A DNA stretch of 60,365 bases from positions 1-60,365 of IMG/VR virus record IMGVR_UViG_3300050138_000232. One strand, 5' to 3'. Each line of letters opens with the position of its first letter. Within the stretch, counting starts at the first letter, position 1. The notes beneath the pieces are model-generated. The model saw only the letters and a list, made by a program, of their open reading frames with translations. It was not told the origin of the DNA and did not search any database. This DNA is from a virus. Shown one piece after another: positions 1-60,365 of this stretch. A program made the position numbers and the translations under genes.

Positions 1-127
1 TTTTTTATTTTTCGGTGAAAATCGGAGGGTCGGCGGGCCCAGGGTCTGAGTGCGGGGAGGCCGCCTTCGAAATTTATTATAAAAATTTTTCGCGAGACTA
101 CAGCCAGTGACAACTCGCAATACGCAA
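1..127. repeat. Terminal overlap identical to 60239-60365
   Basis: The first 127 bases recur without mismatch as the last 127 bases. An exact overlap of this length at both contig ends is typical of a circular sequence cut by a de Bruijn assembler with k=127. The unit genome is therefore 60,238 bp and circular, or circularly permuted in the virion. The copy should be counted once. Confidence 0.95.
28..70. other. GC-rich inverted repeat in an AT-rich intergenic region
   Basis: GGCGGGCC near the left side can pair with GGCCGCC near the right side (one bulged G), giving a strong stem in a stretch that is far richer in G and C than the surrounding T/A-rich DNA. No coding frame explains it. It could be a protein-binding or structured DNA/RNA element; the function is unknown. 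Confidence 0.4.
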
Positions 128-225
128 TTCGTTGCCAGTTAGTCCTTCCTACTATCCGGCTATAAATCGCATATTCGTAGAGAGACGTGCACGTTCGTAA
201 TTCGCTAATTTTTGCTAATAACATA

Positions 226-244
226 ACTACCACTACGGGGTAGT
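226..244. promoter_or_regulatory. ACTACC palindrome copy 1, upstream of the modification operon
   Basis: ACTACCACTACGGGGTAGT has perfect 6-bp arms ACTACC/GGTAGT. It lies 41 bp before the first gene of the left operon (286) and belongs to a family of near-identical palindromes elsewhere in this genome. TAGTTT at its right edge resembles the -10 box used at 59605, but no good -35 is visible here. An operator for the operon is the simplest reading. Confidence 0.6.
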
Positions 245-285
245 TTTCACTTTACATCCTCGCAACTCCGTGCTTCACTCACTGC

Positions 286-441
286 ATGGAAAATTGCAAA
301 ACATGTCTGCAGCCTTTACCCGATAATCGCATCGACGCGATCCCTCTCAATCGTGATGAACGCTTCGAACCGCACTGGCTCTTCGCGCATCTGTTTGACG
401 AGCACGGCAACGTTGTCGAACGCCACGTAAAACGCGTATGA
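286..441 (+). CDS. Small CxxC protein, first gene of the modification operon
   Basis: A 51-residue frame starting MENCKTCLQPLP, with a single Cys-x-x-Cys pair near the N terminus that could be half of a metal knuckle. It ends HVKRV and its TGA overlaps the ATG of the next gene at 438, the same four-base ATGA coupling used along the whole operon. That coupling is the main evidence that it is real. No Shine-Dalgarno is visible before 286. It is not recognised as any family, and the function is unknown. Confidence 0.6.
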   Translation: MENCKTCLQPLPDNRIDAIPLNRDERFEPHWLFAHLFDEHGNVVERHVKRV

Positions 442-1268
442 ACTTCATCCTGTGGATCGTCTCTCCCAACGGCTACCCACACTCACGGTGTTTTGAAGAA
501 GTCGCGCAATCCTTACAGGAATCTTTCTCGATGCTCGGCCACACGGCAATCATCCTGAAGCGCCCGCCGGAATTCCACTATGAAGAGCTTAATGTAATCA
601 TCCTCGGCGCCAATCTTCTCCGCTCGCAAGTTCCGAACGATTGGATCGTCTATAATCTTGAGCAGATAACGCCGGAATCGCCGTGGCTCACGCCTCAGTA
701 TATAGACCTGCTCCGCTCCCATCCGGTATGGGATTATTCGCGCAATAATATCGAAGCTCTTAAGTCCTATAACATAAACGCAAAACTTTGCGAGATCGGC
801 TACTCGCCATGCCTTACGAAAATCCCTGCTGAAGATCAGGATATCGACATACTGCACATCGGCAGTATGAACGACCGGCGGCAACACATACTCGACGATC
901 TCCAGTCGAAGCTTCCTGAAAATAAAGTCGTACTTGCTTTCAACTGCTACGGGACCGCACGGGACCGGTTAATTGCCAGGTCTAAGATAATTCTGAATAT
1001 TCACTTCTACGAAGCCAAGAACTTTGAGATAGTGCGTTGTTCGTATCTCATGGCGAATCGCAAAGCCATCGTCAGTGAGATCGGTAAAGATAAACAATTA
1101 GAGGAGCCGTATTATGAAGGAATTGCCTTTGATGATTATAGCAGCCTTAGCGCTCGGTGTATTGCTTTACTGGATAATGATCTTGCCCGTTCACAACTAG
1201 AAACACGCGGCTACGAGATTTTCTCATCGCGCTCTCAACATCTGTTCCTCAAAGAGGTGCTTGCATGA
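438..1268 (+). CDS. Glycosyltransferase-like protein (GT-B/group 1 type)
   Basis: 276 residues. The C-terminal half has the pattern of group-1 glycosyltransferases: a stretch ARSKIILNIHFYEA followed by an acidic residue, EIVRCSYLMANRKAIVSEI, then a GIAF..Y..L segment. The N-terminal half (FEEVAQSLQESFSMLGH) resembles the first Rossmann lobe. It would transfer a sugar from a nucleotide donor; the acceptor is unknown. It overlaps both neighbours by four bases. Assignment to the superfamily is fair, and donor specificity cannot be read from sequence. Confidence 0.6.
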   Translation: MNFILWIVSPNGYPHSRCFEEVAQSLQESFSMLGHTAIILKRPPEFHYEELNVIILGANLLRSQVPNDWIVYNLEQITPESPWLTPQYIDLLRSHPVWDYSRNNIEALKSYNINAKLCEIGYSPCLTKIPAEDQDIDILHIGSMNDRRQHILDDLQSKLPENKVVLAFNCYGTARDRLIARSKIILNIHFYEAKNFEIVRCSYLMANRKAIVSEIGKDKQLEEPYYEGIAFDDYSSLSARCIALLDNDLARSQLETRGYEIFSSRSQHLFLKEVLA

Positions 1269-1696
1269 CTGTAATCGCGTGGGATGGTAAAAGTCTTTGT
1301 GCCGACAAGCGTGGGGTAGCTAACGGTTGGAAATTTACTATAACAAAGATATTCAAAATTGAAGAAGGTCTTGTTGGAATAGACGGTAACGCTGATATAG
1401 GAATACAACTGATAGAATGGTTTAAAGAAGGGGCCAATCCTAAGGATTATCCTGAAGTACAGAAGAATGATGATCGTTATGCTCACATGCTTCTTATAAC
1501 GCCTGAAAAGAAAATCTTAAAATACGAGAGGCAGCCTTACCCGATATTAATAGAAGAGCCTTTCTGTGCTTCTGGATGTGGGCGAGACTTTGCTCTTGCA
1601 GCATTATCTTTAGGAAAGAGTTCCAGGGAAGCGGTAGAATTGGCATCTCGTTTCGACACCGGTTGTGGTAATGGTATCGACGAGTTATTCTTATGA
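1265..1696 (+). CDS. Proteasome-fold (Ntn-hydrolase-like) protein
   Basis: 143 residues beginning MTVIAWDGKSLCADKRG. The layout Thr2, then a short strand and an Asp (Asp14), TKIFKI, and VGIDGNADIG matches the proteasome/HslV fold, where the exposed N-terminal Thr is the nucleophile after Met removal. Proteins of this MTxIAWDG type are common in phages, but their substrate is not established. It is shorter than HslV (about 175). Its base composition is more A-rich than the flanking genes, suggesting separate acquisition. It is coupled by ATGA overlaps on both sides. Confidence 0.6.
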   Translation: MTVIAWDGKSLCADKRGVANGWKFTITKIFKIEEGLVGIDGNADIGIQLIEWFKEGANPKDYPEVQKNDDRYAHMLLITPEKKILKYERQPYPILIEEPFCASGCGRDFALAALSLGKSSREAVELASRFDTGCGNGIDELFL

Positions 1697-2595
1697 CAAA
1701 ACCTCTTCTTCCGACGTTTGACCGCATCACTCCCTACCTCCGTCAGATCGACGCCAACCGGTATTATTCCAACAACGGACCGTTGAACATTGAGTATGAA
1801 CGGCGGCTTTCCGAACTCTTTAAAGCACCCTGCGTCACCGGTTCAAGCGCTACCTCTCTGCTCACTGCAACTCTCATTGCTCTTAATCTTCCGCCAAGAT
1901 CCCTGATCGCCTGCCCGAGTTGGACGTTTGTTGCAACACCAGCCAGCATCGTCGCAGCTGGACACGTTCCGTATTTCGTAGACGTAGATCCCTCCGGTTA
2001 CATCAGGCCGTACTTCCACTCACTCACTGGAGCGATGATCGTCGTCGCGCCTTTCGGAAGACCGGTCAATACGGCTTACTGGGATCACTTCGCTCAAGAA
2101 TTTAACACCAGAATCGTCATCGACGCGGCGGCAGGGTTTGACGCGTTCTCCACCATCCACACACCCAAATCATGCCCTGTCATCATAAGCACTCACGCGA
2201 CCAAAGCATTCGGCACCGGCGAAGGCGGCTTCGTATCATCCCTTGACCAACCGCTTCTCGACAACATCCGTAGTATCTGCAATTTCGGACTCACAGCAGA
2301 CAAGAACGCTTCCCATCACGGCATTAATGGTAAGCTGTCCGAGTACCATGCGGCTATCGGACTCGCTGAGCTCGACGGCTGGCCGGACAAGCGCCAACGC
2401 TACCTCGACGCTCTCGCCCTTTACAATATAACCTACGCTACCTCGGTCATACCCGTCACAACCGGTGAAGGGCGAGCTCCCAACTACGGCTGTCATACGC
2501 TCGAAGTGTACAAAGATTTTCCGCGCACGTCGCTGCGTAATACTGAGAAATTAATCGCGACGACAACGTTTCTTCCGATAGGAATAGAGCCATGA
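1693..2595 (+). CDS. DegT/DnrJ/EryC1/StrS-type aminotransferase
   Basis: 300 residues. The PLP-binding Lys is K171 in HATKAFGTGEGGF, the hallmark of sugar aminotransferases (SxxKx..GEGG), with the cofactor-contacting Asp in VIDAAAGFD (about 144) and the N-terminal NNGP motif. The family transaminates keto-sugar nucleotides. The protein is 60-80 residues shorter than usual and stops just after the conserved TTFLPIGIEP region, so the last C-terminal helices are missing. An HNH gene begins at its stop codon, which may mark where the 3' end was replaced. Confidence 0.8.
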   Translation: MTKPLLPTFDRITPYLRQIDANRYYSNNGPLNIEYERRLSELFKAPCVTGSSATSLLTATLIALNLPPRSLIACPSWTFVATPASIVAAGHVPYFVDVDPSGYIRPYFHSLTGAMIVVAPFGRPVNTAYWDHFAQEFNTRIVIDAAAGFDAFSTIHTPKSCPVIISTHATKAFGTGEGGFVSSLDQPLLDNIRSICNFGLTADKNASHHGINGKLSEYHAAIGLAELDGWPDKRQRYLDALALYNITYATSVIPVTTGEGRAPNYGCHTLEVYKDFPRTSLRNTEKLIATTTFLPIGIEP

Positions 2596-3098
2596 TGATT
2601 ATTCACCGAAAGGAAATAGCGTTATCTAGAGGAGAATTCGCAATCGTTGATTATGAGTCATATGAGTATTTGAATCAATGGAAGTGGTTTTGTCATGTTA
2701 CCAAATGGGGAAAATATGCGTACAGGAACATAAAGGAGGGAAACTCTCGAAGACTCCAAATAATGCATCGTTTGATCACGGATGCTGGAAAAGGTGAGTA
2801 CGTGGATCATCGTAATGGTGACGGTTTGGATAACAGGCTCGCCAATTTAAGAATATGTACTAATGCTGAGAACGCTAGAAATTCAAGAAAGAGAAACGTT
2901 AATTCTGCAACTTCTAAATATAAAGGCGTAACATGGAGCAAGGCTCACGGAAAATGGATAGCTCAGATAAAAATAGATTATAAGAACATTTATCTAGGTA
3001 TATTCCAGTCCGAGAGAGATGCCGCGTTGGCGTATAATAAAGCTGCTGAGAAATCGTTTGGAGAATTTGCCAATATAAATAGAGAAGTATTTTTATGA
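2592..3098 (+). CDS. HNH homing endonuclease with AP2 DNA-binding domain
   Basis: 168 residues. The N-terminal two thirds carry an HNH_3-type nuclease core (MHRLITDA..YVDHRNGDGLDNRLANLR with paired His and Asn residues). The C terminus is an AP2 domain (SKYKGVTW..GKWIAQI..LGIFQSERDAALAYNKAA). Such proteins cut DNA at specific sites and spread as free-standing mobile genes. It is clearly A-rich compared with its neighbours and is inserted between two sugar genes with ATGA overlaps at both ends, so it did not break the transcript. Confidence 0.88.
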   Translation: MMIIHRKEIALSRGEFAIVDYESYEYLNQWKWFCHVTKWGKYAYRNIKEGNSRRLQIMHRLITDAGKGEYVDHRNGDGLDNRLANLRICTNAENARNSRKRNVNSATSKYKGVTWSKAHGKWIAQIKIDYKNIYLGIFQSERDAALAYNKAAEKSFGEFANINREVFL

Positions 3099-3724
3099 GA
3101 ATTTGTGCGATGCAACCGGCGTTTATACCTCCAGCTTCGTACTTCCGCCTGTTCGCTGCGACGGATCTGTTTGTCATCCTCGACAACGTCCAGTTCGACC
3201 GGCGGTGGTATACACATCGTCAGCAACTGACCGATCGCAACGGTAAGAAACAATGGCTGACACTTCCTATAAAACACACGCCTCGCGACACGACGAGAAT
3301 TCTTGATCTTGAATGGGCGGACGATTATCAGGACCGGTGGCTGTCAGAGCTGGATAAGTTCGCTTCCGTTGAGCATTTCCCTATCCCTCAAGGTCTTTCT
3401 CCCGTCATGTTTATCTGCACCGGTCTATTCAACACTTGCAACACGCTCGGCATTCCGCTTCATATAGCGACGTCGTCGGCAGTACCGATACCGGACGATC
3501 TTCGCGGGCAAGCGAGAATCATAGCGATATGCGAGTTTCTAAAAGCGACAACCTACGTCAACTCGCCTGGAGGCACGTCCCTCTACGACCCCAAAGCCTT
3601 TGCCGATAAGAACATCAAGCTTGAGTTCCTTCCTGAATGGACGGGCGATAACCGCAGCGTCATTGAACGGCTGACAGATCAATCGCCTGAAGAGATACGT
3701 GAGGATATCTATGAGCAAATCTAA
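3095..3724 (+). CDS. WbqC-like family protein
   Basis: 209 residues. The start MRICAMQPAFIPPASYFRL and DLFVILDNVQFDRRWYTHRQQL are the signature of WbqC-like proteins, found in O-antigen and other glycan clusters and in phage sugar operons. Their precise reaction is not settled; a role in amino-sugar modification is usually proposed. Being next to a DegT aminotransferase and a NeuD-like acetyltransferase fits a pathway that makes an acylated amino sugar. Confidence 0.8.
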   Translation: MRICAMQPAFIPPASYFRLFAATDLFVILDNVQFDRRWYTHRQQLTDRNGKKQWLTLPIKHTPRDTTRILDLEWADDYQDRWLSELDKFASVEHFPIPQGLSPVMFICTGLFNTCNTLGIPLHIATSSAVPIPDDLRGQARIIAICEFLKATTYVNSPGGTSLYDPKAFADKNIKLEFLPEWTGDNRSVIERLTDQSPEEIREDIYEQI

Positions 3725-4397
3725 ACTTCTCCTATTCGGCACCGGCGATCTTGCACAGATTGCCTTTGAGTACTTCAACGCCGACACCCGCTGCGAAGTC
3801 GCCGCCTTTGTAGTTGATCGCGAATATCTTGATAAGTCTGAGTTCTGCGGCACACCGGTTGTCGGGTTTGACGAAGTAACCAGCCTTTATCCGCCCGATT
3901 CGCATGCGGCGCATGTCTGCGTCGTCTATGGCGATATGAATCGCACGAGAGCTGCGACCATTGAGCGTTTCCGCGCCAAGGGCTACAAGCTCGCAAGATA
4001 CATCTCTCCTCACGCTTTCGTCTCGCCTTCAGCTATCATCGGCGAACATGCTTTTATCTTTGAGAACAACGTTATCCAGCCTCATGTAACTATTGGTAAC
4101 AATGTCATCTTATGGAGCGGCAACCATGTCGGACATCATTCAACAATCGGCAACAACGTGTTTATCTCTTCTCATGTTGTCGTCAGCGGTCATTGCAGCA
4201 TTGGTGATAATGTGTTTATAGGGGTGAATTCTACCATTCCCAACGGCTGCATCGTCGGAAAGGAATCTTGGATAGCGTATGGCTCTATCGTACCTCCTAT
4301 CGTTCCTCCTAATTCTTTTGTGAAGTCGGCGTCAAGCGAGTTCCTGCCGCTTAACGAGAAAGCCCTCGCACGGGCGCTTGCGAAGGTCGTCAGATGA
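3711..4397 (+). CDS. NeuD/PglD-like sugar O/N-acyltransferase
   Basis: 228 residues from MSKSKLLLFGTGDLAQIAFEYF. The N terminus is a Rossmann-like GTGDLA motif; residues about 105-200 form a left-handed beta helix of hexapeptide repeats (IGNNVILWSGNHVGHHSTIGNNVFISSHVVVSGHCSIG in short turns). His in GNHVGHH is the expected catalytic base. The start at 3711 is chosen over a GTG at 3699 because GAGG lies just upstream and the N terminus then matches the family. It overlaps the WbqC gene by 14 bases. Confidence 0.82.
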   Translation: MSKSKLLLFGTGDLAQIAFEYFNADTRCEVAAFVVDREYLDKSEFCGTPVVGFDEVTSLYPPDSHAAHVCVVYGDMNRTRAATIERFRAKGYKLARYISPHAFVSPSAIIGEHAFIFENNVIQPHVTIGNNVILWSGNHVGHHSTIGNNVFISSHVVVSGHCSIGDNVFIGVNSTIPNGCIVGKESWIAYGSIVPPIVPPNSFVKSASSEFLPLNEKALARALAKVVR

Positions 4398-5113
4398 AGG
4401 AGGAATTCAACAGGGACGGTTATGTTGTCAGGTCGTTTTACAAGACGAGCTTGGCGTTCAACCTGACCGAAGATCACCTCAAGGCAGTTCATTCCCGCAG
4501 CACCGACCAGTATATCGGCTACCTGCGGACTATCGCAAAGACGATGGATATACAGAAGCTGTTCACAATGGATCATGTTGTCAAAGCCCTCCTTGAACTC
4601 GGCGTATCGAGACCGTCCATGCCAACCGGACCGGTGATGAACGTCATGTCTCCCGGTCTTCGTATCCCCGGCGGCTATGATGGCACCAAGGCTCATCAGG
4701 ACTGGCCGTCTGTTCAAGGCAGCCTGGACATGGTCGTCGCGTGGATCGCGCTTACGGACATCTCCAAAGACAACTATCCACTTGAGGTTATCCCCGGCAG
4801 TCATCTGGACGGGTTGCTGCTTCCTAAGTACGAAGATGGTCATGTCGGTAATGTTATGGAGGTTGACGTAGATGAGAGTCGATTTGTCCCGATTGAATGT
4901 AAAGCTGGCGACGTTGTCTTTCTTAGTGGATTCCTTGTCCACCGGACGGGACACGGCAACAGGTTCCGCGCTGCCGTCTCTCAGCGTTTCGATAATGCTA
5001 ATGACCCCTCTTTCATCTCGCGTGGATACCCTTGCGCCCAAACACGAACGGTTGAGAGGGAGATACTCTGGTATCCTCCTACCGAAGAAGTAAGGAGCGT
5101 GTATGTGGATTAA
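4394..5113 (+). CDS. Phytanoyl-CoA dioxygenase-like Fe(II)/2-oxoglutarate enzyme
   Basis: 239 residues. The iron triad is visible as H101-Q-D103 in KAHQDW and a distal His (H183 or H187) in FLVHRTGHGNRFR, with a following Arg for 2-oxoglutarate. Family members hydroxylate small molecules or sugar/nucleotide moieties. The GSHLDG segment after the metal site is typical. This is one of two such enzymes in this operon; they differ in sequence, so they are not a recent duplication. The substrate is unknown. Confidence 0.8.
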   Translation: MKEEFNRDGYVVRSFYKTSLAFNLTEDHLKAVHSRSTDQYIGYLRTIAKTMDIQKLFTMDHVVKALLELGVSRPSMPTGPVMNVMSPGLRIPGGYDGTKAHQDWPSVQGSLDMVVAWIALTDISKDNYPLEVIPGSHLDGLLLPKYEDGHVGNVMEVDVDESRFVPIECKAGDVVFLSGFLVHRTGHGNRFRAAVSQRFDNANDPSFISRGYPCAQTRTVEREILWYPPTEEVRSVYVD

Positions 5114-6023
5114 GCAAGGTCGAATATTCAACCTCGAACTCAATCCCTGTCGCACCACTCACGCGCAAGTTCCAACGCCTTTCGTATTCGATAACTTCAT
5201 TCGCGTTTACTACGCCTGCCGCGATACGCATAATCAAAGCTATCCGGCGTATTTTGATCTGTCTTTCGATTTGAAAACGGTCCTTAACGTCCACGAAACG
5301 TCTATCATTGAACGTGGCAAGCCGGGAATGTTCGACAGCGACGGCGTCATGCCGAGTTGTGTTGTACGAAACGGCGACGAGTTGTGGATGTATTACGTCG
5401 GGTGGAACGAACTGTCCAAGACGGCGCGGTATCACAACGCGACCGGCGTCGCAGTCAGCAAGGATGGCGGAGAATCGTTTCAAAGAATGTTTGATGGTCC
5501 TATACTTGATCGTCTTCCGCACGAGCCTGGACTTGCAGTGCTGCCGTTCGTGATGTTTGATGAACCTCAAGGCGTCTACAAGATGTGGTACGACAGTGGA
5601 ACAGCTTGGCATCGCGTCGGCGATAAGTATGAACCGGTCTATGTAATAAAGTACGCCGAGTCTGAAGACGGTGTAGAATGGGATAGATGGGGCGAGGAGT
5701 GTATCCGTCAGGAGTACGCGCTTGAAGCATTGTCACGTCCTTGCGTACTCAAGACCTCTGCTGGATACGATATGTATTATTGTTCGCGCCATTGTGATGA
5801 TTATCGCGGCGGACGCGGCAGCTATCGTTTATGCGAAGCTAATTCCACTGACGGTACTTATTTTATTCGCGACGATGATCCTGTTATTAAACGAGACAGA
5901 TGGGATTCCGACATGCAATGTTATCCTTACGTCATCGAGCTTAACGGGCAGAGGATAATGTTTTTCAACGGCAACGACTTCGGTCAGACAGGGATAGGGT
6001 TAGCGATATGGCAGGACGCTTAG
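5103..6023 (+). CDS. Five-bladed beta-propeller glycosidase-like protein (GH43/32 type)
   Basis: 306 residues. Repeated blades with W.MYYVGWN, YKMWYDSG, YDMYYCSRH and RIMFFNGND are typical of GH43/GH32/GH68-like propellers, as is the acidic FDSDGVMPS segment near residue 80. It lacks a signal peptide, so it acts in the cytoplasm or as part of the virion. In such operons these proteins may act on the sugar being built rather than degrade host polymers. It overlaps the dioxygenase gene by 11 bases. Confidence 0.68.
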   Translation: MWIKQGRIFNLELNPCRTTHAQVPTPFVFDNFIRVYYACRDTHNQSYPAYFDLSFDLKTVLNVHETSIIERGKPGMFDSDGVMPSCVVRNGDELWMYYVGWNELSKTARYHNATGVAVSKDGGESFQRMFDGPILDRLPHEPGLAVLPFVMFDEPQGVYKMWYDSGTAWHRVGDKYEPVYVIKYAESEDGVEWDRWGEECIRQEYALEALSRPCVLKTSAGYDMYYCSRHCDDYRGGRGSYRLCEANSTDGTYFIRDDDPVIKRDRWDSDMQCYPYVIELNGQRIMFFNGNDFGQTGIGLAIWQDA

Positions 6024-6547
6024 AGACACTAAAGCCGTTACCGACAACTATCAACCTTGGTTGCGGCAAGACATACATGCCCAACTTTCTGAATATTGAT
6101 ATCGACCGCACAGTCAAGTCGGACAAGGTTATGGATATCTCCGCGCCGTTGTTCGGTTCAGGATTGCCGATAAACTATTTCAAAATAATCGCTGCGCACG
6201 ATGTCCTTGAACATATACCCAACCTTGTCCAAGCTATGACAAACTGCCGAGACCTGCTTGAAGAAGGCGGCATGATGGACATCATCGTGCCTTACGATTT
6301 GTCTTATGGAGCATGGCAGGATCCCACACACGTCCGGGCTTTTAACGAGAAGAGTTTCCTTTACTACTATGACTGGGCGTCGTATCTCGGCTGGAAGGAC
6401 TTCGGACTCAAGACTGTCAATCTGCAGTTCTATGTGCTCGAAGGAACCACGCTCACTCAGAAAGCCAACATGCACCCGACGATCCCGAGATCCATCGACG
6501 TGCTACGCGTTTACTTGCAGAAGACAAAACTACCGGAGGCAGCATGA
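6008..6547 (+). CDS. SAM-dependent methyltransferase (class I)
   Basis: 179 residues. Motif I is INLGCGKTYMPNFLNIDID (SAM-binding loop and acidic residue), motif II-like AHDVLEHIPNL, followed by LLEEGGMMDIIVPYD. This is the compact class I fold without a large substrate domain. It overlaps the preceding gene by 16 bases and the following dioxygenase by four. It likely methylates an intermediate or a product of the same sugar pathway; no specificity can be read. Confidence 0.8.
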   Translation: MAGRLETLKPLPTTINLGCGKTYMPNFLNIDIDRTVKSDKVMDISAPLFGSGLPINYFKIIAAHDVLEHIPNLVQAMTNCRDLLEEGGMMDIIVPYDLSYGAWQDPTHVRAFNEKSFLYYYDWASYLGWKDFGLKTVNLQFYVLEGTTLTQKANMHPTIPRSIDVLRVYLQKTKLPEAA

Positions 6548-7308
6548 CACAGACTTTCGAACGGCAGATGAGTGAGAAGGGTTGGTTCGTGTTTCCGGAG
6601 TTCGTGAAGCAGGATATGATCGATGAGCTTAAGACTGACTTGAAGTCGGCTTATGAGTCGTGTCGAAAAATCCAGGTAAAGAACGGTGTTGAAGGTAGCG
6701 TCGGCGCCGGACATCACATGCTTATATTTGGCAACAGTTTCATCAAGTACCTCGAAGAGTTCGAACAGTTAGACGCTTACGCACAGGCATATTTCGGCGG
6801 CAAGTATATCATCAACACGTTTGGCGGAAATATACTTGAAACCGGGATGTCTTACGCTAGTCACGTCCATCGCGATATACGATCGTACTCAGCGCATCTG
6901 CCTTTGATGTTGAACACGATCGTCATGCTCGATGACTTCACTGTCGGCAACGGCGCCACGCGTCTGATGAACAGAGGACACGTAATCTCTGACAAGCCTG
7001 ACCAGGAGCAGTTCGACGCGACGTCGTTCCATGTTACAGGCAAAGCCGGTAGTGTCGTGTTCTTCAATTCGAATATGTGGCACTGCGCAGGTGAGAATAA
7101 GACGAACAAGCCTCGTATGGCGTTGACGCCTGTCTTTTCGCGTCCGTTCATCAAGCCGCAGTTTGACTACCCTAGGGCTCTCGGTTACGACTATGGCCAT
7201 GCCTATTCGCCTTATGTGCGCCAGCTTCTTGGTTATAATTCCCGTATCCCTTCTACTTTGAAAGAATGGTACAGCACTGACCGGTTCTATAAAGGAGATC
7301 AAGGATGA
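6544..7308 (+). CDS. Second phytanoyl-CoA dioxygenase-like enzyme
   Basis: 254 residues. The iron site is H109-R-D111 in SHVHRDIRSY and H180 in NSNMWHCAGEN, with R191 in NKPRMAL as the 2-oxoglutarate anchor. LLNxFxxxxGATR and GSVVFFNSNMWH are typical of the PhyH superfamily. A glycine-rich GGK..NTFGGN region precedes the metal site. It is translationally coupled to its neighbours. Confidence 0.8.
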   Translation: MTQTFERQMSEKGWFVFPEFVKQDMIDELKTDLKSAYESCRKIQVKNGVEGSVGAGHHMLIFGNSFIKYLEEFEQLDAYAQAYFGGKYIINTFGGNILETGMSYASHVHRDIRSYSAHLPLMLNTIVMLDDFTVGNGATRLMNRGHVISDKPDQEQFDATSFHVTGKAGSVVFFNSNMWHCAGENKTNKPRMALTPVFSRPFIKPQFDYPRALGYDYGHAYSPYVRQLLGYNSRIPSTLKEWYSTDRFYKGDQG

Positions 7309-8129
7309 ACCTATTCCCGAAAGAAACGATACCCTATTGCATCGTGGCTCCAAGTTACACGCACATATCAAGCGGAGTAAGAACACTTCACTTGCTGTGC
7401 CACGCGCTTAACGAGATGGGACAGAAAGCATTTATTATTGCTGACGACCCGAACGGGTTTGCGACGAATCCTCATCTAAACACGCCGATCATGGGAGACT
7501 TGCCGCAATACCAGAACTTCTATACTAAGAGCGCAGTCGACCCTATATTTGTTTATCATAACCTGATCAAAGGAAATCCTCTCAACGCCAAGCGGGTTGT
7601 GCGCTATCTCCTCGCACCGGCAGGCTCGTACAAAGGAGAAACGGAGTTCGGCGAGAACGACCAGATATGGGGAGCATTACCTACAATCGCGCAGGACGTG
7701 TTGCGTCTTCCTGTATCGGATACTAATATATTTTACGAAGACGGTGGACCGCGCCACGGTTCGTGCTTCTATTCGCTAAAGTATGACAAGATAACCGGCA
7801 ATGAGTTGCTCCCGATAACAGAAAATAGCACTCGTCTGGTTGGAACATTACATGAAGTGGCCGATATATTACGTCGTTCGGAGGTCTGTTATGTCTACGA
7901 GGTGACTTCTATACTCACCGAGGCTGCGTTATGCGGCTGCCCTGTCGTTCTTGTTCGGACTCCGCAGTTCGAAACGATCGATCCGGCATGTATGATGGGT
8001 TATGTCCGGTGGGATAACGGGGAACTGGTCAAGGATTGTGGTCATTACCTGCCTGAATATAACAATATCGTCTGGGCTTTCGAAGGTCAATTGCTGAATT
8101 TCGTTAAAAAAACACAGGCAATGCTATGA
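7305..8129 (+). CDS. Glycosyltransferase-like protein
   Basis: 274 residues. The N terminus (GVRTLHLLCHALNEMGQKAFII) is the acceptor-side lobe of GT-B enzymes that scan for a glycine-rich turn and an LxxxLxxxGH pattern. The C-terminal EVTSILTEAALCGCPVVLV corresponds to the E-x7-E donor motif of group-1 glycosyltransferases. It is shorter than full enzymes (about 350), so the inter-lobe region is reduced. The start follows a strong AAAGGAG-like site inside the previous gene. Confidence 0.65.
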   Translation: MNLFPKETIPYCIVAPSYTHISSGVRTLHLLCHALNEMGQKAFIIADDPNGFATNPHLNTPIMGDLPQYQNFYTKSAVDPIFVYHNLIKGNPLNAKRVVRYLLAPAGSYKGETEFGENDQIWGALPTIAQDVLRLPVSDTNIFYEDGGPRHGSCFYSLKYDKITGNELLPITENSTRLVGTLHEVADILRRSEVCYVYEVTSILTEAALCGCPVVLVRTPQFETIDPACMMGYVRWDNGELVKDCGHYLPEYNNIVWAFEGQLLNFVKKTQAML

Positions 8130-8851
8130 AAAACATTAAATCTCATCGTGAAGGTACGCTAGAGACGGTGAAATTCGCGCATCGTAAGGTGGATTATGAG
8201 CAATATTTGCTTAAATTATCTGCTCAGGGACGCTCAATTCCTGAATTATTGCATCATTTCCCTGCTTTTGTGGGAAAAATGACTTTGAATCGCTGTTTCA
8301 CCCTCTACGAGCTTTATAAATCCGTGATCGGTGTTTCAGGGCATATTGCGGAAATAGGTGTCTATAAAGGCTTCGGGAGCATACTTTTTGGCAAATTAAT
8401 CGAACTTTTCGAGCCTGAATCGCTCACAATGGTACACGGATTCGATCATTTCAAAGGTATAGACCCGACAACAGATGCTGCGTTGCAGGTTCCAGGAGGA
8501 GACGCGTCTGATGAAAGTCAATTACGGGAGATTATTGAACTGCAAGGACTCGACAACACGATCAAGATTCACAACCTTGATGCAACGACAGATTTTCCAG
8601 AGTTCTTTGAAAGCAATCCTCATCTTCGTTTTAAGTTGGTCTTCCTTGACAGTGGTACGTACAAAGTCACCTCCGCTTCGTTACAAGCGTTTTGGCATAG
8701 GATTACTCCGGGCGGAATATTAATATTAGATCAATTTAATAATGAAGTGGCTCCTGGTGAAACGGAAGCTGTGTGTGAGTTTTTCAAGAATCGTAAAATA
8801 GAAACTATCCCTAACAGCTGGATGCCAAATGCTTTCGTGAGGAAGACATGA
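8126..8851 (+). CDS. TylF/macrocin O-methyltransferase-like protein
   Basis: 241 residues. GHIAEIGVYKGFGSILFG is the SAM-binding motif of the TylF/cephalosporin-hydroxylase-like family, with GFDHFKGI, FKLVFLDSGTYKVT (metal/substrate Asp) and PGGILILDQFN following. Family members O-methylate sugars, often the last step of a sugar branch. It is more AT-rich than the genes on either side. The downstream overlap with the GT17-like gene is four bases. Confidence 0.75.
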   Translation: MKNIKSHREGTLETVKFAHRKVDYEQYLLKLSAQGRSIPELLHHFPAFVGKMTLNRCFTLYELYKSVIGVSGHIAEIGVYKGFGSILFGKLIELFEPESLTMVHGFDHFKGIDPTTDAALQVPGGDASDESQLREIIELQGLDNTIKIHNLDATTDFPEFFESNPHLRFKLVFLDSGTYKVTSASLQAFWHRITPGGILILDQFNNEVAPGETEAVCEFFKNRKIETIPNSWMPNAFVRKT

Positions 8852-9603
8852 TCATCGACTCCTTCATATTCAACGACGAACTGGAAATGCTTTCGTTCAG
8901 GCTTAAGTATTTATGGGATGTCGTCGACAAGTTTGTAATCGTCGAAGCTGATAATACTTTCTCTGGAAAAGAGAAGTCGTTTAACTTCAGCAACGGCGAT
9001 TTCAAATGGGCGATGGACAAGATAGTTTACTTCCCAATCCGGATCGACACGGATGCAAATCCTTGGGTTGTTGAACACCGGCAGCGACGGGCGATCATTG
9101 ACGCCTGTCATGGGTTTTCCGATATCGACATTCTAATGTTGAGTGACATTGATGAAATCCCGTCGACACAGGCGGTTGAGTTCAGGAGAGACAACGCTCT
9201 TCTCTATCCTCTCACTTGCGATCAACTCGTAATTCCTTACAAGCTCGACTTCTGTCGTGAAGATATCGGCTGGCGCGGAACGATCATGTGCGATCTCGGT
9301 TATGCTCGCGAGATGGGAACACAGACGCTTCGCAATATGCGTCAACAGTTCTCACCCTTCCCGCAAGGCGGTTGGCATCTCACCTACTTCGGAGGGCTTG
9401 AACAGATCGTAAGTAAAGTGAAATCGTATTCACATCAGGAAAATAATAAGGAAGAATTTCTTGAGGGAGGGCACATCTCTAAATGTATTGAGACTGGTTC
9501 CAGTTTGTTCAAAGAAAACGCGGCGACCGGAATGACAAGGGTTGATAAATCCTTTTACCCTACTAACTTTATAGACAAGGCACCGGAAGGATGGTGGTTA
9601 TGA
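8848..9603 (+). CDS. Glycosyltransferase family 17-like protein
   Basis: 251 residues. It opens with IIDSFIFNDELEMLSFRLKYLWDVVDKFVIVEADNTFSG, the clear signature of GT17 (beta-1,4-GlcNAc transferase-like) proteins seen in phages and polysaccharide clusters. DIDILMLSDIDEIPS is the DxD donor/metal motif, and GWHLTYFGG follows. It likely adds a sugar to the product of the upstream enzymes. It ends the enzymatic part of the operon. Confidence 0.85.
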   Translation: MIIDSFIFNDELEMLSFRLKYLWDVVDKFVIVEADNTFSGKEKSFNFSNGDFKWAMDKIVYFPIRIDTDANPWVVEHRQRRAIIDACHGFSDIDILMLSDIDEIPSTQAVEFRRDNALLYPLTCDQLVIPYKLDFCREDIGWRGTIMCDLGYAREMGTQTLRNMRQQFSPFPQGGWHLTYFGGLEQIVSKVKSYSHQENNKEEFLEGGHISKCIETGSSLFKENAATGMTRVDKSFYPTNFIDKAPEGWWL

Positions 9604-9821
9604 TAGCGTCCAGCTTAACCTCTTATGACTTCCGCAACTGGCGCCTGAAGATGGGGTACGGACATAAGCTCTGCGCGAAGAGTCTTGGTATATCTATCAG
9701 CAGCGTTTTCGCTTACGAGTCCGGACGGCGTAAGGAAGGCGACGTGAAGATCCCTATAACCGTCGCTCTGGCGATGTCCGCGCTTGAACATGATCTTAAA
9801 CCTTATGGAGAACACTTATGA
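9600..9821 (+). CDS. Short XRE-like HTH protein (paralogue of 10198 gene)
   Basis: 73 residues from MIASSLTSYDFRNWR; the ATG at 9600 overlaps the GT17 stop, preferred over one at 9591. A helix-turn-helix is suggested by LCAKSLGISISSVFAYESGRR. It aligns end to end with the protein at 10198 (F..WR..LG, A..LG, Y..G.R..GD..IP..VALAM.A.E..L.P). Both are candidate DNA-binding regulators of this phage. Confidence 0.7.
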   Translation: MIASSLTSYDFRNWRLKMGYGHKLCAKSLGISISSVFAYESGRRKEGDVKIPITVALAMSALEHDLKPYGEHL

Positions 9822-10147
9822 TTACAATTATTCCTGTCAAGAATGCCAGTATTCCTTCTCACAAGGAGGACTTTCTTAAAAGCGTCAAGGCTCAGGCTTC
9901 GTCTGAAGACGCGTATGAGATTGTCGAAGATGGCGTAATATCCGCAGACAGCAAGATTCAGATATATCTCCCGGACGATTGTTTGATATTGGCGAACTCG
10001 TGGGACAAGTATATTAATTACGCCATCGAGCACGGTGGAGCGATCGACGAGGCATTTGTCATTCGCCGTCTCGGGTTAATCGCCCGCACGGATAATGGTA
10101 TATTTCCGGGTATCGATATAAAATTGTCAGCAAATTCCACACAGTAG
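9818..10147 (+). CDS. Hypothetical protein
   Basis: 109 residues beginning MITIIPVKNASIPSHKEDFL, mixed alpha/beta, no transmembrane segment, no motif recognised. It is coupled by ATGA to the HTH gene and is the last gene of the left operon, 50 bp before the promoter at 10161. A role in packaging initiation or DNA binding is possible from position but unsupported. Confidence 0.65.
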   Translation: MITIIPVKNASIPSHKEDFLKSVKAQASSEDAYEIVEDGVISADSKIQIYLPDDCLILANSWDKYINYAIEHGGAIDEAFVIRRLGLIARTDNGIFPGIDIKLSANSTQ

Positions 10148-10160
10148 GTATTTTAATATA

Positions 10161-10197
10161 TTGTCCCCCTAGTGGTAGTTTGCTATGCTGTTATCCC
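10161..10197 (+). promoter_or_regulatory. Palindrome-containing promoter of the 10198 HTH gene
   Basis: TTGTCC (-35) and TATGCT (-10) are 17 bp apart. The spacer and -35 hold the palindrome copy CCCCCTAGTGGTAGTTTG, which is identical over 18 bases to the one at 59594. The -10 ends 8 nt before the ATG and there is no Shine-Dalgarno, so a leaderless or nearly leaderless transcript is predicted. Confidence 0.6.
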
Positions 10198-10422
10198 ATG
10201 ACAACCAAAACAAGCAAGGCTTTCAACTCGTGGCGCAGACGTCTGGGATTAACTCAGACAGAGGCAGCGAAAGCATTGGGTATGGGGAGAAACACAGTCG
10301 CAGTGTACGATTTAGGAAAGCGATGGGACGGTGAAGGGGATATACCGAGGGATATAGAAGTACCACTGGTCGTCTTACTCGCCTGCACTGCCGTTGAACA
10401 AAACCTGCAACCGGTAAGGTGA
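10198..10422 (+). CDS. Short XRE-like HTH regulator
   Basis: 74 residues from MTTKTSKAFNSWRRRLGLTQTEAAKALGMGRNTVAVYDLGKR, a textbook XRE recognition region (LTQTEAAKALGMGRNTVAVY). Chosen start 10198 follows TATCCC and gives a family-like N terminus. It resembles the protein at 9600. The operator palindrome in its promoter suggests it could regulate itself and the other loci carrying the same site. Confidence 0.8.
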   Translation: MTTKTSKAFNSWRRRLGLTQTEAAKALGMGRNTVAVYDLGKRWDGEGDIPRDIEVPLVVLLACTAVEQNLQPVR

Positions 10423-10423
10423 T

Positions 10424-10630
10424 ATGCTTGTAAAATTAGGCGGAGTCTGGGTAGACCCTAGAATTATTGGCTACATGAATCCAACGCTCGGGTCGGTAGC
10501 TGTTTCGACAAGCCTCGGCTCTTTCGTTGCGCACGGAGTTGCTGACGAGTTTGCTGAAATAGTAAATAACGCCCTCAACCAGCAGAGTTTTGGAGGGGAA
10601 GTTGAAGCCGAAGAACCCGCTACCCCTTAA
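10424..10630 (+). CDS. Hypothetical protein
   Basis: 68 residues, MLVKLGGVWVDPRIIGYMNPTLGSVAVST.., soluble, with an acidic tail. No domain recognised. It begins 1 nt after the HTH gene and overlaps the next gene by 29 bases in another frame, consistent with one transcript reaching the terminase. Confidence 0.6.
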   Translation: MLVKLGGVWVDPRIIGYMNPTLGSVAVSTSLGSFVAHGVADEFAEIVNNALNQQSFGGEVEAEEPATP

Positions 10631-10928
10631 GATAAATCTTGGTTATCAGGATATAAGCATCGTCCCTTACGAGTTTATTAACAACGAGCAGGGCGCTTAT
10701 TCGTCTGACAGTAGCGAGATCCGTATTCAGAAAGACATGAGTCCTGTCGAGACGTTGAACACAATGTTGCACGAGTGCTTGCATGCCTGTGTATATGTCT
10801 ACGGATTGAAGGAAGAATTCAAAGACGATGAGCATGAAGAGAAGGTGATCAACGCTTTGGGTAATGCAATGACTGAATTGTTCAGGCGCAATCCTAAGAT
10901 GATCGGTTGGATTGGGGAGCAGATCTGA
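10602..10928 (+). CDS. Small zincin-like protein with HExxH motif
   Basis: 108 residues. HECLHACVYVYG contains HExxH, the zinc site of metallopeptidases, followed by an acidic DDEHEEKVINALGNAM segment that could give the third ligand. The start is taken as TTG at 10602, 5 nt after GGAGG at 10592. Such proteins are common next to phage terminases; activity is inferred only. Confidence 0.65.
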   Translation: MKPKNPLPLKINLGYQDISIVPYEFINNEQGAYSSDSSEIRIQKDMSPVETLNTMLHECLHACVYVYGLKEEFKDDEHEEKVINALGNAMTELFRRNPKMIGWIGEQI

Positions 10929-12811
10929 TGGCTCTTATAAAACAAGAATGGGTTCCCTTATTCCGTGAATTTATTCGTTATATACGGATTAACTCAAAGG
11001 AAGTCCAAGCTGTCGACAAGTTGGGAGCACCTTTAGTTCTATGGCCATCGCAAGAATTAGCTTTAAAAACAATCGTACATGGTCTTGAACGCGACATTCA
11101 CACCTTTATGTTTGGGAAAGCAAGACAGCAGGGAATTAGCACATTCTTTGAAGTGCTCGACATATTCTGGCTGGCAACTCACGATAGTATGATGGGCGCT
11201 TATGTTATCGATAAGGATAAGAACTTACCGGCTATACGAGATAAAATAAAAAGATACTTTAATTCGTTTCCGTTAGGGTTCTTTGGAAAGAAATTTAGAA
11301 TCGAAAGCAACAATAAAGATTTTATGCTTTTTAGTAATGGAAGTAGGCTTGACTTTCTCACCGCAGGCGTCGGTAAGAAAGAGACGCATTGGGGGGAAGG
11401 AAAAGGTTATATAAGTGCACACCTCACTGAGGTGGCTAAATACGGCAATGCTGAAGGACTGGCTTCTTTCAGAGCGACTCTTTCAGAGACTCATCCAGAC
11501 AGACTCGCTATTTATGAATCGACTTCGAATGGCATGAATCATTGGCGTGAAATGGCTCAAGAATTTGATGAGGACGAATTCAGAAAATGTAAGACGTTCA
11601 TAGGTTTTTGGGGGAATCCGAATAACGCGATTAAGAAAGGTTCTCCTGCGTATCAGGTGTTTGGTACTGCTGAACCTGATCACGTAGAGCAGGAACTTAT
11701 CGATAAGGTGAAAGACGATTACGGATTTAAAGTTTCAAGAGAACAACTCGCTTGGTATCGTCAAGAACATAGAAGCAGCAATAGTTTAGAATCTCTTCAC
11801 CAGAACTATCCTTGGACCATCGAAGAATCATTTGTCGCAACTGGGCACTCGTTCTTCCAAATGGGGATTCTCCAAGAGGAATTCGAGAAATGCCGACTCA
11901 TTCCGTTCAAGGCTTATAAATATATTATCGGCAACGACTTCTGGTCAGTCGTGTGCGAACCGATTACCGATGAGAACCGCGCCGGAGAAATAACCCTTCG
12001 CGTATGGGAAGAACCGGTCGAAGATGCAGTGTATGTCATCGGTTGCGATCCTGCGCACGGACGCGACGAGCTCAATGATCGACATGCAATTACCGTCATG
12101 CGCTGCTTCGGCGACAAGATGCTGCAGGTCGCTGAGTATGCGGATAACGAGACCGGCACACGGCAAGCGGCTTGGGTACTCTCTCATCTCGCAGGCGCCT
12201 ATAAAAACTGCGTGGTCAATGTTGAAGCCGCTCCGGGCCCGGGCGGCGTCATCATGAACGAACTGGAAAATCTCCGCGAGCGTATGAATATCGACCCTCA
12301 GTTCGACGCAACCACAGGACGTAACGCCAACTGGGACGACTTCTTAAGCACGGCGCGTTGGTATATCTATAAGAAGCCCGATCACTTTGCCCCCGGATTT
12401 GTTAAAGGTTGGGAAAGTAATTTCAAAACCAAAGTGCAGATCATGGAGCAGCTCCGTGACAAATTCGTAACTGGTTGTATTATAATACAAAGCAAGCCGC
12501 TTGTTGAAGAAATGATGGATGTCATACGCGACGGCGACTCGATTGGCGCCCCCGAATCGGCCAAAGACGATCGCGTCATAGCTCTAGCCTTGTGTAACAG
12601 GGCGTGGATCGATTCGTTAATGATGTCTTTGCTCGCGCAGGGAGAGACTTATGAGTCCTATTTAAGGACTGAGAACGGGGAACCGGTGGACAAATCGCTA
12701 AAATTCGTGAATAATATAGTTTCCACATTCTTCAAAAATGCCGAAGAAATGGCCGACACGCCTCAGATACCTGCTCATAAGCAGTGGTTATACGACAAAG
12801 GATTTATGTAG
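10928..12811 (+). CDS. terL: Terminase large subunit (packaging ATPase and nuclease)
   Basis: 627 residues. The Walker A-like loop is ARQQGIST (65-72), Walker B ends ...SAHLTEVA near 163-170, and the coupling motif is ESTSNG (197-202). The C-terminal RNase H-like nuclease has acidic residues in VIGCDPAHGRDELNDRHA, NVEAAPGPGG and AKDDRVIAL. It translocates DNA into the procapsid and cuts it. Start 10928 overlaps the previous TGA and follows GGGGAG; an earlier TTG at 10907 adds seven residues without support. No small terminase subunit could be identified nearby. Confidence 0.93.
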   Translation: MALIKQEWVPLFREFIRYIRINSKEVQAVDKLGAPLVLWPSQELALKTIVHGLERDIHTFMFGKARQQGISTFFEVLDIFWLATHDSMMGAYVIDKDKNLPAIRDKIKRYFNSFPLGFFGKKFRIESNNKDFMLFSNGSRLDFLTAGVGKKETHWGEGKGYISAHLTEVAKYGNAEGLASFRATLSETHPDRLAIYESTSNGMNHWREMAQEFDEDEFRKCKTFIGFWGNPNNAIKKGSPAYQVFGTAEPDHVEQELIDKVKDDYGFKVSREQLAWYRQEHRSSNSLESLHQNYPWTIEESFVATGHSFFQMGILQEEFEKCRLIPFKAYKYIIGNDFWSVVCEPITDENRAGEITLRVWEEPVEDAVYVIGCDPAHGRDELNDRHAITVMRCFGDKMLQVAEYADNETGTRQAAWVLSHLAGAYKNCVVNVEAAPGPGGVIMNELENLRERMNIDPQFDATTGRNANWDDFLSTARWYIYKKPDHFAPGFVKGWESNFKTKVQIMEQLRDKFVTGCIIIQSKPLVEEMMDVIRDGDSIGAPESAKDDRVIALALCNRAWIDSLMMSLLAQGETYESYLRTENGEPVDKSLKFVNNIVSTFFKNAEEMADTPQIPAHKQWLYDKGFM

Positions 12812-12820
12812 GAGATTGTT

Positions 12821-13339
12821 ATGGCAGGACCAGGAAGACCTAAGAAACACCCCGCAGCAGACTTGCATTTCCAACCAGCTTCAACAGAGGAGCCGATGGT
12901 CGCAGTAGAAGAAAACCCTACGACTGCCCCATCTGCAGAAATCCAGGAGAACCCAGAAGTCTCTACGAATTCTATGCACTATGGGGATGTTCAGTCAGAT
13001 GCTCAGAGTGTGGACATGACAACGATCTCTCCTATAGAGGAGAAAATCCAACAATTAATTGAAGAGAGTCGTCCTGTCGAAAACGTCATTGATCATATCG
13101 ATGAGAACGGCTGGCATATCGTAGACACGGAGATTGTGATCCAGATTCCTCCTCGCAACGGGACGCCTATCAGAGTGTCGGAAACTGTAACTGGAGAAGG
13201 CATCCTTGCTTTCTGGAGACGAACAAGAGCATTCGCTAATGCTACACGCAGATGGTCAGACAGCGGTAAATGGGTAGATTTTTCAACAGGTTTAGATTTA
13301 AAATTCGTTCCTAAATATTGGAAACCCCGTCATGTATAA
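12821..13339 (+). CDS. Hypothetical virion-region protein
   Basis: 172 residues starting MAGPGRPKKHPAADLH. The first 100 residues are Pro/Glu/Thr-rich and probably disordered; the C terminus (VDTEIVIQIPPRNGTPIRVSETVTGEGILAFWRRTRAFANATRRWSDSGKW) is ordered and basic. It overlaps the next gene by 8 bases. Position between terminase and portal suggests a head-completion or packaging accessory, without direct evidence. Confidence 0.7.
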   Translation: MAGPGRPKKHPAADLHFQPASTEEPMVAVEENPTTAPSAEIQENPEVSTNSMHYGDVQSDAQSVDMTTISPIEEKIQQLIEESRPVENVIDHIDENGWHIVDTEIVIQIPPRNGTPIRVSETVTGEGILAFWRRTRAFANATRRWSDSGKWVDFSTGLDLKFVPKYWKPRHV

Positions 13340-13895
13340 AAGTTCGTATCGCTGTTCCGATTGTAAATATCAGTTCGAAAAGATTACAAAAAATCTTCCA
13401 AAGAAGGAGCCTAATTGCCCTAAATGTAAGAAAATGAACCGCGTTAATTTCAAGAGCTCTGTTTCAGACAAGACGCATCCTATGAAGCAGGAACCTGAGT
13501 TTTTCGTCGGGGGTACTCCTGATAATCCCAAACAATCCTGTAGTGTCGGAGGAGCATCGAACTTCAACAAAGCGTGGGACATGACGCAGGAGATGGTGGC
13601 TCAGGATTACCAGCTTACTGATTTAAACACTAATCTTCGCACCGGCGACAACATGGTGCCGAAGCTCCGTCCGGACTTGGAGACAAAGGTTGATTCGGTA
13701 TTCGCTGCTCAGAAGCCGGTTATGGGGCAAGACTTGTCCGCTACGTTAAACAAGAATCTGACTCGCCAGATAAATGCAGGAGCCTTTAAAAACTACGGCG
13801 GATCCGGCGATGTCGTAGCTCGCCAGCAAAATAGCGGGTTTAAACCGACTACAAATATCATCATGGAACACAATAAAGGCGATAAGTTAAATTGA
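13332..13895 (+). CDS. Zinc-ribbon protein upstream of portal
   Basis: 187 residues. The N terminus YRCSDCKYQFEK..EPNCPKCKKMNRV is a four-cysteine zinc ribbon of the FmdB/regulatory type; the rest is low-complexity and rich in Asn, Gln and Lys. The stop overlaps the TTG start of the portal gene. The function is unknown. Confidence 0.75.
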   Translation: MYKSSYRCSDCKYQFEKITKNLPKKEPNCPKCKKMNRVNFKSSVSDKTHPMKQEPEFFVGGTPDNPKQSCSVGGASNFNKAWDMTQEMVAQDYQLTDLNTNLRTGDNMVPKLRPDLETKVDSVFAAQKPVMGQDLSATLNKNLTRQINAGAFKNYGGSGDVVARQQNSGFKPTTNIIMEHNKGDKLN

Positions 13896-15724
13896 AAATA
13901 CCTGGCAAAAACGTCGGCGCATTCGCTAAAGAGGTCTTGGACCAATGCACGGCGTCGAAACCGGAACGACTACAACGGGGTAGTACATTCAGAAATATTT
14001 ATCTCACAGGTTCTGAACAAGGTGAAGCGTCACCGTATAACGAAGTATTTGCATTTATTGATAATTTAGGTTCTTTTCTCTATAGCGCTGTCGAACTGAA
14101 ATTCAATATTGACTGCTATGGATCGGCAAGCGTTGCTGATCGCGCCAAGATGCGAGCCGCGTCTTCTGAGTTTTACAAACAGTTCCGTCGCAGTAACACC
14201 GACACCTTACTGGAATCGGCTGTGACATGGGGATTGGTCAAGGGAAAAACCTTTATAAAGAACGCATGGACGTCGCAAGGCTTCAAAGACGTGATGATTC
14301 AGCCTGAAATGATGGGTGTTTTAGAGGAGAATCTTGATCATTTAGACGATCAGGACGCGTTCAGTCATACAACATATCTGACTCCGAACAAATTATACCG
14401 CATGCTGCGTACCAACCCTGGACGCGAAGAAATCATGCGAAAAGCGATGAAATACTCGATTCAGGGCAATAAAGGTGATGATCCTGAGCATGAGAACACC
14501 CTTCGACAGATCGTTGTCGGCGGTCTCCAGCCTTACAACATGATCGGTCAGCAGGCGTCTACGGCTCGCGGGCAGGTAAGATGGCTCGACGCGCCTGGTC
14601 CGCAGTTTGCTCCTGAAGTGATGGAGAGTTTAATCCCTATCCACGAACTATGGATTTGGGATGATGAACGGGATAATGAAAAAGACGGGCTCGACGGCGA
14701 GTATACTACCATCCAATTTATCGGGCAGGACGTTGTACTCGCTGGCGAACTCACACACCGCAATCTATTCGCCGATCAATACGAGCCTCAGAATAAAGAA
14801 AAGAAAAAGGAACCGTCTATACATAATCCTCTCGCAGGACATCATCCGTTCATAGAGATATGTCCGAATCCTCTTGATGGTTATTTCTGGGGACGGTCGG
14901 AGTTATGCAACGTTGCTCTTTTGCAGAAATATATCAACGCTCGTGTTGAAGGTATCAACCAGATGCTCCGGCGCCAGGAAGATCCTCCAAAATTCTTCAC
15001 AGGCGTGAGCGGTATAAAACAAGCTGCGTATAGCATGATAAAAAAAGCTGGCGGCTACATGACCGATTCGAATCCGAATGCGAAAGTTGTAGATCTGGCA
15101 CCGGCGCTCCCTGAAGGTTTGTGGGAATCACTGCACGAGTTCCAGGCGATGTTCGATCGCATGGCGGGATTCACAGCAACGATGAGCGGACGTGGCGATA
15201 AAGGAGTTCGTTCAGGTTCTCATTCTGACGCGCTAACTCGCAACGCTTCCCCGCGTTTTAAAGACAGAGCACTTTTAGTCGAACGACAGCTCGAAAACCT
15301 CGGCGCGTTGAAACTAGATATGCTTAAAGCGCATGTCGCTTATCCAATAACCGCGTGGGTAGGGAAAAAAGACGGGGGTATTCAAGGTAGCCTCCCTCCA
15401 AGCGATCCCACGGAACAGGCTCCTGCCCCCGGCATGGTCCCGATGGAATTCACATTCTATGACCTACCGGAAAACTGCAAAGTCGTTGTAGATAGCCATT
15501 CGAGCAGTCCTGCATTCGGCGAAGAAACTCGCCACTTGATGTTCGACTTGTTCAAAGTTGGTGCTGTTAAACCTGAACGGTTAGTCGAACATCTGCATCC
15601 CCCCGGAGCAGACGAGATGATCCAGGACATTGAAAGAGCGGCAGCAGAAAAAGCGGCGTTTGCAGCAGCACATCCTGAGTTGGCAGTAGAAGCCGAAGCT
15701 AAAGGCAAAAAGAAGAAACACTAG
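13892..15724 (+). CDS. Portal protein
   Basis: 610 residues, placed directly after terminase as in podoviruses. It carries long helical segments and an MLRRQEDPPKFF..AAYSMIKKAGGYM region typical of portal wings and stem. The C terminus is Ala/Glu-rich and ends in KGKKKKH, as in barrel tails of portals. A dodecameric ring at the unique capsid vertex is expected. The start is TTG within TTGA shared with the upstream stop. A weak ACTACC-like site at 13969 falls inside codons 26-31 and may be chance. Confidence 0.85.
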   Translation: MKIPGKNVGAFAKEVLDQCTASKPERLQRGSTFRNIYLTGSEQGEASPYNEVFAFIDNLGSFLYSAVELKFNIDCYGSASVADRAKMRAASSEFYKQFRRSNTDTLLESAVTWGLVKGKTFIKNAWTSQGFKDVMIQPEMMGVLEENLDHLDDQDAFSHTTYLTPNKLYRMLRTNPGREEIMRKAMKYSIQGNKGDDPEHENTLRQIVVGGLQPYNMIGQQASTARGQVRWLDAPGPQFAPEVMESLIPIHELWIWDDERDNEKDGLDGEYTTIQFIGQDVVLAGELTHRNLFADQYEPQNKEKKKEPSIHNPLAGHHPFIEICPNPLDGYFWGRSELCNVALLQKYINARVEGINQMLRRQEDPPKFFTGVSGIKQAAYSMIKKAGGYMTDSNPNAKVVDLAPALPEGLWESLHEFQAMFDRMAGFTATMSGRGDKGVRSGSHSDALTRNASPRFKDRALLVERQLENLGALKLDMLKAHVAYPITAWVGKKDGGIQGSLPPSDPTEQAPAPGMVPMEFTFYDLPENCKVVVDSHSSSPAFGEETRHLMFDLFKVGAVKPERLVEHLHPPGADEMIQDIERAAAEKAAFAAAHPELAVEAEAKGKKKKH

Positions 15725-16248
15725 AGCCAACCCCAAGCTTCTCCTCGATGAATCTGACTTATAGCACCTCTGGTTACTTTGAATTTTTCAGCAACTACTC
15801 TGTGAGAATGACCTTCTCTAATCATCTCTCTTATTTCTAATATTTTGCAGTCATCTAGTTTCGAGTTTGGATGTTTGGTTCCTCTTAGAGTTCTTCCGTG
15901 TCTTACAGAATCTTCGCCGTTTTCTTTCAGCGTTCCCCATCTCAGATTAGAAACTTTGTTGTTAGCAGGGTTCCCGTCCGAGTGTAAAACATACGGCTTA
16001 TTCGCAGGCTGATGACTAATGAAGTTTTCTGCAACAAGTCTGTGTATAAGATATAATTTTGGCTTCGAGTCCTTAGTTAGATTGACAAGCAGATGCCCGT
16101 ATTTTCCACATTTCTTAAGACTAAGAATCTTCTTATGATTTCTGATTTTGCCGAAAGAAGATATATCATAGATACTTTCGTATCCAATAAGAGGTCGCCA
16201 TTGCTCATTGATGTTATTATGTAAAGCGGATATTATTTCAGAAGTCAT
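15721..16248 (-). CDS. NUMOD4/HNH homing endonuclease
   Basis: 175 residues. The N terminus EQWRPLIGYESIYDISSFGKIRNHKKI is a NUMOD4 module, followed by HNH_3 (LIHRLVAENFI..PYVLHSDGNPANNKVSNLRWGTLKEN) and a C-terminal HTH (CKILEIREMIREGHSHRVVAEKFKVTRGAISQIHRG). It is the only minus-strand gene inside the 10-40 kb late block and its stop overlaps the portal stop by four bases. It is probably a recently acquired free-standing homing gene. Confidence 0.9.
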   Translation of the reverse strand: MTSEIISALHNNINEQWRPLIGYESIYDISSFGKIRNHKKILSLKKCGKYGHLLVNLTKDSKPKLYLIHRLVAENFISHQPANKPYVLHSDGNPANNKVSNLRWGTLKENGEDSVRHGRTLRGTKHPNSKLDDCKILEIREMIREGHSHRVVAEKFKVTRGAISQIHRGEAWGWL

Positions 16249-16276
16249 GATCGTACTCCAATACGTTTGTGATTAG

Positions 16277-16310
16277 AAAGGTCAGATGCGCTGAAACGCT
16301 CTGGCCTTTT
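16277..16310. terminator. Strong intrinsic terminator after the portal/HNH region
   Basis: AAAGGTCAGA and TCTGGCCTTT form a 10-bp stem with a single G-T pair around a 13-nt loop, followed by T. The A-rich left edge makes it work in both directions. It separates portal transcription from the unit at 16355. Confidence 0.75.
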
Positions 16311-16354
16311 GCAATTTATATGTCTATGCGTCCAAAATCAATACTGAAAGTATA

Positions 16355-16393
16355 ACTACCCCCACGTAGTCATAACTACCCCTACGGGGTACA
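16355..16393. promoter_or_regulatory. Two tandem ACTACC palindromes
   Basis: ACTACCCCCACGTAGT (16355-16370) and ACTACCCCTACGGGGTACA (16375-16393) start 20 bp apart, i.e. about two helical turns, on the same face. They lie upstream of a possible promoter (TTTACT, 16 bp, TATAGA at 16430) for the 17-residue peptide unit. This is the only place with two copies. Confidence 0.65.
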
Positions 16394-16407
16394 ACTGGTT
16401 GATTTGC

Positions 16408-16435
16408 TTTACTTTTTTATTGTTTTTATTATAGA
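16408..16435 (+). promoter_or_regulatory. Candidate promoter for the structured peptide unit
   Basis: TTTACT at 16408-16413 and TATAGA at 16430-16435 are separated by 16 bp in a T-rich tract. A start near 16442 would give a leader of about 105 nt before the small gene at 16548. The -35 match is moderate. Confidence 0.45.
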
Positions 16436-16454
16436 ATGCCGATATATTGACAAT

Positions 16455-16544
16455 GCGATTGAGGTTCTCAATCGCCTGACCGTGCAGACCACGGTTCGGA
16501 ATGCGGGATGGTACTGACTTCTCCTGCATCTCATAACGGAGATG
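16455..16544 (+). ncRNA. Structured 5' leader with four hairpins
   Basis: Perfect stems: GCGATTGAG/CTCAATCGC (16455-16475, 3-nt loop) and ACCGTG/CACGGT (16479-16495). Then ATGCGGGA pairs with TCCTGCAT (16501-16529, one wobble), and CATCTC pairs with GAGATG (16527-16544). The last two share three bases, so they exclude each other, and the last one buries the GGAG ribosome site at 16538. This looks like an RNA switch controlling the peptide at 16548, or the body of a small RNA. I match it to no known riboswitch class. Confidence 0.5.
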
Positions 16545-16547
16545 AAA

Positions 16548-16601
16548 ATGAACGCCATGTTTCGTAAAGGCCGTAAAGGCAAGCGCAAAGGCCGTAAGTA
16601 G
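16548..16601 (+). CDS. 17-residue Lys/Arg-rich peptide
   Basis: MNAMFRKGRKGKRKGRK, with 10 of 17 residues Lys or Arg and a repeated K/R-G pattern. GGAG at 16538 is 6 nt before the ATG; an internal ATG at 16557 also fits. The gene is followed by a hairpin CGTAAGTA/TACTTACG overlapping its stop and then by a terminator, so it is the only product of its transcript. A DNA- or RNA-binding peptide is suggested by charge alone. Confidence 0.6.
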   Translation: MNAMFRKGRKGKRKGRK

Positions 16602-16612
16602 TTTTACTTACG
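16593..16612 (+). repeat. Perfect hairpin over the stop codon of the small peptide
   Basis: CGTAAGTA, loop GTTT, TACTTACG. The stem overlaps the TAG at 16599. It could protect the RNA end or mark a processing site. Confidence 0.6.
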
Positions 16613-16625
16613 CTTAAGCAAATAG

Positions 16626-16655
16626 ACGGCAGGGCCAACGTCCTGCCGTTTCTAT
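16626..16655 (+). terminator. Intrinsic terminator closing the small peptide unit
   Basis: ACGGCAGG and CCTGCCGT make an 8-bp GC-rich stem with an 8-nt loop, followed by TTCTAT. It would end the approximately 210-nt transcript before the gene at 16677. Confidence 0.75.
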
Positions 16656-16676
16656 ACTAAAATTAAGGAATCGTTA

Positions 16677-17075
16677 ATGCCGATGAACATGCCGCCACCT
16701 GGAGGATTACCTTCGCCGATGACACAGGCACCAGCTAACGCTGGGGCAGCCTCGTCACCACAAGGCAATCAAGGCAACATTCACGCAGCGATGACTAAAA
16801 TTAAGAACGCGGTTCAAATGCTTGGCGAAGCTCTCCCCTTAATTCCGATGGGTACTGAAGAACATTCCAAGGTGGCAAAGGTCATAGCTGATCTTTCCAA
16901 AGGCTTGAGCAGCGCGATGACGAATAACCCGCAACTGGAAATGGCAGCAATGCAGCAGGCGATGAAAGCCAAAGCGCAGAGTGCTCCGATGGATGCGATG
17001 GCAAGGCAATTTTCAGCAGGACAGGGCGCGGGTCAACCGCCAGCTACGTCTCAACCACAACCCGAAGCAGCGTAG
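16677..17075 (+). CDS. Hypothetical Met/Ala/Pro-rich structural-region protein
   Basis: 132 residues, MPMNMPPPGGLPSPMTQ.., with an ordered central helix (AAMTKIKNAVQMLGEALPLIPMGTEEHSKVAKVIADLSKGLS) and disordered ends. AAGGA lies before the start. Proteins of this kind often sit between portal and scaffold in podoviruses; the role is not known. Confidence 0.7.
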   Translation: MPMNMPPPGGLPSPMTQAPANAGAASSPQGNQGNIHAAMTKIKNAVQMLGEALPLIPMGTEEHSKVAKVIADLSKGLSSAMTNNPQLEMAAMQQAMKAKAQSAPMDAMARQFSAGQGAGQPPATSQPQPEAA

Positions 17076-17084
17076 GAGATATTT

Positions 17085-17264
17085 ATGGCTGATAGTTCAA
17101 CAAGTAACTTTCCAAGGGCGTATGTAAATTCCGTACGTGAAAACGATCCGGTCGTTATTCGCGTCGATCAGGATAAAGGCGAGATAGGTTCTCGTTCGTC
17201 TGGTATGCCAAAGGATATCATGACGACCGGAATGAGCTTGTCGCACGTAGGCGGAAAGGTTTAA
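17085..17264 (+). CDS. Small hypothetical protein
   Basis: 59 residues, MADSSTSNFPRAYVNSVREND.., preceded by TAGGAGATATTT with GGAG 6-7 nt before the ATG. It lies 9 nt after one gene and 3 nt before the next in the capsid operon, and has normal coding character. Hydrophilic; function unknown. Confidence 0.7.
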   Translation: MADSSTSNFPRAYVNSVRENDPVVIRVDQDKGEIGSRSSGMPKDIMTTGMSLSHVGGKV

Positions 17265-17267
17265 TTT

Positions 17268-17912
17268 ATGACCGAAGAATTTATCGAAGTCCCCAAATCC
17301 CGAATCAAACAGCTTGAAAGCGTAGCTAGTCTCGCAGATGCTCTCTGGAACGATCCTAAAGTCGGCATGACGATTAAGGAACGTTATAAGGAGATGAATC
17401 CTAACGCTAATATCCCTGAAGTAGTCGTTGCTCAGTCCAGCCGTAAGGTTGAACAGGATCTTATCGCCAAGATCGAAGCTAAAGAAAAAGCTGTCGATGA
17501 CAAGATCAGTGCCTGGGAAAAGAAAAACGCGGATAAGGAAGCTGCTGACGAGAGCAAACAGGCTGAAGCGTCTTTCGCATCAGAGGTCGAAGCTACCAAA
17601 GCTAAATATAAGCTCACTCAGGAAGGCATGGAGAAAGTCTTTGCCCGCATGAAAGAGAAGAACAATCCTGACGTGGAAGCTGCAGCAGCATGGGTTACTG
17701 ATCATGAAGTTAAAGCTGCTCCTACCTCCGGATATAATGATTCTGCATTCAATCCTTATGGCTCAAAATCGGAAGATAAGAGTTGGGAACTTTTGAATAA
17801 GAATCCGTTCGATGGAAAATTCGCCGAACAGGAGATCAACCGTATCGCTCAGGACTTTGCTGGTGGTCGCGCCCATCTTTATGGGCCGAACGGCATGGGC
17901 GGCGAACTATAA
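17268..17912 (+). CDS. Probable scaffolding protein
   Basis: 214 residues, highly charged and helical (KVEQDLIAKIEAKEKAVDDKISAWEKKNADKEAADE), immediately upstream of the major capsid gene. Length, acidic coiled-coil character and position are what scaffolds show; no sequence motif proves it. It would guide capsid assembly and leave the head before packaging. Confidence 0.7.
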   Translation: MTEEFIEVPKSRIKQLESVASLADALWNDPKVGMTIKERYKEMNPNANIPEVVVAQSSRKVEQDLIAKIEAKEKAVDDKISAWEKKNADKEAADESKQAEASFASEVEATKAKYKLTQEGMEKVFARMKEKNNPDVEAAAAWVTDHEVKAAPTSGYNDSAFNPYGSKSEDKSWELLNKNPFDGKFAEQEINRIAQDFAGGRAHLYGPNGMGGEL

Positions 17913-17928
17913 AACAGGAGAATAAACA

Positions 17929-18993
17929 ATGGCTTTCCCAACAACGGTGCAGACTCCTCCAGTCTCGGGTATTCTTCCAGGTGGTGCCACGCAGGCCCAA
18001 CTTGCAGCAATCACCCGTCGTGCAGTAGTCCCTACGGTATTCTGTCAGATTTATCAGTCTCATCCGTTGCTGAGTCTGTTATTCTCTAATTCCCAACGCG
18101 CTAAAGGCGGCGTGTCGGCCATCACCATCCCGGTTCAGGGTGCTCCGTTTACCAACTTCTCATGGGGCGGTTTCGGTGGCGACTTTGCGATGCCTCAGGA
18201 TCAGGACGCGATTACCAATCTTCAGTTCAACTTGAAGCTCGGCATGGTCCCAATGGGCTTCTTCGGTATGGAGGCTTTGATTCAAGCGTCAGAAGTCATC
18301 ATTCCAAAGCTTCGTGTCGTAATGTCAGACGCGGCGGTTGTAATGAAGAAAGCGTTCGCCTCGGCTATGTACGCCAACAACGCGGCAAACCCTCTTGTTA
18401 TCGATTCGCTTGTTCAGGCTTATGACAACGGCACGCTGACCACATCTTACGGCGGTATCACACGCACCGGCAATCCCTGGATTCAAGGTCAGTATTATAC
18501 CAATATCGGCGCTCAGGCAGTAACCCGCGCCGGTATGGCAACTCTTCTCACTCAGATCTCGACCGCAGCCGGTGGCGAATCACCAGATTTCATGGTGATG
18601 AATCCTGCAAACTGGGCAGCCTTGATGACAGATTTCATGGGTTATGAGCAGTATCAGACGCGTCCGCGCTCAATGTACGGCAAAGACGACGTCGTAAACG
18701 CTGGATTCCGTGCGATCCGCGTTCTCGATACTCCCATCTTCCCGGATCCGTATTGCCCTGTCGGTCAGGCGTTTGCGATTAATTCGCGTTATCTGTCTCT
18801 GTATTTGTCGGAATACGCTCCGTTTGCCTTCTCAGGCTTCCATTCGCTGATCCCTCTCGGTCAGATCGCAGATATCGGCGTGTTGTTCTCAGCACTCGAT
18901 CTCGTTTGCGCCAAGCCTTCTTCGGGAGCCTATATCACGGGTATTTCCAACGCAGCGTGGAACGGCCCTCTCGCAACACCTGCAGTAATCTAA
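17929..18993 (+). CDS. Major capsid protein
   Basis: 354 residues. It follows a scaffold-like gene behind a strong AGGAG site and has the mixed, evenly hydrophobic composition of coat proteins (GMVPMGFFGMEALIQASEVIIPKLRVVMSDAAVVMKKAFASAMYANN as the spine-helix-like region). LLTQIS..PDFMVMNPANWAALM and FRAIRVLDTPIFPDPYCPVG recall the A-domain of HK97-fold capsids. Assignment rests mainly on position and size. Confidence 0.8.
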   Translation: MAFPTTVQTPPVSGILPGGATQAQLAAITRRAVVPTVFCQIYQSHPLLSLLFSNSQRAKGGVSAITIPVQGAPFTNFSWGGFGGDFAMPQDQDAITNLQFNLKLGMVPMGFFGMEALIQASEVIIPKLRVVMSDAAVVMKKAFASAMYANNAANPLVIDSLVQAYDNGTLTTSYGGITRTGNPWIQGQYYTNIGAQAVTRAGMATLLTQISTAAGGESPDFMVMNPANWAALMTDFMGYEQYQTRPRSMYGKDDVVNAGFRAIRVLDTPIFPDPYCPVGQAFAINSRYLSLYLSEYAPFAFSGFHSLIPLGQIADIGVLFSALDLVCAKPSSGAYITGISNAAWNGPLATPAVI

Positions 18994-19003
18994 GGAGCTT
19001 AAT

Positions 19004-20107
19004 ATGACAAACATTTTTGGTGCATCTGGCGTATACCCAACCCCTCGCGGGCAGGCGTCCATCGCTTTCGATCTTCAGCCAGGTGCGGTACGCTTAATAC
19101 CCCCAGGCGCGTGGTTGATCGACACCGGTCCGTACACTACAACTCAAGAGTACGATCCCGTTCAGGGTCAGTGGTTGACCCCCGGTGGTGATAATGGCGG
19201 CTTCTCCGGCGGTCCGCAATATGTGAACTCAGATGGTAACAACTATCGCGTAGCAAACCTCTGCGGTTGCATTGTCGGCGCCTCAGTAACAACTGCTGGC
19301 TCAGCATATAGCGCAGCCACTCCTCCGGTTGTAACTTTCACCAACGCGACCAACGCGGCGGCTACCGCAATTGTCGGCGGAGCAGTCAGCACTTCGGTGA
19401 CAGTAACGAACGGCGGCTCAGGTTATGTATATCCTCCTGTCGTGTTCTGTGATTCGCCACCAATTGGCGCCGGTTATCAGGCTACAATGACTTGTGCGCT
19501 TACTTCGGGCGCAGTATCTTCGGTCACTGTTAACAATCAAGGCGCCGGTTATACGAACGTTCCGAACATCTACTTCTTGAATGATGCTCGTGACACGGCT
19601 GGCATTGGTGCGGCAGCAGTCGCCACGCTCACGGGCGCAGGTACTGTGACTCAGCTCATCATCACCAACCACGGCAACCCGAACACAACCTTGCAGCCTG
19701 TAATTGCTTTCTCAAGCGGCTCGGCAGCAGCGTTCCCGATCATGGTTCGTGCTATCGGCGGCGCTACGACTTCAACTGCAGGCTCCGGTTATTCAGGTCT
19801 CGTCATCCTTCAGGGATGGGGCACTGGGTTTAACGCTGCAGCAAACGTTCTCACCAATCCGCGTTGGACAACTAACCTTGTCCGTACCCGCGTCGGTACG
19901 CTATTGCTCGGTACAGCAACGTCCGGCGGTGCATTGACTGGCGGCGGCGCGTCTCTGTTCGACGGTGGCATCTATGCAGGCAGCGCTCCTTCGGCGTTGA
20001 TCCTCGGCGGCGGCCCGCTCGGTTTGATCAACACTGGTGCTATTGCAGCGGTTACGACCTTCACCTGGGCAAACCCGACTGATACGATCACGTTGCAACC
20101 TGTCTAA
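19004..20107 (+). CDS. Virion protein with G-x-G-Y repeat modules (decoration-like)
   Basis: 367 residues directly after the capsid gene. Residues about 95-230 hold at least three repeats of the form VTNGGSGYVYPPVVF, VNNQGAGYTNVPNIYF and TAGSAYSAATPPVVTF, each separated by an Ala/Gly/Thr-rich strand. The same module is found in the proteins at 21665 and 34072. The last 100 residues are Gly/Ala/Leu-rich. A surface or capsid-decorating role fits the position. Confidence 0.7.
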   Translation: MTNIFGASGVYPTPRGQASIAFDLQPGAVRLIPPGAWLIDTGPYTTTQEYDPVQGQWLTPGGDNGGFSGGPQYVNSDGNNYRVANLCGCIVGASVTTAGSAYSAATPPVVTFTNATNAAATAIVGGAVSTSVTVTNGGSGYVYPPVVFCDSPPIGAGYQATMTCALTSGAVSSVTVNNQGAGYTNVPNIYFLNDARDTAGIGAAAVATLTGAGTVTQLIITNHGNPNTTLQPVIAFSSGSAAAFPIMVRAIGGATTSTAGSGYSGLVILQGWGTGFNAAANVLTNPRWTTNLVRTRVGTLLLGTATSGGALTGGGASLFDGGIYAGSAPSALILGGGPLGLINTGAIAAVTTFTWANPTDTITLQPV

Positions 20108-20115
20108 TATTAACT

Positions 20116-20142
20116 GACGAGGCTTCAGGCTTCGAGAGCCTC
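20116..20142 (+). repeat. Hairpin between capsid and adaptor genes
   Basis: CGAGGCT and AGCCTCG form a 7-bp stem with a 12-nt loop. No T-run follows, so it is unlikely to stop transcription; it may be an RNA processing or attenuation site. Confidence 0.5.
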
Positions 20143-20156
20143 GATACTGAGGTTCT

Positions 20157-20960
20157 ATGGTTCAACTCGCTGATTATAAACTAGATACTCTCGCTCTCCT
20201 TCGGGATAGCGGGAGTCAGTTTACTTCCGATCAGATGCTCACGCGGTATATCAATCTCGCTCGGGTTGAGATAGCCAAGCGTTCAGCTTGTTTGCAAGCT
20301 GTAATAACTGGTCAATCCCCTTTCGGAACAACTTCCCAGCCTGGAAACGCCATCCCCGGAGCGATGGTTCCAGGCATGTTGCCGAACACAGCGGCGAGTA
20401 ACGCGAACTCAGCCGGAGCGGCGTCTACAGCTTCGAATAATTTTGTAACCATCCCCGGCGTAGAATTGTATTCGTATCAATACGCTAAGCCGTTTCTTCA
20501 GGCCCAATACTCTGGCTATGAGGCTGTTATTTATGTGTCCAACGTTAGTGTAAACTGGAGCGGGACGCGTCCGACGCTTAACTGGCTGCCTTGGAACGAT
20601 CTTCAGGCATATTGCAGGGCGTATAACCTTGGAGTAACGAGTTATCCGTGCGTATGGTCGCAGAAAGGGGTTGGACAGAGCGGTCAGATATGGTTGTTCC
20701 CCGTCCCATTCAGCTCTTCTTTTGCCGAAATGGAGTGGGAATCTATATGCACTCCTAAAGCGTTACATACGAATTCAGATTTCGAAGCGCTTCCAGATAT
20801 GTATCATGGCTGCGTGAAGTATTACGCGGCAAGACTAGCGTATTTAGGCCAACAACGTTCTGGCATGGCTACGATAATGGATGGTTTGTTTGAAGAACAG
20901 CTGTTGCTCAATGGTGTTGCTGCCGATTGGGGACACGTAGACGGGTATTATAACTCATGA
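20157..20960 (+). CDS. Head-to-tail adaptor (tail tubular A-like) protein
   Basis: 267 residues. The opening LADYKLDTLALLRDSGSQFTSDQMLTRYINLARVEIAKRS resembles the helical N terminus of podovirus adaptors that bind the portal. The tail LPDMYHGCVKYYAARLAYLGQQRSGMATIMDGLFEEQLLL is also typical. It should form the ring connecting portal to the nozzle encoded at 21665. GAGG precedes the start. Confidence 0.7.
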   Translation: MVQLADYKLDTLALLRDSGSQFTSDQMLTRYINLARVEIAKRSACLQAVITGQSPFGTTSQPGNAIPGAMVPGMLPNTAASNANSAGAASTASNNFVTIPGVELYSYQYAKPFLQAQYSGYEAVIYVSNVSVNWSGTRPTLNWLPWNDLQAYCRAYNLGVTSYPCVWSQKGVGQSGQIWLFPVPFSSSFAEMEWESICTPKALHTNSDFEALPDMYHGCVKYYAARLAYLGQQRSGMATIMDGLFEEQLLLNGVAADWGHVDGYYNS

Positions 20961-21148
20961 CCATGACCGGCACAGATGAAACGGCTACAGCAGTGTCTTT
21001 GGCTAAGAATTTGCTCAGTTAATGCGACGGATATGGAGAAATAACGTTTCCTAAAGCGACTTTGAAAATCGTACTGGAAGCATTTGTTGATCAATGGAAA
21101 TTTGGACAAGATAAAGCGCGAGCTGATTTTAAGAAAGTGGCTAAATGA
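20957..21148 (+). pseudogene. Small ORF with an in-frame TAA
   Basis: From ATG at 20957 (overlapping the adaptor stop) the frame encodes 21 residues, MTMTGTDETATAVSLAKNLLS. It then meets TAA at 21020-21022 and continues open for 41 more sense codons (CDGYGEITFPKATLKIVLEA.., ending DFKKVAK) to TGA at 21148. The next gene starts 1 nt later. Normal spacing and normal composition on both sides suggest a single 63-residue gene split by one nonsense codon: a mutation, an assembly base error or readthrough. Confidence 0.6.
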
Positions 21149-21149
21149 T

Positions 21150-21665
21150 ATGGATAACGAACAAGAGAAAAACATATTAGCTCAAATTGCAAGACTTCCG
21201 GGCATCACGCCTCAACAATTGCAAGCGTTGAATACTTATCAACAATTATCTGCTAATAAAAGAAGAGAAGATGAACTGAATAGTAATTTCGCTAAGAATA
21301 AATCCTACGCGAAAGAGGGAGTCTATGAGACAGAGTTGCCTGCGGACAAAGAAGAGGCTTTCTCCGCTTGGGTTGAGCAAAATAAAGTTCCGTATGATTC
21401 AAAAATGTCTGTTCAGGATTACGATATGCGTGGTTTTTGGCAGGCTTTGCAAAACAAAGACCCGAGGGCTGTTTCTGCCATAGATCCTAATGACCAGAAA
21501 ATCCATTATCCGGATTACTGGAAAACTCCGTATCACGAGACGTTCAGCAACGAGAGTCAATGGGCCACGGATAAAGCACCGAAATGGAACGATAAAGATC
21601 AATTGGTGGATTTATCCGGTAAGGTCGTTTTCGACGACAGGGCTCAGAATAAGGCATCTAAATAA
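21150..21665 (+). CDS. Hypothetical virion-region protein
   Basis: 171 residues from MDNEQEKNILAQIARLPGITPQQLQALNTYQQLS. Helical and charged at the start, then aromatic (DMRGFWQALQNKDPRAVSAIDPNDQKIHYPDYWKTPYHETFSNESQW). HYPDYWKTPYHETFSNES is a pattern seen in podovirus virion proteins. Start 21150 is chosen because it follows the previous stop. A link to ejection proteins is inferred from position. Confidence 0.7.
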   Translation: MDNEQEKNILAQIARLPGITPQQLQALNTYQQLSANKRREDELNSNFAKNKSYAKEGVYETELPADKEEAFSAWVEQNKVPYDSKMSVQDYDMRGFWQALQNKDPRAVSAIDPNDQKIHYPDYWKTPYHETFSNESQWATDKAPKWNDKDQLVDLSGKVVFDDRAQNKASK

Positions 21666-23971
21666 TGTTGGATCCGCAAATTAAAAAACAAATGGCTGAA
21701 GAGGAGAAATTCTTCGGTATAAAGCCGGGGTTTCAAGTCTTTACTCCATACCCGTTCGGCTCAATGAACCAGCAAAATTCTCGTCAAGGCGTTGATGACA
21801 AGGATTTCTTCTGGGTAGAGAATTTCATTAAGGTCGGTCAAGCCAATATTCGCACGATCTGGGATCATGGAACAGCCCTTTACACAGCGCCGGTCGGGAA
21901 AACTATTGTTTATTTTTCGTTCTTTAACATAGGGACGTTGGATCTGGTTGCTGTATTTCTGTCTGACGGCACGGCTATGGAAATAAATACTGACACTGGC
22001 GTCGAGACGATCATAACTTCGACATCTGGTTTGTTTTACGCTGGTAGCGGACAACTTCCTGTTGCAGGACAATGGGGTACTCAATATTTATTAATTGCCA
22101 ATAATATTAATTCCAACGCCTACTGGATATGGGATCGTATATCGCTTTATGGTTCTGGAGGACTTGCTCCTCAAGTAACGATGAATAATAGCGGATCGGG
22201 TTACAGTTCCCCTCCGGGCGTCACATTCTTTGGAGGTCAGGGAAGCGGCGCTACGGGAACCGCCACGGTCACAGCCGGTGTGATCACTTCCGTCCAGATA
22301 ACTAATCCAGGAAGCGGTTATAAGCCTGGAGATATAGTACAAGTTCAGTTTACCGGTGGCGGCAGTGATAATGGAGCCATATTAACTCCTGTGATGACTC
22401 CGACACCGATCGGTCATGTGAGTCTTCTGGCCGGAGGATCGAATTACACCTCCGGCGTTACGGTTGCCATCACCGGCGGAGGGGGGTCGGGAGCAACAGC
22501 AACGGCAACTCAAAGTGGCGGAATAATAAATTCGATAACTCTGACTAATGCAGGTAGCGGTTTTACCTCGATGCCGACGGTGACGTTCACCGATTCGACA
22601 GGCACAGGCGCGATAGCGCAAGTGTCTTTATTCCAAACAACGGTCGCGACGGTAACTGTGACCAACGGCGGAACGAATTTCCCATCTGTTCCAACTTTGA
22701 CTTTCGTCGGAGGAGGAGCCAGCGTCCAGGCGACCGCCACGGCAACGTTGACGACGAAAGCAATCAGTAGTGTTGCCGTGGGTGGCGGGGGAACCGCGTA
22801 TACAAGCGTTCCGGCTATTGTCGTTCAATCCGGCATTAATAACTCCGCTCAAGCAACCGCATCCCTGATGCCTTTTGGCGTAAGCGGTTCGTCAATCGAA
22901 ACATTTCAATCACGGGTATGGCTGCCTTTCCCTAATCAAGCTGGAAGTATAAGTACCGGCGGGCAGTTTCTAGTATCGGCGCCGGGATCAGTTACCGACT
23001 TCGCTCCTTCGGACGGAGGGCTTGTTTTTACTTCTACCGACTCGTTCCTTAGAGCTCAATACACCAATATTAAACAGAGCAACGGGTATCTTTATCCGAT
23101 AGGAGATAGCTCAGTCAGTGTTATATCAAACGTGCAGACGGTAGGCAGCCCGTCGGTAACGACATTCAACTACCAGAATACAGACCCTCAGACTGGTTCG
23201 TCGTGGCGGGATAGTCTAACTGCCTATTCCAGAACAATACTTTTTGCAAATCCGTTCGGCGTGTTTGGTCTTTACGGCGGAGCGGTGACGAAGATAAGCA
23301 AGAAAATGGACACTATATTTGACAACTTCGTGCCACCTTCAGCTGGAGGGGTGACTCCGACGTCAGCAGTTGCCAACATTTTTAGTATAAAAGTCTTCCT
23401 AATAAACATGACCATAACTGATCCGTTTACCAACACGACGCGAACAGTTATGTTGGCTTGGGATGAAACAGACTGGCACGTATTCAGTCAATCGATGGCG
23501 TTTACTTATATCGGAACGCAGGAAGTCAGCAGCAATCTTATTGCGTGGGGAACTGACGGCAACAGCTTATATCCGATGTTTACGACACCTTCGACTATTG
23601 AGAAGAAATTAGCGACAAAGCTGTATGGACAAGAAAAGTTCCTTGTTCAGGAAGAAGCTATGGGTGTATATTTACAAGTTCAGGATTTGTCGGCAAACGG
23701 CGCTGGAATAACGATAGCGTCTCTGTCTGTTGATGCTGAACACGGAGTGTATCCGGTTCCGAATATCCCAGCCATTCCTACACCTTCTACGCCTCCATAT
23801 TATCCGATTGTATCCATTGGTGCCGGAGATGTTATTGGCGATAATCTAGGATTAACTTTAACTTCTAATAGTTTAGATTTTACAATTTCATATCTTGGAA
23901 TCGGCTATATCGATGCAGGTAGTATCGCGATGAGTTCGACACCTATTAATGGACAGATTCTTACAGAATAG
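21665..23971 (+). CDS. Tail nozzle-like (tail tubular B-type) protein with inserted G-x-G-Y repeats
   Basis: 768 residues. The N-terminal (about 1-160) and C-terminal (about 400-768) parts resemble podovirus nozzle proteins: TLDLVAVFLSDGTAMEINTDTG early and FQSRVWLPFPNQ, FASTDSFLRAQY-type and FLVQEEAMGVYLQVQ later. Between about 170 and 395 lie four to five repeat modules (NNSGSGYSSPPGVTFFG, TNPGSGYKPGDIVQVQF, TNAGSGFTSMPTVTF, TNGGTNFPSVPTLTF). The repeats look inserted into the nozzle core and may form surface loops that meet the host cell. Confidence 0.65.
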   Translation: MLDPQIKKQMAEEEKFFGIKPGFQVFTPYPFGSMNQQNSRQGVDDKDFFWVENFIKVGQANIRTIWDHGTALYTAPVGKTIVYFSFFNIGTLDLVAVFLSDGTAMEINTDTGVETIITSTSGLFYAGSGQLPVAGQWGTQYLLIANNINSNAYWIWDRISLYGSGGLAPQVTMNNSGSGYSSPPGVTFFGGQGSGATGTATVTAGVITSVQITNPGSGYKPGDIVQVQFTGGGSDNGAILTPVMTPTPIGHVSLLAGGSNYTSGVTVAITGGGGSGATATATQSGGIINSITLTNAGSGFTSMPTVTFTDSTGTGAIAQVSLFQTTVATVTVTNGGTNFPSVPTLTFVGGGASVQATATATLTTKAISSVAVGGGGTAYTSVPAIVVQSGINNSAQATASLMPFGVSGSSIETFQSRVWLPFPNQAGSISTGGQFLVSAPGSVTDFAPSDGGLVFTSTDSFLRAQYTNIKQSNGYLYPIGDSSVSVISNVQTVGSPSVTTFNYQNTDPQTGSSWRDSLTAYSRTILFANPFGVFGLYGGAVTKISKKMDTIFDNFVPPSAGGVTPTSAVANIFSIKVFLINMTITDPFTNTTRTVMLAWDETDWHVFSQSMAFTYIGTQEVSSNLIAWGTDGNSLYPMFTTPSTIEKKLATKLYGQEKFLVQEEAMGVYLQVQDLSANGAGITIASLSVDAEHGVYPVPNIPAIPTPSTPPYYPIVSIGAGDVIGDNLGLTLTSNSLDFTISYLGIGYIDAGSIAMSSTPINGQILTE

Positions 23972-24001
23972 TTATAATATTGAAACAAAAGGAGTAATAT
24001 C

Positions 24002-24334
24002 ATGGCTAAAAAGAAAAACTATCCGATGGTCGTTGGCGCCGCAGAATATTCGTCACCTCCTCTTTCTGATAACAATCCTTCCTCAGGTCTTGTTGGTCAA
24101 CCGAACGCTTCTATAGTCGGCTATGGTTATAAGGATGGAACGAATCGCAAATGCATGCCATGTGCTGTAGCAGACGGGGAATGCAAGATTCCGGACGATG
24201 TCGTGGTCAATACCGCTAACGGTATTGCTCGCTCACGCGGCAAGAACCCCGGCGCCCAATATAATTGGGGAGATACGACTGACGGTGTCTGGAACAACAA
24301 TGATTTCGACGATACGAATATGACCGGCATGTAA
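24002..24334 (+). CDS. Hypothetical protein with CMPC motif
   Basis: 110 residues, MAKKKNYPMVVGAAEYSSPP.., with CMPCAVADGEC in the middle and a Gly/Asn/Asp-rich end. AAGGAG precedes the start. It shares a TAATG overlap with the next gene. Not recognised. Confidence 0.65.
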   Translation: MAKKKNYPMVVGAAEYSSPPLSDNNPSSGLVGQPNASIVGYGYKDGTNRKCMPCAVADGECKIPDDVVVNTANGIARSRGKNPGAQYNWGDTTDGVWNNNDFDDTNMTGM

Positions 24335-24666
24335 TGCTCGTAACGTTACTCAATACTCCTAAAACGTTGAAAGATTGGGAAATATGGAGTTTCGCCAACA
24401 GAGATATTCAGTTCCAAATACGGCAAGCGATACAGAGACAGAGAAACGTCAATCTTCAGGAATACCAATTATCTCCTATAAACTTCGATCGATTTCAGGA
24501 TTACCTCTATAATAACCAGCAAGGTCATAATGACTTCAATTCAGAGCTTGACCTGCAAAGCTCTGATTTAAGTTCCGTCGATATAAAAGACGAGAAACAA
24601 CTGCAGAACTGGATATATCTAGGTTATAAAGAGCTACAAAACGCTTGTCAGGTATTAAAGATTTGA
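24334..24666 (+). CDS. Hypothetical helical protein
   Basis: 110 residues, rich in Gln, Leu and Asp (IRQAIQRQRNVNLQEYQLSPINFDRFQDYLYNNQQG). No signal or membrane segment. Coupled to the upstream gene; stops 4 nt inside the promoter at 24663. Confidence 0.65.
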   Translation: MLVTLLNTPKTLKDWEIWSFANRDIQFQIRQAIQRQRNVNLQEYQLSPINFDRFQDYLYNNQQGHNDFNSELDLQSSDLSSVDIKDEKQLQNWIYLGYKELQNACQVLKI

Positions 24667-24697
24667 CACAACTACCCCGTAGTGGTACAAAGTGGGT
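24663..24697 (+). promoter_or_regulatory. Palindrome-spaced leaderless promoter of the lipoprotein gene
   Basis: Perfect -35 TTGACA (24663-24668), 17-bp spacer containing most of the palindrome ACTACCCCGTAGTGGTACA (24671-24689), -10 TACAAA (24686-24691), then 6 nt to the ATG at 24698. No Shine-Dalgarno is present, so transcription would begin at or next to the start codon. A protein bound to the palindrome would block RNA polymerase directly. Confidence 0.7.
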
Positions 24698-24991
24698 ATG
24701 AAAAAATATATTTTATTGCTGTTTTTGACAAGTTGTACCCCAGTGTTCTTCACAGAACCGAGTCTGGCGACTCCTCCTTCTGATCAAGTCAAATATCACG
24801 CTGACTTAAAGGCGTGTGAGGAAGAACAAAAATCAAGCGCTGTTGAATTAATAACTGCAGGTCTCATTCCAGGCATGGTTCCTGTCTCGACCGTCATGAT
24901 AGGTGAAGGAAAAGGGGACGACATTTTCAAAAGCCGGTACACCATTCGAGATGAATGCATGGTCAAGAAAGGTTATGTTTTAGCTAAATGA
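24698..24991 (+). CDS. Phage-encoded lipoprotein
   Basis: 97 residues. MKKYILLLFLTSC is a short type II signal with lipobox LTSC (Cys13), so the mature protein would be anchored to a membrane. The mature part (DLKACEEEQKSSAVELITAGLIPGMVPVSTVMIGEG) is not recognised. Its own promoter inside the virion operon suggests a function at another time, for example superinfection exclusion; that is inference. Start 24698 is preferred to GTG 24692. Confidence 0.72.
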   Translation: MKKYILLLFLTSCTPVFFTEPSLATPPSDQVKYHADLKACEEEQKSSAVELITAGLIPGMVPVSTVMIGEGKGDDIFKSRYTIRDECMVKKGYVLAK

Positions 24992-25398
24992 TCCGCCAAG
25001 TAACGACAGATGACCGCGAGTGGATACTGGATGTCTGTGAATCTGTATATTCAGGGACAGAGTTCGGTTGGAATCGTGACGACGCGGCTACGTCGTTTGA
25101 CGCTATAATTCAAAGCAATAAAACATTGTTACTACGCGGAGATAATACGTTTTTTTACGCTGCTTTAGAGCCTAACTTGTGTGATTACAGCAAACGAGCA
25201 GCGTACATGGAACTTCTTGTAGGGAAAGGCAACTCAGGAACGGAAGCCTACAGACTTGTTGAAATGGCAAAAGAATGGTGTATACTTAACAAAGTTAATA
25301 GATTAACCATATCTTCGATTACCGAGCATAATTTCGGGGAATTGATCGTAAAACGTCTCGGGGCTGTGGCCAGGGTGGTGTACGATATAAACTTATGA
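24988..25398 (+). CDS. GNAT-type acetyltransferase-like protein
   Basis: 136 residues. AYMELLVGKGNSGTEAYRLVEMAKEWCILNKVNRLTISS corresponds to the acetyl-CoA-binding beta4-alpha3 region of GNAT proteins, with a compact N terminus MIRQVTTDDREWILDVCESVY typical of phage members placed among internal virion genes. Catalysis is unproven. It overlaps the lipoprotein gene by four bases. Confidence 0.7.
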   Translation: MIRQVTTDDREWILDVCESVYSGTEFGWNRDDAATSFDAIIQSNKTLLLRGDNTFFYAALEPNLCDYSKRAAYMELLVGKGNSGTEAYRLVEMAKEWCILNKVNRLTISSITEHNFGELIVKRLGAVARVVYDINL

Positions 25399-25408
25399 GA
25401 GTTACATC

Positions 25409-27046
25409 ATGTCAAAGGGCGGTGGGATACTAAGTGCTATCGAAAAACCCTTCCAGGATGTCGGAAAACTCATAACTGATCCCAGTCTTAAAAGCCTCGA
25501 AAACGTCGGTCATGATGTCGCAAATATAGGCGAGAATGTCTTGGCGTATCAAGTGGGAGGTCCGATCGGCGTTGGCGCCCTCAACGCCGGTAAGACCGCT
25601 ATTTCAGGCGGAGGTATTGGAGATTCCCTTAAAAGCGCAGCTCTTAGCACCGCTCTTTCTTATGGTGGCCAGCAACTCGGAAGTGCAGCTAGTAGTGAGT
25701 TCCCTGAAACCATGAATGCTATAAAAGGAGCCATCCCCGATCTTGGTATTGGCAGCACGGCATCTTCCATAGGAACCGGAATATCAGATGCGTTCAAGTC
25801 AGCAACAGACTCCCTCGGATTTACTTCCGCAACTCCAACCACAGAAGCGGGCATCGGAAGTTCGGGAACGTCAGCTGGAGGCACTCCGATTTCTACGCAA
25901 GCTGCTCCTACCGGAGGCGGAACGGGCGCTGGTGCAGCCGGAGGAGCAGCTCCTGCAGGAGTAGATATTGGCGGAACTGGCGACGTCACTTCGCAATTCA
26001 GCCAAGCTTTAGGCGGACCTCCGTCGTTAAGCTCAACAGGCGCCGGTACGTCTATGAGCCCTTCAGAATTAGCGAGTAGCTCGTTTTCTCCCGATTCAGG
26101 AGGGTCTGCGCTCGATTCTCCTGTTGGAACTTCGTCCACTACTTCGGGCGGAGCTAACGTAGGATCTCAGGATTTAAGCAATTTCGCATCCGGTAGCTCA
26201 AACCCGTCAGGATTTCAAGGTGTGACTCCGGGCGATTTAGGATCAAGCGTAGCAACACCGTCTTTTGCAACGAGTATAACCGATGCTCTCGGGTTCACAG
26301 GTGGAGCGCCGTCAGCAGCAGACATAGCGTCAAATAATGCGACTTTTGCAAGTATGAACGAAGGACTGCCTTCGAATATAAGCTCAGCTTCCGGCAACGC
26401 CGGATCGTATTTCGATAACACCGCTGGCGGTAATGCGGGCGCCGGTAGTAACTTGCCCACGGCAACTCCTACTTCAGCTTCGTCTTTAAGCGAAATAATG
26501 GGTGATCCAACTTCCCTTAAAGGATATGAAGATCTTATATCACGCAACCCCGGAGCGCTTCTAACCGGAGGTGGCTTAGCTCTCGATGCGTTAAGACAAG
26601 GCGGCGTCGTTGGTAATAATACTCCTAAAGGTCAGAAGCAGGTCGAACAGATCGCGGCGGCTGAAAACACTCAAGGCCAGCAACTCGCTGGCTATTTGCA
26701 ATCGGGAACCTTACCTCCAGGCATGCAGGCCGGTATTGATAAAATGGCCAACGACGCTAAAGCTGCGATACGCAGCCGATATGCTTCTATGGGCATGTCG
26801 AATAGTTCCTCTGAGCAGACCGAGCTTGCAGCGATCGACACGCAAGCTCAGGCTCAGGCCGCTCAGATTGCGCAACAGTTGTTGACAACTGGCATAAATG
26901 AAACCGGTCTTGCTGCAGGTCTTTATACCAACCTCATGAATTCCTCTCTTGCTCAGGATGCTGAGCTCGGTACTGCTTTCGGGAATTTTGCCTCAGCATT
27001 CAGCGGCGGATCAGGATCGAAAGCTCATTCTACAACGAGCGGTTAA
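25409..27046 (+). CDS. Ejection/internal virion-type protein, Gly/Ser/Ala-rich
   Basis: 545 residues. The first 100 include a glycine-rich membrane-active-like stretch (GGPIGVGALNAGKTAISGGGIGDSLKSAALSTALSYGGQQLGS). Residues 130-350 are low-complexity Gly/Ser/Thr, and the end is helical (AAIDTQAQAQAAQIAQQLLTTGINETGLAAG). Position before two more large helical proteins matches the three-gene ejection cassette of podoviruses, whose proteins leave the head to make a channel across the cell envelope. Confidence 0.6.
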   Translation: MSKGGGILSAIEKPFQDVGKLITDPSLKSLENVGHDVANIGENVLAYQVGGPIGVGALNAGKTAISGGGIGDSLKSAALSTALSYGGQQLGSAASSEFPETMNAIKGAIPDLGIGSTASSIGTGISDAFKSATDSLGFTSATPTTEAGIGSSGTSAGGTPISTQAAPTGGGTGAGAAGGAAPAGVDIGGTGDVTSQFSQALGGPPSLSSTGAGTSMSPSELASSSFSPDSGGSALDSPVGTSSTTSGGANVGSQDLSNFASGSSNPSGFQGVTPGDLGSSVATPSFATSITDALGFTGGAPSAADIASNNATFASMNEGLPSNISSASGNAGSYFDNTAGGNAGAGSNLPTATPTSASSLSEIMGDPTSLKGYEDLISRNPGALLTGGGLALDALRQGGVVGNNTPKGQKQVEQIAAAENTQGQQLAGYLQSGTLPPGMQAGIDKMANDAKAAIRSRYASMGMSNSSSEQTELAAIDTQAQAQAAQIAQQLLTTGINETGLAAGLYTNLMNSSLAQDAELGTAFGNFASAFSGGSGSKAHSTTSG

Positions 27047-27049
27047 TAT

Positions 27050-28552
27050 ATGGCTGATGTCGACTTATTAGCTGGCAAACCTTCAGGAACGCCTTTATCA
27101 TCTGTTGCGTCAATGGGCAGCACTGACTCCATTATACAACGTATGGAGAAGAACGACGCCGAAGAGAAAGCTCAGATAGATAAAGGTGTCGCTAAGATGG
27201 AAGCGGAACCGCGTCCGCAACCGCCTAAAATGACACCGGCTCCCGAACAGAAAGATTTCCAAACCGATCCGATGCAGACATTCGGATCTGCAGGAATGTT
27301 CCTCGCCACGTTCGGCTCCATGATGACCAAGCATCCATTGACCAACGCTCTCAATTCCGGCGCGGAAGTTATGAAAGCTGCTAACGCTAAAGACGCAAAC
27401 GCGTTTAATAAAGCGTTTGAGAAGTGGAAGATCGACACGGAAAATGCTTCCAAGATGGCGCAATGGGACATGGATCAGTACAAGACGACTCTTGGAAAAG
27501 ACGAAGCTGAGATGAAAGCCTACGCTGTAGGACATAAGAACGATACGGCCCGCGCCGCTATCGAAGCGCGTAGCGCTGATCAGTATCATAAGGATATGGT
27601 CGCGAATTTGAAGAAGTTCGATGAGTCCAAGAAAATCGTGAATGATTATATGGACGAAGGGATGAAGAAGTTTGACAAGGAGCATCCAGGCGCGTCTGAA
27701 ATGGAACGAATCGAAGCTAAAATGAACCTTTACGGTAAGGCAAAAGCCGCAGAAGGCGGATTTTATGCTAAGGAAGAATTCAAAGAGAAGGAAAAAGGAT
27801 CGGCGTCAATCTCCTTGCCGACTGCTAAATTTGCAGCGGAGCAAGTCCTCGCCGGAGATAAATCGGCGCTGTCGAACTATGGACGCGGAGAAAAGGCTAC
27901 GGCAAACCTCGCTCTCATTCACGAGCAGATTCAACAGATGGCGCAGGAACGTGGAATATCCGGAGCAGATCTTGCAAGAATTAACGCAGAGTTTGAAGGC
28001 TTCAAGTCTGAGCAGAGGATTGTCGGCAGTAGAGCTGGCGCTGTGACGTATGCTGCAGCCGAAGTAGATCAGATGATGCCGCTTGCGAAGAGCGCTGTTT
28101 CGAAGATTGATTTGAGTCGATTTCCGAACATGGCTGCGTTGGAAAATTATGCAAAGCAGCATGTCGGCGATCAGAAGTTCCAGTTCGCTTACGATACTGT
28201 TCAGGAATTACAAAACGCATTCACGAGCCTTCTTGTGAGAAACGGTGTGCGAAGTGATGCAGCTCAGAATCTGGCAGAAGGTGTTATCAACCTGAACATG
28301 GGTTCTAAGAACATCGCCGGAGCGTTCGATGCTATCGACAAGTCCAAAGACGCTATTCTCCGTGCAGCTCCAGCGGCTCGCAAAACAATTATGCGCGATC
28401 AGTTAGGGATTAAAGAGTCGGATATCGGAAAGCCCAAGCCTGTTCCAAATAAAAACGCTATTCAACATCTCATAGATAATCCTGATAAAAGAGACGAGTT
28501 TGACGAATATTATGGTCAGGGAGCTGCGGCCAATTATCTCGGAGGTCAGTGA
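27050..28552 (+). CDS. Ejection/internal virion-type protein, helical
   Basis: 500 residues, mostly alpha-helical with many Ala, Lys and Glu (AEMKAYAVGHKNDTARAAIEARSADQYHKDMVANLKKFDESKK). FGSAGMFLATFGSMMTKHPLTNALNSGAEVMKA near 75-110 is a short hydrophobic segment. Second of three consecutive large genes between the nozzle and the fibres. Assigned by position and composition only. Confidence 0.6.
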   Translation: MADVDLLAGKPSGTPLSSVASMGSTDSIIQRMEKNDAEEKAQIDKGVAKMEAEPRPQPPKMTPAPEQKDFQTDPMQTFGSAGMFLATFGSMMTKHPLTNALNSGAEVMKAANAKDANAFNKAFEKWKIDTENASKMAQWDMDQYKTTLGKDEAEMKAYAVGHKNDTARAAIEARSADQYHKDMVANLKKFDESKKIVNDYMDEGMKKFDKEHPGASEMERIEAKMNLYGKAKAAEGGFYAKEEFKEKEKGSASISLPTAKFAAEQVLAGDKSALSNYGRGEKATANLALIHEQIQQMAQERGISGADLARINAEFEGFKSEQRIVGSRAGAVTYAAAEVDQMMPLAKSAVSKIDLSRFPNMAALENYAKQHVGDQKFQFAYDTVQELQNAFTSLLVRNGVRSDAAQNLAEGVINLNMGSKNIAGAFDAIDKSKDAILRAAPAARKTIMRDQLGIKESDIGKPKPVPNKNAIQHLIDNPDKRDEFDEYYGQGAAANYLGGQ

Positions 28553-30741
28553 TGGTTAACTCCTTCGCGCAATTTGACGACGCTCCTGCCGCGTCTAAAG
28601 AGAATTCATTTGCCAAGTTTGACAAGGTGGATACTAAAGAAGCCGCTCCAGAATCTAAAGAAGACGACATGTCGTATGGAGCCGGAACTGGCTACACGAG
28701 AGGCGGATTACCGTTTAAATCAACTCAAGAGCCGCTTTCTCCACAGCACTTCCTCGATGCGACGATGGCTATTCCTTCCATAGGAGCCGAAGCCGGAGTG
28801 TTGAAAGGAGCGACTGCGCTGGAAAATATCGCTACTCGTGCTTCTCCCAAAGTTGCTCAGACTATGGCAGAAGGAAAAGTTATTCCGAAAATAGCAACGG
28901 TAGGTAAAGCTGCGACAGCTGGCGGTGTCGGAGGCGGAGTGTACGGTGCCGGAACCGGACGCGATATAGAGGGAAGTGCAGCAATCGGAGCGGGCGGTGC
29001 TCTTGCAGGAGAGGGCGCAGGCTACGTATTTTCTAAAGGCTACAGTGCCGCGAAGAATTATTTAAACAGAAATTTACCGGAGCACGCTAACAACGAGGCT
29101 GTAAGTAAAATACTTGATCGCTTTGATAAGGACGTGAAAGGCGGAGGAGTATCAGCAGAACAAGCTCTAAAACTGATCGATGAAGCCAGGAAGACAGGTA
29201 AACAGTTAATACTTCCTGACGTCGCTGGCGCCAATGTAAAAGGTATCGCCGGATCAGTCGCTCGTGTTCCCGGTCCTGGAAAAGAAATGGCGCAAGGATT
29301 TCTGAATAAGCGTGATGCTCTAGCTTCCAAGCGTATGTTGGACGATACCAACAAATATCTTTCAACAGAATCAGGTAAGAAGACGACGCAAGCGTTGGCT
29401 GAAATACGCTCGGCTGAAGGCAAGCCGTTATTTGAGGAAGCTTACGCTGGAGGTTCGATGGCGCCTTTAGAGACTCAATTCGAGAAAGAATTTCAGGAAG
29501 TAGCCAGTAAAACCTCTGATGTTGAGAAAGAGATTAGTAAAGTTTCTCCAAGAGTTACCACGGCGACGGCGAAATTGTCTCAAGCAAAAGACATATACCA
29601 GCAACAGGCGGCTAAAAAAGAACTCGAAACGGTTCAAAAGGAACTGTCGGATAAGCGAGCTCAATTAGCTCAGGCGAAAATGGCAGAAGCTAAATCGCAT
29701 GAAATGCTGCAACGTGCACAAGCTGACCGTACCGCTTCAGCGCCGGGGGCGATATGGAATCCCCGTATTCAAAGACTCCTTGAGTTGCCGATCGTGAGAA
29801 AAGGCATAAATCAAGGTATAAAACTTGAAAAGCAGAACGCAGCGGCAGAAGGTCGAGCGTTTAATGCAAGTGAATATGCAATAATCGGAGAAGATAAAGC
29901 CGGAGATCCCATTGTTGGAACTGTTCCAAACATGCGTCTTCTGGCTTCAGCTAAAGAAGGGCTCGATGGTCTTCTCGAAGGTAAAGAAATGCGTGACGAG
30001 CTTACTGGTCGTCTCACCAAAGAAGGAGTCTCGGTCGATAAAGTGCGCAGAGCGCTTTTAGAACAGTTAAAAACGGAAAATCCAGCTTACGCTAAAGCTT
30101 TGGAATCATGGGCTGGCCACAGCCAGAGTATGCAGGCAGTTCGATACGGGCGGAAAGCTTTTTCTTACGCTCCGGAGGATATAGCGGAAGAAGTAGCAAA
30201 CATGACTCCGGCTGAGAGAGAATTTGCAAAAATCGGTATTGCTGACACAATTCGTGAAAAAATAATGCGTACTGGCATTGCGGGAGACGAAGCCAAAGCC
30301 GTTATAAATAACGAGTGGACTAAATCCCAATTGAGACCGTTTTTTAACAGCGACGCGGAATTTAATAGTTATATCAAGTCAGTAACTGATGAACGACAGA
30401 TGTTTAATACTAAAGCTAAGCTTGTCGGGAATTCGGCTACTGCCGAACGAGTCGCTGAAGACAGCGAGAACCGAGTTCCGGAGATGCTCGGCATCGGCGC
30501 TAACGTTGTCCGAGGGAATTTCGGCACGGCTCTTAAAGGTGTGATAAAAGCCGCCCAGGACGCAAAATGGAAGAACGAACGGTTAAATGAAGCGGCGGCT
30601 CGCATTCTGTTTGACCCGAACATAACCTTAGATGCTCTGAAACAGCCTCTCGGGAAAGAACCTGTAAAAGGTGCTTTAAGAAAGTCAGCGCCGTTGATCG
30701 GCACTGGGGCGTCTGAAAACATGATAAATTCCGACCAATAA
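28552..30741 (+). CDS. Large ejection/internal virion-type protein
   Basis: 729 residues; ATG at 28552 shares ATGA with the previous stop and follows GGAGGT. An amphipathic Gly-rich region (TAGGVGGGVYGAGTGRDIEGSAAIGAGGALAGEGAGYVF, about 125-165) is followed by long coiled coil (VEKEISKVSPRVTTATAKLSQAKDIYQQQAAKKELETVQKEL in parts). No lytic transglycosylase motif was seen. Probably the largest DNA-ejection protein. Confidence 0.62.
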   Translation: MVNSFAQFDDAPAASKENSFAKFDKVDTKEAAPESKEDDMSYGAGTGYTRGGLPFKSTQEPLSPQHFLDATMAIPSIGAEAGVLKGATALENIATRASPKVAQTMAEGKVIPKIATVGKAATAGGVGGGVYGAGTGRDIEGSAAIGAGGALAGEGAGYVFSKGYSAAKNYLNRNLPEHANNEAVSKILDRFDKDVKGGGVSAEQALKLIDEARKTGKQLILPDVAGANVKGIAGSVARVPGPGKEMAQGFLNKRDALASKRMLDDTNKYLSTESGKKTTQALAEIRSAEGKPLFEEAYAGGSMAPLETQFEKEFQEVASKTSDVEKEISKVSPRVTTATAKLSQAKDIYQQQAAKKELETVQKELSDKRAQLAQAKMAEAKSHEMLQRAQADRTASAPGAIWNPRIQRLLELPIVRKGINQGIKLEKQNAAAEGRAFNASEYAIIGEDKAGDPIVGTVPNMRLLASAKEGLDGLLEGKEMRDELTGRLTKEGVSVDKVRRALLEQLKTENPAYAKALESWAGHSQSMQAVRYGRKAFSYAPEDIAEEVANMTPAEREFAKIGIADTIREKIMRTGIAGDEAKAVINNEWTKSQLRPFFNSDAEFNSYIKSVTDERQMFNTKAKLVGNSATAERVAEDSENRVPEMLGIGANVVRGNFGTALKGVIKAAQDAKWKNERLNEAAARILFDPNITLDALKQPLGKEPVKGALRKSAPLIGTGASENMINSDQ

Positions 30742-30745
30742 CTCC

Positions 30746-30781
30746 TTGCCTCCAACTACCCCGTCGTGGTAAATTCTTGTC
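30746..30781 (+). promoter_or_regulatory. Palindrome-spaced leaderless promoter of the 30782 gene
   Basis: TTGCCT (-35) and TAAATT (-10, 30770-30775) are 18 bp apart; the spacer holds ACTACCCCGTCGTGGTAAA (30755-30773). Exactly 6 nt separate the -10 from the ATG, with no Shine-Dalgarno, the same geometry as at 24663 and 59582. Confidence 0.6.
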
Positions 30782-31522
30782 ATGACAGGAACCGTAGATC
30801 TATCTCCTTACAACCTTCTAATCGCCACCCCTATGGGAGACGGTCGACCAGAAGACGCTTATAATGTTTCTCTTGATAATACAAAGCAGTTGATACGTCA
30901 GCACGGCGGGACGGTTAATAATTTCAAAACCAAATACGTGTCGGATATTTACCTCGCCCGAGCCAAGCTTTTCAGCTTCTTTTTACGTCAGAAAGAAGCA
31001 ACTCACATGATTATGATCGACGCTGATCAGGATTGGACCCCGGAAGACGTCGTGTGGATGCTTCTTTTGCAACGAGACTTCCTTGCTGCAGTTTCCTGTA
31101 AAAAGGTCTATCCGTTAGAGTTTGCGTACAATATGAGGGGCGACAATGGTAAAATAGGGCTATTATACCATGAATTAGAGACAAATATCGCTGAAATGCC
31201 CTATGTCGGGGCTGCTTTTTTGATGATTTCTCGCAAATGTGCTGAAAAAATGGCAGAATCGTACCCGGAACTTGAATATTACAACCCTGACGGTGATACG
31301 GAATATGCCGTTTTTGACCCTATTATCCTCAAAAACGACGGCCAGAAGCGCCGATTGTCGGAGGATTACGCCTTTTGTAAGAGGTGGCGCGATATCGGAG
31401 GTAAGGTTGAAGTAAAGATGGATGTCAATTTGGGACATACCGGCTCGCATCGCTTCTCAGGCACTCTTTTAGAATTTTTCGTAAATAACGAAAAAAGCTT
31501 CTCGGACCTGAAGAATGGCTAA
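30782..31522 (+). CDS. GT-A type glycosyltransferase-like protein
   Basis: 246 residues. THMIMIDADQDWTPEDV supplies the DxD-like metal/donor motif (D80, D82). MPYVGAAFLMISRKCAEKM and SEDYAFCKRWRDIGG match the acceptor-side ED motif of phage glycosyltransferases located next to fibre genes. It could glycosylate virion or host surface molecules, or nucleobases. It is transcribed from its own promoter. Confidence 0.72.
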   Translation: MTGTVDLSPYNLLIATPMGDGRPEDAYNVSLDNTKQLIRQHGGTVNNFKTKYVSDIYLARAKLFSFFLRQKEATHMIMIDADQDWTPEDVVWMLLLQRDFLAAVSCKKVYPLEFAYNMRGDNGKIGLLYHELETNIAEMPYVGAAFLMISRKCAEKMAESYPELEYYNPDGDTEYAVFDPIILKNDGQKRRLSEDYAFCKRWRDIGGKVEVKMDVNLGHTGSHRFSGTLLEFFVNNEKSFSDLKNG

Positions 31523-31862
31523 AAAGCGCGATAAAAACATGGAGATGGCTCTTCGATTCCGCGACCATTTGCTTTGGGAATTGATGGGTGATAATATGGG
31601 AACGAAGCCTGAACACCCTGTTCCTGCCAATACAGCCACCTTTGCTGAGAAAAAGGGATTGCTGTCTGAAATGGTGAAACTTGCTGAATTATCAAGAAAA
31701 AGTTCATCTGAAGACGAAACTGAAAGCGGTTTGGATTTAATCAAAAGGAGTTTGAAAGATGGCAGTGGAACGGGTAGGGGTCGAGGAAATTCTAGGCGAG
31801 CCAAAAGTAGTGCAGATGAGCCAGGAGAAGACGGAAGCGGCGACGAGTCCGAAGAATCCTAA
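31515..31862 (+). CDS. Hypothetical charged protein
   Basis: 115 residues, MAKKRDKNMEMALRFRDHLLWELMGDN.., with a helical N-terminal half and a Ser/Gly/Glu-rich C terminus that overlaps the next gene by 104 bases in another frame. ATG shares bases with the upstream stop. Not recognised. Its size and composition would also suit a small DNA-binding packaging protein, without evidence. Confidence 0.6.
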   Translation: MAKKRDKNMEMALRFRDHLLWELMGDNMGTKPEHPVPANTATFAEKKGLLSEMVKLAELSRKSSSEDETESGLDLIKRSLKDGSGTGRGRGNSRRAKSSADEPGEDGSGDESEES

Positions 31863-32085
31863 CATTGAGGCTGAATATAGCGCTATCCTCGCTATGTTTA
31901 AAGTCGCGGCGCGGGTATTGGCGATTCGGTTTTTCTTGTTTCTTTCACTCATCGGGTCGTTTATATTATCAATCATCGCGACGAACAACTCGGCTATACA
32001 AAGTGCTTACATTCTAGTACTATATGCGATGGTAACAACGTTGCCTTTGACCGTTTTAGAATGGAGAGGGCGAAAAGGAGGCTGA
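31759..32085 (+). CDS. Two-transmembrane protein (holin-like)
   Basis: 108 residues. Two membrane segments, VLAIRFFLFLSLIGSFILSIIA (about 53-74) and SAYILVLYAMVTTLPLTVLEW (about 81-101), with a polar N terminus and a basic end RGRKGG. AAAGGAG sits 8 nt before the ATG, the strongest ribosome site in this area, supporting the start inside the preceding gene. It may be a holin or a membrane-active accessory; it lies far from the endolysin. Confidence 0.65.
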   Translation: MAVERVGVEEILGEPKVVQMSQEKTEAATSPKNPNIEAEYSAILAMFKVAARVLAIRFFLFLSLIGSFILSIIATNNSAIQSAYILVLYAMVTTLPLTVLEWRGRKGG

Positions 32086-32093
32086 TTGTCGTA

Positions 32094-32116
32094 TAAACGC
32101 TTAATTAATGCGTTTA
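32094..32116. repeat. Inverted repeat upstream of the fibre operon
   Basis: TAAACGC and GCGTTTA flank 9 nt of TTAATTAAT. The stem lacks a downstream T-run on either strand, so it is not a clear terminator. It is 28 bp before an ACTACC palindrome. Confidence 0.45.
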
Positions 32117-32144
32117 AAAAAATAGCGACAGTCTTTCCGATCAA

Positions 32145-32163
32145 ACTACCACGTAGGGGTAGC
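32145..32163. promoter_or_regulatory. ACTACC palindrome overlapping the ribosome site of the fibre gene
   Basis: ACTACCACGTAGGGGTAGC ends 2 nt before the ATG at 32166. AGGGG within its right arm doubles as the Shine-Dalgarno, so binding could control translation or transcription. A clear -10 box is not visible here, unlike the other copies. Confidence 0.55.
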
Positions 32164-32165
32164 GA

Positions 32166-32747
32166 ATGAGCGCCCCGTCGTTATCAACATATCAAAACGG
32201 CTCTGGGCAGGTGTCTTCCGATAACCTGAATACTTTCTGTCAAACCTGCGACACGATCGCTCAGCTTCGCGCATTCACAGGTATCGTCGGAATTCAGGTT
32301 TACGTCCGAGGATTTTCCGCTGTAAACGATGGCGGGCAGGGAAATTTCTACTGGAATATCGCTGGAAGCCAAGTCGATAACGGGACGACAGTTATCGTGC
32401 CGTCAAGCGCTGCAACGGGCGCCTGGAACCGGCTGAATTTCGACTCAATACCTCAAATCGTTTACACCGAATCGGCTCCGACAGCAGGATTTTCAATAAC
32501 TATTCCTAATAGCATCGGTGCATACATCATAAAACCTGCAGGTACTCTCGCCACAGGTACTTTTATCATGCCTTCAACTCCTTATGACGGTCAAATATTG
32601 AGGGTATCTTCTAGCCAGATCGTCACTACGCTGACCGTTAACGCGAACGCAGGGCAGACGATATTCGGAGCTCCGACAACGATAAGTTCGACTGTCCCGT
32701 TTGGATATATTTACCGTTTAGCCGATACTTCATGGTATCGCGTATGA
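32166..32747 (+). CDS. Tail fibre/spike-like protein A
   Basis: 193 residues. The N-terminal 100 residues (LSTYQNGSGQVSSDNLNTF.., DGGQGNFYWN.., DNGTTVIVPSSAATGAWNRL) are the particle-binding-like domain common to phage tailspikes. The C-terminal 90 are a small beta-rich domain ending in STVPFGYIYRLADTSWYRV. It is paralogous to the first domain of the next gene. Confidence 0.7.
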   Translation: MSAPSLSTYQNGSGQVSSDNLNTFCQTCDTIAQLRAFTGIVGIQVYVRGFSAVNDGGQGNFYWNIAGSQVDNGTTVIVPSSAATGAWNRLNFDSIPQIVYTESAPTAGFSITIPNSIGAYIIKPAGTLATGTFIMPSTPYDGQILRVSSSQIVTTLTVNANAGQTIFGAPTTISSTVPFGYIYRLADTSWYRV

Positions 32748-33781
32748 GTGCGCCAGCATTGACAGCCTATGCAAGCGGGTCCGGGCAAGTGTCTGGAGAC
32801 CAACTCAACACTATGGTCCAGAATTCGACCAACGTGGTGAATCTGCGTACCTTTACCGGCGTGCTCAATATGGTCGTTTATCTACAAGGAACGACGACGT
32901 CAGGGGACGGTGGTCAAGGGTTGTTCTACTGGAATTCAGCCGGAACCGGTCCAGATGACAACGGCACCACCTCAGTGGTTCCCACTGGTGCGACAACGGG
33001 CTGCTGGACGCGAATAAGCAACGTTGCAGGAACCTTGGCCTCAATAGCGAACTTGTCGTTACTCGCTAATATTTCAGGAGGATCAGCTGCTCCGATAGCG
33101 AATACTCTAAGCGCTATTCTTGACGCTACGATGGGATCTACGCAAGGATCGCTCCTTGTACGTGGAGCAAGTCTATGGGCACCATACACGGCAGGAACGG
33201 CGGCGACCGTGTTAACTTCGAACGGGGCTGGAACGAATCCGACATGGCAAGCTCCTGCTGTCGGGACTGGCGCAATGACGTTGCTTTCTACACAAGCTAT
33301 TTCTTCAGTTGCAAGTGTTAGTGAATTAGCGCTCGCCGGTGGATATACCCATTATATTTGGGAGATAAGTAATTTAGTATCTGCTACAAATAATGTTGAC
33401 GCTTATTTTACCGTTCAGCAAGGGGGTGTATTTGTCGGAGGAACTGCATATTATTCGGCCAGTGTCAGATCTACTGGAGCGGCAATTTCCGCGACTCAAG
33501 ATAATGGTGCTGCTAAATTCATAGTTACAGGCTCTTTTGCCGGTATCAATAATGTAGGTACATCTCCCTCTGTATTAAGAATAGAATTCTGGCAACCGTC
33601 TGTGGCTTCTATATTAAATGTCATATTCGATACGATGATGAACAACGGTACAACAGATGTCCCATTATATGTGAGTGGAGGCGGCTATGTTAATGCAAAT
33701 ATTGCAACGACTGGTATAAAACTTGTCATGTCGGCAGGTAACATAACCTCCGCGACTTGCAAACTATACGGAGTAAGCTGA
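32744..33781 (+). CDS. Tail fibre/spike-like protein B (paralogue)
   Basis: 345 residues from MSAPALTAYASGSGQVSGDQLNTMVQ; the ATG at 32744 overlaps the previous stop. Residues 1-95 align with protein A. Then a linker (NISGGSAAPIANTLSAILDATMGSTQGSLLVRG), a TAATVLTSNGAGTNPTWQA hinge seen in many metagenomic fibres, and a receptor-domain-like beta sandwich (YTHYIWEISNLVSATNNVDAYFTVQQGG). Confidence 0.72.
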   Translation: MSAPALTAYASGSGQVSGDQLNTMVQNSTNVVNLRTFTGVLNMVVYLQGTTTSGDGGQGLFYWNSAGTGPDDNGTTSVVPTGATTGCWTRISNVAGTLASIANLSLLANISGGSAAPIANTLSAILDATMGSTQGSLLVRGASLWAPYTAGTAATVLTSNGAGTNPTWQAPAVGTGAMTLLSTQAISSVASVSELALAGGYTHYIWEISNLVSATNNVDAYFTVQQGGVFVGGTAYYSASVRSTGAAISATQDNGAAKFIVTGSFAGINNVGTSPSVLRIEFWQPSVASILNVIFDTMMNNGTTDVPLYVSGGGYVNANIATTGIKLVMSAGNITSATCKLYGVS

Positions 33782-34068
33782 TGGGAGATACGAAATCAGT
33801 CAATGGAATTCTAGTCCCTCTCACAGATGAGGAACAGACGGAACACGACGCTCGTGCAGCGCAGTGGCCGACGATTCAAATGGCTGAGACTCAGGTTAAG
33901 AACGCAAAAGCAGCTCTGCTGACAAGTGATGTCACTGTATGGCGATGCTGCGAAGGTCAAGTTCCGGTACCGGTCGAATGGGCTGCTTACCGTCAAGCAC
34001 TACGGGCTATTGTTAAAAGCGGTGGGGGTGCCCTCCCTGCGAAACCAGATTATCCAAAAGGAACATAG
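33781..34068 (+). CDS. Fibre-associated chaperone-like protein
   Basis: 95 residues from MGDTKSVNGILVPLTDEEQTEHDARAAQW. The C-terminal EWAAYRQALRAIVKSGGGALPAKPDYPKG has the W..YR..LR.I......P..P..P pattern of phage tail-fibre assembly proteins (DUF4376-like). Position right after a fibre gene agrees. Start 33781 is taken because it follows the fibre stop. Confidence 0.65.
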   Translation: MGDTKSVNGILVPLTDEEQTEHDARAAQWPTIQMAETQVKNAKAALLTSDVTVWRCCEGQVPVPVEWAAYRQALRAIVKSGGGALPAKPDYPKGT

Positions 34069-34071
34069 ATT

Positions 34072-34713
34072 ATGGCAGCTTTAGTCGGGTATACAGGACA
34101 AGCAAACGCTAACCGCGTTTTTACTGCTTCAGGAGCAATCGCTTCGGGCGGTACAGCGCAGATATTGCTTCCTGTGGCAATATCCAGGAGCTCCCTGATC
34201 ATTCAGAATATAACCCAGACGGCAGGGCATAATATATTCATTACGATCGGAGCCCCTCCTGCAACATGTACGCTTTCGAGCGGAACCGTAAACACCGTGA
34301 CCGCCGGTAATGCTGGCGCCGGTTACAGCCGTCCGCCGCAGGTGTTTTTCTTCGGAGGTCTGTTGGCCAACAGAGCGTCAGCTCCTGCGCTGACCTTAGC
34401 GGGACTTCCTGATTACCCGTCTCCTCCTAATCCGGCGCAGGCGCATTGCGTCATGACTGGTTCGGCCCCGAATCAGACGATCGCTTCCATTGCTATTGAT
34501 AATCCCGGTTCAGGCTACGCGTATCCTCCTTATGTCCTGCTTATTAACGATCCGCTTGATCCTTACGGATATTCAGTCCCGTCAGCGACAAACGGCATTC
34601 AGTTAGCACCAGCCGGAGGTAGCTATACGAGCAACGGCTCTGTCTGCCCGACCGATCAGATTGCTATATTCAGCGCTGCCACTGACGCTTTCACATGCTA
34701 TTACACTTTATAA
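34072..34713 (+). CDS. Virion protein with G-x-G-Y modules
   Basis: 213 residues. Modules GNAGAGYSRPPQVFFFGG and DNPGSGYAYPPYVLLIND belong to the same repeat family as in the proteins at 19004 and 21665. N-terminal part GGTAQILLPVAISRSSLIIQNITQ.. and C-terminal part QIAIFSAATDAFTCYYT form a jelly-roll-like sandwich often seen in minor fibre or head-fibre proteins. Confidence 0.6.
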   Translation: MAALVGYTGQANANRVFTASGAIASGGTAQILLPVAISRSSLIIQNITQTAGHNIFITIGAPPATCTLSSGTVNTVTAGNAGAGYSRPPQVFFFGGLLANRASAPALTLAGLPDYPSPPNPAQAHCVMTGSAPNQTIASIAIDNPGSGYAYPPYVLLINDPLDPYGYSVPSATNGIQLAPAGGSYTSNGSVCPTDQIAIFSAATDAFTCYYTL

Positions 34714-34725
34714 TCAGGAGCATAT

Positions 34726-35298
34726 ATGACTATAAACAACCCTCCCGCTCTTAACGAAGCCGATTCGGCTCTGAAGTTCGTCACGTTGTTTCAGAAGCTG
34801 ATGGATCCCGTGCAGCGCAAAACAATCGCGGACGATATTACAGCGTTCCACGCTCTTAACGACACGGAAGCTAAGAAAGCTGCTGACGCTCGTGATCTTA
34901 TAAAGAAGCACACGGAGATTCTTAATGATACTAAGAGAATTTCTGAACAAAACGCTAAAGATCGTAAAGATCTTGAGCAAGACAAAGTCGCGCATAACGC
35001 GGCTGTTGATGCTGCTAATCAGAAATTAACGTCAGACAGAAATCTTCTGGTTGATGAACGGGCAAAGGCAAAGAAAATCGCAGACGAGGGTGAGCTCGCC
35101 ATGAGCCTTGCGTTGCAAAAAGAAAATGAGTTGAAGATTACCAAGAGTGATCACGAATCTGAAGTCGCTAAGTTAAATAAAGACAAGCAAGACCTCGCCG
35201 ACGAAAAGAAGAAGATAGACGAGTATAAGAAGCAGGTGATTGCTCTGGATGAAGAAACGAAAGCGAAAGTGGCAAAACTTAAGCAGTTTAATTTTTAA
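34726..35298 (+). CDS. Coiled-coil protein in the fibre region
   Basis: 190 residues, almost entirely a long Lys/Glu/Ala/Asp coiled coil from about residue 40 on (KKAADARDLIKKHTEILNDTKRISEQNAKDRKDLEQDK in parts). A shaft or trimerising rod between fibre parts is likely. No other motif. Confidence 0.65.
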   Translation: MTINNPPALNEADSALKFVTLFQKLMDPVQRKTIADDITAFHALNDTEAKKAADARDLIKKHTEILNDTKRISEQNAKDRKDLEQDKVAHNAAVDAANQKLTSDRNLLVDERAKAKKIADEGELAMSLALQKENELKITKSDHESEVAKLNKDKQDLADEKKKIDEYKKQVIALDEETKAKVAKLKQFNF

Positions 35299-35304
35299 TA
35301 TGAT

Positions 35305-35493
35305 ATGGGAATCAATAATCCAGGGACAAGCGCTGTCAACGAACGAGTTACCGCTCCTGGAAGTAACAGTCTCTGCAACGGCGTAGACGTATTCACAGCG
35401 GCTAGTGGTGGAGGCGGTAATTTCTATATAACTGAGAGTGGCGATTTCTATGTTACTGAAGACGGTTTAGACAATTATGTAACAGAGTCGTAA
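35305..35493 (+). CDS. Small fibre-region protein
   Basis: 62 residues. The end carries short direct repeats FYITESGDFYVTEDGLDNYVTES, i.e. three copies of a Y(I/V)TE(S/D) strand, as in beta-repeat fibre tips. Start follows a weak AT-rich leader. The function is not known. Confidence 0.55.
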   Translation: MGINNPGTSAVNERVTAPGSNSLCNGVDVFTAASGGGGNFYITESGDFYVTEDGLDNYVTES

Positions 35494-35494
35494 C

Positions 35495-36622
35495 ATGGCT
35501 AATGTAAAACTAAGTCAAATAGCCTCTGGAGGTGCGATCGTTATCGCAACCGACCAGGTCATCGGTGTTCGCAGTGGAACGACAGATGTACAACTCACGC
35601 TTGGCACTATCGCCTCGCAAGCTGTTGCCATGAGCGGAGATCTGACAGGGAATTACCCGAGCCCGACGATAGCTAAAATCCAAGGAATAGCGATAACGGG
35701 CACCACAGGGACGGGTAACGTTGTTCTTGACACGTCACCGGTCCTTGTAACTCCAGCTCTCGGCACACCATCCTCCGGTGTTGCTACCAATCTCACAGGC
35801 ACGGCTTCGGGACTTACTGCAGGGAACGTAACAACGAATGCAAATTTGACGGGCGCGATTACTTCTTCAGGTAACGCTACATCGTTAGGTTCTTTTAGCT
35901 CGGCTAATTTACTAGCAGCGTTAACTGATGAAACTGGAACCGGCGCGGCTGTATTCGCAACATCTCCTACGCTTGTAACACCATTGCTTGGTACGCCAAC
36001 ATCAGGCGTTATGACGAATGTAACTGGAACAGCGTCTGGTCTTACTTCCGGTATTACACTCGCTCTGAAATCAGCGACTACTACAGTTGATGTGTCGGCA
36101 GCAACTGCTCCTACATCTGGTCAGGTATTGACCGCCACCAGTGGAACGGCAGCTACATGGCAGACTGTAAGTGGAACTGGTACAGTGACGAGCATAATTG
36201 CAGGAACCGGATTGACTGGTGGAACCATAACGACCACCGGGACGATTGCTATAGACTCGACTGTCACCACTCTCAGTGGAGCGCAGACTCTCACCAATAA
36301 ACGTATAACTAAACGTGTATTGGCACTCTCGGCAAATTCAGCAACTCCAGCTATCAACACAGATTCTTTTGATGTAGTGCATATTACAGCGCAAACCGCC
36401 GCTATCACGTCATTTACCAGTAGTCTTACCGGAACACCTGTTGATGGTGACACCTTACGAATATCAGTTACTGGTACAGGTTCAGTCGGACTTACATTTG
36501 GGACTTCATTCGAGGCTAGCACGGTGTCGCTTCCGACAACAACTGTTTCAACGACAAGACTTGATATAGGTTTCTTCTGGAATACAGAAACAACCAAATG
36601 GCGCTGTGTAGCATCGGCTTAA
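35495..36622 (+). CDS. Tail fibre protein, Thr/Gly/Ser-rich repeats
   Basis: 375 residues. Contains repeated units LVTPALGTPSSGVATNLTGTASGLTAG and LVTPLLGTPTSGVMTNVTGTASGLTSG (each given in part), a module very common in phage fibres, with KISQIASGGAIVIATDQVIGVR at the start and a beta-rich C terminus GDTLRISVTGTGSVGLTFGTSFEAS. Likely a long thin fibre. Confidence 0.72.
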   Translation: MANVKLSQIASGGAIVIATDQVIGVRSGTTDVQLTLGTIASQAVAMSGDLTGNYPSPTIAKIQGIAITGTTGTGNVVLDTSPVLVTPALGTPSSGVATNLTGTASGLTAGNVTTNANLTGAITSSGNATSLGSFSSANLLAALTDETGTGAAVFATSPTLVTPLLGTPTSGVMTNVTGTASGLTSGITLALKSATTTVDVSAATAPTSGQVLTATSGTAATWQTVSGTGTVTSIIAGTGLTGGTITTTGTIAIDSTVTTLSGAQTLTNKRITKRVLALSANSATPAINTDSFDVVHITAQTAAITSFTSSLTGTPVDGDTLRISVTGTGSVGLTFGTSFEASTVSLPTTTVSTTRLDIGFFWNTETTKWRCVASA

Positions 36623-36635
36623 TAAAGGATAGTGT

Positions 36636-36773
36636 ATGCGCATATTTACAATTGTTATAGAAGTTCCTGATATGACCTTGGAAGATGATGTATTCCAAAG
36701 TGAAATTCAGACTATCATTGATAGTATTACTCCAAATACTCGTGTAGCTTCAACCACACATGTTGATGAATAA
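36636..36773 (+). CDS. Small hypothetical protein between fibre genes
   Basis: 45 residues, MRIFTIVIEVPDMTLEDDVFQSEIQTIID.., acidic. AAAGGATAG precedes the start by about 6 nt and the TAA overlaps the ATG of the next gene (TAATG), which supports translation. Perhaps a fibre-folding helper; not recognised. Confidence 0.6.
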   Translation: MRIFTIVIEVPDMTLEDDVFQSEIQTIIDSITPNTRVASTTHVDE

Positions 36774-38848
36774 TGGGAACGATCACACCCTCAGTAGCTG
36801 GTGGTAATTGGAGTGCAACAGGAGCATGGACTCTAGGTGTTGTACCTACTGCGGCAGATGATGTTGTTTTTCATGCTGGAGCAGGAAATATAACAGTTGA
36901 TGGAACCTCTGGAAGTCCATCTTTATGTCGTTCCCTTGATTTGAATACATTTTCTTATGCTGGAACTCTTACTATGGGTAGCACAGCAGTTCTGACAATT
37001 GGTGATAGTGCTGGTGGCAGTATGACAATGCCTTCTACTGGACTAACATTCGCACCTAATGCTACATCAAAGATAAATTTCGTTTCCACTACAACGGGTA
37101 ATACTATAACCACTGGAGGCCATACCTATGGTGCAATAGTATTTAATGGTTCTGGTGGTGGATGGACATTGCAAGATGCTTTTAAAGCTCCTTCTGCTGG
37201 CTCTACTGTGCTTCTTACGCTTACTGCCGGGACACTCGACACCAATGGCCAGACAATAACTAACTTTAATTTTTCCGGTGCATCTGGCGCGACTTTAACT
37301 CTTGGCGCGACAGCTTGGAATGCTCGTACCTTGTGGTCAGCTAATTCGGGGATGACCCTTAACGCCAATACGTCCACTATAACGGTTAGTACTAACACTA
37401 TTGGCAATGCATTTGCAGGAGGAGGGCTTACTTATAATAACGTAACGCTTTCTCCTTCCCTCGGCGGAACGATTGCGATTACAGGAGCCAATGTTTATGC
37501 TACACTAACGCTCTCTCCAACATCAGGTGCAGCCAAAACTTCTGTAATATCTATACCAAATAGTGCCACCCAAACCTGCACTAATCTTACATGCACCGGC
37601 AATTCAGCAGCAAATCGTTTCCTATTTGAAAGTGACCTTGTAGGTACGGCTGCTACAGTATCTTGCTCAACCACGGTGTCAGTAACTCATGTTGATTTTC
37701 AGGATATAACCGCTGCCGGGGCAGCCAGTTGGGATAAACATACATCTACTAATTTTGGAGATGCTGGAGGCAATACAGGTATCGCATTCACTACAGCTCA
37801 AACTAATTTCTATCAAACTGCTGTGACTGATAATTTCTCTACAACCGCTAAATGGTTCTTAGCCACAAATGGTGGGGGTGGCGCTGGACGTATTCCCCTG
37901 CCGCAGGATACAGGCCGCTTTGATGCAAACTCTGTTACCGCAGCTAGTAAAACCGTAACGCAAGATATGCCAAGGATGGGAAGTATTAACTGGACAAGTG
38001 TAGCAAACTCGCCGGTTTGCGCTTTAGGAACCAATTCAATTCTTGGAAGCACAATAACTTTTACTTCTGCGATGTCAGTTACAGGAACACTTACAACGGC
38101 GGGGCGGGGCACTCAGACACTTACGTGCGGTGCTTTGACCCTACTGGCTGTTACGGCAAACGGTTTTGGCGGAACATTGACTCTAGCTGATACCTTCGCT
38201 AGCTCCGCCACCGTTACCTTAACGCAGGGAACTTTCGATGCTGCAACCAATAATGTAACGGTAACTTCAAGTGCTTTTGTTAGTTCAAATTCCAATACCA
38301 GAACTCTTAAAATGGGTTCTGCAAAATGGACATTAAATGGAACGGGAACAATTTGGAATACCGGAACTACTACAGGGTTAACTATTTCAAATAGTACTGG
38401 GACGATAGAATTATCCGATACGTCAGCTTCCGCTAAAACTTTCACCAGTGGCGGCATTTCGATGACGGGCGAAGGAATACAGGTTGACGGCGCAGCAAGC
38501 GCCGGGATTGTTACTTTTTCAGGCGCTATGTCAATTGCCAATATGGCATGGCAAGCTAACTGCTCAATTAAATTTACCATTAATACCACCTATACTGTGA
38601 CGGGGTTATCAACTACTGCTTCAAGTGGTAATACCGCTACAATTGCTAGTACAACAGCCAGTACTAAAGCGACTATTTCATGTGCTAATAATGTGGATTT
38701 AGACTGGTTGGTTCTAACCGATAATACAGCAACTAATAATATTCCTTTTTATGCGGGGCCAGATTCGACTTTGTTAAGAACTTCGAATTGGAGTAATACC
38801 AATAGACCTGCCGGTGGTGTTAATTCTAATTTCTTTATGTTCATGTAA
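36773..38848 (+). CDS. Large beta-helix-type fibre/adhesin protein
   Basis: 691 residues, Thr/Ser/Gly/Asn-rich with repeating strands such as GTLTMGSTAVLTIGDSAGGSMTM and TLTCGALTLLAVTANGFGGTLTLADTF, typical of right-handed beta-helices. N terminus GGNWSATGAWTLGVVPTAADDVVF is a common opening of phage and bacterial surface beta-helix proteins. It is more AT-rich than the virion operon, suggesting module exchange. Candidate receptor-binding protein. Confidence 0.68.
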   Translation: MGTITPSVAGGNWSATGAWTLGVVPTAADDVVFHAGAGNITVDGTSGSPSLCRSLDLNTFSYAGTLTMGSTAVLTIGDSAGGSMTMPSTGLTFAPNATSKINFVSTTTGNTITTGGHTYGAIVFNGSGGGWTLQDAFKAPSAGSTVLLTLTAGTLDTNGQTITNFNFSGASGATLTLGATAWNARTLWSANSGMTLNANTSTITVSTNTIGNAFAGGGLTYNNVTLSPSLGGTIAITGANVYATLTLSPTSGAAKTSVISIPNSATQTCTNLTCTGNSAANRFLFESDLVGTAATVSCSTTVSVTHVDFQDITAAGAASWDKHTSTNFGDAGGNTGIAFTTAQTNFYQTAVTDNFSTTAKWFLATNGGGGAGRIPLPQDTGRFDANSVTAASKTVTQDMPRMGSINWTSVANSPVCALGTNSILGSTITFTSAMSVTGTLTTAGRGTQTLTCGALTLLAVTANGFGGTLTLADTFASSATVTLTQGTFDAATNNVTVTSSAFVSSNSNTRTLKMGSAKWTLNGTGTIWNTGTTTGLTISNSTGTIELSDTSASAKTFTSGGISMTGEGIQVDGAASAGIVTFSGAMSIANMAWQANCSIKFTINTTYTVTGLSTTASSGNTATIASTTASTKATISCANNVDLDWLVLTDNTATNNIPFYAGPDSTLLRTSNWSNTNRPAGGVNSNFFMFM

Positions 38849-38915
38849 TCATTGAAATTAATCTCTTGTCCTGATATTCTATATTGAATGCTTACGAGTA
38901 CAGGAATAATATGAC

Positions 38916-39128
38916 ATGGACAAGGAAACCGCTGAAAGACTCCGAAACCTAGAGATCGAACAAGGCATTGATAGAGGTGTGCATAAATGGATACGAACGG
39001 TCTGCATAACATCGACCTCGACATTCATGGGATTCTGCATTTGGCTGGGAGGCCAACTTTACGACAAATTCGATGCGATCAAAGCAGGAGTTTTGGCATT
39101 CCTAGCCGCTGGCAGGCATGGACCATGA
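38916..39128 (+). CDS. Single-transmembrane protein of the lysis region
   Basis: 70 residues with a polar helical N terminus and one membrane helix (VCITSTSTFMGFCIWLGGQLY region, about 29-50), then a short basic tail. Located first in the lysis block; may be a holin-like or i-spanin-like protein. GGAATAATATGAC precedes the start. Confidence 0.6.
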   Translation: MDKETAERLRNLEIEQGIDRGVHKWIRTVCITSTSTFMGFCIWLGGQLYDKFDAIKAGVLAFLAAGRHGP

Positions 39129-39292
39129 GAATGCATTATTGTATGTGGATAGCGATGGCTATTTCTTTCATAGTGTTTGGGATGCTGTGGCGTGGTCGTG
39201 AAGATATGATTATCCAGCAGAACATTAATGCCGCTACTGCAGCAGTTTTCATGAGTATGCCAATAAAATCATTAACGGAATATAAGATATGA
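39125..39292 (+). CDS. Small membrane protein of the lysis region
   Basis: 55 residues, MRMHYCMWIAMAISFIVFGMLWRGREDM.., one membrane segment at the N terminus and a short helical tail (IIQQNINAATAAVFMSM). Start 39125 shares ATGA with the previous stop. It lies directly before the endolysin gene with another ATGA overlap. Confidence 0.6.
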   Translation: MRMHYCMWIAMAISFIVFGMLWRGREDMIIQQNINAATAAVFMSMPIKSLTEYKI

Positions 39293-39684
39293 CCGATTCA
39301 AATGTTAATGATTTATGCACAGAACTATTACCTATCTACCGTGAATGGATGATGCAGTGTAATGCGGCTGGATTGGCAGTTAAAGCTATTGTGACATATC
39401 GCTCAGCAACCGATCAGAATACCGCTAAAGCTAAAGGACTCAGCAAAGCTGCATCAGGAGAATCACCACATAATTGCTGTGATAACGATGGAAATCCCGC
39501 TAGTAAAGCTTTTGATTTTGCGTGTTTTGACACAGATGGAAAATACATAACCGATGGAACTGATGATAGTTATCGCCAAGCTGGTGAAATAGGTGTACAA
39601 TTAGGATTAGTATGGGGTGGGGACTGGTCTGGCTTCAAAGATTGGGATCACTTGGAATTATCAAATTGGAGGACTAATGTTTAA
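39289..39684 (+). CDS. Endolysin, M15-type L-alanyl-D-glutamate peptidase
   Basis: 131 residues. Zinc ligands are H61 (GESPHNCCDNDG), D76 (KAFDFACF) and H121 (DWDHLEL), the S.H......D and W.H order of M15 peptidases, with the substrate Arg in TYRSATDQN. No signal peptide, so a holin is needed for release. Slightly shorter than the usual 130-150, but complete. Confidence 0.88.
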   Translation: MTDSNVNDLCTELLPIYREWMMQCNAAGLAVKAIVTYRSATDQNTAKAKGLSKAASGESPHNCCDNDGNPASKAFDFACFDTDGKYITDGTDDSYRQAGEIGVQLGLVWGGDWSGFKDWDHLELSNWRTNV

Positions 39685-39952
39685 TCACCTTAAAAACGAA
39701 CTAGCCTCTATATGGCATAAGCTAGTAACCGGTTCCGAAAAGGATGCCGACAACATAATCGAATGGTTTAACAACAAAGAGAAGGAAATTCTTATGACTA
39801 TTGCTGACGATATCGCCACAATCAAAGCCGCTGTGACTGCTCCTGCTGTTCCAGTAACCGTTGACCTCACTCCGGTTGAAACTGCTGTAGCTGGCGTAAA
39901 AACAGATACTGCTGCTATTCTAGCGGAATTGACTCCTACGCCTAAACCGTAA
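39677..39952 (+). CDS. Hypothetical lysis-region protein
   Basis: 91 residues from MFNHLKNELASIWHKLVTGSEKDADNIIEWFNNKEKEI, helical, then a Pro/Val/Thr-rich tail. Overlaps the endolysin by 8 bases. No membrane helix. Similar small soluble proteins lie between endolysin and 3TM holin in other phages; role unknown. Confidence 0.6.
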   Translation: MFNHLKNELASIWHKLVTGSEKDADNIIEWFNNKEKEILMTIADDIATIKAAVTAPAVPVTVDLTPVETAVAGVKTDTAAILAELTPTPKP

Positions 39953-39953
39953 T

Positions 39954-40361
39954 ATGGCTTTTGACCCCGTTACCGCAGGGCTGGATTTCGCTGGTAAATT
40001 GCTTGATAAGCTATTTCCAGACCCTACGGCACGGGCACAAGCTCAAATTCAACTTCTACAGATCCAGCAATCTGGAGAACTCGCGCAACTTTCTATAGAC
40101 CAAGAAGAAGCAAAAAACGAAAATATCTTCGTTTCAGGATGGCGACCAGCTCTTGGATGGGTATGTGTTGCAGCTTTTGCTTATCATTATGTTTTTCAAC
40201 CTTTCTTGATTTTTTTGCTTACGCAATTTGGAGCAAAAGTAATATTACCGGATTTCGATATGAATACGCTTTCTACAGTTCTTATGGGTATGCTTGGCCT
40301 TGGTAGCCTTCGTACTGTCGAGAAAATGTCTGATAAAGCGCAAATGCCATGGCAAAAGTAG
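39954..40361 (+). CDS. 3TM holin (gene-transfer-agent type)
   Basis: 135 residues. The N-terminal helix LLDKLFPDPTARAQAQIQLLQIQQSGELAQLSIDQEEAKNENIFVSGWRP and the membrane part WRPALGWVCVAAFAYHYVFQPFLIFLL, ending MGMLGLGSLRTVEKM, are the signature of the GTA-type 3TM holin family. Expected to permeabilise the inner membrane and release the endolysin at 39289. Confidence 0.82.
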   Translation: MAFDPVTAGLDFAGKLLDKLFPDPTARAQAQIQLLQIQQSGELAQLSIDQEEAKNENIFVSGWRPALGWVCVAAFAYHYVFQPFLIFLLTQFGAKVILPDFDMNTLSTVLMGMLGLGSLRTVEKMSDKAQMPWQK

Positions 40362-40465
40362 CCATTATATCACTTCTTCTCCTCACCTCTTGTTCCTGCC
40401 ATGATTGGGGCACCCGATGTCCCCTCATTTTCCCAAGGGCTGATTATATGGATTTTATCGGATAA
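40349..40465 (+). CDS. Rz1-like outer-membrane lipoprotein (o-spanin candidate)
   Basis: 38 residues in a frame starting inside the 3' end of the holin gene. MAKVAIISLLLLTSC is a lipoprotein signal with lipobox LTSC (Cys15); mature CSCHDWGTRCPLIFPRADYMDFIG has a C..WG..CP pattern seen in small phage lysis lipoproteins. Position last in the lysis cassette and embedding in the previous gene fit Rz1. Its stop abuts the stop of the minus-strand gene at 40466. Confidence 0.62.
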   Translation: MAKVAIISLLLLTSCSCHDWGTRCPLIFPRADYMDFIG

Positions 40466-40750
40466 TCAGTCCTCTAGAACTTTTCTGAGATGCTCGTCAT
40501 CTTCATCGATATGAGAATAAACTTTAGCTAACATCGACCCATCAGTATGCCCCATCGTAGCGGCGATTTCCAGATGGCCATGCTTTGCCTTTAGCTTCCT
40601 AGTGGCGTAACCGTGCCTAGCATCATACATGCATAATTTCTTGCCAGATATACAATGCATTCCCGGCCCAACATATTTTGCACTATTTTCCATAGCATCA
40701 GCCATTAGATTTATGGCGAAAACCCGGTCTTCTTCTGGCATATCTGTCAT
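40466..40750 (-). pseudogene. C-terminal fragment of a tyrosine recombinase (integrase)
   Basis: 94 residues. YDARHGYATRKLKAKHG supplies the box II Arg, with Tyr at the usual His position, followed by MGHTDGSMLAKVYSHI with the conserved His and nucleophile Tyr. The N-terminal arm/core domains and box I Arg are absent. An in-frame TGA lies just before the ATG and no recombinase sequence is seen upstream. It is probably the remnant of an integrase, so integration ability is doubtful. Confidence 0.75.
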
Positions 40751-40842
40751 TCGTCATCTCGTGTCTTAGTAGAGTGAACGGTCAATTTTGGCGTCGTTGA
40801 CTTCTTCCTCGGTTTCCGGGATGTCCGTATGCTTGCTAGGTT

Positions 40843-40860
40843 CAACACTGGTCAGTGTTG
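40843..40860. repeat. 18-bp inverted repeat next to the integrase remnant
   Basis: CAACACTG, GT, CAGTGTTG is a perfect palindrome with a 2-bp centre. GCGCATTTTT follows on the plus strand, so it may act as a terminator for rightward transcription from the lysis block, or as a binding site. The minus strand around 40770-40870 encodes an open VEPSKHTDIPETEEEVNDAKIDRSLY-like stretch with no start codon, perhaps a gene remnant. Confidence 0.5.
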
Positions 40861-40897
40861 GCGCATTTTTCGCACATCATCTTTAGCGGGTAAGCCT

Positions 40898-41083
40898 TCA
40901 ATCGTTCATTCTCGCGCCCGTTTCTTCGCCGCCAGTGTAGATGTAGTCCGTTGGCGTAACAGTGACGCATAAACCCACCTCGAAACAATGCTCACGGCAA
41001 ATCTGCTTGATGATGGCTATATCGCCAGCAACAAAGATATTGCAGTAGAAGGTATCGCATTGCTCTTTTGTTAGCTTTTTCAC
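40898..41083 (-). CDS. Small Cys-containing hypothetical protein
   Basis: 61 residues, MKKLTKEQCDTFYCNIFVAGDIAIIKQICREHCFEVGLCVTVTPTDYIYTGG. Four Cys residues but no spaced metal motif. The C terminus resembles the small antitoxin-like or sensor proteins of phage accessory operons only loosely. Coupled to 41080 by ATGA. Confidence 0.6.
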   Translation of the reverse strand: MKKLTKEQCDTFYCNIFVAGDIAIIKQICREHCFEVGLCVTVTPTDYIYTGGEETGARMND

Positions 41084-41490
41084 GATAACTGACCTTCTAT
41101 TTTGGTAGTCTCGGTTAGTATTGCTAAAGCTGCCTTAGCTCTATCTCCGCATCTCGCTGTAAAATCATGGTGTGTTCCAAATGCTCTATCTGCCAAGGCT
41201 GCAATATCTTCTAATGCGATTTTTAGCTTTTCCACCTCACCCGATTCCCGCATGGTTGATAATGCTGTTTCCCAAGCCCTCTGATAAATCATTGTTGCGG
41301 CCAGCATGAACTCTAACCCACGCGCTCTGTATTGCTCCAAATAAGCGTTCTGCTTTGCAAGCATGATTTCATCTTGCGACAACTCAACCGGCTGTCCGGT
41401 TTTGGCGGCATGCAGGACTTTTTCTAGATCGGCAGATTCCATGCCCAAAATATCCGCTGCTTTAGCTATACGCTGCCTTTCAATCGACAT
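41080..41490 (-). CDS. Hypothetical helical protein
   Basis: 136 residues, highly helical, starting MSIERQRIAKAADILGMESADLEKVLHAAKTG. EKLKIALEDIAALADRAFGTHHDFTARCGDRAKAALAIL is a second helical unit. No catalytic motif. It overlaps the next upstream gene by 11 bases. Confidence 0.65.
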   Translation of the reverse strand: MSIERQRIAKAADILGMESADLEKVLHAAKTGQPVELSQDEIMLAKQNAYLEQYRARGLEFMLAATMIYQRAWETALSTMRESGEVEKLKIALEDIAALADRAFGTHHDFTARCGDRAKAALAILTETTKIEGQLS

Positions 41491-42139
41491 ACTTCACCCC
41501 TGCTGCGTCTAGGACGGCTTTTGCTTCTCTGTCGCAGAAATTGCCACAGGCATCTGCGTAAGATGGGGACAATACTTTCGGGAATCTTGCCTTAAGCAGA
41601 GCAATAGCACATACCACACCCGACACCGGCTTGAGTTGCTTATTCAATTCGTAGTATTTCTTCTTGTAAAACTCGGCCTGCTCATAAGCGGCGGTGTATG
41701 CGCCTTCCAGAGATTCGGTGTCCGAAATCTCCCCGGATGAGATAGGTTCCGTTGCACGGAGGTAAGGGCGGATTGCTTTCAAAGCTGACACCATAGATTC
41801 CCGACAGCATCCGATATTATCGTGCTGGTTTTCAAGCTGGTCATTGGCATATGCATCAATCATTATTCCGAGTAAATATGCATCATTCTTTGTGGCGTTA
41901 TCCCGTATCTCACTCGTATTGGCAGGGGATGGCGTTGCCGCGCCCGCGCTCACGCTACTGGATTGAATAGCGGCGTTCGCCTCATCCTTACGGGTAGAGG
42001 CATCCCCCATAGCTGCATCCACAACCTGCTTAATAAGGTCGTAAATATTTCCTTCAATGATTTTACCGTCTTTATCAAAGCCTAGCCGTACATAAGCGGC
42101 AGCGGCTGCATGGTAATCGATTGGCGGTTCGGTTTTCAT
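41480..42139 (-). CDS. Hypothetical protein
   Basis: 219 residues. N terminus PPIDYHAAAAAYVRLGFDKDGKIIEGNIYDLIKQVVDAAM, low-complexity middle, then a helix (AYTAAYEQAEFYKKKYYELNKQLKPVS) and a Cys-containing end (ACGNFCDREAKAVLDAAG). Proteins with this AAAAYV..LGFD opening occur in accessory operons of enteric-type phages. Function unknown. Confidence 0.62.
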   Translation of the reverse strand: MKTEPPIDYHAAAAAYVRLGFDKDGKIIEGNIYDLIKQVVDAAMGDASTRKDEANAAIQSSSVSAGAATPSPANTSEIRDNATKNDAYLLGIMIDAYANDQLENQHDNIGCCRESMVSALKAIRPYLRATEPISSGEISDTESLEGAYTAAYEQAEFYKKKYYELNKQLKPVSGVVCAIALLKARFPKVLSPSYADACGNFCDREAKAVLDAAGVKYVD

Positions 42140-42327
42140 GGTTTATTCTCCTGTATTAAATCACTTGTCTTGGACATGGCTTCCAGTACGTGCTTATGGC
42201 CGTCAGTCACGCCCTTTTCATATCCATCTGCATAGCCACGCTTCTTACCTGCGAAATAGTAAAGAACCACGCACAATGCCCATAGCGCACTTACAATAAG
42301 CAACTCATTCAGCGAATCGTTGGTCAT
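42136..42327 (-). CDS. Small single-membrane-segment protein
   Basis: 63 residues. One hydrophobic helix (LLIVSALWALCVVLYYFAG, about 8-26) followed by a Gly/Tyr-rich KKRGYADGYEKGVTDGHKHV amphipathic region common to small phage inner-membrane proteins. ATGA couplings at both ends. Confidence 0.62.
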   Translation of the reverse strand: MTNDSLNELLIVSALWALCVVLYYFAGKKRGYADGYEKGVTDGHKHVLEAMSKTSDLIQENKP

Positions 42328-42506
42328 CCACCTAATATCCTTCCATTTTCACCAAACTTTTTGCCCATTTCCCATTGCGCGGTTCGTTCAGGTGTAGAAA
42401 ACCAGCCAATGTGACAGTTGCGCGTGTTCGGCCCATTTTCTCCGCAGTCCACTCCAGCCCAATAAGGCGATTCAAGCGGTTTCTCAACAATCATTTCCTT
42501 GGTCAT
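42324..42506 (-). CDS. Small hypothetical protein
   Basis: 60 residues from MTKEMIVEKPLESPYWAGVDCGENGPNTRNCHIGWFSTPERTAQWEMGKKFGENGR. Start 42506 chosen because its CAT overlaps the upstream stop (ATGA); a longer frame starting at 42593 has no support. The W....G..F G pattern resembles small ribosome-modulation-like phage proteins, loosely. Confidence 0.6.
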   Translation of the reverse strand: MTKEMIVEKPLESPYWAGVDCGENGPNTRNCHIGWFSTPERTAQWEMGKKFGENGRILGG

Positions 42507-42790
42507 GTGCGCTCCCATACTTTTGATTGCCGAGCTATTTGCAGGACAGAACTTAAAGCCATATCCGCTTTGTATGCTTGACCCTGAAGGCATATAAATG
42601 CGAAATCTAGCTCAATGATTTGCTCATCCCCTTTTGAGGCGCTTGCCACTATCTTCTCAGCCTCATCTCTTGGGTAAAGACCTGCCGAAGCTATATTGAT
42701 GGCATAGCCCTGTGAGTTGTCTCGCCAGTACGCCTTATGCTCATTGCTCCAAATAAGCACTCTATCTTGCTTGATGCTCGTATCCGTCAT
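42503..42790 (-). CDS. Hypothetical protein
   Basis: 95 residues. The N-terminal VLIWSNEHKAYWRDNSQGYAINIASAGLYPRDEAEKIV is a recurrent small domain in phage accessory operons in which W..n..yWr....GYt....AG.y..eeA.. is conserved. Soluble. Function not established. Confidence 0.68.
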   Translation of the reverse strand: MTDTSIKQDRVLIWSNEHKAYWRDNSQGYAINIASAGLYPRDEAEKIVASASKGDEQIIELDFAFICLQGQAYKADMALSSVLQIARQSKVWERT

Positions 42791-43071
42791 ACTTCCTCCG
42801 GCGGCTCAGGTAGCGGCATCCAATGGGTTGGGGCCTTGTAGCCCTCCAGCTTCGATTGAGACACCGAGTTTTCTGTGTAGGACCACCAGCCCTCCCAATC
42901 TTCCAACGAGTCCCAGCCGCCGCAATACTGGCCGGATGTTTCCCACTCTTCCTTGGTGCGATACCAGGCGATGTGGACAACGGGGACCGTGGCGACACCC
43001 TTCCATACCAGAATCTCGGTTCCATCTTTCGGGGCTGTTTCTATCGGTTGCCAACCGGAGTTCGTGTTCAT
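42787..43071 (-). CDS. DUF551-like protein
   Basis: 94 residues. GWQPIETAPKDGTEILVWKG at the start and THWMPLPEPPEE at the end are the defining ends of the DUF551 family, very common in proteobacterial phages. The middle is Trp-rich (WDSLEDWEGWWSY). The molecular role is unknown. Confidence 0.88.
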   Translation of the reverse strand: MNTNSGWQPIETAPKDGTEILVWKGVATVPVVHIAWYRTKEEWETSGQYCGGWDSLEDWEGWWSYTENSVSQSKLEGYKAPTHWMPLPEPPEEV

Positions 43072-43265
43072 ATGCCGCTACCTTGTAGTAATTTTAGCAC
43101 CTTGCGGGCCTTTTTCTGGAAGTGATCTATTGTCCTGGCGGCACTCATATCCCCGCCCTGGGCCGCAACCTCCATAGCCTCCCACGTAGGCCAGTATGGC
43201 TCATCATCAGAAAGGTATAAAGCTGCGGCCATTGTCTTCTCATCTATCAGATCGTTGGGGTTCAT
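43068..43265 (-). CDS. Small hypothetical protein
   Basis: 65 residues, MNPNDLIDEKTMAAALYLSDDEPYWPTWEAMEVAAQGGDMSAARTIDHFQKKARKVLKLLQ. Acidic N-terminal half, basic helical C-terminal half. Overlaps its neighbours by four bases each. Confidence 0.6.
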   Translation of the reverse strand: MNPNDLIDEKTMAAALYLSDDEPYWPTWEAMEVAAQGGDMSAARTIDHFQKKARKVLKLLQGSGI

Positions 43266-43471
43266 GGCTTGCCCTCCAGCGTATTTATCACCGCGCTCAA
43301 TGCGCTATCTAACCCGCGACATTCCTCACCACCGTCTATGAGGATTTGTAATTGGTTCACGGCAGCGTTGATACGGTCATTGCGTACCGATAACGTTTGG
43401 CTCAATATATCAATTACAGCTTGCGGGTCTTGACCCTTGGCTATGCTGAGAATCATATCTTCTATTTTCAT
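43262..43471 (-). CDS. Small helical hypothetical protein
   Basis: 69 residues, MKIEDMILSIAKGQDPQAVIDILSQTLSVRNDRINAAVNQLQILIDGG, two predicted helices. No motif. Upstream gap to the deaminase-like gene is 6 nt with GGAG-like GAACGGAGATG before the start. Confidence 0.62.
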   Translation of the reverse strand: MKIEDMILSIAKGQDPQAVIDILSQTLSVRNDRINAAVNQLQILIDGGEECRGLDSALSAVINTLEGKP

Positions 43472-43477
43472 CTCCGT

Positions 43478-43765
43478 TCAACCCTTTGTTCGTTGCGGTT
43501 CGATCCCTACCGATATGCTAATTACACCTGCGGAAAATAATGCCTCTTGGCATGATTGGCATACGTATGAGTGGCCCTGTATGTAGGCTCTAGCGCCTGG
43601 AGCCGCCCACATTACCTTTTTTAAGGCATCTTTTTCAGCGTGATTCGACTGTCCGCATATACTTAGGCATTTTTCATAATCTTCGCCTGGCAATCTGGGG
43701 CATACCGTTTGAGGATTGGCGCACCAATTAGACCCGGTAACTATCTCTCCAGCAGGGAATACCAA
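43478..43765 (-). CDS. Deoxycytidylate deaminase-like zinc protein
   Basis: 95 residues. H42-A-E44 in SNHAEKDAL and C69-x-x-C72 in YVCQSCQEALFSAG are the metal and proton-shuttle residues of cytidine/dCMP deaminases. The N terminus starts with TTG inside the 3' end of the methyltransferase-like gene and lacks the first strand-helix of full enzymes (about 150 residues). The family converts dCMP to dUMP. Whether this short form is active is uncertain. Confidence 0.68.
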   Translation of the reverse strand: MVFPAGEIVTGSNWCANPQTVCPRLPGEDYEKCLSICGQSNHAEKDALKKVMWAAPGARAYIQGHSYVCQSCQEALFSAGVISISVGIEPQRTKG

Positions 43766-44166
43766 AGTGCATGTAACTGTTGCTTGCCAACATAGGTTTT
43801 GGCATAGCCGTGCATAATTGGGTTCTCGATGCAGATGCGATCAATCCGAGCCTGCATTAAGCGCCAGAAGAAATGAGCACCTGCCAGCATGTCATGCCAT
43901 CTAGTAATATTCGGGCCATTCTCCTTTTTCATACCATTGTAGAGGTGTTTATTACTGCTGTTGGCTAGGAAAGTACATGGCGGGTGGGCAATCATCAGGT
44001 CGTAATGGCCTGGGTAAATATCGAGAATACGGAACACATCAGATTGAAGATGGTAGCGGCTGTCGCCTTCGCACGGAAGGATGTCGCAGCTCCAAGCATC
44101 ATGACCTCGCTCACGAAAAGCATCCCTGACCGTTCCTGAAAATTCACATGCTACTAAAACTCTCAT
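43741..44166 (-). CDS. C5-methyltransferase-like protein, C-terminally truncated
   Basis: 141 residues. MRVLVACEFSGTVRDAFRERGHDAWSCDILPCEG is a SAM-binding motif and MIAHPPCTFLANSS holds the Pro-Cys pair of cytosine-5 methyltransferases. It stops after HALWYSLLER, whereas relatives continue for about 70-90 residues with a target-recognition part. The stop lies inside the start of the deaminase-like gene, consistent with a deletion joining the two genes. Confidence 0.7.
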   Translation of the reverse strand: MRVLVACEFSGTVRDAFRERGHDAWSCDILPCEGDSRYHLQSDVFRILDIYPGHYDLMIAHPPCTFLANSSNKHLYNGMKKENGPNITRWHDMLAGAHFFWRLMQARIDRICIENPIMHGYAKTYVGKQQLHALWYSLLER

Positions 44167-44378
44167 GACCCTACTGAATCCCTCGATGGTTGCTCGCGTC
44201 TGCGAAGCTCAGCGCCAGCTTCCAGGATATCTTTAAGCGTGTATCCCTTGCTTTTTAGGAGGGCCACTGCATCGCCAATACTCATGTCTTTCTGATTTTT
44301 CGCACATTCAACTTCATGGCCAAACAGCCCAGGGCCATTGTGGTATTCTCGTTCGCAATATTTGCATGCTCTTTTCAT
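44163..44378 (-). CDS. Small C2HC zinc-finger-like protein
   Basis: 71 residues. CKYCEREYHNGPGLFGHEVECAK (given in part: C..C, G....H....C) is a single zinc finger near the N terminus, followed by a helical SIGDAVALLKSKGYTLKDILEAGAELRRRE. Nucleic-acid or protein binding is possible. Confidence 0.68.
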   Translation of the reverse strand: MKRACKYCEREYHNGPGLFGHEVECAKNQKDMSIGDAVALLKSKGYTLKDILEAGAELRRREQPSRDSVGS

Positions 44379-44393
44379 ATGCTCACCCTACAT

Positions 44394-44630
44394 TTACTTC
44401 TGGCCGGTCTTTGGCGTTTTCGACGCCTTGATCGCCAATTGACCATAATCGTAAATCACCGCTGATCTGAAAGCATAATCGCCGGTCTTGGTTTTCTTCA
44501 CGCCCACGAGCACCACTCTGTAGCGTACTTTTTTCACCTTCTTGCCATCCCAGAACTGGGCTATCCCCCAACTTTCTTGTTCGTTGGCAACCTTCAATTC
44601 CTTGCCCTCTATCTCAACTGTGCAGCACAT
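44394..44630 (-). CDS. Small hypothetical protein
   Basis: 78 residues, MCCTVEIEGKELKVANEQESWGIAQFWDGKKVKKVRYRVVLVGVKKTKTGDY, beta-rich and basic. GGGAG 7 nt before the start supports translation. Not recognised. Confidence 0.6.
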   Translation of the reverse strand: MCCTVEIEGKELKVANEQESWGIAQFWDGKKVKKVRYRVVLVGVKKTKTGDYAFRSAVIYDYGQLAIKASKTPKTGQK

Positions 44631-44648
44631 TGTTTCACTCCCGATCCG

Positions 44649-44867
44649 TTAATTCGTTTTGGTAGCTGCGATGGCGCACATGCTTTTGTTTGAATCACCA
44701 GCGCCAAAGACTGAGCATGTAGCCTTGATAGGGTCTGCGCCTTTATCGACCATTTGCTGCAATGTGTTGGTTTGATACATCGTGCAGCCGCTTCCACTCA
44801 GAACCAGCACACAGAAGCACATCCCAACGATTTTCCAAATGCCGTACCAGAATTTATTATCTTCCAT
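44649..44867 (-). CDS. Small lipoprotein
   Basis: 72 residues. A hydrophobic stretch ending LVLSGSGC (Cys28) is a lipobox, followed by TMYQTNTLQQMVDKGADPIKATC. AAAGGAGA precedes the start. A membrane-anchored early protein, perhaps affecting other phages; inference only. Confidence 0.65.
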   Translation of the reverse strand: MEDNKFWYGIWKIVGMCFCVLVLSGSGCTMYQTNTLQQMVDKGADPIKATCSVFGAGDSNKSMCAIAATKTN

Positions 44868-44919
44868 TTTCGTCTCCTTTGTTAATGTTCAAAACCGAAA
44901 CCGTTATTCTGACTGGTTA

Positions 44920-45831
44920 CTAATCGTTACTGCCGCTATCGAAGCCGGAATCACCAGAATCGAAACTTGATGATCCAGAGTCAAACGATGAGCTATTATC
45001 GCTTCCTGAGTCGAAATCATTGTCGTTTGAGCTACTGCTTGAGCCAGCATCAAATGAATTGTTTTGGACAGAGTTATTGGTGGTCGTATCTCTCTCAATA
45101 ATCGTCTGGCGATCAATAACCGTATTATTTCTGCCATGATTAGACATCATGCTACCAAGAATCATGCCTTCGACAAGACCGCCATTGCCACCTGAGTTAT
45201 AGTTGTTCACTACGTGCGGGGCAGCGGGTGCTGCATAAGATGGCTGATAGTAGCCATTGCCTGCCGGACGGTAAGCCTGCTGGCTAGTTGGCCTAGCAGA
45301 TGCCTCCGGCGCTGTTGACGCATAGGCAGGATGGTTTGCGGCAGGATTAGGTGTATAAGGCTTAGGCTGTGCTTTTGGCTCTGGCTCATCTTTTGGCCTG
45401 CAACTCCAAATCCAATACGCTAAACCACCAATGCCCGACAAAAGCAATAATTTCAAAAACCAATGGCTGCTTTCTTCTTTATTTGAAATTTCTGGCGCTT
45501 CGACTTTACCAAGATTCATTTCAACCTTATCCATTTTTGTTCTGAATTCTTCAGGACTGGAAGCAAAACTAAGGGATTTATCCAGACTTGCAGACTTTTT
45601 TAATTCCGAGTATGCCCCTTTATATTCGCCCTCAGTCGCCAATATCTGCCCCATGTAATAATGTGCCTTGGCATTGTCTGGGTGGTCTTTCAACATCTGC
45701 TTGGTTAGCATCTCCGCTGTTTTAACATCGCCAATTTTCATTTTCTCAACAACATCATTCGGTGTAATTTCTGCAAAAGCGATTGCTGGAAATAGAAGGA
45801 GCGGTAATGTCGCTACCAATAGTTTATTCAT
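44920..45831 (-). CDS. Exported TPR-like protein with Ser/Asp/Asn-rich tail
   Basis: 303 residues from MNKLLVATLPLLLFPAIAFA, a clear Sec signal (cleavage after AFA). Residues about 22-80 are TPR-like (AEMLTKQMLKDHPDNAKAHYYMGQILATEG..GAYSELKKSASLD). One membrane helix follows (WFLKLLLLSGIGGLAYWIW, about 124-142). A Pro/Ala linker and a low-complexity tail of N, D, S and G end the protein. It resembles bacterial chromosomal proteins with a YuxG-like 'SSS' tail. The start follows AAGGGAAAATCAG. Confidence 0.72.
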   Translation of the reverse strand: MNKLLVATLPLLLFPAIAFAEITPNDVVEKMKIGDVKTAEMLTKQMLKDHPDNAKAHYYMGQILATEGEYKGAYSELKKSASLDKSLSFASSPEEFRTKMDKVEMNLGKVEAPEISNKEESSHWFLKLLLLSGIGGLAYWIWSCRPKDEPEPKAQPKPYTPNPAANHPAYASTAPEASARPTSQQAYRPAGNGYYQPSYAAPAAPHVVNNYNSGGNGGLVEGMILGSMMSNHGRNNTVIDRQTIIERDTTTNNSVQNNSFDAGSSSSSNDNDFDSGSDNSSSFDSGSSSFDSGDSGFDSGSND

Positions 45832-45961
45832 CTGATTTTCCCTTTTTGTTAAATAGGTGTGATAGCTTATATTCCCAGCGATCACATAGACCGCGAAGTA
45901 TCCATGCGACGGCGAATCCTGTTAAGAAGTCGCCAACCAATACGATATTCATTCCCCACAT
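45824..45961 (-). CDS. Small membrane protein, first gene of the left early operon
   Basis: 45 residues, MWGMNIVLVGDFLTGFAVAWILRGLCDRW.., one membrane helix and a basic cytoplasmic tail KYKLSHLFNKKGKSDE-like. GGGGAG is 10 nt before the ATG. The stop overlaps the start of the exported protein gene by eight bases. Confidence 0.6.
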   Translation of the reverse strand: MWGMNIVLVGDFLTGFAVAWILRGLCDRWEYKLSHLFNKKGKSDE

Positions 45962-46012
45962 TTTGCTTTATTCTCCCCTACTGATTTCTTTCTTCAGTTC
46001 TTAACGCTGCAC

Positions 46013-46041
46013 TTGACAACGCTGTTAAATCAATATAACAT
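46013..46041 (+). promoter_or_regulatory. Rightward promoter with operator site A
   Basis: TTGACA (46013-46018), 17-bp spacer, TAACAT (46036-46041). The palindrome copy TTGACAACGCTGTTAA (46013-46028) starts exactly at the -35. It drives the HTH gene at 46072, 31 nt downstream. Site B lies between this promoter and the ATG, so one regulator could hold both divergent promoters. Confidence 0.6.
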
Positions 46042-46070
46042 TCTTATCATGAACTTTACAACGATGTCAA
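46042..46070 (-). promoter_or_regulatory. Leftward early promoter with operator site B
   Basis: On the minus strand, TTGACA (46070-46065) is followed 17 bp later by ATAAGA (46047-46042). The palindrome copy TTTACAACGATGTCAA (plus strand, 46055-46070) begins exactly at this -35. It would serve the operon starting at 45961. The -10 is weak. Confidence 0.5.
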
Positions 46071-46071
46071 C

Positions 46072-46263
46072 ATGGATTTAGAAAAAAATAAAAACGTTAC
46101 TCAATCGTCTGAATATCTGGGAGTTTCACGAGTAACTTTTTACAAGCTAATAAAAAGATACGATTTAAAACCCGTCGAGCGTATAGCGACTATGAATTTT
46201 TTCCATGTTAAAGACCTGGATCGCGTCAAGACTGCTATTGCTGAGACTTACGCCGCTTCATAA
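46072..46263 (+). CDS. HTH (excisionase/MerR-like) regulator
   Basis: 63 residues. NVTQSSEYLGVSRVTFYKLIKRYDLKPVERIATMNFFHVKDLDRV is a winged helix-turn-helix of the HTH_17/excisionase type. It sits between two divergent operator-bearing promoters and probably binds one or both. Its 3' end overlaps the minus-strand helicase gene by 29 bases, tail to tail. Confidence 0.78.
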   Translation: MDLEKNKNVTQSSEYLGVSRVTFYKLIKRYDLKPVERIATMNFFHVKDLDRVKTAIAETYAAS

Positions 46264-47605
46264 AGTCTAGAAGTATATCCTGGACGTCGCGTTTAGTCGA
46301 ATGCCGTTCGATCACCATCTCGTCGGCTGTATTATCCGCAATTATATAATGTAAGAAAACCGGTCTATTGTGACCGGACTGCATCTGGCGGACCGGTCCT
46401 ATACGCCCAATGATTTGGTCGTGGAGCTCAAGATCCCAGTTATGTCCGAAGAATACCAGAATATTCGTCACATTTTGCAGACCGTCGATGCCGTGGCCGA
46501 GGGAGGCTGGATGTGCGATGCCGAGCTTCTTTTTACCGGTTTTGAATAATTTTAAATTCTTGTCGATCGATAAATCTATCGAGCCTTTGAAATGCTTAAG
46601 GAGGCGTTCCTTGTCGCTTACGAAATTATAAGCGACGATCAGAGGCATATCGCCGGTTTCTTCGACAATATCTTCAAGCGCTTCGATTTTAGCGTTGTGC
46701 ACTTCTTTATAATTACGCTTATCGTCCACATAGATGGCGCCGTTGGCGAGCTGGAGGCACTTATTCGTCTTACTGGCGGCATTGAACGCTTCAACCTGGT
46801 TGTTCTCGATCTCCAGGAACATATCCTTTTCCATCTGCTTATATAGTTTGAGCGCCGCTGGCGGGAGGTGGACGATTACGTTATTTACAATAGGTTTCTT
46901 GAGGTCGAAGTAATCGGCAGGATCTACGGACAGGCATATATCCTTTATCCGGCTCATAATTTCTTCCTGGGCGCCGGGGAGGGGCTCTATGCCGTAGCCG
47001 TCGAATTTGAGACGAAACCACCGCTGCTGGAAGGCGTTAAAGGACTTGCCAAGGCGTTTGCCGTGATCCAGAAAGTAAATCTGCGCCCAGAGATCCTGCA
47101 GTCCCTTCGGCGTCGGTGTTCCACTCAATTCGATGAACCGGTCGGCTTCGAACGCCTTATCGGCCAGAGCGTGAGAACGTTGCGTGCCTTGCGTCAAGCG
47201 AAATCCGCGAAGTTTTGTTGATTCATCAGCTATAATTGTTCTAAAATTCCACGATTTTCCCATGTAATCGACTAACCACGGAATATTTTCGTAGTTTATG
47301 CAATAATACTCGCAATGCTTGTTAATAGCTTTCTTACGCGTTGCAGGATCTCCGATTGCAGCAGCGACGCGCAGATGCTTGAAGTCTTCCCATTTATTCG
47401 CTTCGTCTATCCATGTATCGCGGGCAACTCGAAGGGTTGAGCAGACGAGCGCAGGATAGACATCTTCAACTACTGACGTATCGTCAAGCGTCTTCATTAC
47501 AGCAGAAGTTTTGCCAAGCCCAACCCCTGCGTAGACAGCGCACCGCTTGTTGATCGTCATGTGATCGATCATCGGCGGTTGGCAGGGTCGAAGCGTGAGG
47601 TTCAC
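46235..47605 (-). CDS. SNF2-family DEAD/H-box helicase
   Basis: 456 residues. Walker A is GVGLGKTS (27-34), motif II is IIADEST (DEST, about 125-130), motif III-like LSGTPTPKGLQDL, and motif VI is HDQIIGRIGPVRQMQ. Members translocate on double-stranded DNA and are typical of this replication cassette next to VRR-NUC. MNLTLRPCQPPMIDHM is the usual N terminus. Confidence 0.9.
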   Translation of the reverse strand: MNLTLRPCQPPMIDHMTINKRCAVYAGVGLGKTSAVMKTLDDTSVVEDVYPALVCSTLRVARDTWIDEANKWEDFKHLRVAAAIGDPATRKKAINKHCEYYCINYENIPWLVDYMGKSWNFRTIIADESTKLRGFRLTQGTQRSHALADKAFEADRFIELSGTPTPKGLQDLWAQIYFLDHGKRLGKSFNAFQQRWFRLKFDGYGIEPLPGAQEEIMSRIKDICLSVDPADYFDLKKPIVNNVIVHLPPAALKLYKQMEKDMFLEIENNQVEAFNAASKTNKCLQLANGAIYVDDKRNYKEVHNAKIEALEDIVEETGDMPLIVAYNFVSDKERLLKHFKGSIDLSIDKNLKLFKTGKKKLGIAHPASLGHGIDGLQNVTNILVFFGHNWDLELHDQIIGRIGPVRQMQSGHNRPVFLHYIIADNTADEMVIERHSTKRDVQDILLDFMKRRKSQQ

Positions 47606-47871
47606 TTCTTCTCCAGTTCCCTGACGATAAGTTGAGCGTAACCGGCGATGTCGAAAAATGAGTCGGCATGTAGGAAGTCGCCGTGGCAGATACGACTCAT
47701 TTTAGTACATATTAATTCTAGCGACTCTTTCATTGGCGGAGGCATACGATCCCAATTTATCGTAGCGTGTAATATAGATTTTAGACATTGCGCCGTAACT
47801 GCTTGGGAACTATACGAGCCGTGCGTCTTCTCACGCTCGTTCAGAATCTCTTCGGTACTCGGTAATGACAT
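47602..47871 (-). CDS. DUF6378-like hypothetical protein
   Basis: 89 residues from MSLPSTEEILNEREKTHGSYSSQAVTAQCLKSILHA. The start ILNEREKTHGSY and the core MKESLELICTKMSRICHGDFLHADSFFDIAGYAQL are the conserved parts of a small phage family found near dNTP or replication genes. ATG 47871 is preferred over 47886 because the N terminus then fits the family. Confidence 0.75.
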   Translation of the reverse strand: MSLPSTEEILNEREKTHGSYSSQAVTAQCLKSILHATINWDRMPPPMKESLELICTKMSRICHGDFLHADSFFDIAGYAQLIVRELEKK

Positions 47872-48121
47872 CTTCAATTCCTTCAATACTGTTTACAACA
47901 AAAACCTTAAATCCAGCCCAGATAAGTAATTTATGCAGTCTAGTCTGATGCTCTTCTGCGTATTTCTTCGGCCTTTTCAGTTCGACCAGACAATGCCACT
48001 TCTTTAATAAAACCAGTCTGTCCGGAGCTCCAACTCTTGCTATAAAGCGAAGTTTGAAGCAATGACCACCTTCTTGTTTTATTCGGGCTTTAAACTTATC
48101 CTCGACAAAGGACTCACGCAC
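47831..48121 (-). CDS. VRR-NUC domain nuclease
   Basis: 96 residues. KLRFIARVGAPDRLVLL..CLVELKRP has the Gly-x-PD (P33-D34) and E47-x-K49 signature of the PD-(D/E)xK fold, and EEHQTRLHKLL follows. Minimal stand-alone VRR-NUC proteins cut branched DNA and accompany phage helicases and polymerases. It overlaps the gene downstream by 41 bases. Confidence 0.88.
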   Translation of the reverse strand: MRESFVEDKFKARIKQEGGHCFKLRFIARVGAPDRLVLLKKWHCLVELKRPKKYAEEHQTRLHKLLIWAGFKVFVVNSIEGIEDVITEYRRDSERA

Positions 48122-49898
48122 CTATCTCCTCCAGTATTTTATAAGCCTCTGCAACATACCAACCGTAATCGATATCGTCCGGAAGCGTGTCCGGTAATGT
48201 CATGAGCGGCATGGCGCCTTCCGAGCGCGGAACAGTATTTCCATTCACTTTGTAGTTTATAGTTCCAAAGCCCAATAGTGAATAATAGAAACGCACGACA
48301 CGCCCTAAATATTCACCGTCCTTGACTGCGCCACCGGTTACACTTCTGGTTGTGACGAATTTCTTTATATCCTTACAATCCGATATCGTCTTAGCGATAT
48401 CGATACCTTCAATCAGGAACTTAAGTATCGCGTCGACGCATATCTGATTGTGCGGGCTCGGCCAGGAGTTAGCAACGGGAACTGGTGGCGCCAGTGAACC
48501 TTTAAGTTTATATCCCTTTTCTTTTATCGCAATATAATTATTGACGTTGGCCATGTAAATCGCCGTGTAATGCGTCTCTTCCGTGTCAAAGCCAGTTATC
48601 ATCTCCCAGGATGCGACGATATTGTTTACCTTTTCGTTGTCTTTTTCATGAAAATATATTACAATTCCGTCCGTGTTCGCGCTGACTACCGATATCCCGT
48701 CGAGTTCCAGCATTTCAATAAGCATGAGCAAAGCGAGTTGACCGGTTAGGGTCGTCTGCAGAAGCAGTTTCGGGGAGTAGAGAATACTATACTTGCTGCC
48801 GAATTTTCCGAACGATCCGTTCACGCAAATTTTAAGACAATCAGCTGTCACCTTGTCACCGGAGTTTTTAGCAGCGATACGCCGGTCGACGAGCCCCTTA
48901 TAGACTTTCAAGAACTGCTTACCGAGGCTCTCAGGATATAACCGGTTCTGCAAAATGATAGCCGGATAGTAGCTCGCAACGTCTCGATCTGATAGAACCC
49001 ATCCATCCTGCGCTTTGTAACTCACGGACGATTCCGTACTATGCAGACCGCCGATCCCCATCTTGTAAGTCGAGTTGCTGAGTTTGATATTCAGTTCGGA
49101 AATGTCTTTGGGGATAATCACTTTGCCGCTGTCTATAACGACAAACTCTGCGGTTCTTATTATATTCAGTACAGACTTGAGGATGTCGGACTCAAATGAG
49201 ATAAACCTCGGCACGTCGTAGCGAAACGAATCAGGAACACCGGACGGCTTCTCAACTTTATTGCCGGTGAGTTTTTCTATCTCATGCTTTATAACCGCTT
49301 CGGCCATCTGAGCATCAGACTTGGAACGCAAATCTACACCGTAAAGTTTTCCAAGCTGGTCACGCAACTCGATCTGAGGCTTGACCTGGTTGTAAAGATC
49401 AAAGGTTGTCTGTAAGTCGTTGGCGCAATATTCGCGCATAAGAGGACGTTGCTCAGGGAGTATGGAGTCCTCCGGTCGTATCGGAAGATCCTGAATCTTA
49501 TGGCTGTGCATCTTACCGCCGTAAGCCTTGAGCGATCCCTTGCCGACTGCAACTTCAAATAAATCGATATGATCGAGCTTCTGGGAAATCTTAAAACCGA
49601 ACTTCGACTCGCAATGCCAGGGCTTCATGTTTTTGACGATAATATAATCGCAACACTCTTTGAGCTGTTGCGTCGTAGCACCTTTCAAGGCGTATGTGAG
49701 GATAGGGATGTCAAAATTCAATCCATTAAAGGAAATAATTGTATGCTTCGAGATGATTGATCGGACTTTATCTATATCGAGAGGATGATCGTCGTATAAC
49801 TCGAAGCTGGTAACATTGCCGGTTGCTATATTCAAAAACTGAACGAGGAAATAATCCCTGTAGATTTCAGTATCAAATATAGCAACCGGCTTTGTCAT
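48114..49898 (-). CDS. B-family-like DNA polymerase with 3'-5' exonuclease
   Basis: 594 residues. Exo I FDTE (8-11), Exo II FNGLNFD (57-63), Exo III YCAND (157-161). Polymerase motif A is DVASYYP (306-312), motif B KICVNGSFG (356-364), motif C ANTDGI (407-412), in which the first Asp of DTD is Asn while the second is kept. It is the replicative polymerase of the phage. Related cassettes (SNF2, VRR-NUC, DUF2815, DUF2800, VapE) usually carry an A-family enzyme. Confidence 0.9.
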   Translation of the reverse strand: MTKPVAIFDTEIYRDYFLVQFLNIATGNVTSFELYDDHPLDIDKVRSIISKHTIISFNGLNFDIPILTYALKGATTQQLKECCDYIIVKNMKPWHCESKFGFKISQKLDHIDLFEVAVGKGSLKAYGGKMHSHKIQDLPIRPEDSILPEQRPLMREYCANDLQTTFDLYNQVKPQIELRDQLGKLYGVDLRSKSDAQMAEAVIKHEIEKLTGNKVEKPSGVPDSFRYDVPRFISFESDILKSVLNIIRTAEFVVIDSGKVIIPKDISELNIKLSNSTYKMGIGGLHSTESSVSYKAQDGWVLSDRDVASYYPAIILQNRLYPESLGKQFLKVYKGLVDRRIAAKNSGDKVTADCLKICVNGSFGKFGSKYSILYSPKLLLQTTLTGQLALLMLIEMLELDGISVVSANTDGIVIYFHEKDNEKVNNIVASWEMITGFDTEETHYTAIYMANVNNYIAIKEKGYKLKGSLAPPVPVANSWPSPHNQICVDAILKFLIEGIDIAKTISDCKDIKKFVTTRSVTGGAVKDGEYLGRVVRFYYSLLGFGTINYKVNGNTVPRSEGAMPLMTLPDTLPDDIDYGWYVAEAYKILEEIGA

Positions 49899-50467
49899 TG
49901 ATCTATTAATAGTTTGTTCTTTTTAGAAATGTTTTCATAAATAGTTAGTATCTGCAAATTCCACGGTACATGCAGACCGCACACAGTTTTGCCTTGAAGA
50001 GGAATGATGTGATCCACCTGATGAATCTCGCCCGTCACGCATATTATATCCTCGCATAAACTATATACTTTTAATATTTCTTCGTAATCTACCCACAAAG
50101 GAGTTGCGTTTAACAGAGCTGCCCTTCGCTTGGCTTTTTGAGCTTTTGCTTTATCTTTGTTGTTCTTAACCCACTCACGGTTATATTCCAATAAGACTTT
50201 AGCATTACGTTTTCGCCATTCGCTGCGTTTCTCTTTATTATCGGTCATCCACTCGGAAACATACTTGTTCCTTTCCGACTTATTTTCACGATAATGTTTG
50301 CGATGCCACGCTTTAACTTTTTCCGAATTAAGTATTCTGTACTTCTTAGAAGCTATGTTAGCACAAGAGTTGCACCTTGAGTCTTTCCCGCTCTTATTTT
50401 TCTTCTGAGCTGGGAAATCATCAATACGTTTGTCAACACCGCATTTAGTGCAAATCTTGTGCTGCAT
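49895..50467 (-). CDS. HNH endonuclease beside the polymerase gene
   Basis: 190 residues. N-terminal zinc-ribbon CTKCGVDKRIDDFPAQ..SRCNSCANIASKKYR and a C-terminal HNH core (VTGEIHQVDHIIPLQGKTVCGLHVPWNLQILTIYEN), separated by a Lys/Arg-rich coil. A free-standing homing-type gene coupled by ATGA to the polymerase. A-rich composition supports lateral entry. Confidence 0.88.
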   Translation of the reverse strand: MQHKICTKCGVDKRIDDFPAQKKNKSGKDSRCNSCANIASKKYRILNSEKVKAWHRKHYRENKSERNKYVSEWMTDNKEKRSEWRKRNAKVLLEYNREWVKNNKDKAKAQKAKRRAALLNATPLWVDYEEILKVYSLCEDIICVTGEIHQVDHIIPLQGKTVCGLHVPWNLQILTIYENISKKNKLLIDQ

Positions 50468-50473
50468 AGATCG

Positions 50474-51013
50474 TCAGGCTAAATCTCCATCATCTTCTTC
50501 AACTTCAAAGTCATCAACAGATGCTGGTGCTGCACCAGAGAACGCTTCACCGTCTTTATAGAACTGAACTCCGACAAGAGTCGCATTAACACGCTTTCCG
50601 TAAGCGTTATCTTGCGGCCATATATCTACGTTTGCGTTGACGTAGCAACCGCCATACGGACGACCATCAGCAACGGTAAGTACAGATTTGTCAGCGTCGA
50701 TGACCAGAGGGCGCTTCTCGTTACGCGAGCTGATAGAGAAGTTGCCCGCATAGCCGTCATACTCGCTCTTAAGATCCCCGTCATGTAGGCAGGTACGATC
50801 CTTGGCACGGAGTTCCTTAAGCACTGCCGGTGCTTTGTCCTTCCACTTCTCTTTGGCAACAGCGTCAATGCCCGCTTCGACTTCTTTATATGCCGGATGA
50901 GTCTTTGCGAACAGGAAAGCAGCAGAGAACGCAGGCTTGCCTTCTCCGTTTACCGTTGTCGCTTCCCAGAGTTGCGGGAAGGCGAGTCTCACATTTTTAA
51001 GTTTAACTAACAT
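50474..51013 (-). CDS. DUF2815 single-stranded DNA-binding-like protein
   Basis: 179 residues. MLVKLKNVRLAFPQLWEAT and YVNANVDIWPQDNAYGKRVNATLVGVQFYKDGEAFSG are hallmark segments of DUF2815, believed to bind single-stranded DNA in phage replication. The acidic end DDFEVEEDDGDLA resembles the tail of SSB proteins. The upstream DUF2800 gene overlaps by 7 bases. Confidence 0.88.
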   Translation of the reverse strand: MLVKLKNVRLAFPQLWEATTVNGEGKPAFSAAFLFAKTHPAYKEVEAGIDAVAKEKWKDKAPAVLKELRAKDRTCLHDGDLKSEYDGYAGNFSISSRNEKRPLVIDADKSVLTVADGRPYGGCYVNANVDIWPQDNAYGKRVNATLVGVQFYKDGEAFSGAAPASVDDFEVEEDDGDLA

Positions 51014-52176
51014 AAATTGTCGTCTCCTTCGTTGTTGATAATTTCAAATCCTTCTTCGGCAGGCGCTATAGTAAGTGGAGGTCGCTTGTCAGCTGCCGGA
51101 GCCACGCTCGGTTTACCGTCATTGCGCACGATAAGTCCTTCGACCTTACTCCAGCGTCTAGGCTGCTCGCCAAGCAACTTCTCTGCGACAGTCGGGCTTA
51201 TGAGGCTAAAGTCGTACATCTCCTGTTGCTTCAACCTAAAGGACTTGAGGAGCTGTTCGGCTTGCGCCTTATCCGACCATGCGCGATGGCCTTTACGTCC
51301 TTCAACCAGCTTGAAGCCTTCTACCGGCTTTCCCGCCAGCAACCGTGACTCAACGCGGGCACGGACGGACTTTATCCACAGTTCAATAAGGTCCGCTGCG
51401 AGCATAGCCTTAGAAAGTTCCTGATCGTCGTCAGGAATGCGAATCTCCGTCAGGTCGTCAAATCCACCGCCGATGTTGTCAGCGACGAATTGTTTCAACG
51501 CAGGACAAGTCGCCTTCGCCGGACACCAGCGGCATTGCTTTTCGCCGGGGTTAAGGAAAAACTCGTCTTCAGGACCGCCTTCGCATAACATTGCATTAGC
51601 CGCTGCGCTTTTTGCCAGCTCTGCAAACTCCAATAGCGTCTCGATACCGCAATCCCATTCGCTTATGTGATCAAGGCGCGGCTGATGTATCACCATCCTT
51701 ACTCGTTTAGGTGAGTAGCCGAGTACAGACACTTCGCTTATAGCCCCAAGCGCGTAGAGCATGAGTTGCGGGTTTTCCTCCGCTTCGACGCGCACTCCCA
51801 TGCCGTATTTAAGATCAATGACAGTTACTTCCTCGCCGTCTTCAGATATGATCAAAGCGTCGCTTGTTCCGAAGCTATCAGGAACGCCTATATACTCAGA
51901 GTAATCGACACGCTTTTCCACCATGAGAGTCCCGTTGCCCGTATATTCTCGAACAAGCTTGACGTACTTTTCAGCATGTTCAAGCATGTCTTCATCGGAA
52001 TATTCAATAAGAGCTGCTGATGATGTTAGAAGCGTTGCCGCCAGATCGTGCGCCCTCGTTCCTTCATCAGCATATTTAGACGATGTTCGGGGAATATCTT
52101 TGCAGAGCGCCACCGAGCCTGGACAGTTGATCCAACGCTCGGCGCTTGATGCAGATAAGAGGGCATGTTCAGTCAT
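51007..52176 (-). CDS. DUF2800 exonuclease-like protein
   Basis: 389 residues. HALLSASSAERWINCPGSVAL is the start motif; VTVIDLKYGMGVRVEAEENPQLMLYALGAI holds the D..K.G nuclease core; CRWCPAKATCPAL is an iron-sulfur or zinc motif close to that of Cas4/RecB nucleases. It likely processes DNA ends for recombination with the DUF2815 protein. Confidence 0.87.
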   Translation of the reverse strand: MTEHALLSASSAERWINCPGSVALCKDIPRTSSKYADEGTRAHDLAATLLTSSAALIEYSDEDMLEHAEKYVKLVREYTGNGTLMVEKRVDYSEYIGVPDSFGTSDALIISEDGEEVTVIDLKYGMGVRVEAEENPQLMLYALGAISEVSVLGYSPKRVRMVIHQPRLDHISEWDCGIETLLEFAELAKSAAANAMLCEGGPEDEFFLNPGEKQCRWCPAKATCPALKQFVADNIGGGFDDLTEIRIPDDDQELSKAMLAADLIELWIKSVRARVESRLLAGKPVEGFKLVEGRKGHRAWSDKAQAEQLLKSFRLKQQEMYDFSLISPTVAEKLLGEQPRRWSKVEGLIVRNDGKPSVAPAADKRPPLTIAPAEEGFEIINNEGDDNLC

Positions 52177-52179
52177 CGC

Positions 52180-52602
52180 TTACGCCACCTTCTTGAGTTC
52201 TTCCGTATACTCCTCATACTGCTCAGGCTTCAGGTCCATTGCCGACTTGGCGTTGAACTTCGCCAGTATAGCTGCCACAACCGGCTTGCCCTTAGCCTTC
52301 ACAACATCCATCGTCGCCTTCTTCACCGCTTCGTAAGGATTAGCGGTCTCGGTAGAAGTTGCAGGCGTTCCAGCGTCTGTCATGTGACCGATATTATCCA
52401 TACCGGCGGGGCGGGCGGCGTCGGGAGCGGGGGTATTCGATTCGGGCGTTGCCTCTTTCGCTTTGCGAGTCTTTTTTTCCTTGTTGAGTTCCGCGTCGAA
52501 CTGCTCCTGCGGAGTTGCCGCCTTGTCAGTTGATGTTATGGAGAGCTTGTTGAGTTCTGCTGCAAGTTCGGCAAAGCTACCGGCTTCGATGGTGATCTTC
52601 AT
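52180..52602 (-). CDS. Hypothetical replication-operon protein
   Basis: 140 residues. N-terminal MKITIEAGSFAELAAELNKLS is a recurring start in phage proteins upstream of DUF2800, followed by a disordered Lys/Pro/Ala region and a helical end (DVVKAKGKPVVAAILAKFNAKSAMDLKPEQYEEYTEELKKV). AAAGGAG 9 nt before the start. Confidence 0.72.
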   Translation of the reverse strand: MKITIEAGSFAELAAELNKLSITSTDKAATPQEQFDAELNKEKKTRKAKEATPESNTPAPDAARPAGMDNIGHMTDAGTPATSTETANPYEAVKKATMDVVKAKGKPVVAAILAKFNAKSAMDLKPEQYEEYTEELKKVA

Positions 52603-52673
52603 GTTGTGAGTTCTCCTTTGTAGATTGTTGCTAGTTCAGTTTGTGTCGCTTGTATTTCCACGTCACTGAAATT

Positions 52674-52701
52674 TATATACGACGATGTAAACGCGAGTCA
52701 A
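52674..52701 (-). promoter_or_regulatory. Leftward promoter of the replication operon
   Basis: Minus strand TTGACT (52701-52696), 16-bp spacer, TATATA (52679-52674), both near consensus. It would start transcription about 65 nt before the gene at 52602 and serve the operon down to the helicase. Confidence 0.7.
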
Positions 52702-52802
52702 CATATTTATGATGCCTTTGCATAAATAATCTAATTGCATATTGAATCTTTATATGGTGGTCTTGGAAGTCCGTGTAGAAATTATTTGCGAGGTGAGTAC
52801 GG

Positions 52803-53063
52803 ATGAAGCGTTTCAAAGTATGGATGGACCTCTCGACTACGCAAGATAAACTACGGTTGGCAAAGCTCTCCGGCACATCGCGGACTTACTTATATCAGAT
52901 AGCATCAGGATTGCGAGTTGCAACTTCAGATAAAGCTGCCGACATATCTGCCGGTAGCAGACAGTTATATATAGAAAGCGGAAAGCGCTTGTTCGTCCTG
53001 GAGCGGTCAGACCTGTCCCCGGCTTGCGCTGCTTGCCCTTATTCCCCTAAATGCAGGAAGTGA
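52803..53063 (+). CDS. HTH (YdaS/Cro-like) protein with Cys cluster
   Basis: 86 residues. LSTTQDKLRLAKLSGTSRTYLYQIASGLRVATSDKAADI is a Cro/YdaS-type helix-turn-helix. The C terminus SPACAACPYSPKCRK has four Cys that may bind metal. It is the first gene of the rightward replication transcript and probably regulates the divergent region 52603-52802. GAGGTGAG lies before the ATG. Confidence 0.75.
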   Translation: MKRFKVWMDLSTTQDKLRLAKLSGTSRTYLYQIASGLRVATSDKAADISAGSRQLYIESGKRLFVLERSDLSPACAACPYSPKCRK

Positions 53064-53065
53064 TT

Positions 53066-55279
53066 ATGACAGAAAGCGGACAATGGGGCGCCGGTAGTGA
53101 CTTGTGGGATTACTACGACGTGGTTCTCGGGTTGAAATCGGATATGCTGCCGGTGGTGTCAAAGGCGGGAGCGACGATAAGCGCCAGGTCCAGTGTAAAA
53201 GCTATCGGCAAGACGCCGTCTCTATATAATAGAAACCGTGAGGTTGTCGGCATTGCCGGTTGGACCGACAAGAAGAGCAGTGACAAGGATCTGGAGCGCT
53301 GGCGTCGGGAAGGCGATTACGGCATCTGCATACAGACGCGGTTAGTACGGGCGATCGACGTCGATGTTGAAGACTCGGTTGTCGCCGGAGCCGTCAGGCG
53401 GTTTATAGAGGAACGCTGGTCTGGATGCGCCGTGCGGTCGCGGGCTGGCAGCGGCAAGTTCCTTGTCGCCGTGTCAGTGCCGGGAGTTGTGTATAAGAAA
53501 GTCATGCCAGTGGCGGGCGGCATGATCGAGTTATTAGGCAACGGGCGTCAGTTTGTTTCGGAAGGAACACATACTGCCGGAGAGAGGTACGTCTGGGCTA
53601 ATAGAGACGCAATGCTTGAGGCGCGTGACCTGGAGACGTTGTGGAACGAGTTAGCAGAAGTCTTTGCGACCGGCGAGGTGCGAGTCGAGTTGCCGCGTCG
53701 GGAAGCTGCCGGTGTCGCGGGCGGAGAGAGCAGAGAAGGGGACGGTAAAGATGATCCGGTGCTGGATTATTTGACAGTATTATCCAGAGGTAGAGACGGC
53801 GAAGCGTTTATCGAATGCCCGTTCGTAGCGGAACATACCGGAGGTGTGGAAGGTAGTGCCGAGACATCGACGGCGTACTTCCCTGCCGGTACTGGTGGTT
53901 ACGAGATGGGGCATTTTAAATGTCTCCACGCGCATTGCGTTGGGAGAGGCGATTGGGAATTCATAGATAAGCTTGGAGTTGCCGCGAGCGGATTTGACGT
54001 TGTGACGGGCGAGGAGGCCTGGGAGGCTGGAAGCGTTGCCGTGTCGAATAGGGGTGGCGAGGCGCTGGACCGCGTTTTAGATTGCAATGACGACGGCAAG
54101 ATACTGGCAACCGTAGGTAATCTGGGACAAGTGTTGCAAAGACCTGATTTATGCGGTCGGGATATCAGATATGATACTTTCCGCGACGAAGTTGTTTATA
54201 GCGTTGTTAATTGTGTTGAAAGATGGGTACCGTTCAAAGACACCGATTACACCGATCTGCGGATATATCTCGCTACGACCGGATTCTTGCCGGTGGCTAA
54301 AGAGATGATACGCGACGTGGTTCATTATGTTGCCGTGTTGCGCCGGTTCGACACTGCCCAGACGTGGCTTAACGGGCTGCAATGGGACGGTGTTCGGCGT
54401 GTTGAAGGATTCTTAAGCAATTACATCAAAGCTGAAGACGGACCGTATGCAAGGGCGGTTAGTAATTACATGTGGGCCGCGATGGCTGGACGGGTGCTGG
54501 ATCCAGGTTGTAAAGCCGATGCTGCCGTCATCTTTGTTGGTGAGCAATATGTCGGTAAGACATACGCTGCCGCTTCGCTTGTGCCGGATATACGATATTT
54601 CTGCGAAATACGCCTGGATGAGAACGAGAACGACCTGGCGCGGCGTATGAGAGGTAAACTGGTTGCTGAATTCGCCGAGCTCAGAGGGCTACATACTAAA
54701 GAGCTTGAAGGGATCAAAGCGTTTATAAGCAGGCAATATGAAGAATGGGTTCCTAAGTATATGGAATTCTCAACTATTTATCCGCGCAGGCTGTTTTTCA
54801 TAGGCACTTCTAATAAAGATGAGATATTCAGCGACGAGACAGGCAACCGTCGATGGTTTCCCGTGCGCACGGATAAATCCGATATAGAAGCGATCATAAG
54901 GGACAGGGAGCATCTGTGGGCTGAAGCTGCCGTGTTGTTTATGGTTGAGGGCGTGAAGAGTTGTTATGAGAAAGCGAACAACCTTGCCGATGATGTTAGA
55001 GCTGAATTTATGATAAAAGACGATTGGGAAGATGTTATTGCGGACTGGATCCGAGAGGAAGACACTTTTGGAAAAAGCCCTTCAACTTGCGAATTCTTGC
55101 GAATTAGCGATATTATGCGAGAAGCTTTAAATATCGACACTCGCAACATGAAGACGTTCGACTCAATGCGAGTCGGAAAAATTCTTAGAAAATTAGGTTA
55201 CTCAAGAGTTCAAAAACGTGAAAACGGAATCAAAACTAAGGTTTGGACTAAGAATATAGACGGTAGAACTGTTTTGTAA
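53066..55279 (+). CDS. Primase-polymerase fused to VapE/D5-like helicase
   Basis: 737 residues. The archaeo-eukaryotic primase part has AIDVDVED (D98, D100) and GRQFVSEGTHTAG; a Cys/His pair CPFVAEHT..FKCLHAHC (251-291) may bind zinc. The helicase part has Walker A GEQYVGKT (492-499) and Walker B KLVAEFAEL (532-540), then GTSNKDEIFSDETGNRRWFPV typical of the VapE family. It starts replication and unwinds DNA. Start 53066 follows AGGAAG; 53051 would precede that site. Confidence 0.9.
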   Translation: MTESGQWGAGSDLWDYYDVVLGLKSDMLPVVSKAGATISARSSVKAIGKTPSLYNRNREVVGIAGWTDKKSSDKDLERWRREGDYGICIQTRLVRAIDVDVEDSVVAGAVRRFIEERWSGCAVRSRAGSGKFLVAVSVPGVVYKKVMPVAGGMIELLGNGRQFVSEGTHTAGERYVWANRDAMLEARDLETLWNELAEVFATGEVRVELPRREAAGVAGGESREGDGKDDPVLDYLTVLSRGRDGEAFIECPFVAEHTGGVEGSAETSTAYFPAGTGGYEMGHFKCLHAHCVGRGDWEFIDKLGVAASGFDVVTGEEAWEAGSVAVSNRGGEALDRVLDCNDDGKILATVGNLGQVLQRPDLCGRDIRYDTFRDEVVYSVVNCVERWVPFKDTDYTDLRIYLATTGFLPVAKEMIRDVVHYVAVLRRFDTAQTWLNGLQWDGVRRVEGFLSNYIKAEDGPYARAVSNYMWAAMAGRVLDPGCKADAAVIFVGEQYVGKTYAAASLVPDIRYFCEIRLDENENDLARRMRGKLVAEFAELRGLHTKELEGIKAFISRQYEEWVPKYMEFSTIYPRRLFFIGTSNKDEIFSDETGNRRWFPVRTDKSDIEAIIRDREHLWAEAAVLFMVEGVKSCYEKANNLADDVRAEFMIKDDWEDVIADWIREEDTFGKSPSTCEFLRISDIMREALNIDTRNMKTFDSMRVGKILRKLGYSRVQKRENGIKTKVWTKNIDGRTVL

Positions 55280-55578
55280 CCCCTTCGTACCCCCTATGGA
55301 ACCCCTTATGGAACCTCTTTAATGTTGTGTGTTATCAACACTGTACCCCCTGTACCCCCTTATTATATACTAAAGTACTATATAATAGAAGGGATATGGT
55401 TAATATGTGTTAATAAGATGCCCTGTAATATTCCCACAGGTAATTATAGAAAGATAGGGGGGGAAGGGGGGGCAGGTGGTTCCAGTAAAAAATTGCAAGT
55501 TCACGCTCCGCGAGACGGTGGTATGAACGAGCGAAATTTTGCAAGTTAGAATTCCTGCCGAACTACAAATTATTTTTG
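55280..55578. other. Gene-free region with C-rich repeats, G-tracts and direct repeats
   Basis: Several ACCCC-containing direct repeats occur (near 55279, 55289, 55301 and 55344-55360; e.g. GTACCCCCTATGGAACC at 55287). They are followed by an AT-rich block with TATATACT..AGTACTATATA, two G7 runs split by AA (55457-55472), and two copies of TTGCAAGTT (55493 and 55549). The 75-codon frame across it is compositionally odd and not believed. Iterated sites plus AT-rich DNA next to the primase could be a replication origin. Confidence 0.45.
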
Positions 55579-55794
55579 TTAATTGCTGTCTGGTTTGTTG
55601 AAACGGCGTTGCAGTTCTCGCGTCAGCTCAAGTAGGATTTTAAAATCGTTTTCTTGCCTGTTTTTAGCCATGCTGAGAGCGTGAATAGATAAACGCCTTA
55701 CCAGGGTATCTAAATTTATTTTAGACACCTGTATGGCATTGCTGAGGGCTTCTTCAATGTGGATACTTTCTTTTATCTGGTGTCCGGTTTTCAT
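55579..55794 (-). CDS. Small hypothetical protein, end of the second early operon
   Basis: 71 residues, MKTGHQIKESIHIEEALSNAIQVSKINLDTLVRRLSIHALSMAKNRQENDFKILLELTRELQRRFNKPDSN, helical and charged. CAAGGAAAACGC precedes the start. Not recognised. Confidence 0.62.
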   Translation of the reverse strand: MKTGHQIKESIHIEEALSNAIQVSKINLDTLVRRLSIHALSMAKNRQENDFKILLELTRELQRRFNKPDSN

Positions 55795-55837
55795 TTTGCG
55801 TTTTCCTTGTGTATTTACAATTAGTTGTTAGTGGCAA

Positions 55838-55984
55838 TTAAGCCACTTCGCATTTTATAGTCCAGCCTGCGGCAACGGCGCTTTGAACGGTTGCCCGTTT
55901 TGGGAATATCCGCCGTAGTTCTTTTATGCAGATATCGAAAGAGCCTGATTTCCATATCCTGCCGTTATATCTTAATGTGTACAT
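55838..55984 (-). CDS. Small basic hypothetical protein
   Basis: 48 residues from MYTLRYNGRIWKSGSFDICIKELRRIFPKRATVQSAVAAGWTIKCEVA. GGGAGAA lies 8 nt before the ATG at 55984; a longer upstream frame starting at 56065 lacks such a site. It looks like a small compact beta-alpha domain. Confidence 0.62.
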   Translation of the reverse strand: MYTLRYNGRIWKSGSFDICIKELRRIFPKRATVQSAVAAGWTIKCEVA

Positions 55985-56129
55985 GTAAAATTCTCCCTGT
56001 TGGTAAATTATTGCGAGTTGGTAAAATAGCGCCGGATCACATTGCAGGGGAGGTGTTGCCACCAAACAGAAAAGGCAATGCTCCGGCTGGCGGGATTATT
56101 AGGAGCCATGCCCGCCTCGGCTATGGTGA

Positions 56130-56453
56130 TTAGTCCGCCGGTACCCTTTCTGCAGCGTTTATAGTAGCCTTGCGCTTGGCCATGTGTGACGCCTGGAAAC
56201 GCTTGATGACTTCCAAACGGTAGCTTAGTTGTGATAATTCCTTGGCCAAGGGTTCCCAGTCCTTTTTAGAGACTGCGATTGTACGGTGCACAATGTCGGT
56301 ATCAGCGGCGCCATGCTGCCCGATCGACATATATGAGAGACAATCTTTATACCAGGCGGTCGTACCGGCAAGTTCAGGGAAGAGAGCGATTATTTCACCG
56401 GATCCTTTGAACCTGCGAAAGATGACTTTTGTTATGGGTAATTGAGTTGTCAT
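56130..56453 (-). CDS. Conserved phage hypothetical protein
   Basis: 107 residues. ITKVIFRRFKGSGEIIALFPELAGT at the start is a widely seen opening of short phage proteins, followed by a Tyr/Cys-containing CLSYMSIGQHGAAD and helical YRLEVIKRFQASHMAKRK. The biochemical role is not known. Confidence 0.72.
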   Translation of the reverse strand: MTTQLPITKVIFRRFKGSGEIIALFPELAGTTAWYKDCLSYMSIGQHGAADTDIVHRTIAVSKKDWEPLAKELSQLSYRLEVIKRFQASHMAKRKATINAAERVPAD

Positions 56454-56457
56454 ATAA

Positions 56458-57225
56458 TTACGAAGCCTCCTTTTCTTTTTTAACTTCGTGGTGCAAAGCT
56501 AATGTCATAATTACTGATTTGTTATCTTTCCAAAATTCTAGCGCGTTTGTGGACATTATTTTAATTCTTGAATCTTTGAATTTGTTCCAGTCTTTTATGG
56601 TATTTAGTTCGCAACCTATTTGAATGTGAAAATCACTTATTGTTATACTCCATTGTAATCCGATTATAGAAATAGGCGTTTTCGTAACCCGCGCATTACC
56701 GGACACCCGCGCATTACCGTACACCTGCGCATCACCGTACCCCTGCGCATCACCGGACACCCGCGCATCACCGTACACCCGCGCATTACCGGACACCCGC
56801 GCATCACCGTACACCCGCGCATCACCGTACACCCACGCATTACCGTACACCTGCGCATTACCGGACACCCACGCATTACCGGACACCCGCGCATTACCGG
56901 ACACCCGCGCATCACCGTACACCCGCGCATCACCGTACACCCACGCATTACCGGACACCCGCGCATTACCGGACACCCGCGCATTACCGGACACCCACGC
57001 ATCACCGGACACCCGCGCATTACCGTACACCCGCGCATCACCGTACACCCACGCATCACCGGACACCTGCGCATTACTATCGAAGTTATCTATTTTCTCT
57101 ATATACCCGCCGGTATCTCCCGCCTTAATGTTATTGAAAGATATCAGGGCTTTAATTCTAAATAATTTGTGTCCGTAGTGAATAATTGTGTCGCTTGTCA
57201 ATTCAAATTTAAGTTGTGTTTCCAT
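56458..57225 (-). CDS. Protein with 21 tandem hexapeptide (left-handed beta-helix) repeats
   Basis: 255 residues. Residues 53-178 are 21 consecutive hexads of the type R/W/Q-V-S/Y-G-N/D-A (RVSGNA, WVYGDA, RVYGDA), which should build a left-handed parallel beta-helix. The N terminus (IIHYGHKLFRIKALISFNNIKAGDTGGYIEK) is a capping domain that also starts related proteins. The C-terminal 75 residues form a small globular end. Similar proteins occur in many phages with unknown function. Confidence 0.8.
   Translation of the reverse strand: METQLKFELTSDTIIHYGHKLFRIKALISFNNIKAGDTGGYIEKIDNFDSNAQVSGDAWVYGDARVYGNARVSGDAWVSGNARVSGNARVSGNAWVYGDARVYGDARVSGNARVSGNAWVSGNAQVYGNAWVYGDARVYGDARVSGNARVYGDARVSGDAQGYGDAQVYGNARVSGNARVTKTPISIIGLQWSITISDFHIQIGCELNTIKDWNKFKDSRIKIMSTNALEFWKDNKSVIMTLALHHEVKKEKEAS
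56692..57069. repeat. 21 x 18-bp coding tandem repeat
   Basis: Units of 18 bp vary at only a few positions that switch Ser/Tyr and Asn/Asp. The repeat is in frame (18 = 6 codons), so unit number can change by slippage or recombination without frameshift. It also keeps the other minus frame open, creating a false 136-codon frame. Confidence 0.9.
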
Positions 57226-57238
57226 AGTATGATTCTTT

Positions 57239-57433
57239 CTATTTGTTAAAAATGTTTGTAGCCGTCTCCAGATCTTCAGGTTTTATATTCCATACGTCTG
57301 CTAGTTTTTCTGCCTGTACGGTTTTCCATAGCAGTACGGGTTTTGCGACGTGGTGAATTTTTGTACCTTGTGAATATGAAGCAAGGGAGATAAAACAGCC
57401 CAGGATTATGAGTGTTGTGTAAGGTGAGTTCAT
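57239..57433 (-). CDS. Small exported or membrane-anchored protein
   Basis: 64 residues. MNSPYTTLIILGCFISLASYSQG is a hydrophobic N-terminal signal or anchor. The remainder (TKIHHVAKPVLLWKTVQAEKLADVWNIKPEDLETATNIFNK) is soluble. ATGA overlap with the upstream gene. Confidence 0.62.
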   Translation of the reverse strand: MNSPYTTLIILGCFISLASYSQGTKIHHVAKPVLLWKTVQAEKLADVWNIKPEDLETATNIFNK

Positions 57434-57705
57434 AAATTACCATTCTCAATATCGCCACATGCGAGCCATAAAATACGCTGTAAATTTTGTTCATGATCCT
57501 GCAATTCGTCATCTTCCCAAGCGCCATATTCTTTCAATTCTTTTATAAGAATATCTTTTTGTATCTTGGAAAGTTGCCGCTTTATTGCTAGCAATTCTGA
57601 TAAATATTTAACGTCATCGTCACATTGTCCCTGATGACTGCCGATTGCAGCTTGCTTTTTAGTAATGTTGAGTTCAATTCTGCCGCTTGATGATGTCCAG
57701 TACAT
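57430..57705 (-). CDS. Hypothetical protein
   Basis: 91 residues, MYWTSSSGRIELNITKKQAAIGSHQGQCDDDVKYLSELLAIKRQLSKIQKDILIKELKEYGAWEDDELQDHEQN in part; helical hairpin with an acidic end. AACAGAAAAGGA precedes the start. Helical hairpin plus GLN/ASP tail is seen in small phage regulators, without firm match. Confidence 0.62.
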   Translation of the reverse strand: MYWTSSSGRIELNITKKQAAIGSHQGQCDDDVKYLSELLAIKRQLSKIQKDILIKELKEYGAWEDDELQDHEQNLQRILWLACGDIENGNL

Positions 57706-57776
57706 AAAGTGTTTTCCTTTTCTGTTTGTTGAGTATTAAACGAGTTGCCAACGTTAAATATCCCGTTGAGTTGCCA

Positions 57777-57995
57777 TTATAGACGCCAGCCTAACCAGCA
57801 CCATGTATCGCCATTACATACCGGATCATTATTTTTGTAATGAATTGTGAATGCCGCCGGTTGCGTTTCTTGTGTAATGTTTAAGTCAATCGGTTGCTTC
57901 GTGAGCAATGCGATTAGGAAAAATGCCGGTATAAAGTAAATAAAAATGCCGGTAGATGGCAGGTTGTCTTTTTGCTGCTCGGTTAGTTTTTTCAT
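57777..57995 (-). CDS. Small membrane protein
   Basis: 72 residues with one membrane helix (IFIYFIPAFFLIALLT, about 17-32) and a Cys-containing exposed end CNGDTWCWLGWRL. AACAGAAAAGGA lies before the start. Confidence 0.62.
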   Translation of the reverse strand: MKKLTEQQKDNLPSTGIFIYFIPAFFLIALLTKQPIDLNITQETQPAAFTIHYKNNDPVCNGDTWCWLGWRL

Positions 57996-58037
57996 GGTGG
58001 TTAGTCCTTTTCTGTTTGTTGCTTAGCGAGTTGTCAG

Positions 58038-58358
58038 TTAAGCGATAATGTCCTTGATCGTTTCATCAAGTTTCTTTTCTGCATAGATACAGTCTTCAAT
58101 ACCGCGAATGTACATGTACAATTGATTGTAGCAATTACGCTTTGTTTCATAGCCTTGCGTTATTGTGCGTATGCCGCCACCGTTATTATCCATTTGCACA
58201 ACCTTCACGCCACCATAAGCAAAGTCTAAGTGATAGTTGCCAATATTGGCACGGTGTTTTCCGCTCGGTAATTTTGTGTATGGTGTTGTCGGTGTGCCCG
58301 CTACACGGTTTAAGCGTAGTAACATACCTTCTAAGTCTTTCTCTGTGATAGGTGTCAT
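58038..58358 (-). CDS. Hypothetical protein
   Basis: 106 residues, MTPITEKDLEGMLLRLNRVAGTPTTPYTKLPSGKHRANIGNYHLDFAYGGVKVVQMDNNGGGIRTITQGYETKRNCYNQLYMYIRG in part. This type (RLN...G.P..PY......g...n.G.Y.ld.aYGG..l) is a common small phage family with unknown role. AACAGAAAAGGA before the start. Confidence 0.72.
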   Translation of the reverse strand: MTPITEKDLEGMLLRLNRVAGTPTTPYTKLPSGKHRANIGNYHLDFAYGGVKVVQMDNNGGGIRTITQGYETKRNCYNQLYMYIRGIEDCIYAEKKLDETIKDIIA

Positions 58359-58381
58359 AAATATAATCCTTTTCTGTTAAG

Positions 58382-58528
58382 TTAAAATTGTTGCGTTAAA
58401 CTCAGTAGCAAATAGTTTTTCTTTGCGTATCTTTTAGCGATTAGGTTAGCTTCGTTTAAATCGTCAGCATATATAGTACGGTAGTAAGAATTTAAGTTTG
58501 GATGTATGTATTTTGCTAGGAATTTCAT
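58382..58528 (-). CDS. Small basic hypothetical protein
   Basis: 48 residues, MKFLAKYIHPNLNSYYRTIYADDLNEANLIAKRYAKKNYLLLSLTQQF. The ATG overlaps the stop of the 250-residue gene (ATGA), so it is translated by coupling. The ADDLNEANLIAKRYA pattern is seen in tiny phage proteins with unknown function. Confidence 0.65.
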   Translation of the reverse strand: MKFLAKYIHPNLNSYYRTIYADDLNEANLIAKRYAKKNYLLLSLTQQF

Positions 58529-59277
58529 GCTTGCAATTCGTACATATCAGGACGGCTCGCGGTAACTTCACAAGCGAATGTTGCCGCACGTTCTTCCCTA
58601 TCCTGATTTATAAAATCCATAGCGTCATTGTATGAATAATCAAAAAAGCCTGATCCGCTAATTGCGTAATCCTCATCAATGCTACCAATACCAAATGATT
58701 CGAGCTCCTCATCATCCTTAAAGACGGTTACGGATATATAATAATACTCGGTATTGAATGCGTTTTTAATGTCCTGTTCAATTGCTAGGCGTGTTGATGC
58801 GACCATGTGAATATATGCATCATGCTTTGAGTAGTTTTTATTGTCGTAAAACTGCTCCATATATTTTTCTGGTATATCAAAATAAGCGTTTTCGTAATCC
58901 CTGTATCCGCAGTCAAAGCCTATATAAGCTTCAATTCCTTTTCCGCTATGGCGTGTAAACTCACCATGCTCGGCAAAGTCTGGTTTATTGCGTTTGCCTA
59001 TTTTCACTTCATAGCCTTGCCCGTTTATATCATCTTGACGGCAATTGTCATAATCCGCCTCCAATTTAAACACCATTTTATAACCGTCTTCAGTTTCATA
59101 AGTATGGGCAACATTGTCACTGTCAGTATAAAATTTATTTGGTGCATTAATTTCCTTTTTCCACGCTGCAAGCTTTTGTTCCGCACGAACGAATAGCATT
59201 GCGTTTTTTGCACTGGTGATGTAATGAGACATTGATTCTTTACGCTCGGCTAAGTAGTTTTTGTAAAGTGTTGTCAT
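58525..59277 (-). CDS. Hypothetical acidic protein
   Basis: 250 residues. Tyr/Asp/Glu-rich (GFDCGYRDYENAYFDIPEKYMEQFYDNKNY), with SRLAIEQDIKNAFNTEYYYISVTVFKDDEELESFGIGSIDEDY at the end. The last part resembles phage-encoded defence-antagonist-like acidic proteins only in charge. AACAGAAAAGGA before the start. Not recognised. Confidence 0.65.
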   Translation of the reverse strand: MTTLYKNYLAERKESMSHYITSAKNAMLFVRAEQKLAAWKKEINAPNKFYTDSDNVAHTYETEDGYKMVFKLEADYDNCRQDDINGQGYEVKIGKRNKPDFAEHGEFTRHSGKGIEAYIGFDCGYRDYENAYFDIPEKYMEQFYDNKNYSKHDAYIHMVASTRLAIEQDIKNAFNTEYYYISVTVFKDDEELESFGIGSIDEDYAISGSGFFDYSYNDAMDFINQDREERAATFACEVTASRPDMYELQA

Positions 59278-59295
59278 GTGCGTTTTCCTTTTCTG

Positions 59296-59448
59296 TTATG
59301 CGTTTTCGCGTTTTAACTGGTTAAAAATAACCTGCATGTTCATCGGTAACATGCATACAGCCATCATGTGTTTACGGTCATAAGCAAAAACCTTTGCGAG
59401 ATTCTCTTTTGTAGGATTTTGCATATATGCGTTTAAAAGCTTTTCCAT
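59296..59448 (-). CDS. Small hypothetical protein, first gene of the second early operon
   Basis: 50 residues, MEKLLNAYMQNPTKENLAKVFAYDRKHMMAVCMLPMNMQVIFNQLKRENA, Met-rich and helical. Begins 39 nt after the promoter's -10 box. GAAAGAAAT is the only ribosome-site candidate. Unknown. Confidence 0.6.
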   Translation of the reverse strand: MEKLLNAYMQNPTKENLAKVFAYDRKHMMAVCMLPMNMQVIFNQLKRENA

Positions 59449-59486
59449 CGTATTTCTTTCTGTTTTGTTGCGTACTCAGTAAGGAC

Positions 59487-59515
59487 AATGTAGCATGGCT
59501 TTACAACGTTGTAAA
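59487..59515 (-). promoter_or_regulatory. Leftward early promoter with operator site C
   Basis: Minus strand TTTACA (59515-59510), 17-bp spacer, TACATT (59492-59487). The perfect palindrome TTTACAACGTTGTAAA (59500-59515) starts at the -35, exactly as at 46013. It serves the operon 59448 to 55579. Confidence 0.68.
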
Positions 59516-59581
59516 TAGCTAAAACGACATAATCGACAATAATTTTACAAATTGTTGTTTTTCAATAGGATAAAATTCAAA

Positions 59582-59616
59582 TTGTTTTTTGTACCCCCTA
59601 GTGGTAGTTTGAAAGT
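59582..59616 (+). promoter_or_regulatory. Palindrome-spaced leaderless promoter of the 59617 gene
   Basis: TTGTTT (59582-59587), 17-bp spacer containing the C-rich arm of the palindrome, TAGTTT (59605-59610), then 6 nt to the ATG at 59617. No Shine-Dalgarno. The stretch CCCCCTAGTGGTAGTTTG is identical at 10165. Confidence 0.65.
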
Positions 59617-60102
59617 ATGGAAACATTACCTCTAAAACCTCTATTCGATAATGCTAGATTCAATTCTGCAAGCCCTTTGCTCAGAGACGCTGTATTTACC
59701 ATCTTATACGGCTTGGCCAGCACAAAGACACTGAGTTATGACATACCTGCAGACTTACGACCGTATGGTAGAATTGCAGATACCAACTATTACAGATTAA
59801 AGCAGGATATATTTAACATACTCCAAGACGTTATTCCAAAAATTCTACAGATAAAAAGAGTTAAATTGAAAGTGTCACAAGCTTGTAGCGCTGGTAATAT
59901 CGCCAGAGGAGTTAAGAATAGGCTGGAAAAGAACAAAGAGCAGGTTTTCTCTGACGACAAGGCTACACATACTGAAATTTCCCCTATTCCCGCGCCTCCC
60001 GGCGATAATCAATTCCATAAAGGCACATTCGACCAGGTGGCAACTCGTCAAGCAAAAAGCAAAAAACCAGCTGCACCGGATAAAAAATTGTTTGATAAAT
60101 GA
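59617..60102 (+). CDS. Hypothetical protein with its own leaderless promoter
   Basis: 161 residues. Residues 15-90 look helical and basic (LLRDAVFTILYGLASTKTLSYDIPADLRPYGRIADTNYYRLKQDIFNILQDVIPKILQIKRVKLK), with a disordered, Lys/Pro-rich end. No known domain. Its position, convergent with no neighbour and divergent from the second early operon, plus the operator, suggest a regulator or an early protein acting on its own. Confidence 0.62.
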   Translation: METLPLKPLFDNARFNSASPLLRDAVFTILYGLASTKTLSYDIPADLRPYGRIADTNYYRLKQDIFNILQDVIPKILQIKRVKLKVSQACSAGNIARGVKNRLEKNKEQVFSDDKATHTEISPIPAPPGDNQFHKGTFDQVATRQAKSKKPAAPDKKLFDK

Positions 60103-60238
60103 CGATTGCGAGTAGATTTACGTATATATTCGGTAGAGCTTGGACAAAGACGCTAGGAAAACTGCTACTTACAAAGCATAGTTAGAATCCCTGCTAGGAA
60201 TACGAACTCGCCTTGATTTTCCTGTTATGTTATAACAT
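60103..60238. other. Non-coding region before the contig junction
   Basis: With 1-285 this makes a gene-free stretch of about 420 bp across the closed circle, the longest in the genome. It contains an AT-rich terminator-like hairpin at 60223-60244, a GC-rich island at 28-70 and one ACTACC-type palindrome at 226-244. It is a reasonable place to look for a packaging, attachment or replication site, but I recognise none. Confidence 0.5.
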
Positions 60239-60244
60239 TTTTTT
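60223..60244 (+). terminator. AT-rich hairpin and T-run after the 59617 gene
   Basis: TGTTAT, loop GTT, ATAACA, followed by seven T. The stem is weak (mostly A-T), so termination may be partial. Confidence 0.45.
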
Positions 60245-60365
60245 ATTTTTCGGTGAAAATCGGAGGGTCGGCGGGCCCAGGGTCTGAGTGCGGGGAGGCC
60301 GCCTTCGAAATTTATTATAAAAATTTTTCGCGAGACTACAGCCAGTGACAACTCGCAATACGCAA
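60239..60365. repeat. Second copy of the 127-bp terminal overlap
   Basis: Same sequence as 1-127. The true circle joins 60238 to 1. It holds no gene I can support. Confidence 0.95.

Follow-up and report, generated by a model that had tools for sequence, protein, structure and literature searches.

Predicted genes for very small basic peptides at the head-gene locus of many uncultured tailed phages

We describe a family of very small predicted genes for basic peptides that is conserved at the head-gene locus of many uncultured tailed double-stranded DNA (dsDNA) phages. One member, MNAMFRKGRKGKRKGRK, lies between the portal and major capsid genes of the window, the whole 60,365-base virus record that was analysed. 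The gene is almost certainly real and coding, judging from codon-level patterns among its relatives. Our best explanation of the product, held at somewhat less than even confidence, is a peptide that binds nucleic acid while heads are assembled or packaged, a kind of peptide not known for phages of this sort. Tailed dsDNA phages are held to neutralise their packaged DNA by cations and polyamines and not by basic proteins; a study of packaged viral DNA reports no evidence of basic proteins contributing much to the neutralisation of phage dsDNA (PMC3281028). A conserved peptide gene beside the head genes would challenge that view or reveal a new minimal RNA-binding regulator, and on either reading its small size is remarkable for a conserved viral gene.

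The locus and its distribution

The original prediction had placed a 17-residue basic ORF with a Shine-Dalgarno (SD) sequence in a unit between the portal and capsid genes. Both the ORF and its placement are correct, and an HNH endonuclease gene also occupies the gap. The genes of the locus are as follows.

13892-15724, + strand: portal protein gene, 31% identity to annotated portals
15721-16248, - strand: HNH endonuclease gene, in the gap between the portal gene and the peptide unit
16538-16541, + strand: Shine-Dalgarno GGAG of the peptide MNAMFRKGRKGKRKGRK
16548-16601, + strand: tiny basic peptide gene MNAMFRKGRKGKRKGRK, stop codon TAG, conserved in relatives
16677-17075, + strand: p132, a small Pro/Met-rich protein, next gene after the peptide
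17085-17264, + strand: 59-aa gene of the head operon, read from sequence
17268-17912, + strand: 214-aa protein, scaffold-like by position only
17929-18993, + strand: major capsid protein (MCP) gene (phrog_9953), 38% identity to annotated major capsid proteins

Both strands of the 60 kb were scanned for ATG-started ORFs of 8-25 residues that have a ribosome site and a Lys/Arg content of 40% or more. The SD-led, 17-codon ORF of MNAMFRKGRKGKRKGRK is one of only two that were found. No HNH gene was seen between portal and peptide in two near relatives, L002 and L003. No similarity was found between the window DNA and known phages. A host search through genome contigs returned a single fragment of a metagenome-assembled genome, 4.4 kb from a Geobacteraceae bin, and we do not trust Geobacteraceae as the host on that basis.

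Relatives were gathered by capsid protein as 15 contigs and then as at least 80 by alignment, the two sets overlapping in part. A further alignment, led by Manatee Spring phages, gave at least 600 capsid-matching stretches, the best 80 of which were kept; the group is thus abundant in environmental viral contigs. All of these relatives are metagenomic contigs, and their sequences are related rather than independent. A tiny basic ORF sits at the same place in 15 of the 15 first-found relatives, every one of which also has a p132 homologue downstream of it; examples of the peptides are MKRKHKRARRK, MARRHGRRMRRK and MKRRSHKRGRRK. Within the clade of the window, an SD-led tiny basic ORF is present in 68 of the 68 non-identical loci compared, the window itself counted, with 66 recognised by fixed criteria and two by eye (L004, MKRKHKRARRK; L083, MARHYNRRYRK). 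A second clade, with an MCP 38% and a portal 31% identical to those of the window, has a comparable ORF between the portal and capsid genes in 57 of 61 loci compared. The peptide is more distant in a few loci (L028, L032, L058, L075, L080, L111 and L137), and these larger distances are taken to be later insertions. The four second-clade loci that have no peptide (L165, L167, L177 and L178) belong to one subclade, where a search for a gene fusion or a basic tail replacing the peptide found neither. Because this subclade is without it, the peptide is not universally required, and some phages can do without it.

When the viral collection was scanned blind for an 18-nt pattern encoding RKGRK and a stop codon, at least 120 contigs matched. 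Among the 77 new loci examined, 76 have the clade's capsid or portal gene together with a tiny SD-led ORF; in the remaining one, the pattern matched the C-terminal end of a longer protein. No tiny basic ORF was found between portal and capsid in phages with weakly related capsid proteins (Mx8, Mx9, BUCT555, ppBjS10J-1, Mwe-JY13, a TM7 phage, MW202803 and MT835830), so the trait seems confined to this clade. The peptide genes are unannotated in both database records that belong to the second clade. One of these, the Manatee record MW202753.1, annotates neither of its two peptide genes and has ORFs called on the antisense strand there. The family may be listed, without description, among the small phage genes catalogued by Fremin et al. 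2022.

Peptide composition and coding evidence

Lys and Arg make up 54% of residues in 117 distinct peptides, which are 9-23 residues long (mean 13.8) and carry a net charge of +5 to +10 (mean +7.2). The C-terminal residue is Lys or Arg in all 117, and Trp occurs in none. By composition the peptides have few hydrophobic residues and are without a hydrophobic core. In the second clade, pN/pS is 0.22 for peptide A (MYKKMKRGRKTRR type) and 0.31 for peptide B (MARKARKGRKSRK type), values from rows selected by sequence pattern, a selection that lowers pN somewhat. Both peptides there have fixed Arg, Lys, Gly or Thr positions at which codons switch between synonyms. In the window clade, pN/pS is 0.85 over the last eight codons and near saturation; it is mainly charge that is kept, and the sequences are otherwise loose. 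Lys and Arg are encoded by AAG/AAA and CGT/CGC/CGG, with AGA and AGG nearly absent. CGT accounts for 41% of Arg codons in the peptides against 18% in the MCP gene, which suggests high expression of the peptide.

The second-clade pN/pS values of 0.22-0.31 and the avoidance of rare Arg codons identify the peptide as the product. The original prediction had also allowed for the RNA itself, which is unlikely given this codon-level selection for a translated peptide. We consider a chance ORF over a conserved structured RNA very unlikely, close to negligible. The leader RNA does fold strongly, but identical search criteria give a background of only 3 matches per 1.74 Mb of strand from these contigs, and substitutions are synonymous where residues are conserved. 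We also give a slim chance to a peptide made late and directed at host membranes, ribosomes or the nucleoid. Short cationic peptides commonly act in this way, but the strict linkage to head genes across wide divergence and the scarcity of hydrophobic residues argue against it.

Transcription context and leader RNA

The elements flanking and preceding the peptide gene in the window are listed below.

16277-16313, no strand assigned: terminator-like inverted repeat upstream, read from sequence
16355-16370, no strand assigned: operator-like palindrome 1, ACTACCCCCACGTAGT
16375-16390, no strand assigned: operator-like palindrome 2, ACTACCCCTACGGGGT
16408-16437, + strand: weak sigma-70-like promoter, TTTACT-18-TAGAAT
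16455-16475, + strand: leader hairpin 1, 9 bp, perfect, nearest relative only
16480-16494, + strand: leader hairpin 2, CCGTG/CACGG, in the two nearest relatives
16501-16529, + strand: conserved leader hairpin, 8 bp, core GA-U...UC-UC, arms covarying in relatives
16528-16543, + strand: weak alternative hairpin over the SD, ATCTC/GAGAT, -3.5 kcal/mol
16624-16651, + strand: 12-bp hairpin downstream of the peptide, poor U-tract

An isolated, self-contained unit bounded by intrinsic terminators at 16277 and 16626 had been predicted. The region from 14 to 20 kb holds 6 terminator-like sites against 6.0 in shuffled sequence, so there is no excess, and the U-tract at 16626 is poor. A hairpin with a U-tract follows the peptide in 8 of 54 relatives and, with U-tracts mostly absent, we reject the terminator-bounded unit as a general feature. 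The promoter call at 16408-16437 scores only 9/12, and many window-clade relatives have a TTGAC box 80-110 nt upstream of the ATG. In this clade the portal gene is on the opposite strand in 56 of 66 loci, and the gene order runs peptide, p132, 59-aa gene, 214-aa gene and capsid gene. The window-clade peptide gene thus probably opens the head operon as its first cistron rather than forming an isolated unit. In the second clade, portal gene and peptides share a strand, with the peptides downstream; in 47 of 48 loci a TTGAC box falls between peptide B and the next head gene. Since this box stands between peptide B and the head genes, the second-clade peptides are not the leader of the capsid operon. 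Across the clades the peptide persists, and its leader role does not.

These arrangements bear on the possibility that the ORF is a leader peptide, whose Lys/Arg translation would sense the ribosome or charged tRNA and attenuate the capsid operon. The window-clade ORF is first in its operon and a hairpin often follows it, much as the trp and his leader peptides are short operon-head ORFs rich in particular residues. The trp and his leaders, however, head their own operons, which holds here in the window clade only and not in the second. The codons are common rather than rare, the ORFs are duplicated and triplicated, and the second-clade promoter-like box separates peptides from capsid genes. 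With a hairpin and U-tract in so few relatives, a conserved intrinsic terminator was not found and we rejected membership in the attenuator class; the leader-peptide reading as a whole is distinctly improbable.

Both palindromes fit a window-wide motif with 9 matches against 0.56 expected. Positions of the palindromic motif, ACTACCCC..GT, are 226, 13969, 16355, 16375, 24671, 30755, 32148 and 59593. At 24671 and 30755 it fills the spacer between a TTGACA/TTGCCT box and TACAAA/TAAATT, a -35/-10 spacer position as would be expected of a repressor operator. The half-site ACTACCCC was absent from partial contigs of eight relatives, and the motif belongs to this phage and not to the peptide family at large. 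The proposed tie of the unit to a phage-wide regulon through two operators survives in part: the motif is real in the window, but operator control is not supported as a general trait.

The RNA from 16443 to 16660 folds far better than shuffled sequence (z -6.2), and the three predicted leader hairpins at 16455-16475, 16480-16494 and 16501-16529 are present in the window. The third recurs before the ribosome site in relatives, where the core GA-U...UC-UC is retained and the stem sequences are otherwise unrelated. Because MAFFT misaligned the variable hairpin stems, covariation was assessed by comparing each arm pair with swapped arms. Own arms pair at 4.25 of 6 positions against 2.61 for swapped arms (sd 0.22; maximum of 5000 permutations 3.32), for loci selected by the core alone and with permutations that leave relatedness in place. 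Several window-clade leaders show no clear RNA element. The covariation of stems that the original prediction had proposed as a check holds for 16501-16529; the two upstream hairpins occur in the nearest relatives only. Relatives lacking both the peptide and conserved stems had been named as the finding that would speak against the unit; the relatives do carry the peptide and retain one covarying stem, so the peptide unit is real.

The hairpin loop complements the SD region of its own leader better than those of other leaders (permutation fraction about 0.001). The 3' side of the loop alone is weak as an anti-SD (fraction 0.026), and pairing of the whole loop is better. In the window itself, loop-SD complementarity is small. 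A pair of mutually exclusive hairpins, one hiding the ribosome site, had also been predicted. The two hairpins exist and have two bases in common, but the switch is marginal, with -3.5 kcal/mol for the SD hairpin against -11.5 kcal/mol for the main one, and the exact SD hairpin is found in the two nearest relatives only. We regard the switch in the window as a hint only.

The second clade carries a different element, a covarying H-type pseudoknot between peptides A and B (L018 4814-4876, with homologues in L105-L184). A covariation-supported pseudoknot before the ribosome site was found in this clade only, and it precedes peptide B only. An AGGG...CCCU stem encloses a loop, GGCUGACU, that pairs with AGUUGGCC. 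The pairing is kept in 93.1% of cells, and double changes number 41 against 11.9 in shuffles. Slid versions collapse, and the pseudoknot's own pairing is 1.8 kcal/mol better than swapped pairing, again under permutations that leave relatedness in place. Neither the pseudoknot nor the window-clade hairpin matches an Rfam family. The window gave no Rfam match at gathering score, and the locus and L018 gave chance-level matches only at permissive thresholds.

A structured element before a peptide ribosome site in both clades brings in the main rival to a head-assembly role. Here the peptide would be an RNA-binding regulator, a bare arginine-rich motif that binds its own mRNA hairpin or pseudoknot, or another phage RNA, and controls late-gene translation or transcription. 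Arm covariation in the hairpin, the double changes in the pseudoknot and loop-SD complementarity beyond swapped pairs all favour it. Against it, the two RNA elements differ in kind, the pseudoknot precedes peptide B only, several window-clade leaders have no clear element, and the permutations leave relatedness in place; moreover, any highly expressed head peptide would be expected to be translationally controlled. On balance we think this reading unlikely. The leader of T4 gene 32 contains a pseudoknot, the kind of element that precedes peptide B in the second clade. T4 gene 32 is a precedent for such a regulator, since its product binds nucleic acid and acts as a repressor of the mRNA that encodes it (PMC535899). 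The protein and the pseudoknot are different, however, and peptide feedback is only proposed here.

Proposed role and known systems

In the head-assembly reading that we prefer, the basic peptide, with its net charge of +5 to +10, would bind nucleic acid electrostatically. Produced together with the head proteins, it would engage DNA or RNA as heads are assembled or filled, perhaps as a small core or condensing peptide, and its place beside the head genes would point to DNA in or entering the head. The leader hairpin (window clade) or pseudoknot (second clade) probably tunes its translation, on which the peptide itself possibly gives feedback. More tentatively, this would be a tailed dsDNA lineage that packages its genome with, or builds its head around, a protamine-like peptide of 9-23 residues under a dedicated hairpin or pseudoknot, with two or three versions in some phages and loss in one subclade. 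The loose window-clade sequence counts against the head-assembly role, as does the leader RNA, which would suit a regulator that binds RNA just as well. The loss in one subclade and the published view of DNA neutralisation in phages (PMC3281028) also weigh against it.

Among known systems, gpJ of phiX174 is the closest working analogue, a likeness in kind for which we do not claim homology. At 38 residues, gpJ is also tiny and rich in Lys, Arg and Gly, and it contains KGKRKG. Gene J (848-964) lies immediately 5' of the coat gene F (1001-2284), as the peptide gene lies beside the capsid genes, and is annotated as a DNA-condensation core protein. The two differ in several respects. phiX174 is a single-stranded DNA (ssDNA) phage without the terminase motor of tailed phages, whereas the present phages have terminase, portal and capsid genes of the tailed type. 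The longer gpJ ends in an aromatic segment, LWYVGGQQF, which docks in the coat protein, whereas the tiny peptides end in Lys or Arg and lack Trp (117 of 117). The ssDNA microvirus context of J, between D/E and F, was not found here. We rejected membership in the Microviridae gpJ family, which belongs to another virus realm and has the aromatic docking tail that the peptides lack. Eukaryotic dsDNA viruses also have small basic core proteins, such as adenovirus protein mu and baculovirus P6.9; mu arises by cleavage of a precursor, whereas the tiny phage peptides are direct gene products. We know of no tailed-phage member of this type of core protein. T_J, a terminator in the J region of phiX174, is also leaky (about 40-60% by measurement, PMC11527146).

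A further alternative is an assembly factor whose acidic partner in the growing procapsid would be the scaffold, p132 or portal, with no need of nucleic acid contact. The fixed position next to the head genes would suit it, and second-clade loci without peptides have a more acidic p132 homologue. Its net charge is -11 to -13 in L165, L167, L177 and L178, which have no peptides, -9 or -10 in L139, L151 and L153, which have peptide A only, and about -3 to -4 in most two-peptide loci; the extra acidity comes from an acidic N-terminal insert. However, this trend comes from one nested lineage and is possibly a single event, and a gain of acid upon loss of base is not what simple pairing would predict. 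We consider an assembly factor of this kind rather unlikely.

The number of peptide genes per locus is one, a tandem two or a tandem three, and natural lines with zero to three copies offer ready comparisons. Three tandem tiny basic genes are found in L049, L056, L060 and L063, at about -1512, -1383 and -1330 from the capsid gene. In L049, the first two of these genes are separated by a strong hairpin with a T-rich tail. In the close relative L003, an extra basic ORF, MMKAKSKSTMRSTKNMARKHMKRKGRK, is found at approximately 5053-5136, between p132 and the 59-aa gene.
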